A DNA stretch of 22,501 nt from a virus: positions 1 to 22,501 of the IMG/VR virus record IMGVR_UViG_3300021371_000107; one strand, given 5' to 3'. This document shows positions 1-22,501 of the stretch, one piece after another. A program made the translations under genes and the position numbers. Every line of letters starts with the position of its first letter. Position 1 is the first letter of the stretch. The notes below the pieces were generated by a model. The model saw nothing but the letters and a program-made list of their open reading frames with translations, was not told the DNA's origin and made no database searches.

Positions 1-990
1 TATTGTTTGTCTTTGAGCATATTGAGAATCTTCAAAAGCATTGTATCCTCTAGGCGTAAAGTATCCACGGCTTGTGAAAAACCTACGCATAAATCTATTT
101 AGTTTACTAGATTGTTGTAGTGCAACCTGTGAAGAACCTTCAGCAGTTTCTGTAAGCTGAATATCTGTTAATTGACTTTGCTGTTTAAACTGTGTAGTAA
201 CTTTAGCTTCTTCTAAAACTTCAACCATAACATCTGCTTGTTCTGCTGGCGTTAGTTCTCCTACAGATTTATTATATAGTTGCTTACTTTTTTGAGTTAC
301 ATACTTAACACTTTCAATTCCTGCTATACCCAAAGCCTTTAACATTTTAGGCGTGTGTATTACTACATCTATTGCACCACCTATAATACTTTCTTCTAAA
401 GCAACAACAGCTTTCTTTTTTAGTACGGTATCGTCTTCTTGACTACTAAGAAAATCTACAACTGGATTACTTTTAAGATCAGGAAGAATTTCAACAACTA
501 CATCTGTAAAATTTTGATCTTCTACATCACCTAAAGCAACTCCCGTAGCTGCTCCTGATAGTATGCCCTTACCTCGTTTTACTCCAGCTTCAGCTAATTC
601 TTTATATGCTTTAGTTCCAACTATTGCATACGGAAGAATACTAGCACCCATGCCTGTTACAGTGTCAACGTCTTTAACTTTTCCTTCTTCAGTTAATACA
701 GAACTGTATAATTTATCAGCAGTTTCCTCAAAACCTAATGATCGTAAAGGGTTAGCAACAATATTAACACTTTCTTTACGGGCTAAGTTTAAAAATTCAT
801 CGGGAACTACTTTTTTACCCGTAGTAGTTTCAGAAATAATATTAGCTATAGTAGCGGGTAAAAAAGCAATGTTCTCACCAGTGTCCATATAAACTCTAGC
901 AATATCAGCAGCTATGCTTCCTTGATCTTCGTTTTCAATAGTTTCTTCCTGACCGTCTAAAGAAACATCAGTTTTTATATCAAGTTCCAT
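1..990 (-). CDS. Large internal virion (ejection) protein, partial: C-terminus beyond the window
   Basis: An open frame runs from an ATG at 988-990 to the left edge without a stop, showing the first 330 residues. A GGAGAAAGT ribosome site stands just before the ATG, and the previous gene stops 12 bases upstream. The acidic N-terminus (residues 1-30) is followed by mixed helical sequence, then a Gly/Ala-rich hydrophobic stretch around residues 112-155 that could insert into a membrane, and helical segments at about 190-270. Near the edge is a basic aromatic patch, RFMRRFFTSRGYFTPRGY (about 299-316). Its place as the last and probably largest of five genes after the holin fits the large ejection protein of marine podoviruses, which in some phages carries a cell-wall hydrolase. 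No catalytic domain is visible here. The role is inferred from position and general likeness. Confidence 0.8.
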   Translation of the reverse strand, partial: MELDIKTDVSLDGQEETIENEDQGSIAADIARVYMDTGENIAFLPATIANIISETTTGKKVVPDEFLNLARKESVNIVANPLRSLGFEETADKLYSSVLTEEGKVKDVDTVTGMGASILPYAIVGTKAYKELAEAGVKRGKGILSGAATGVALGDVEDQNFTDVVVEILPDLKSNPVVDFLSSQEDDTVLKKKAVVALEESIIGGAIDVVIHTPKMLKALGIAGIESVKYVTQKSKQLYNKSVGELTPAEQADVMVEVLEEAKVTTQFKQQSQLTDIQLTETAEGSSQVALQQSSKLNRFMRRFFTSRGYFTPRGYNAFEDSQYAQRQTI

Positions 991-1002
991 ACTTTCTCCA
1001 GT

Positions 1003-2346
1003 TTAATCTAAAACTTTAATAGGATTGCCGTTTTCATCTACAAGAACATTCTTTAGTTCTCCGCCAATAGTAGATTGAATAATTCTTGATCCTTGAGTCA
1101 TTTGAGTAAATAAATCGCTAATTTCTTTAAGATTAGAAAGAGCCGTTAATTTTTCTTGCGGTGATCCTGTTGTTAGCTGACGCTGCAAAGAAATGCTATT
1201 TTTAGCAAGTGAAGATACTAAAGATGCAGTAAGTTGAGTTTTAGAACTATCTTGTAAATTTTCTTCTACTTGTGTAAAGTCTTGTAAAATATTTGCTACA
1301 GTAGAATACTCTGCCATAGTGCGTATATTGCCTAGTGTTATTTTTTGTTTATGTACAGCCTTAACAAATTCAGCATACGCAGGAGCAGTTAAAAGGCTTT
1401 GAGGCTTTTCTGCTAAGTTATAAGAAGTTTTAGCAGCTTTTAAAATTTTACTATTTACAGCATCAGGAGTACCTTCAAATAATTTAGATGCGGTAGGCTT
1501 TTGTTCTTGCTCTGGTAGTTTACCAAAACGATCTTTTACACTTGTTTGCTCTATAAGAAATGCTTCGTCATCTATAACTTGAATATTAAAAGATGTTACT
1601 GTTTGGAAGCGTTTTTCTTTAGCAGTTTTAGGAACAGTTAAATTGGCAAAATCATAAGCGTTTACAAGACTACCAGTTTCTTCAAAAGCTTTTGTTAAAG
1701 CAATAACTCTTTCTCTATTAGTGTCGTTTTGACTAATAGCTGCAACCGCTGCTTTCTCACGTTCAGCAGAACTTTGACCATCAAATAAATTAGCAAGTCC
1801 TGTAGTTATTAAATTGCCAACACTTGAGGGTCTTACATTTTTTATAATCCTAGCTTGTTCAGCCGTAACAGTATCTGCACTGCGTATTGTTTTAGAAGCA
1901 TTAACTAAATTATTTAAAGCGTCTACTCGCATCTGAGCTAATTTTTTAACTTCTGAGTTTACAAGATCATCGTATGCTTGTGTACCGTATTCATCTAAAT
2001 TAACTTTATTTTTAAACTCTGTTTCAAAAGAAGGTTTAATTTGATCAGTATAATATTGTAAAGCATTCCCGTTTGCTTGACTTTTAATGTTTGCTAGTTC
2101 TTGCTCTGCTTCTATCTTACCTTTAGAAGCATTTTTAAATAAAACATTAGAAGCTAAAATTTCTTCATTATCTAAAAAACTAGCAGTTCTATCAGCTAAC
2201 ATCTTGTTACCTACACCTACAGCAATAGCAGCCCCTAAACCTAAAAGCTCTTGCTTTCTTTCTTTTTTACGGTTGTCTCTAGCAATCTTATCATTTCTTG
2301 ATCTAATGTTTGCTAGTAAAGATTCACCTAATTCTTCAATCGCCAT
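1003..2346 (-). CDS. Putative internal virion protein, 447 residues
   Basis: The ATG at 2344-2346 has AAAGGA about 8 bases upstream and lies 12 bases after the stop of the 194-residue gene. The N-terminus is helical and strongly basic (residues 1-33, including RKKERKQ). A short hydrophobic Gly/Ala stretch follows (about 34-46, LLGLGAAIAVGVG), which could be a membrane-interacting or membrane-seeking segment. The rest is mainly polar, Ala/Lys/Gln/Glu-rich helix with no cysteine and no recognisable enzyme motif. It sits in the run of large polar proteins after the holin gene, where podoviruses place proteins carried in the capsid and ejected with the DNA. I recognise the general type but cannot match it to T7 gp14, gp15 or gp16. 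Its function is inferred from position. Confidence 0.82.
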   Translation of the reverse strand: MAIEELGESLLANIRSRNDKIARDNRKKERKQELLGLGAAIAVGVGNKMLADRTASFLDNEEILASNVLFKNASKGKIEAEQELANIKSQANGNALQYYTDQIKPSFETEFKNKVNLDEYGTQAYDDLVNSEVKKLAQMRVDALNNLVNASKTIRSADTVTAEQARIIKNVRPSSVGNLITTGLANLFDGQSSAEREKAAVAAISQNDTNRERVIALTKAFEETGSLVNAYDFANLTVPKTAKEKRFQTVTSFNIQVIDDEAFLIEQTSVKDRFGKLPEQEQKPTASKLFEGTPDAVNSKILKAAKTSYNLAEKPQSLLTAPAYAEFVKAVHKQKITLGNIRTMAEYSTVANILQDFTQVEENLQDSSKTQLTASLVSSLAKNSISLQRQLTTGSPQEKLTALSNLKEISDLFTQMTQGSRIIQSTIGGELKNVLVDENGNPIKVLD

Positions 2347-2358
2347 TGTTATATCCTT

Positions 2359-2943
2359 TTATTGAGCAGGAGCTAATAAGCTTGCTTGTTGTGGAGGTTG
2401 CTCCATAGGCTGTTGTGGAGTTTCTAAAGCATCTTCAGGTATCTCTTTTATTTGAGATAAGATTTCATTGCTTAAAACACCCGCTGGAACTTTAACAGGT
2501 TCAGAACCTTTTTCAAATTTTTGAAGTGCTAGTTCTTCAAACTTAGTACCCAAGGCTCTTTCTTCATCTTCTTCATCTTGTTCTTCGTCTAAGTATATAA
2601 CCGGATCAATATCTAAACGCTCTGCTAATGCTAATAACATATAAGCCACAGGCTCAATAAGCATTACCAGTAAGTCAGGATTCCATTTGCCTTCTGTAAA
2701 ACCTTGAAAAAGAATTACTTGCGCTATTTCCATAATAGGCGTTCCATCAGCAACTGCTTGCATTAAAGGAATATAAGATTCTTTTTCTATCATCTGTGCA
2801 AATAAATACTCTGAAGCTGCGTGTACGCTTGTGTACTCAGGAGCTTTTTCAAAAGGCGCAGGGTTTTCAGGATCATTTGTTAATGATTGGCCGGGGATTG
2901 GTCGGCCTCCTTTCTGTTGTACTTTTAGATATTCTTCATCCAT
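2359..2943 (-). CDS. Conserved acidic virion-associated protein, 194 residues
   Basis: The start ATG at 2941-2943 shares one base with the TAA stop of the 386-residue gene (TAATG), so translation is probably coupled; GAGAGGTG lies upstream. The N-terminus has a polar GGRPIPGQSLTNDPENP motif (residues 12-28), then a compact helical domain (about 35-115) with ESYIPLMQAVADG and GKWNPDLLVMLIEP. An acidic linker follows (about 119-129, DEEQDEEDEE), and the tail is rich in Pro and Gln (about 173-194). From memory, proteins with this N-terminal motif and the NPDLL..LIEP segment are common next to ejection proteins in marine podoviruses. It has no signal peptide. It may be a small capsid-internal protein or a factor for loading the ejection proteins; this is inference. 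Confidence 0.82.
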   Translation of the reverse strand: MDEEYLKVQQKGGRPIPGQSLTNDPENPAPFEKAPEYTSVHAASEYLFAQMIEKESYIPLMQAVADGTPIMEIAQVILFQGFTEGKWNPDLLVMLIEPVAYMLLALAERLDIDPVIYLDEEQDEEDEERALGTKFEELALQKFEKGSEPVKVPAGVLSNEILSQIKEIPEDALETPQQPMEQPPQQASLLAPAQ

Positions 2944-4103
2944 TATGCAACACCTCTCATTGATGCTTGATAGTTATTCCAAGCAGCAGCATTATAACCG
3001 TAAGGGCTTGTATTAATAAAATTAGTATTGTTATTTATATACTCAGCAACATTAACACCGTAAGGCGAATCTCCTGCTCCAATTGAAACTGATTGCGGAA
3101 GTTGAGCTACTGAAGTTGCGTATGTAGTATAATTAACATCAGGAATACCACCACCTGCTTTTTGTGCAGAGGTCATTAAAGCTGTGTCTATAAATTTAGA
3201 CGGTGCTTCTGCAATAGTCTCTCCAAGTTTTACTCTAGCCTCACCCGCCTTTTCTACTACAAAGTCACTAGCTTTGCTAAGTAAACTTTTTGGTTCAGTA
3301 GCTACATTAGTTACTCCATCAGCAACGGTTGACATTTGTGGTGCATTAGGGGCTGGTGGAATTTCAACACGCGACATATTTTCAACACCTGTTAAGTTCG
3401 GGCCTGTTGCTAAGTCTTTAGCCTGTGACATAGCATTCTCAGCAACAATGTCTGGTGTTTCAACGAGCTTGCCTGTAAATTCATTAGTTACTGAATCCAT
3501 TTCGGCTGATACGTTTGGTAGATCAGGAACTAAAGCATCTCGTTTAGCTTTTAAATCATCTAAATATTTAGTTACACTTGCATGTTCACCTGTAAGTGTA
3601 TCCATGCTGAACAGATCTCTACCGCTATCTAAAACTTTTGTAGCTTCTTCTCCTACAGTTTTAAAAATATCTCCAAAGTTTTTCTTTTGGCTTATATCAA
3701 TTCCTGCCCCGTCTACTCCCATACCAAGTTTAGAAGTAAGTGACTTTATAGGATCTGCTAATCCTAATTTATTAGCAGCAGTACCTACTACATCGCCAAT
3801 AACTTTTGTAACTCCTTTGGTAACAGTTTGGAAAACATTGCCTACTTTAGTACCTATGTTTAGTGCGGCATTTATAAAGTTTCCTGCCGCAGTAGCTACT
3901 GTGCCGCCAGTGCCTATTAAAAACCCAGCGGCCTTTCCAAGCATTGCTCCAACCCCCGGCAACAATAAGCCTAGTCCTATCTGTCCAATAATGCCTAGTT
4001 TACCCATGAACTTGCCAACAGACTTAAAAGCACTTTTAATACCTTTGCCTATTTTCTTTACTACTTTTTTAACGCCTTTAAAAAGTTTTTTAAAAAATCC
4101 CAT
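2943..4103 (-). CDS. Internal virion protein with cationic, membrane-active N-terminus
   Basis: The ATG at 4101-4103 is preceded by AAGGTGAT and lies 12 bases after the stop of the 890-residue gene. Residues 2-37 are an amphipathic array of Lys with Phe, Val and Ile (it opens GFFKKLFKGVKKVVKKIGKG) and carry no acidic residue. A Gly-rich hydrophobic segment follows at about 37-80 (GIIGQIGLGLLLPGVGAMLG). The remaining 300 residues are polar and low in complexity, ending in Asn/Tyr/Ala-rich sequence. This resembles membrane-lytic peptides and the small ejection proteins that line the channel through the cell envelope. The gene lies between two other candidate ejection proteins. I infer that it inserts into the host membrane during DNA entry. 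No enzyme motif is visible. Confidence 0.83.
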   Translation of the reverse strand: MGFFKKLFKGVKKVVKKIGKGIKSAFKSVGKFMGKLGIIGQIGLGLLLPGVGAMLGKAAGFLIGTGGTVATAAGNFINAALNIGTKVGNVFQTVTKGVTKVIGDVVGTAANKLGLADPIKSLTSKLGMGVDGAGIDISQKKNFGDIFKTVGEEATKVLDSGRDLFSMDTLTGEHASVTKYLDDLKAKRDALVPDLPNVSAEMDSVTNEFTGKLVETPDIVAENAMSQAKDLATGPNLTGVENMSRVEIPPAPNAPQMSTVADGVTNVATEPKSLLSKASDFVVEKAGEARVKLGETIAEAPSKFIDTALMTSAQKAGGGIPDVNYTTYATSVAQLPQSVSIGAGDSPYGVNVAEYINNNTNFINTSPYGYNAAAWNNYQASMRGVA

Positions 4104-4115
4104 ACCTATATCACC

Positions 4116-6788
4116 TTATGTAAATAATCTTTCTGCTAAAGTTACAAGAGTGCTGCTTGAAGTTGTATTTCCTTTTGTAGCTCCCGCTTCGTTTCCGATA
4201 GCTGTAGCATAAATTTGAGCCTTTCTATTTTCATTGTTTTCGTATGCTTGACGAACATAAGAAGCTTCATCTCTAAACTGTTGCCAAATTTGTGCTTGCT
4301 CTAAAGCTGTTAAGTTATATGCATTTTGAACATTCTGTTGATTAGCTGCATTAAGAGCAGCAGTTTCAGCAGTGTTTGCTTGTCTACGCCATGCTATATT
4401 AGATTGTTCAACTGCTTGAGCATTTTGAGCGTTCCAAGTATCTCGCTGTAACTCAACTTGTGCATTGTACTTATCAATGTCTGCTTCTAACTGAGCCGTT
4501 AAAGTAGCCGCTTGAAGCTCGTTTCCTGCTTCTATAGCCGCTTGCCTATTCTTTTCAGTCGTGTTGAACTGCTCCATAGCGTTTGCTTGAGTCGTGTTAA
4601 ACTGCGTCATTGCAGAAGATAAGTTAGCCATAAACTGATTAGTTTGATTTTCAGACGTAGCATTAAACTGTAACGCTGCATTAGCCGCTGCTTGATTAGA
4701 AAGAATACGTTGCTGTTCTTGCTGCTGATCTAAAATAGTAGCTTGTTGTTCATTATTTAAGTTAGCCATATCCATGCTTAAAAAGTTTTGAGCATTTGTA
4801 ATAGCTAGTTTAGTTGCTTGATCTGCGGTAGCCATATCCATAGCAGCTAAAGCAGTTGCATTTTGCATTGCTGCTTGCTGTTCAGCATTAAAGTCTGCCA
4901 TAGTCATTGACTGCATAAATTTACTATTAGCTAGTTGAACTTGTTGTTCAGCATTAAACTTAGTAAGATCTACATTAGCAACCATAGCTGCATTTTGAAC
5001 TGCACGTTGCTGATCTACATTTAACTGAGCAAGCCCCATAGACTCTGCAATTTTAGCTTGAGTTAAATTAGTTTGAAGTGTAGCATTAAGATTAGCTAAT
5101 TCAACTTGTTGTTCAGCATTTAAATTATCAGCACTTGCTTGATTAAGTGCAGAAAGATTAGCAAGCCTTGTTTGCTGATCATTACTTAAATTTGCTAAAT
5201 CCATCTGTTGTTTAAATCCAGCATTCTTAGCTAAAAAGTCTGCGGCAGTTTGCATCTCAACTAAACGCGCTTGTTGCTCTGCCGACATATTTTCTGATTC
5301 AGTAGCATTTAAGTAAGACAGATTAGCCAATTCCATCTGTTGCTCGTTACCTAAATTTTGCGCGGTTATAGCCTGTTGATTTTGTGCATTCAATACAGCA
5401 GTTTGCTGACGATTTTGTAAGTTCTGCATAGCAGTTTGTTGCTGTTGCTGTGCAGTAGTCATAACAGCATCTTGTCTAAACTGGCTTTGCATTGTAGCCA
5501 TTTGCTGTGCCATCTGCGCTGTCTGAGATGATGCTGTTTGCTGATTAGCTAAGTTAGCCATTTTCAACTGCATGTCAGAAGTTGCTTGTGCTAAATTAGC
5601 TTGTTGCTCATTGCTTAAATTTTGAGCAGAACGAGTTTGTAAAGCCTGTGCATTATTTTGTGCAAGAGGTAATGCAGTTTGAATTATTGCATTAAAAAGA
5701 GCATCGCGTCCTACCGTTGAAGCTGATAGTCCTCTTCGCGCTAACATTGTATTAACTTGTGCTACTGCGGGTCTTGCCCACGCAGGAGTAACACCTTCAT
5801 CCATTCCCGCTAACAAGCTTTCCATTTGAGAAGATACTAAAGCTTCAGTAGGTAGAGCAGCAATAGCAGCTTTAACTTCGACAGGTTGAGTATCTATAGC
5901 AGCTTCAACACTTGCAGGATCTTCTACAATTGCGGCTGTAATAGCTGTTGGTAAATTACCTACTTGTGCAATCATTTCAGATGCCGCGCCTTTAGCCGCT
6001 TCACCTGTTACTGTTCTGCGTTTAGCAGCTTCAAAGCCTACATTTTCTATAATTTGTGCAGCTTCACCTTCTGAAATAGTATCATCAGTAATTGCAGTAC
6101 GCTGTGAAGCTTCAGCTTCTTTTGTAGGAGCAACATCAGTAACTTGACCTGTTACTTTGTCTACATACGCGCCTTCAGAAATATCAAACTGTGGCCCTGT
6201 TGTTAAAGAAGCTTGTTCAGCCGCAGTATCTCTGGTAGCTGCTGTAGCTCTTTCAGTCATTGTAGGCCCAGCAGCCTCAGCAATCCTAGATACCTGACCT
6301 TGTGCTGCTTGTGTTGGAGCAATGTCCTGTGCTTGTACTGCATCAAATGTAGCAGCCTCGACAGGCTTTACAGCTTCTGCAAATGTAACGTCTCCTTGAG
6401 CAGCGGGAGCCATTGTAGGAGCTTGAACACCATCAGTAGTTACAGCGGTTCCTGCATCTAGCTGTTGAATTTGAGAAGCTGTTGTAAAACCTTGTTTAGC
6501 CATAGATGCACGAGGATCTATAGCTGATTCAACACCTCTTTTTGCATCAAACTGCCTTACAAAATCTTCGGGATCTTCATCAGGACGTTTTTGAACAACT
6601 TCTGGTGGCTTGCTTGCGCTGCTTGCACTGCCTCCTTTAGGCATATTATGTGCTTGACTGTTTGGATTGTGTGGAGTCCAGCCCATACGCCCTGAATAGT
6701 TATGTCCCCCACCATGATAAGCTGCTCTTTTAGCTTTTAAAGATTTTAATACTTTTTTAGTATTTCTTTTATTTCTTTTTTTGCTCAT
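4116..6788 (-). CDS. Internal virion protein with 11-residue (hendecad) repeats, 890 residues
   Basis: The ATG at 6786-6788 is 3 bases after the holin stop, with GGGAAGA upstream. Order of regions: a very basic N-terminus (1-24, MSKKRNKRNTKKVLKSLKAK) suited to binding DNA; a Gly/Ser/Pro linker (25-70); an Ala-rich region (100-320); a compact segment at about 317-378 containing GVTPAWARPAV and RRGLSASTVGRDALF; then residues 390-840, which fall into about 41 consecutive units of 11 residues. The consensus is Asn at position 1, Leu/Phe/Met at 2, Gln at 6-7 and Leu/Met at 10, as in NLNAEQQVELA. The last 50 residues are polar. Such a repeat predicts a very long coiled coil with an almost straight core. 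Its place with the other post-holin genes suggests a capsid core or ejection protein. An alternative is a fibrous tail or core component. Confidence 0.85.
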   Translation of the reverse strand: MSKKRNKRNTKKVLKSLKAKRAAYHGGGHNYSGRMGWTPHNPNSQAHNMPKGGSASSASKPPEVVQKRPDEDPEDFVRQFDAKRGVESAIDPRASMAKQGFTTASQIQQLDAGTAVTTDGVQAPTMAPAAQGDVTFAEAVKPVEAATFDAVQAQDIAPTQAAQGQVSRIAEAAGPTMTERATAATRDTAAEQASLTTGPQFDISEGAYVDKVTGQVTDVAPTKEAEASQRTAITDDTISEGEAAQIIENVGFEAAKRRTVTGEAAKGAASEMIAQVGNLPTAITAAIVEDPASVEAAIDTQPVEVKAAIAALPTEALVSSQMESLLAGMDEGVTPAWARPAVAQVNTMLARRGLSASTVGRDALFNAIIQTALPLAQNNAQALQTRSAQNLSNEQQANLAQATSDMQLKMANLANQQTASSQTAQMAQQMATMQSQFRQDAVMTTAQQQQQTAMQNLQNRQQTAVLNAQNQQAITAQNLGNEQQMELANLSYLNATESENMSAEQQARLVEMQTAADFLAKNAGFKQQMDLANLSNDQQTRLANLSALNQASADNLNAEQQVELANLNATLQTNLTQAKIAESMGLAQLNVDQQRAVQNAAMVANVDLTKFNAEQQVQLANSKFMQSMTMADFNAEQQAAMQNATALAAMDMATADQATKLAITNAQNFLSMDMANLNNEQQATILDQQQEQQRILSNQAAANAALQFNATSENQTNQFMANLSSAMTQFNTTQANAMEQFNTTEKNRQAAIEAGNELQAATLTAQLEADIDKYNAQVELQRDTWNAQNAQAVEQSNIAWRRQANTAETAALNAANQQNVQNAYNLTALEQAQIWQQFRDEASYVRQAYENNENRKAQIYATAIGNEAGATKGNTTSSSTLVTLAERLFT
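4269..5621 (-). repeat. 33-base / 11-residue repeat array inside the 890-residue gene
   Basis: When the protein is written in rows of 11 from residue 390, clear copies of the unit start at residues 390, 478, 500, 533, 555, 588, 610, 632 and 676. All these spacings are multiples of 11, and degenerate units fill the gaps and continue to about residue 840. In the DNA this appears as recurring ttgctgttc-type words on the plus strand. The copies differ a lot at the base level, so this is an old protein-level repeat, not a recent tandem duplication. Confidence 0.85.
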
Positions 6789-6791
6789 TAT

Positions 6792-6971
6792 TTAATCTTC
6801 CCGATCAGATTGTGTTCTAAACTCTTGTACTTGTACATAAATCCTAATACTTAACCAGATGATTGTCAAGAGAGAAGCTGTAGGTGGTAGCCATGCAGCT
6901 AAAGAAGCTAAAGCTGTAGAAGCTGCTGCAACATCTAAAACATCTTTTGTAGGTTCACTTAATTCATTCAT
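6792..6971 (-). CDS. Holin-like small membrane protein, 59 residues
   Basis: The ATG at 6969-6971 follows TAAGGG (about 10 bases upstream), which overlaps the end of the 145-residue gene. The 59-residue product has an acidic N-terminus (MNELSEPTKDVLD) and a hydrophobic region at about 12-45 interrupted by Pro-Pro at 29-30 (ALASLAAWLPPTASLLTIIW). The C-terminus is charged and ends QSDRED. One helical hairpin or a single long span is possible. From memory, the pattern VAAASTALASLAAWLPP followed by IWLSIRIY is typical of small holins of marine podoviruses. A holin makes the timed lesion in the inner membrane that releases or activates the endolysin. No endolysin gene is in this window. Strong call by pattern, not checked by search. 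Confidence 0.83.
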   Translation of the reverse strand: MNELSEPTKDVLDVAAASTALASLAAWLPPTASLLTIIWLSIRIYVQVQEFRTQSDRED

Positions 6972-6983
6972 AATGAAATACCC

Positions 6984-7421
6984 TTACTTTAAAAAACTTA
7001 CCATTGAATAAACCAGTGTTATAAGTACAGGAACTCCTACTAAAAAGACACATAAACCTGTAAATATTTGTAACATTAGCTCACGATTTTTTGCTGCTTT
7101 ACGCTGTTTTATTTTTGCGTCTTCAGCTCTTTTTCTTTTACAGTCAGATTGAAACTGAAGCCAATCATCATACATATTTGCACGACCAGCATAAATCATT
7201 AATTCGCGCAGTTCCTCTTCTTGTTGCTTCAAAGTCTCCAAAGCCATGAAAGCTTCCATGTCTGACTTGTTGCCATTTTTATTAGCTTTTTTAGCTATAG
7301 AACTTTTAGACTCAAAATACTCACTAGCCTGTTTAGCAACCCTGCTTAGTTCCTGACCATTTCCTATAGTCTGTTTTATAACTGCAAAAGCTGCGTTAGC
7401 TGCGGCTAGTTCTGCAAGCAT
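6984..7421 (-). CDS. Helical protein with C-terminal membrane anchor, 145 residues
   Basis: The ATG at 7419-7421 has AAGGA 6 bases upstream and follows the 288-residue gene by 26 bases. Residues 1-30 form an Ala-rich helix (MLAELAAANAAFAVIKQTIG). A polar Lys/Ser/Asn stretch (31-53) follows, then a charged helix (54-115) with METLKQQEEELRE-like character and a basic run at 95-113. A strong membrane segment lies at about 117-141 (LQIFTGLCVFLVGVPVLITL). The anchor at the C-terminus is opposite to the usual inner-membrane spanin, which is anchored at its N-terminus. The gene lies directly before the holin. From memory, the N-terminal motif recurs in marine podoviruses near tail and lysis genes. 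It may be a lysis accessory factor or a membrane-bound assembly factor; I cannot decide. Confidence 0.83.
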   Translation of the reverse strand: MLAELAAANAAFAVIKQTIGNGQELSRVAKQASEYFESKSSIAKKANKNGNKSDMEAFMALETLKQQEEELRELMIYAGRANMYDDWLQFQSDCKRKRAEDAKIKQRKAAKNRELMLQIFTGLCVFLVGVPVLITLVYSMVSFLK

Positions 7422-7447
7422 AATTAATCCTTAATCAGTTGGTAATT

Positions 7448-8314
7448 TTATGGTGATCTTATTGCCCAAGTTACTGCATAAACACTTGGGGCATCAATTC
7501 CGTAATACACATCTAAAACATCTCCAGAAGCAATATCAATTGTAGGGCTTTTTAAATGAGCATAACTACTGTTTGACATTCCTGTAGTTTCAAAAAAAGG
7601 ATTTCCGTTGCCATAACTACTAGCATTAAAAGGATTTTTTATTCTTCCACAGCCGGGGGAAGGAGAAGGAGTATTTGAACTTTGTGTTTTAAATCTACTA
7701 GAAGTAGAAGATACATTAGTAGATATATACTGCATGCTTATGCTGGAGCTACTAGAAGTGCTAGTTTTCCAATCAGGGCCGGGGTATTTTCCGGGAACAT
7801 AAACTGCCTTTGTTGATCCATTACTAGCTTTATGTATTATTCCAAATACTTGCAAATCACCGTTATAAGTATTACCACTTGAATTTATCGTAATGCGAAT
7901 ATGTACAACTCTGCTCGTCCCTGCTGTATATTGATCAGCTGTGTGCCTAGCTATCCTAGTGTATGAACTATTTGTAGATTGAGTATTATCGCTGCTGCCA
8001 GTCCCCGAAATAGGGCTATAATAACTACCACTATTAGTTTTAGCAACCGGAAACACTGAAAAATTAACATCTACACCTCCATTACTATACCCACCAAAAG
8101 GAGCGTACTGTTTACCACGAAAGTCAGTCGGAAGTTCAATTGTACTGTTAGCAGTTCTTTTAAATGCAATATCACGAACCTTTGTATCATTTAAAGATAT
8201 TGTAGCATACGAACCCGTACCATCTTGAAATTGTCCATTTATTGATCTATCAGGAGATGTTGAACCACCAAATCCAATGTGACCAGTAAGGGCCATTCTC
8301 CAATTACCTGCCAT
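7448..8314 (-). CDS. Ser/Gly-rich tail fibre-like or receptor-binding protein, 288 residues
   Basis: The ATG at 8312-8314 shares one base with the stop of the 215-residue gene (TAATG), with AGGAGA upstream. Residues 39-50 read ISLNDTKVRDIA and residues 57-69 read STIELPTDFRGKQ. Together these match a motif I recall in many phage tail and fibre proteins, where ISLND..VR is followed by a short stretch ending in DF.GK. The rest is rich in Ser, Gly, Asn, Thr and Tyr, with poly-Ser at about 193-198, and looks all-beta with exposed loops. Only one Cys is seen (PSPGCGRIK, about 220-228). The end, VYAVTWAIRSP, looks like a closing strand. Its position after the fibre gene and its composition suggest a distal adhesin. 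The host target cannot be told. Confidence 0.82.
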   Translation of the reverse strand: MAGNWRMALTGHIGFGGSTSPDRSINGQFQDGTGSYATISLNDTKVRDIAFKRTANSTIELPTDFRGKQYAPFGGYSNGGVDVNFSVFPVAKTNSGSYYSPISGTGSSDNTQSTNSSYTRIARHTADQYTAGTSRVVHIRITINSSGNTYNGDLQVFGIIHKASNGSTKAVYVPGKYPGPDWKTSTSSSSSISMQYISTNVSSTSSRFKTQSSNTPSPSPGCGRIKNPFNASSYGNGNPFFETTGMSNSSYAHLKSPTIDIASGDVLDVYYGIDAPSVYAVTWAIRSP

Positions 8315-8961
8315 TATTCATCTTCTCCTATATTCCAAGGTGCTGTAGTATTCACAAGTGTAGGAGTAACTTTTTCTGTAATTTCTTCAGCTATAAGTCT
8401 TTCTATTTGATCTACTTTAGTAGTATCTCCTTCAACCTCTTCTTCATTTAATTTTGCTTTTACCCACTCTAAACATTTTTCTTTTGTAACACTGTTAAAA
8501 GGAATAAAATCTTCAGCTTCAGCATTAGTATTAAACTGACAAGATCCATATTGCCTACTAGAATGTGTAATGTTTTCAATTATTTCATAATTAGTTGCAG
8601 TCCAATGAATTACTTTACACGCACCTGTAGAAAAATCAGACTCTACGCACTCAATATCCCAAATTGTTAAATCTTTAAGTGGTATTTGCTTCATTCTTTC
8701 TTGTAAGCCAACATAAGATGCAGCTAGACTTTCAGTAGCAGAATTAATATCCGCTACTACATCCATTAAAACTACAATGTTTGCATTAGCTATAGCAGCA
8801 CTAATAGTATCTTTTTCGCTTTCTGTTGCTCTGTTTGCGGCCCTAACTAAAACCTGTGTAGCAATGTTTACTTGTGTATGTAAAGCTAAACGTGCCTCAA
8901 ATAGCAGTCTTTCTGCTTCTATTACTGCTTCTGCTGCTGCTGTTTCTTCTTCTGTAGGCAT
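8314..8961 (-). CDS. Tail fibre-associated protein, two-part, 215 residues
   Basis: The ATG at 8959-8961 lies one base after the stop of the tail fibre gene, and GGAG within the last fibre codons provides the ribosome site. Residues 1-95 are an Ala/Glu-rich helical region likely to form a coiled coil. Residues 98-208 form a separate domain: TIWDIECVE, then VIHWTATNYE, YGSCQFN, FIPFNSVT, WVKAKL, and a closing IAEEITEKVTP with a final APW. From memory, this succession (IHW, YGS, F.P, W.K, IE, PW) is a small domain common beside fibre genes in marine phages. I take it to be part of the fibre or a fibre assembly chaperone. The helical extension may attach it to the fibre. The molecular role is unproven. 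Confidence 0.8.
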   Translation of the reverse strand: MPTEEETAAAEAVIEAERLLFEARLALHTQVNIATQVLVRAANRATESEKDTISAAIANANIVVLMDVVADINSATESLAASYVGLQERMKQIPLKDLTIWDIECVESDFSTGACKVIHWTATNYEIIENITHSSRQYGSCQFNTNAEAEDFIPFNSVTKEKCLEWVKAKLNEEEVEGDTTKVDQIERLIAEEITEKVTPTLVNTTAPWNIGEDE

Positions 8962-8962
8962 A

Positions 8963-11900
8963 TTATTTCTCCATCTTTTTAACTTTAGCTTCTAAACTGC
9001 TTACTTTATCTGTAAGCTCTTTAATTGCTTCAATAAGTAAAGGAGTTATTTTTTCATACATAACTGTTTTGTATCCTTTACCTACTACAGAATCAGCAAT
9101 TATTTCAGGAAGCACTGCTTCAATTTCTTGTGCAGATACACCTACTTCAACTCCTTTAGACTCTACGCCTAAAGAAAGCGCAGTAGTGTTTGGAGTATAG
9201 TAGTAACCGTTTAGCTTAGATACTTTATCTAAAGCACTAGGTATAGTACCCATTAAATTTTTAAGTCTTTCATCAGAATAGTAAGCTGTAATATTACCAG
9301 TAGCTACGATAGACCCGACAACGTGTAAAGCTTGAGTAGGGGCTGTAGTTCCAATACCTACTCGTCCGTTAGACGCACACCTCATGGTTTCCCCAGAACT
9401 GCCTCGTCTAAATGTTATGTTTTGAGATTGACCACCAGAAGAAGCATAAGCGTCTAAAGATGTAACAGTGTTATATACTCCAATTCCAAAAGTTGAGTCA
9501 GAAGTCGCAGTATTTCTAACAGTAAATGTATTTCCTGTAGTAGAGTTTTTTCTTACTACCAAAGCTGGTGTCGATGTAGCTCCACTTTCAATGGTACATC
9601 TTCCACCTGTTGTTGACGTAGTGTTTATGCCTACGCGACCAGTGGAGTCGATACGCATTCGTTCTGTAATTCCACCAGCGGAAGGCGCAGTGTAAAACGC
9701 AAGATAAGAATCTAAAGCGGTTGACTGCCTAACGCTCTGTATTCTTGATACAGAGTCTGTGCCGTCATAGAAGTTGATAACACCGTGAATCTGGTCGTTG
9801 GCATTAGTGCCGTAGTTGCCTAGTTGTAGTGTAGAATAATCAGTACTGGCTGCGCCTTTGAGTGCAAGCGTTGTCCTGCCGCTACCAAAGTCCTGCATAA
9901 TGGCTGTAGTCCCTATGCCCACGTTTCCAGAGGAGTCGATTAACATACGGTTAGAATTTGCTACAGCATCCCAAAAGTAGAGGTTTTGTCCTGAGTTTGC
10001 TATTTGAAATTCACCAGTATCAGTGTCTTCTAAAGACAATAGAGGCTGTGTTCCTGAAATCTGTAGAACTTGGTTAGAACTTCCCCAATCTGTAGCACTA
10101 GGCGAACTAGTACCTATGCCCACGTTGCCAGACTGGTCAATATTAAAAACGTCAGACGAAGTAGCGTCATTTCTTATTGTAAAGTTAGCATTACTGTCCC
10201 ATCGAATACGAGTAGCGTTACCATCAGCTGACTCCATAAACAGATTTGCACCACCACCAGTCGATGTTAATTTAGCCGAACCAGTTGCACTTGATACGTG
10301 TAAATCGTTGCTAGGAGATGTTGTTCCTACACCCACGCGATTGTTTGTTGAGTCAACGTAGAGGGTGTCGGTGTCTACTGTCAATCCTGCAAAGGTAGGG
10401 CTGTCTGTAGTGGCTACGCCCTGATTCAATGCCTTAACAGATGCCTCGCTAGTCAACTCGCTGTCCATCACTGCGCCAGCGGCTGTGACGTTAGCTGTGT
10501 CTGTTACATCTGCACTAGCTTCAATACCGTCAAGCTTAGTACCATCAGCAGCTACATCACGGCCATCAACTGTGCCTCCTGCTACTATATTACCAGACAC
10601 ATCTAAAACACCGTTTACATCAACTGTCGTAGCAGCTATCTGTACTTCTGTATCCGCAACAATATCAAGTTGTCCGTCTGCACTAGAATTAATGTATAAT
10701 CCTGTATCTCTAAATTGTATTTTAGTATCTGTAGTTACAGTGTTTCCAAAACCTAAAGTTTCTTGTAAAGTTTCTTCTCCTCCAGAAGCAGTGCTTGCAA
10801 TTGTTCCATCAGCAGCGATAGTAATGTTAGAACCCGCTGTTAAAGCAGCTACAACATTAGTTGTATCTGTAACATCTGCCGAAGCTTCGATAGCATTTAG
10901 CTTAGAGTGGTCAGCATCAGTAAACACATTAGAATCTGTTGCAGCTTCAACCGCTGCACGAATTTCTGCGTCTGTTTGGTCAGCAGTTGCGTTTGCTTCA
11001 ATGCCGTCTAGTTTAGTATGGTCAGCATCAGTAAATGCGTTAGTGTCTGCATTGCTTTCGTAAGCAGTTTTAATTTCAGCGGCTGTCTGGTCTGCTGTAG
11101 CTCCTGATTCAATTGCATTAAGTTTGCTATGATCAGCGTCTGTAAAAACATTTGAATCTGTAGCACTTTCAACTAGCGTTCTAATTTCTGCTGCTGTTTG
11201 ATCTGCGGTAGCAGAAGCTTCTATTCCGTCTAGTTTAGTACCATCAGCAGCTACGTCACGCCCGTCAATAGTACCATCAGTAGTTAAGTTACCTGAAATT
11301 ATAGGAGTAGTAAGAGTTTTATTAGTAAGTGTTTGAGTGTCTGTAAGAGTAGCTACAGTGCTATCAATTGCTACAGTAAGAGTATTAGTAGCTCCAGAGG
11401 TGTCAATACCTGTACCACCCGCTACTGTTAAAGTTTCTGAGTCTAAATCAATATTTAAAGCACCACCTGAATCTCCTTGAAAATCCAAGTCTTGTGCTGT
11501 TACTTGAGCATCTACATAAGTTTTTACAGCTTTAGCAGAAGGAAGTGTGTCGTCAGAGCTTGACACACTAGAAATATCAGTATCTAATACACCTGACTTT
11601 AAATTATCAACTTCGAGGTTTTGAATAGTGTTATTATCAGCATCAATAGTTTTATTAGTAAGTGTTTGTGTTCCAGTAAGTGTTGTAACTGTACCGTCAA
11701 TAGAAAGAGTTACACCGTTACCAGACGCAGTAGAAGTAATTCCTGTTCCTCCTAAAATGCTTAGAGTTTCAGAATCTAAATCAATTGCAATGACAGTTGT
11801 ACCATCAGTAAGATCAAGATCTTGGGCAGTAACTTGAGCATCTACATAAGCTTTAATAGATTGTTGCGTAGCTAAAGCAGTATCAGAATCAGAAGACATG

Positions 11901-12334
11901 TTATCTTCATTAAGAATAGTAGTTACAGTTGATCCTGAAGTAAGGACTAAAGCATCAATATTAGCAGTTCCGTTTAAAAATAAATCTTTAAACTGAACAC
12001 TAGAGCTACCTAAATCGACATCATTGTCAGTTACAGGAACTACTGCACCGTCTTCAACTCTAACTTGTTCTGTTGCAGTTCCACTTACTTCAATAAAAAA
12101 ACCAACACGGTTATTAGCTGTATCTACAACAATTTTATTTAGAAAGTCTTGGTCGCCTATTGTATGAATATTGCCACCCTGACCCGCAGAACCATCATGT
12201 TGATGTCCTGTTGTTCCAGAAGTTGTGTATGAAAATGCGCTTACAATTTGATTGTATTCATTATTAAACAGACCCGCAGTAATTGTATCTCCGTCTGTTA
12301 ATGTGCTTTGTCTTGTATAGCTAGTACCTGCCAT
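8963..12334 (-). CDS. Tail fibre with C-terminal S74 intramolecular chaperone, 1123 residues
   Basis: The ATG at 12332-12334 is preceded by AGGAG placed over the last codons and stop of the nozzle gene. Residues 1-110 are probably the virion-binding head (GHQHDGSAG at 43-51). Residues 159-341 hold two copies of a block with YVDAQVTAQDLD, IDLDSETL and TQTLTNKT. Residues 354-498 carry 37-residue repeats (FTDADHSKLNAIE, ATADQTAAEI), and DGRDVAADGTKLDGIEAS occurs at 357-374 and again at 590-607. From 664 to 1005 there are five beta-turn units of the VGIGTTSP type. Residues 1018-1123 are the chaperone-of-endosialidase domain: SDERLK at 1020-1025 with the expected autocleavage Ser1020 and Asp1021, then VSAQEIEAVLPE, YEKITPLLIEAIKEL and a terminal coiled coil. 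In this family the chaperone trimerises the fibre and then cuts itself off. The middle third is GC-richer than the rest. Confidence 0.93.
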   Translation of the reverse strand: MAGTSYTRQSTLTDGDTITAGLFNNEYNQIVSAFSYTTSGTTGHQHDGSAGQGGNIHTIGDQDFLNKIVVDTANNRVGFFIEVSGTATEQVRVEDGAVVPVTDNDVDLGSSSVQFKDLFLNGTANIDALVLTSGSTVTTILNEDNMSSDSDTALATQQSIKAYVDAQVTAQDLDLTDGTTVIAIDLDSETLSILGGTGITSTASGNGVTLSIDGTVTTLTGTQTLTNKTIDADNNTIQNLEVDNLKSGVLDTDISSVSSSDDTLPSAKAVKTYVDAQVTAQDLDFQGDSGGALNIDLDSETLTVAGGTGIDTSGATNTLTVAIDSTVATLTDTQTLTNKTLTTPIISGNLTTDGTIDGRDVAADGTKLDGIEASATADQTAAEIRTLVESATDSNVFTDADHSKLNAIESGATADQTAAEIKTAYESNADTNAFTDADHTKLDGIEANATADQTDAEIRAAVEAATDSNVFTDADHSKLNAIEASADVTDTTNVVAALTAGSNITIAADGTIASTASGGEETLQETLGFGNTVTTDTKIQFRDTGLYINSSADGQLDIVADTEVQIAATTVDVNGVLDVSGNIVAGGTVDGRDVAADGTKLDGIEASADVTDTANVTAAGAVMDSELTSEASVKALNQGVATTDSPTFAGLTVDTDTLYVDSTNNRVGVGTTSPSNDLHVSSATGSAKLTSTGGGANLFMESADGNATRIRWDSNANFTIRNDATSSDVFNIDQSGNVGIGTSSPSATDWGSSNQVLQISGTQPLLSLEDTDTGEFQIANSGQNLYFWDAVANSNRMLIDSSGNVGIGTTAIMQDFGSGRTTLALKGAASTDYSTLQLGNYGTNANDQIHGVINFYDGTDSVSRIQSVRQSTALDSYLAFYTAPSAGGITERMRIDSTGRVGINTTSTTGGRCTIESGATSTPALVVRKNSTTGNTFTVRNTATSDSTFGIGVYNTVTSLDAYASSGGQSQNITFRRGSSGETMRCASNGRVGIGTTAPTQALHVVGSIVATGNITAYYSDERLKNLMGTIPSALDKVSKLNGYYYTPNTTALSLGVESKGVEVGVSAQEIEAVLPEIIADSVVGKGYKTVMYEKITPLLIEAIKELTDKVSSLEAKVKKMEK
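10841..11272 (-). repeat. 37-residue (111-base) repeats in the tail fibre gene
   Basis: Four consecutive units start near residues 354, 389, 426 and 463 of the fibre protein, each built around (A/T)DADH(S/T)KL(N/D)(A/G)IE or its DGTKLDGIE variant followed by ATADQT.AEI. The second, third and fourth are exactly 37 residues apart. Bases differ between copies, mostly at third codon positions. Confidence 0.85.
11312..11860 (-). repeat. Duplicated 72-residue block in the tail fibre gene
   Basis: Residues 159-230 and 269-341 align over their whole length. They share YVDAQVTAQDLD, IDLDSETL, GGTGI, TV.TLT.TQTLTNKT and differ by one inserted residue. The offset is 110 residues (about 330 bases). This looks like an internal duplication of a shaft module. 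Confidence 0.8.
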
Positions 12335-12338
12335 TTGG

Positions 12339-13940
12339 TTATCTCCTACCCGCTGGAACGTAATTAATATATAAACCGTTTATTGAATAAGGTGCTTTTT
12401 TATCTAGACTACTAATTCTAAAACTAGCAGCGTGTCCACTACCTTCGATTGCTTGTCTTACCATTGGATCATTACTAGCTCCAAAGACTGCTGTGCCAAA
12501 TATAGAAGAACCAAAAGTGGCTGGCAAAGGTATTGTAGCTAAGTTATAATCGGCTGGTTGAGGAATATTAGGATCTTCATAATCATATCTAACTCTTAAA
12601 GAAGGGCTTACTTCACCTTCAGGAGATACAGAAATTTTAACATAGTGCATTGTTTTTCTTGTACCTACATCACCAAAATCAAAATTAGGTGTAATGTATT
12701 GAGCATCTATATTTTGTGTTGATCCTGAAGATATAAAAGAGTTTCCAATGTCGTGATTATAAATATATCCGTCTTTATCCCCATGATATATTTGTTCTAT
12801 GTTTTCTTCATCAAAACCACTATCAAGTCCTAAAGCTTGAATACCTTTTGTTTCAGAAAATTCAAAACCGTTTGCTGTTAAAGTTCCTATAATTCCTTTA
12901 GCATCTGCTATATTTCCTGTAGCTGGAGAATAAAACAAACGATATTGTGATTTTTTTCTTAACACTGCACTTGAGATTACGTGCGTATCTATTAATGTTG
13001 CTAAATTTGAAATAAGCTCTTGTACTTGTCTACTTACAGACCCTAATTCAATATCTCCAATTCTTGCAGTACCCGCAACTGAACGAATACCATCAGGACT
13101 TAAAAATACTAAGTCACCACCAATTTCTTGAATACTGTGAGAACTTAAACAACCTACATTTTTAGTTACTGGAACTATTGCAATATTAGAAGAGTCATTA
13201 ATATTAATAAGTTTATGGATGCTGTTTTTACAAAAAATCATTAAGTCATTACGAAAACTTTTAATCCCGACTACTTGATCACTTAATTGTATACTTCCTG
13301 CACCCGTACCATGAAAGTTGTCTGGTTCAAAATTATGACTATAAAAAATAGTATTTTTAAAGTCTGAAGCCCCTGCAACTACTAAATGATGGTCGTGTAT
13401 TGCACAAACATCAGGAGCAGAATTATTACTAACAGTTATTTCTTCAGCAAAAAAAGTACGAGTATTTAAATCTCCCGTACCTGTCATATAAAAATAATAA
13501 GGCTTATTTGAACCGTCACAAATAATTAATGCGCCATAATCTGTATTACCTTCAAACACTGCAAAAGATGTTTGTTGTTGTCCTGATCTAGTTAAAATAC
13601 TTCGCCCAGTAAACGTAGCATAATCATCTCCGCTACTGTGTACACCAGACCTATTAATTTGTAACCAACTGTTGCCATCAATACTAAAAAATATATCTGT
13701 TCCAGAACAAACAACTATACCGTCTGCATATACTTGAATACCTAAAACTCTATTGCTACCGTTAGGTCGTGTAGAACCAAAAGCTGTAAAACCATTGATT
13801 CGTCTATAACCACCGTCAGGGTCTACTTCAAAGTTTTGTAACTTTGTAGCAAGCCCCGGCTGTGCAAGCATTTCAAGCTGGTTAAGATTAGTATTTAATC
13901 CACCTTTACAAGAAATACCAAAAGGTTGTGAAGCTGCCAT
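12339..13940 (-). CDS. Tail nozzle / DNA-stabilising tail protein, 533 residues
   Basis: The ATG at 13938-13940 is two bases after the stop of the preceding tail gene, so translation is probably coupled; no strong ribosome site is visible. The N-terminus, ISCKGGLNTNLNQLEMLAQPG (about 9-29), leads into NFEVDPDGGYRRINGFTAFG. From memory this is typical of the nozzle or packaged-DNA stabilisation proteins (P22 gp10-like) of marine podoviruses. The body is beta-rich with recurring blade-like segments (IFFSIDGNSW, YYFYMTGTG, IFYSHNFEPDNFHG, LVFLSPDGIRSVAG), as expected for the propeller of a tail nozzle. The C-terminus ends in the strand-rich INGLYINYVPAGRR. It would plug or extend the portal channel below the adaptor ring and carry the fibres encoded next. 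Confident for a tail nozzle role, less so for the exact family. Confidence 0.87.
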   Translation of the reverse strand: MAASQPFGISCKGGLNTNLNQLEMLAQPGLATKLQNFEVDPDGGYRRINGFTAFGSTRPNGSNRVLGIQVYADGIVVCSGTDIFFSIDGNSWLQINRSGVHSSGDDYATFTGRSILTRSGQQQTSFAVFEGNTDYGALIICDGSNKPYYFYMTGTGDLNTRTFFAEEITVSNNSAPDVCAIHDHHLVVAGASDFKNTIFYSHNFEPDNFHGTGAGSIQLSDQVVGIKSFRNDLMIFCKNSIHKLININDSSNIAIVPVTKNVGCLSSHSIQEIGGDLVFLSPDGIRSVAGTARIGDIELGSVSRQVQELISNLATLIDTHVISSAVLRKKSQYRLFYSPATGNIADAKGIIGTLTANGFEFSETKGIQALGLDSGFDEENIEQIYHGDKDGYIYNHDIGNSFISSGSTQNIDAQYITPNFDFGDVGTRKTMHYVKISVSPEGEVSPSLRVRYDYEDPNIPQPADYNLATIPLPATFGSSIFGTAVFGASNDPMVRQAIEGSGHAASFRISSLDKKAPYSINGLYINYVPAGRR

Positions 13941-13942
13941 AC

Positions 13943-14713
13943 TTATACAAATCTCATTCGGTCATCTTTCATATACGTAGGAGTAGGCTCTAACAAGTTA
14001 GAACGCATACTACGTAATCCTTTTTTATAATCATCTAATGCAAAAGCTGCTGCTTGTGGGTTGTCTTTAAACTGCCAAATATAATATCTAGCTCGTGCTT
14101 GAAGAACAGAGCTATATACTTCAGGAAATACTAAAGTATCTGTAGGATTAACAAGTTTTGTAGGCAGACTCCAAGCATAAAACCAAACACGATAAACTTT
14201 ATCTGGTATAGGACTAAGCCCAAACTTTCTAGAATCTGGGCTTCTTGTTACTGCATTAGGAATACCATAGCTTTGAGTATCTGCATCATCTAAGTTTTCA
14301 GCTACTCTTCTATAGTCTTTAAATTCTTCTGTAGTGATATAACGTAAGTTAGATCCATCATAGGGTGCTGTTTCACCGCTAACGCCAACAGTTGTAATAT
14401 AAAAGTTATCCCAATCTATTGAACCATAATCTGTAGTAATGCTAGAGCTTGTGGGTTTTAATTCATAGTATCTTTGTCCTGCCACTGTTTCAACATAGAC
14501 ATTACCATACATAGGATCTACTTCACCACTTTCATTTACAGCTAAATAAGGCCACTGTGGTTCTTCATTAATTATATCAAAGTACGCACGATTTATAGAA
14601 TCTTTAACGTGTTGCTGAACACCAATAGCTGTAGAAAAATTACCCGCAGTTAAAGGTACTTCGTTTAACTCACGTAAAAGTTCATTTGTTAAATCTAAAT
14701 AGCTTGTTGACAT
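13943..14713 (-). CDS. Head-tail adaptor / tail tube protein A-like, 256 residues
   Basis: The ATG at 14711-14713 comes two bases after the stop of the 55-residue gene, with AAAGG further upstream than usual, suggesting coupled translation. The N-terminus, SYLDLTNELLRELNEVPLT, is followed by a helical part with QQHVKDSINRAYFDI and WPYL. A central beta region contains YYELKP and TEEFKDYRR, and the C-terminal helical part has YSSVLQARARYYIWQFKDNPQAA and LDDYKKGLRSMRSNL. The length and the helical pattern match the ring protein that joins portal and nozzle in podoviruses (T7 gp11 or P22 gp4 type). Its place between capsid and nozzle genes supports this. Function is assigned by family resemblance and position. 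Confidence 0.86.
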   Translation of the reverse strand: MSTSYLDLTNELLRELNEVPLTAGNFSTAIGVQQHVKDSINRAYFDIINEEPQWPYLAVNESGEVDPMYGNVYVETVAGQRYYELKPTSSSITTDYGSIDWDNFYITTVGVSGETAPYDGSNLRYITTEEFKDYRRVAENLDDADTQSYGIPNAVTRSPDSRKFGLSPIPDKVYRVWFYAWSLPTKLVNPTDTLVFPEVYSSVLQARARYYIWQFKDNPQAAAFALDDYKKGLRSMRSNLLEPTPTYMKDDRMRFV

Positions 14714-14715
14714 AA

Positions 14716-14883
14716 TTAATGTGCCTTTGATTTAGTTTTATCTTTTCTAAAGATAGCATCGTAGTTATCTTCATATTTTTTCTTATTTTCTGTTTTGTAC
14801 CAACTTCCTGTATCGCCTAAAATTTTCCCAGTTTTTTTGCCTTTAATCATTATAGGCTTTGCATTACTTCCAACTTGAGGCAT
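14716..14883 (-). CDS. Small basic protein between capsid and adaptor, 55 residues
   Basis: Translated directly from the minus strand. The ATG at 14881-14883 has a strong AAGGAG about 6 bases upstream, and the frame is open to TAA at 14716-14718, two bases before the next gene. The product starts MPQVGSNAKPIMIKGKKTGK, contains LGDTGSWYKTENKKKYEDNY, and ends in a Lys-rich tail. It is strongly basic and has no membrane segment. The strong ribosome site, full use of the gap between capsid and adaptor genes and the tight junction support a real gene. It stands just after a hairpin terminator, so it would be made from read-through or from an unseen promoter. The role is unknown; a minor head or tail-completion protein is one possibility. 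Confidence 0.8.
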   Translation of the reverse strand: MPQVGSNAKPIMIKGKKTGKILGDTGSWYKTENKKKYEDNYDAIFRKDKTKSKAH

Positions 14884-14895
14884 CTTTTTCTCCTT

Positions 14896-14923
14896 AAAAA
14901 GTGCGGGGGCTTTTACACCCCCG
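14896..14923 (-). terminator. Hairpin terminator after the major capsid gene
   Basis: On the minus strand, CGGGGG (from 14923) and CCCCCG (to 14904) form a 6 bp all-GC stem with an 8-base loop, TGTAAAAG. After a CAC spacer comes a run of five T (complement of 14896-14900). It begins 16 bases after the capsid stop. The short stem and short T run suggest partial termination, which would lower transcription of the tail genes relative to the capsid gene. Confidence 0.65.
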
Positions 14924-14938
14924 ACTTTAATTTACTGC

Positions 14939-15913
14939 TTAGTCAATACCATAGAAAGCAGATACTAGAGCTTCAGGTCGTAGAACCTCTGCTCCAAATA
15001 CATGCAAACCACGGCAGATGTCACCAAAGCTATCTGGATCACGGATGACCTCAGTGCTAGTGATAGTCTGTGCAGTTGCAGTAGAGCTAATGTGACCAGC
15101 AAGGATCTTGCCAGCAGCATTAGTAGTAGCTGCAATGTTGTTAGACTTATACATGTCAAAGCCACGCAGCTTGCCTGAAGAAACCAGACCGTTGCGGATA
15201 GAGCCTTGACCAGCGTTAAAGTCTACAGACATCAACTTAGAGCTTGCTTGTGAAAGCTGCTCATAGAAGCTAGGTGGTGCTAGGAACCAACGACCTTCTT
15301 CTGGCACGTTTTGCTCGTCAAGTAGACGGGCCATGTGAGCCATAACATCCAAAGGATCGTGTTCGCCAGTACCTTGACCAATGTCCAAGTTACCAGTACC
15401 GTCAAAAGTACCGCCAGCTAGGTCAGTGTCGCTATCAGAACCAAGTACATGGTTAGGAGTAGCAGCCGATACACCAGCAAACATCTCAGCAATTACAGCA
15501 GCATCAAAAGCATCACGCAGAGCGTAAGCAGCAGATGAAGATGCAACTTCTTTGAAGTTTACATGAGACATGGAAGTTTCGATGTCATCAACGATAAACT
15601 TGAAAGCGTTGGCGTTGTCAACAACCAAATTAACTTCTTGGTCAGTTAGCTTAGTAGCTGTAGTGTCGCTGCCACGAGTGTAAGCAGAAACAGAAATTAC
15701 TGGCTCTTTGATGATCTTTACAGAGTCACCGTAAGCAGTGATTTCACCAGCATAGTCAGTGTTAGTAATAGCTTCACAAACAGAGGCTTTACGGAAGAAG
15801 TTTAGAACTTTCTTCGAGTAAACCGATGGAAGGAAGTATGAGTTAGTTTGTCCAGCGATACTGCTTGCAAAGTTAGCATTAGTATCCGTTGAGGGTTCAA
15901 AATATTGAGCCAT
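14939..15913 (-). CDS. Major capsid protein, 324 residues
   Basis: The ATG at 15911-15913 has AGGAGA 9 bases upstream, among the best sites in the window, and follows the scaffold gene by 30 bases. The protein starts MAQYFEPSTDTNANFASSI and has segments typical of podovirus HK97-fold capsids: SVYSKKVLNFFRKASVCE, GDSVKIIKEP, VDDIETSMSHV, ALRDAFDAAV, GRWFLAPPSFYEQL, KLRGFDMYKSNNI and FGAEVLRPEALVSAFYG. Length is close to T7-like capsids (about 345). The gene is GC-richer than its neighbours (29 of 60 in block 15241-15300), with more C-ending codons, as expected for the most abundant protein. It follows the scaffolding gene and is followed by a hairpin. Identification is by pattern and context. 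Confidence 0.92.
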   Translation of the reverse strand: MAQYFEPSTDTNANFASSIAGQTNSYFLPSVYSKKVLNFFRKASVCEAITNTDYAGEITAYGDSVKIIKEPVISVSAYTRGSDTTATKLTDQEVNLVVDNANAFKFIVDDIETSMSHVNFKEVASSSAAYALRDAFDAAVIAEMFAGVSAATPNHVLGSDSDTDLAGGTFDGTGNLDIGQGTGEHDPLDVMAHMARLLDEQNVPEEGRWFLAPPSFYEQLSQASSKLMSVDFNAGQGSIRNGLVSSGKLRGFDMYKSNNIAATTNAAGKILAGHISSTATAQTITSTEVIRDPDSFGDICRGLHVFGAEVLRPEALVSAFYGID

Positions 15914-15943
15914 GTTATATTCTCCTAAAAAGACATTAAATTA

Positions 15944-16801
15944 TTATGGAACTACTCGCCCTTCCATAATGGCTTGATCAATTTCACTTTCATACTTGTC
16001 AAATTGAGCCATACTTAGGGCAGCAATTTCCCGTTGAGTCCAAATCTTTGGCTGCTTTGCATCTACTGTAGTTGTTTTAGTAGAAACGAAATCTGCCGCA
16101 GATGTGGTAGGCTGTGACTTTTTCTTCTTCGCAGGTTCTTTTGCACTGATACCTGTTTCCAATTTATAAAGATCAATAGCTTTAATTGCTAAAGCAACAT
16201 TATCTGGGTTTTCATAGATCCAACCTTGAATTTGTTCTGGTTGTTCTTTAGCCCATTCGTGAAAGTTATCATCGCCTCGTATCTCGTCAAAATCAGGATG
16301 CCGTTCTTGTAGGGCTGTTTCAGCTTCTCTACGTGCAATGGCAGCTTCTCTTTCTTCGATAACAGAAAGCTTTGATTTAATTGCTTCTAGTTGTTGCTCA
16401 CTTTGAAGGTGGGCTACACTTTCCACAGTTTCATATAGATCAGGATACTGCTCTCTAAACTGTTCAAGATCTTCAAGAGACTTTGGCGGTGCGTATGCGG
16501 GTTGATTCGACATAGCGGCTGCTTCAAGTTCTTGTTCTCTTTGTTTAAAGTCAGCAATCTTTTGATCATAATGCTTCTTTAAATCATCATAGCGTTTTTT
16601 ATAGTTTGTTCTTTTTGTCCCTTCTTCTTTAGTTTCTTCAGGGGCCGCTTCGCGGGTAGCCTGTTTAGATTCAGAAGGAGCTTCAAAAAACAGCCCGTCT
16701 GCGCTTCCTCTACTTGGAGAATCTGGCGTATGCCACTCCTTTCGTGAATTATACGGATTAGCTGTAGGTTCTTCAGTTACATTTTCAATTGCTTCAGACA
16801 T
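15944..16801 (-). CDS. Capsid scaffolding protein, 285 residues
   Basis: I chose the ATG at 16799-16801 because AGGAG (16812-16816) lies 10 bases before it. A GTG at 16808-16810 in the same frame would leave one base between site and codon. The product is highly charged and helical. An acidic, Pro/Ser-rich N-terminus is followed by a basic coiled-coil region (about 60-95, KKRYDDLKKHYDQKIADFKQ), a second long helix (about 125-165, EAIKSKLSVIEEREAAIARR), a globular segment with HPDFDEIR and NPDNVALAIKAIDLY, a Lys-rich linker (AKKKKSQ), and a final helix with WTQREIAALSMAQFDKYESE and MEGRVVP. This layout and its position just upstream of the capsid gene are characteristic of podovirus scaffolds, which guide capsid assembly and then leave. 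Confidence 0.9.
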   Translation of the reverse strand: MSEAIENVTEEPTANPYNSRKEWHTPDSPSRGSADGLFFEAPSESKQATREAAPEETKEEGTKRTNYKKRYDDLKKHYDQKIADFKQREQELEAAAMSNQPAYAPPKSLEDLEQFREQYPDLYETVESVAHLQSEQQLEAIKSKLSVIEEREAAIARREAETALQERHPDFDEIRGDDNFHEWAKEQPEQIQGWIYENPDNVALAIKAIDLYKLETGISAKEPAKKKKSQPTTSAADFVSTKTTTVDAKQPKIWTQREIAALSMAQFDKYESEIDQAIMEGRVVP

Positions 16802-16811
16802 AATAGTCACA

Positions 16812-16816
16812 CTCCT
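16812..16816 (-). promoter_or_regulatory. Ribosome binding site deciding the scaffold start
   Basis: The minus strand reads AGGAG, then TGTGACTATT, then ATG. The spacing favours the ATG at 16801 over the in-frame GTG at 16810, which is only one base from the site. Confidence 0.7.
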
Positions 16817-16820
16817 GTTG

Positions 16821-16845
16821 GGGCTTGCTAGTCTTTCAAGGTGGC
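16821..16845 (-). repeat. Intergenic repeat, copy 2
   Basis: On the minus strand this reads GCCACCTTGAA, then a variable part, then CAAGCCC. It shares the 11-base core GCCACCTTGAA with copy 1, and the core is 47 bases downstream of the one in copy 1. CTTG and CAAG can pair across a 9-base loop. Confidence 0.6.
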
Positions 16846-16869
16846 TGTAATGTTCGCGTTTACATCACA

Positions 16870-16892
16870 GGGTCTTGATACTTCAAGGTGGC
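16870..16892 (-). repeat. Intergenic repeat, copy 1, with perfect hairpin
   Basis: On the minus strand this reads GCCACCTTGAAG, then TATCAAGACCC. Inside it CTTGA and TCAAG form a perfect 5-base inverted repeat around AGTA. It shares the core and the CAAG.CCC end with copy 2. Confidence 0.6.
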
Positions 16893-16935
16893 CTCTAGGT
16901 TTATAAAGTGATAAGGGGTCTAAAATAGAGTAGCC

Positions 16936-18666
16936 TTATCGTGGGGTTACACTTGGCATGCGGTTAGCAGAAATCATTTGTCGCTTAATTTCTTCTTCCG
17001 TAAGTTCATCCTCAGTCATCCTATCGGTCATTTTACCATTTCCCATAGGATTATAAGCAATACCGCCAAATGCTTTTTTCATTAAACCACCGTCATAAGC
17101 ACGTTCAGCATCATCCATCATAACTTGAAGCTTATCTGCGCCTAACTGATCAGTGGCTTTTTTGGTGAAAACAAATTCACCATCCGATAGCCTTGCGGGT
17201 ATCGAATCTGATACTCCAGTTCCGGGGCCATTGACTTCCCCCTCACCAGAAAATTCTCCTGCAACATCCATAACTTGATCAAAGATGATGCTTAAACGCT
17301 CGTCTTGTTCTAGAACGTCCATTAAGTATTCTTGATCGTCTTCTTCTAACGATTCGTTTAGTATAAATTGTAAGTAGTTATCTTCCATTTCAGCGTCAGG
17401 AAGCTGTGACTTTTCAGCCGCTTCTTTTTCTTCTTCTGGAATATTGTCATAAGTATCTTGTAGTTCTGGCGGCAGCATCATTGAACCACCTTCAGCCATC
17501 ATTGTTAAAGGCATAGTCGCAGGAGTTAAAGCAGCTTCCATTTCATTGATACTAGGTATTTCTGCTTTTTGTATTGTTTTTATTTTTTCTTTAAGAAATT
17601 TAACGAGTCCACCAAAAGCTTTAGCTTCTCTTCCTTTAGCTACATCTGTAGTATAACTTTTACCTTCAAACATAAAAGTATTTTCTCCTGCATTGTGAGC
17701 TTCGCTAAATGCACTTTCAAACTTTTCACGTTTGCTTTCAGTTAAACTTTCATATACATCTTTAACTGCTTCTGGGCCTTCTAGTAATAATGTTGTTACA
17801 CCTGCTGTACCCGCAGTATTTTTAGCCATATCACTACGATACGTTTTTTGCTTACGCACTAAAGGCGTAGTAGTTTCTTGTGATTCTGTAGCATCTTTTT
17901 TAAGGCTTGTTAAAATAGAATCTATGTCAGTTTTACCGCCACCACCAGTTGCATAGTTTTCAAGAGAACGTAAAGTTTTTTCTTCGTTTTTATTTTCTGT
18001 AGTTAATTTTTTAATTAAATTAGGATACATTTTTTTTGTTTCAACTACAGCAGTATCTACTTGTTTGCGTGTTGGTTTCTTTCCCTTCTTAACATTTTTG
18101 CGCATCATATCAGCAACCATTTGTGCAATACGCCCACCGCGAGAATATCCTTCACGCTCTGGTGGTACTAACATAGAGCCTCCTTCGTGTTTCGCTACTC
18201 TAGGGCCAATAGCTTCTAAACGATCTAGTGCTGATTGATAAAGATCTGCATCTGCTTCACTTACATTTTCTCTGAACTCTTTAAGACCTTTAGCGTCTAA
18301 TGTATTTAAATATTGAGAAACTTCTGAAGCACCTGTAAATAACTCTAAACTGTTTGCTGCTTCTTTAGGTGTCATAGAAGTCATCATTCCTTCTTGACTT
18401 TCTACTATTTCTGCACCGTAATCATCACCCATCATTTTTGCACGTTCTTTTTCAGGAAGGGCTTCTACAAGATCAAAGTATTCATCATCATCAAGCTCGT
18501 CTAAATAAGAAGGATTTTTAATCATTTCTTCATCTAAAGCATCACGGACTCGTTCAGCATCTACTTTCTGCTGTTTAACTTTGCTGGCTTTAACGCCAGC
18601 CTCTGCAACTTCTTTATCCAGAAGTTTGCCTAATAGACTTACAACAACAGGCTTAGGTACTTTCAT
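16936..18666 (-). CDS. Acidic virion-associated protein with GPGTGxSDSIPARLSDGEF motif, 576 residues
   Basis: The ATG at 18664-18666 follows the 76-residue gene by 5 bases, with GAGGA about 10 bases upstream. The N-terminal 110 residues are charged helix (DDDEYFDLVEALPEKE). EGGSMLVPPE at 161-170 recurs as EGGSMMLPPE at 392-401. Between them lies a mainly basic, helical stretch of about 220 residues (KKGKKPTRKQ at 193-202). After the second copy comes very acidic helix (405-460), then GPGTGVSDSIPARLSDGEFV at 480-499 and a closing helix (LGADKLQVMMDDAERAY). From memory, the last motif occurs in structural proteins of many phages, often just after the portal. Position between portal and scaffold suggests a head-associated protein. 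No enzymatic residues can be named. Confidence 0.84.
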   Translation of the reverse strand: MKVPKPVVVSLLGKLLDKEVAEAGVKASKVKQQKVDAERVRDALDEEMIKNPSYLDELDDDEYFDLVEALPEKERAKMMGDDYGAEIVESQEGMMTSMTPKEAANSLELFTGASEVSQYLNTLDAKGLKEFRENVSEADADLYQSALDRLEAIGPRVAKHEGGSMLVPPEREGYSRGGRIAQMVADMMRKNVKKGKKPTRKQVDTAVVETKKMYPNLIKKLTTENKNEEKTLRSLENYATGGGGKTDIDSILTSLKKDATESQETTTPLVRKQKTYRSDMAKNTAGTAGVTTLLLEGPEAVKDVYESLTESKREKFESAFSEAHNAGENTFMFEGKSYTTDVAKGREAKAFGGLVKFLKEKIKTIQKAEIPSINEMEAALTPATMPLTMMAEGGSMMLPPELQDTYDNIPEEEKEAAEKSQLPDAEMEDNYLQFILNESLEEDDQEYLMDVLEQDERLSIIFDQVMDVAGEFSGEGEVNGPGTGVSDSIPARLSDGEFVFTKKATDQLGADKLQVMMDDAERAYDGGLMKKAFGGIAYNPMGNGKMTDRMTEDELTEEEIKRQMISANRMPSVTPR

Positions 18667-18671
18667 TTCAG

Positions 18672-18902
18672 TTAATCCTCAATTCTTTGTTTGGCTTCTT
18701 TTACTTGATCTTTTAGTTGTTCTAAATTAACCAGAGAACTCACTTTCCCCTGCTTGCGGAACATTTCCTGTTCCGATGTTGCCACCGCCAGTGCCTGTAA
18801 CTCCAACATCTTGAGGTTGTTCAGGTGCTGCTTGAACGCCTCCCATAGCTCCTGATTGTTCACTAGGGGCGACAGCCTCGCTGCCAGTTGCTTGTCCAGC
18901 AT
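18672..18902 (-). CDS. Small helical protein overlapping the portal gene, 76 residues
   Basis: The ATG at 18900-18902 lies inside the portal gene in another frame. It has a near-perfect AGGAG (18909-18913) with 6 bases between. The first 176 bases overlap the portal gene, and the frame continues 55 bases beyond the portal stop, ending 5 bases before the next start. The product opens MLDKQLAARLSPLVNNQELW and is amphipathic helix throughout, with a charged end (LKDQVKEAKQRIED). From memory, small proteins starting ML..KLAARL..L..N.E occur just after the portal in other podoviruses. The overlapped part of the portal is only its Gly/Gln/Pro-rich tail. I consider it real. The role is unknown. Confidence 0.78.
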   Translation of the reverse strand: MLDKQLAARLSPLVNNQELWEAFKQHLNNLKMLELQALAVATSEQEMFRKQGKVSSLVNLEQLKDQVKEAKQRIED

Positions 18903-20919
18903 TTTGTACTCCTATAATTTGTGCCATAATAGCAGCTTCTTCAGGGTCATTTAGTATTTCATCTGGATCTAAATCAAGGCTGTATGCAAGCTCACTAATA
19001 ATCTTAGAGATCTTAACAAACGGAGCAATAGCTGGGTTTTGTGCAGTTTGTAAGAACATTGTCAGTCGTTGACTTCGTACTTCTTTCTGCATCAAGCTAT
19101 TTGTTCCCATAGCTTTAATTTCTAAATCACCTTCGATTTCTAAATCACCGTCAAAGAACTGCATGTTCCATTGGTAATATGCTTGTCCTAAAGGCTTTAA
19201 CAAAAAGTCATCTAGGTTTTTTACAACAGTTTTAATATTAAGTGATGCAGCACCTAGTAGCATAGACATACCTGAAGCGGTACGTGTCATAGACTGAACG
19301 CCTGTTTGACCATGAGAGTAACTAGGTATTCCTGTCTGTTCATCAGCAAGCTGCCTAAACTTATCAAACATCATCATATTTTCTTGAGAAGTGTTTGGAA
19401 ACTTAACTCCATGAATAGCTTGCCCCGGCATTCCTGCTTGTCTACGGAAGACTTTTCCGGGGTATATTTCCATTGACTGCCCACCAACTAAAGCAGACTC
19501 GTCTACATCAAAAACTAAAGAACCGCTTAATGCTAAGTTGTCAATTGCCATTCGAGCATGGCCGTTCATTATCTGTTGCGAGTCATCCATATTTTCGGCA
19601 ACACCAATACCGAAAAAGCTATAAGGATTACGCTCGTAACTAAAGGCATTATAGGGCAGTCTATTTGGAGTAAAAGGATTAACCACTGAACGGAGAAGCT
19701 TACCATTACAGATCCAAGCATTAATTTGTACTTCATCTAAATCGTCTACATCCTCTGGAATCTCCATACCCGCTTCACGCGCATATTCAGCATCCATAAT
19801 TCCCCAATATTCTAAGACTTCAAACTGTCCTGAGCCATACTCATCTGTACGAGCATCATCTTTTAACTCATGCTCATAATCACGTTCTTCATAGTTTGGC
19901 CCTAATACAAGACACTCTCTAATACATTCCTTACTAAAATAAGGAAGTCTTGCTAAAGCTCTAAGCTGACTTCTATTAAGCTTGTGACGGTGGAAAGCAT
20001 ACTCACACTCGTCAATTGTGGTTGCGCTAGGGTCTGGGAAAAAGTCCCAAATACTAACAAATTCAATACGTGGTACACGCACACTAATAGGGTCATAGTT
20101 ACGATCACCCGTTGCTTCATCCTTTTTCCACCTTCCAATAGTTTTGTTGTGGTTGAACGGGCCTTTGATTATTCCTGTGCCAAAAAGAGAAGCTTCAAAA
20201 ATCGCGTTTCGTAATTCAGAAGATCCATTTGACTCTTCAATTTGGTCGTGTATTAGTTTTTGCATTTTACGTGCAGCTTCTTTAGCAGGAGAAACTTCTA
20301 GCACGTTAGGATCAGGTGACGGGCCATCTTCTAATTTAATCTTCCCGTCTTCTTCTGCTTCTTTTAGTAGCTGTTCAAAACGAGACTCGCCTTGTGAAAA
20401 AGTCGCCCCCGCCTTTAGAACTTTGCCGTCCCCTTCATATCCTACGTCAAAGGGGTTTACTTCTTCTTCTTTTGGTTTTTCTTCTTCTTCTGTGTCTTGA
20501 TAGGAGCTAGTTTCTAAATTAGGGGTCATATCAACGTGGCGATATGTCGAAACTCCTTCTGGAATTAGTGTTTCTTTAACACCAATAGGAAACTGACCAG
20601 TACCAAAAATAACATCAACTAACTGTCCGAATGCTGCTAATACTTTTGTTTTCGTGACTTTAATAAAGACTTTAGATTTTTCAGACTCTCTAAAGCTAAC
20701 GCCTTTACCATATAAACCTCTGAAATTATGATAAGCACTTAACCATCGTTGTTCATCATGTTCTCTAGCAAGTTCAGCTTGTTCAAATCTTTCTTCAATT
20801 AAACCTACAAGCTGAGACTTAATGCTTTCATCTAGGTTCATTTCTAAACCATGTTCACCTTCTACTTCACTGAAATAGATTTCGTTGGCGTTTGAATATA
20901 GTGTATTCTCTTCTGACAT
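18727..20919 (-). CDS. Portal protein (head-tail connector), 730 residues
   Basis: The ATG at 20917-20919 has AAAGG about 11 bases upstream and follows the 124-residue gene by 11 bases. The portal is the dodecameric ring through which DNA enters and leaves the head. Segments seen in order: a charged N-terminal helix (28-60); FIKVTKTKVLAAFGQLVDVIFG (85-106); an acidic insertion rich in Glu (138-200); LRNAIFEASLFGTGI (236-250); WDFFPDP (291-297); EVLEYWGIMDAEY; FGIGVAENMDDSQQIMNGH (436-454); TGIPSYSHGQTG (529-540); a long helical part with TASGMSMLLGAASL (547-560); and WNMQFFDGD. Length matches P22- or HMO-2011-type portals, larger than T7 gp8 (536). The last 58 residues, Gly/Pro/Gln-rich and probably disordered, are encoded by DNA shared with the next gene. 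Confidence 0.92.
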   Translation of the reverse strand: MSEENTLYSNANEIYFSEVEGEHGLEMNLDESIKSQLVGLIEERFEQAELAREHDEQRWLSAYHNFRGLYGKGVSFRESEKSKVFIKVTKTKVLAAFGQLVDVIFGTGQFPIGVKETLIPEGVSTYRHVDMTPNLETSSYQDTEEEEKPKEEEVNPFDVGYEGDGKVLKAGATFSQGESRFEQLLKEAEEDGKIKLEDGPSPDPNVLEVSPAKEAARKMQKLIHDQIEESNGSSELRNAIFEASLFGTGIIKGPFNHNKTIGRWKKDEATGDRNYDPISVRVPRIEFVSIWDFFPDPSATTIDECEYAFHRHKLNRSQLRALARLPYFSKECIRECLVLGPNYEERDYEHELKDDARTDEYGSGQFEVLEYWGIMDAEYAREAGMEIPEDVDDLDEVQINAWICNGKLLRSVVNPFTPNRLPYNAFSYERNPYSFFGIGVAENMDDSQQIMNGHARMAIDNLALSGSLVFDVDESALVGGQSMEIYPGKVFRRQAGMPGQAIHGVKFPNTSQENMMMFDKFRQLADEQTGIPSYSHGQTGVQSMTRTASGMSMLLGAASLNIKTVVKNLDDFLLKPLGQAYYQWNMQFFDGDLEIEGDLEIKAMGTNSLMQKEVRSQRLTMFLQTAQNPAIAPFVKISKIISELAYSLDLDPDEILNDPEEAAIMAQIIGVQNAGQATGSEAVAPSEQSGAMGGVQAAPEQPQDVGVTGTGGGNIGTGNVPQAGESEFSG
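18909..18913 (-). promoter_or_regulatory. Ribosome binding site within the portal gene
   Basis: The minus strand reads ATAGGAGTACAAA and then ATG. The AGGAG core and 6-base spacing are ideal. This is the main evidence that the 76-residue gene nested in the portal tail is translated. Confidence 0.75.
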
Positions 20920-20930
20920 TTAAGTTACCT

Positions 20931-21305
20931 TTAAAGTGGCTTAGAAATAGACATACTACCAGACAATGCTCCACGAGCATCTCTGTTTACTTCAGCCCTA
21001 AAATTTAAGCCGCTTTTAGTTTGTTTGTTGTAAGAAGCTCCCAAATTATAGCGTGACTTAGTTACACCTACAGAAGATCGTTTAGGTAACTGTTTTTCAA
21101 CGCTATAACTATTTCCTTTATTTCCAAAAGAATCTTGAAATTTGCTTGCTGTAACTCGTGTGCCGTTTATATTTTTAGAAGCTGTTAAACTTCTTGCATT
21201 ATAACCTTGATCACCTGAAGCTCTTGCTTCTAAACTTCCAACACCTTTGAAAGTTTTTTGAGCTACTAAACCCCCATTATTATACTTATATTTATTTTTC
21301 TTCAT
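20931..21305 (-). CDS. Gly/Ser/Asn-rich unknown protein, 124 residues
   Basis: I chose the ATG at 21303-21305, one base after the terminase stop (TAAcATG), with GGAT just upstream. A TTG four codons earlier (21317), inside the terminase gene, is a less likely start. The product is basic, starting MKKNKYKYNNGG, with short alternating polar and hydrophobic stretches (GVGSLEARASG, GTRVTASKF, SYSVEKQLPK, NLGASYNKQTKSG, GSMSISKPL). This looks like a run of short beta hairpins. It has no hydrophobic span and no Cys or Trp. I do not recognise the family. Its place between terminase and portal suggests a structural or packaging-related role. Start and function remain open. Confidence 0.72.
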   Translation of the reverse strand: MKKNKYKYNNGGLVAQKTFKGVGSLEARASGDQGYNARSLTASKNINGTRVTASKFQDSFGNKGNSYSVEKQLPKRSSVGVTKSRYNLGASYNKQTKSGLNFRAEVNRDARGALSGSMSISKPL

Positions 21306-21306
21306 G

Positions 21307-22501
21307 TTAATATCCAAAAGTTGAATCTAAGGGTTTAAAATGTTGTTCTCTTTGGAACTGACGCATTTGACTTAATGTATCGTTTATACGAGGTCTAGAC
21401 ATAATTAAATATCTAAGTGCATCGTAAGCGTGGTCAGCAGCATGTGTATCTACATCTTCTGGGTTTTTATTATCCAGAGGAATACTTTGAAGTTCGCGTA
21501 TCAGGTTAGGGCATGTATTAAATATTTGCAATTTGGGCCTTCCGCTTGGCTGTAACTTTAAGTATTCATGGATTTGTATTTTACCTTGGATTCTATTCTT
21601 ATCAGCCCTTCTTAGCTTATGTCCTGCTCTTTGCAAAGTTTCGCCAACTGTAGGGCCAGTTGTACCAGTTCTACTCCAACACGCTGTATCTAAAACACCC
21701 TGAACTGAGAAAGGATCTTCATATTCCATCTCAGTAAGCATACTAGCTAAGTCAGTGCCTAACAAACCTTTTCGGTACAACTCACGGTAAATAATTAGTG
21801 TTCCGTCACTAGGGTCAACTGCACCCCATACACATGCACTTTCTGAGGCATACCCATAGTCAATGCCTTTTATTCTTTCCCAGTGCAGCGGAATTTCAAA
21901 CGGTGTTATTACATGCTCAAACGGATTAAACTCAGTAAATGCTGCACCTTCTGCAACATCCCAATTACCGTCCAACAATTGCTTTCTTTGTGTTGGCGGC
22001 ATTGAGTTAAGCATTTGCTCATAACGACCATCTTCAGCTAGATATGGATTATCTTGTAATCTAGCAGGAATAAACTTTCTTGTTAATCCATCACCGCCTC
22101 TAAAACTTACATTGGCGGGTGCGGGATCAATATATCTCTTTTTAACCCAGTTAGCTCCCGCGCCTCCGGGGTTTGCTGTACAACGCATATATACTTCAAT
22201 TTCAGGATCTGTTGTACGTAAACGAGAAGCTAGATAGTTCCATGCAAAAGCTGTAGGTAAATGTGTTATTTCATCAAACCCTATCCAACTATATGCTTGA
22301 CCCTGATAGCGGTAAACGTCAGCATCACGCTCAAGGAAGCCAAACTCAATCTTTGCACCGCTTGGAAAGTTCCATAGCTTTTCAACTTCTTTGTATTTAG
22401 CCCCCGGAAAGGCTTTAGGGTACAACTCCCTAGACTTATCTATTAGCTCTCGCAACTCTGGCATTGAGCGTCTAAGTATTAAGCCTCTGTGAGCAGCCCT
22501 G
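21307..22501 (-). CDS. terL: Terminase large subunit, partial (N-terminus beyond the window)
   Basis: The frame is open to the right edge: 12 codons (RAAHRGLILRRS) precede the first internal Met at 22462-22464. That Met is not the start, because the Walker A motif of the packaging ATPase must lie upstream and is missing. Numbered from that Met: the Walker B with catalytic Glu is YSWIGFDEIT (58-67), and the coupling motif is CTANPGG (95-101). The RNase H-like nuclease shows its acidic residues in GIDYGYA (Asp202), GVLDTACWSR (Asp259) and HAADHAYDALRYL (Asp344, Asp348). TNF-like VGETLQRAGHKLRRADKNR (273-291) is typical of the nuclease domain. The enzyme drives DNA into the prohead through the portal and cuts concatemers. 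The small subunit would be upstream. Confidence 0.95.
   Translation of the reverse strand, partial: RAAHRGLILRRSMPELRELIDKSRELYPKAFPGAKYKEVEKLWNFPSGAKIEFGFLERDADVYRYQGQAYSWIGFDEITHLPTAFAWNYLASRLRTTDPEIEVYMRCTANPGGAGANWVKKRYIDPAPANVSFRGGDGLTRKFIPARLQDNPYLAEDGRYEQMLNSMPPTQRKQLLDGNWDVAEGAAFTEFNPFEHVITPFEIPLHWERIKGIDYGYASESACVWGAVDPSDGTLIIYRELYRKGLLGTDLASMLTEMEYEDPFSVQGVLDTACWSRTGTTGPTVGETLQRAGHKLRRADKNRIQGKIQIHEYLKLQPSGRPKLQIFNTCPNLIRELQSIPLDNKNPEDVDTHAADHAYDALRYLIMSRPRINDTLSQMRQFQREQHFKPLDSTFGY

Follow-up and report, generated by a model that had tools for sequence, protein, structure and literature searches.

An 11-residue repeat helix held in register among relatives of HMO-2011-type phage proteins and its possible part in genome delivery

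The 22.5-kb virus record analysed here over its whole length (the window) encodes an 890-aa protein in which residues 390-840, at 5621-4269, can be written as a gapless series of 11-residue units (hendecads). This raises the question of what such an array does and what keeps it in phase. An earlier sequence-only reading placed the array at these positions, correctly, and labelled the protein an ejection protein. The main genes of the window all lie on the minus strand. Their order is terminase, SU10-like portal, scaffold-like gene, P22-type capsid protein, two connector/tail genes and an S74-type fibre, and after the fibre come the 890-aa protein, proteins of 386, 194 and 447 aa and a large protein of which the window includes only the start. 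The features of the hendecad gene and of the genes downstream of it are as follows.

4116..6788, minus strand: gene of the 890-aa hendecad protein
6123..6788, minus strand: residues 1-222, N-terminal region of low complexity, basic at its start and free to vary in length among relatives
5733..6005, minus strand: residues 262-352, predicted compact domain of short helices, pLDDT about 90
5442..5714, minus strand: residues 359-449, predicted single unbroken helix that runs into the array and takes in its first hendecads, mostly pLDDT 78-93
4698..5621, minus strand: array zone 1, residues 390-697, 28 hendecads with two hydrophobic seams, copy number variable in relatives
4236..4697, minus strand: array zone 2, residues 698-851, 14 hendecads, position 11 often aromatic, present in all relatives
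4185..4307, minus strand: residues 828-868, conserved C-terminal anchor WQ..RD...EN, used in the register test
2943..4103, minus strand: downstream 386-aa gene, with a Lys-rich cationic amphipathic start followed by a Gly-rich hydrophobic stretch
2359..2943, minus strand: 194-aa gene, downstream of the hendecad gene in 13 of 13 relatives with a match
1003..2346, minus strand: 447-aa gene, in the place of P22 gp20 or T7 gp15 by position only
1..990, minus strand: start of the large protein, cut by the window edge, in the place of P22 or T7 gp16 by position only

The hendecad protein has no Pfam match above the cut-off and no PHROG match, its 41 aligned members likewise have no PHROG match, and a sequence profile search of the PDB returned chance matches only. 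Its direct homologs are HMO-2011 gp25, HTVC103P gp59, CHOED_013 and phiM6_25, in which the register and the faces of the helix are the same. In isolated relatives the gene is annotated as a hypothetical protein or is unannotated, and no description of the repeat was found in the searchable literature on the homologs. The C-terminal extension of the HMO-2011 protein has no homology to other phages at 1e-5.

BLOSUM autocorrelation of residues 390-840 gives z = 8.0, 11.8, 6.4, 9.2 and 8.5 at lags of 11, 22, 33, 44 and 55, the 11-residue signal that had been expected of an internal repeat search. About 60 other structural proteins, from the window, T7, P22, SU10 and HTVC010P, include none that comes near this signal; the tape measure protein of TP901-1, the positive control, was also detected as an 11-residue repeat. 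In a leave-out profile all blocks from 390 to about 697 fall in the phase given above, and residues 698-840 keep the 11-residue signal (z 5.0) with a different consensus. The first 28 units share the consensus N-L/A-x-x-E-Q-Q-x-x-L/M-A. In the last 14, which stay in register, position 11 is often aromatic and position 10 often Gln. The core N-L-x-x-E-Q-Q, which had been placed at nine sites, is exact at 390, 478, 555 and 676, but the other five are variants such as NMSAEQQ, QLNVDQQ and KFNAEQQ. Asn, thought to be constant at position 1, is found there in about 60% of units but not in the remainder, and Leu or Met holds position 10 in 18 of the 28 units before 698, but this position is mostly Gln thereafter. 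Within residues 478-697 the stronger unit is a 22-residue pair made of two alternating unit types, and some homologues show higher-order blocks of 55 or 110 residues.

Eleven residues correspond to three helical turns, therefore the faces of a helix stay unrotated if residues are gained or lost only in whole units. The register was measured in relatives as the distance from a non-repeat anchor before the array (335-388) to the conserved anchor after it; the latter is itself in the repeat register, and a slipped alignment could mask unit number but not phase. Wider searches found at least 534 relatives in IMG/VR and ten in genome contigs. Anchor-to-anchor differences are all multiples of 11 in the first 38 distinct homologs, and the wider set, of 114 distinct sequences, gave 0 mod 11 without exception. 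One of these (L147) was left out, as its value of -37 units stems from a truncated contig, and the final sample consists of 113 distinct metagenomic homologs and 15 isolated phages. All 128 are 0 mod 11 at identities down to 22%, with at least 21 distinct array lengths and distances of -25 to +40 units relative to the window. The isolated phages differ from the window by -110 to -275 residues, each value a multiple of 11, at 22-41% identity over the alignment. As a control, the lengths from start to anchor and from anchor to stop were counted, and these populate all 11 classes mod 11. Gap placement is arbitrary in divergent pairs and only close pairs are cited for indels; each shows a single clean in-phase indel, of 66 aa at 91% identity, 110 aa at 88% and 11 aa at 83%. 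The gapless register proposed for residues 390-840 is upheld by these lengths, which vary strictly in steps of 11 as had been anticipated for the homologues. A family of 128 homologs with at least 21 lengths and zero out-of-phase changes is an unusually clean natural experiment.

Unequal exchange can grow repeats and yields whole units for free. The steps of 11 might then be mutational only, arising by exchange of similar 33-bp units with no selection on the register. Blocks of 110 residues account for the changes of +10, +20, +30 and +40 units, and one 33-bp insert is 58% like its neighbour. However, the window gene shows no trace of 33-bp tandem repeats in its DNA, and the 198-bp block that L027 lacks shares only 36% identity with the neighbouring sequence; the register is thus not accounted for by recent exchange. 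No out-of-phase indel is present in the 128 homologs, even at 22% identity, while the flanks vary freely. We therefore consider a purely mutational origin very unlikely. It is likely, though not proven, that the register is held by selection on the protein rather than by neutral repeat mutation, and the register data are strong evidence for a very long helix that is kept in phase by lateral contacts.

In the longest relatives (L129, L131, L134, L136, L141 and L144) the array is extended by 20, 30 or 40 units, always as 110-residue blocks of exactly 10 units, and reaches up to about 900 residues. These blocks have the appearance of old duplications. In L042 and L048 the hendecad gene is broken into two reading frames, through a frameshift or an assembly error.

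There are no prolines in any of the 24 arrays checked, which range from 186 to 901 residues. AlphaFold2 predicts helix over most of residues 361-869 of the full protein as a monomer, at low confidence, with pLDDT about 50 in most of the array. For residues 240-450, with 89 sequences, the mean pLDDT is 85.6 and the model consists of a small helical domain followed by one helix over 359-449. The prediction is thus helical and not compact globular, in line with the sequence-only reading, and the long hendecad helix and its register are well supported. A fold search with the small domain found only family members, with PDB rows at E above 1 and no confident PDB relative. The best PDB Z of 5.7 is mostly lone-helix coverage, which is common with helical models. 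An extended array would be about 69 nm long in the window protein, in agreement with an earlier estimate of 65-70 nm, and up to about 135 nm in relatives.

The faces of the array were described as phases on an 11/3 helix, with power expressed relative to shuffled sequences (the null). Gln is centred at 197 deg with 21.6 times the null power and charged residues at 35 deg with 13.8 times, so the two faces are 162 deg apart. Charged residues occupy positions 1, 5 and 9, Gln, Ser and Ala occupy the opposite positions 3, 7 and 11, and two hydrophobic seams run along 2-6-10 and 4-8. Hydrophobic power is 0.3 times null at 11/3 and 14.7 times null at 11/5. The hydrophobic periodicity that had been expected is therefore present as peaks at the harmonics 11/4 and 11/5 residues, but not at 11/3. 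Taken by itself, zone 2 has a weak single seam (p 0.034). All 24 relatives tested have their Gln phase at 179-222 deg, the phase being significant in 22, and every one of the 24 shows a significant two-seam signal; the charged phase is not significant in several short members, for example phiM6, CRP-3 and N3_13. The hendecad coiled coil suggested earlier holds as a long 11-residue helix, but the two seams and the lack of an 11/3 hydrophobic peak rule out the classic one-seam form. Lipid binding, which the sequence-only reading mentioned for known hendecads, is rejected, since the single hydrophobic face of synuclein- or apolipoprotein-like hendecads is absent. A helix with two opposite seams would be expected to pack on both sides and thus to assemble into sheets, large bundles or tubes, and not into separate coils of two or three strands.

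Long 11-residue arrays are also found in tape measure proteins, where their copy number varies among relatives (PMC3271669) and where deletions behave according to helical periodicity (PMC5099701). The hendecad protein could accordingly be a tape-measure-like pilot rod, a solid bundle without a lumen that is carried in the virion, ejected before the DNA and helps to breach the envelope, a part that tape measure proteins play in long-tailed phages. The frequent aromatic residues at position 11 of zone 2 are in keeping with this, as are the viral fold matches ranked after family members, which include many tail and tape measure proteins, although these are weak and none is significant. The TP901-1 tape measure protein shares with the family its long 11-mer arrays of varying copy number. 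It differs in having one strong hydrophobic face with a polar face opposite (57.9 times null at 11/3, against 0.3 and two seams in the window array) and in having Gln and charge only 20 deg apart, against 162 deg. It also carries W/F markers and some 18-residue units and belongs to a long-tailed phage, whereas the hendecad family is strictly 11-residue and short-tailed. The HMO-2011-type and MQM1 relatives are short-tailed, the window phage being known from its genes alone, and such phages have no tail length to measure. We regard a pilot rod of this kind as unlikely.

A closer likeness in the arrangement of faces is found in protein H of phiX174. H forms a decameric alpha-helical tube from residues 151-271 that is 170 A long, with Asn, Gln or Arg at 18 of 23 inward positions, and changing the inward residues affects DNA passage (PMC7354561). 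A Gln/Asn-rich conduit, which the sequence-only reading thought unusual, thus has a precedent. H resembles the hendecad protein in its hendecad helices, about 18-19% Gln, no Pro and no strong single hydrophobic face. The angle between Gln and charge is 163 deg in H and 162 deg in the window, a comparison in which only 33 residues of H are used, and per-position permutation tests, which have low power with 11 positions only, are mostly not significant. H differs in that it belongs to an ssDNA microvirus and has three hendecads followed by heptads, over 121 residues against 186-901 in the hendecad arrays. At E up to 1, no H chain was among the PDB sequences matched in the profile search.

The neighbourhood of the hendecad gene was compared among its relatives. 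These are HMO-2011-type phages of Pelagibacter, Puniceispirillum, Roseobacter, Rhizobium and Sinorhizobium, together with CHOED, MQM1 and Slicky01, phages of Vibrio, Aeromonas and Pseudoalteromonas. HMO-2011-type phages are considered to be among the most abundant marine viruses (PMC9038755), and no account of the passage of their DNA across the envelope was found. Gene order is similar in the relatives, with the hendecad gene after the tail genes and ahead of the 194-aa gene and the large protein. In the window the corresponding short-tailed module is found, comprising the hendecad homolog, the conserved 194-aa gene and the large terminal gene.

The slot between the hendecad and 194-aa genes is variable. 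It is annotated as a lysine-acyltransferase in HTVC115P and a cell wall hydrolase in CRP-603 (L060, L070). The 386-aa protein that fills it in the window shows a 7-residue signal (z 6.1) and, judged from its sequence, looks membrane-active.

The position after the tail genes, in a block that ends in a large protein, resembles that of T7 gp14/15/16, P22 gp7/20/16 and SU10 gp21/22, although none of the T7, P22 and SU10 ejection proteins has an 11-residue signal. When the two flanking domains were compared by hhalign with 38 single sequences from T7, P22, SU10, HTVC010P and KPP25, no probability exceeded 2%, and the searches found no solved ejection or pilot protein that matches the hendecad protein in sequence or fold. 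The large protein of Slicky01 resembles a KPP25 'structural protein', and the hendecad homolog of CRP-3 has a match to phrog_6121, 'virion structural protein'. The gene position and these two links suggest a virion protein in genome delivery. The label of ejection protein is therefore plausible from gene order, but it has no family model, fold or homology to known ejection proteins behind it, and an ejection role is likely but unproven.

At its C-terminal end the CRP-3 relative (L067:1589-3448) has a hydrophobic stretch rich in Gly and also a Peptidase_S74 chaperone domain that scores above the Pfam cut-off. The S74 intramolecular chaperone accompanies trimers in known cases. The array might then be a long stalk of three parallel helices in an external fibre or appendage on the tail or capsid, and the place of the gene after the tail-fibre genes and the whole-unit length variation, as in stalks, would agree with this. 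Two opposite hydrophobic seams, however, exceed what a parallel trimer needs. The Peptidase_S74 domain is found only in the CRP-3 relative; the window protein lacks it and stops 22 residues past the C-terminal anchor, metagenomic homologs with both anchors have at most 66 residues past the anchor, too few for S74, and most members are without an obvious C-terminal receptor-binding domain. A trimeric fibre therefore appears rather unlikely.

The head of phage MQM1 is about 70 nm (PMC10410586) and the array of its hendecad protein is 33 nm, which such a head could hold. The protein might thus be an internal scaffold or core spool, a lateral helix bundle in the head that organises the DNA or the portal and is not ejected, and long helices encoded in the structural module would fit this. 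Extended arrays of 69 to 135 nm, on the other hand, would fit badly or not at all in such a head, and there is a scaffold-like gene elsewhere, between portal and capsid. We give the core spool only a slim chance. The same lengths bear on storage: 69 nm is close to the diameter of a head of about 70 nm and 135 nm exceeds it, so an internal protein would need to be folded for storage.

From the computed register, helix, face geometry and gene neighbourhood we infer a protein that would be present in the virion, form oligomers and act in ejection, possibly as a tube or conduit. We tentatively favour, as quite possible if short of probable, a genome-delivery protein of the virion whose copies assemble side by side through both seams, perhaps into an amide-lined tube. 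The hendecad protein would be stored folded or loosely packed in the virion and released at infection, when it would build a tube or a lined path through the envelope. Both seams would pack on neighbouring helices to give a side-by-side bundle or tube, with the uncharged Gln/Ser/Ala face toward the DNA and the charged face outside, as in phiX174 protein H. By simple geometry (an estimated ~10 A between helices) a bore of dsDNA size would take about 11-12 helices, a figure that comes from the geometry and not from the data. As a hypothesis the tube is specific, and phiX174 provides its precedent. A bolder form of it, which we think somewhat doubtful, is that marine short-tailed dsDNA phages are equipped with an amide-lined alpha-helical DNA tube of their own, which would be convergent with that of phiX174 H, would measure up to ~135 nm and would evolve in length only by quanta of three helical turns. 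The 'tail' of such phages would be stored as protein in or on the virion and built at infection.

Two further proteins of the window have repeats or motifs of their own. The 576-aa gene between portal and capsid (16936-18666, minus strand) encodes a short C-terminal motif (residues ~471-515) that also occurs in many tape measure PHROGs, and this is an odd location for such a motif. The 1123-aa S74-type tail fibre (8963-12334, minus strand) contains a 37-residue internal repeat similar to ADQTAAEIRTLVESATDSNVFTDADHSKLNAIESGAT, with z 5.7 at lag 37.
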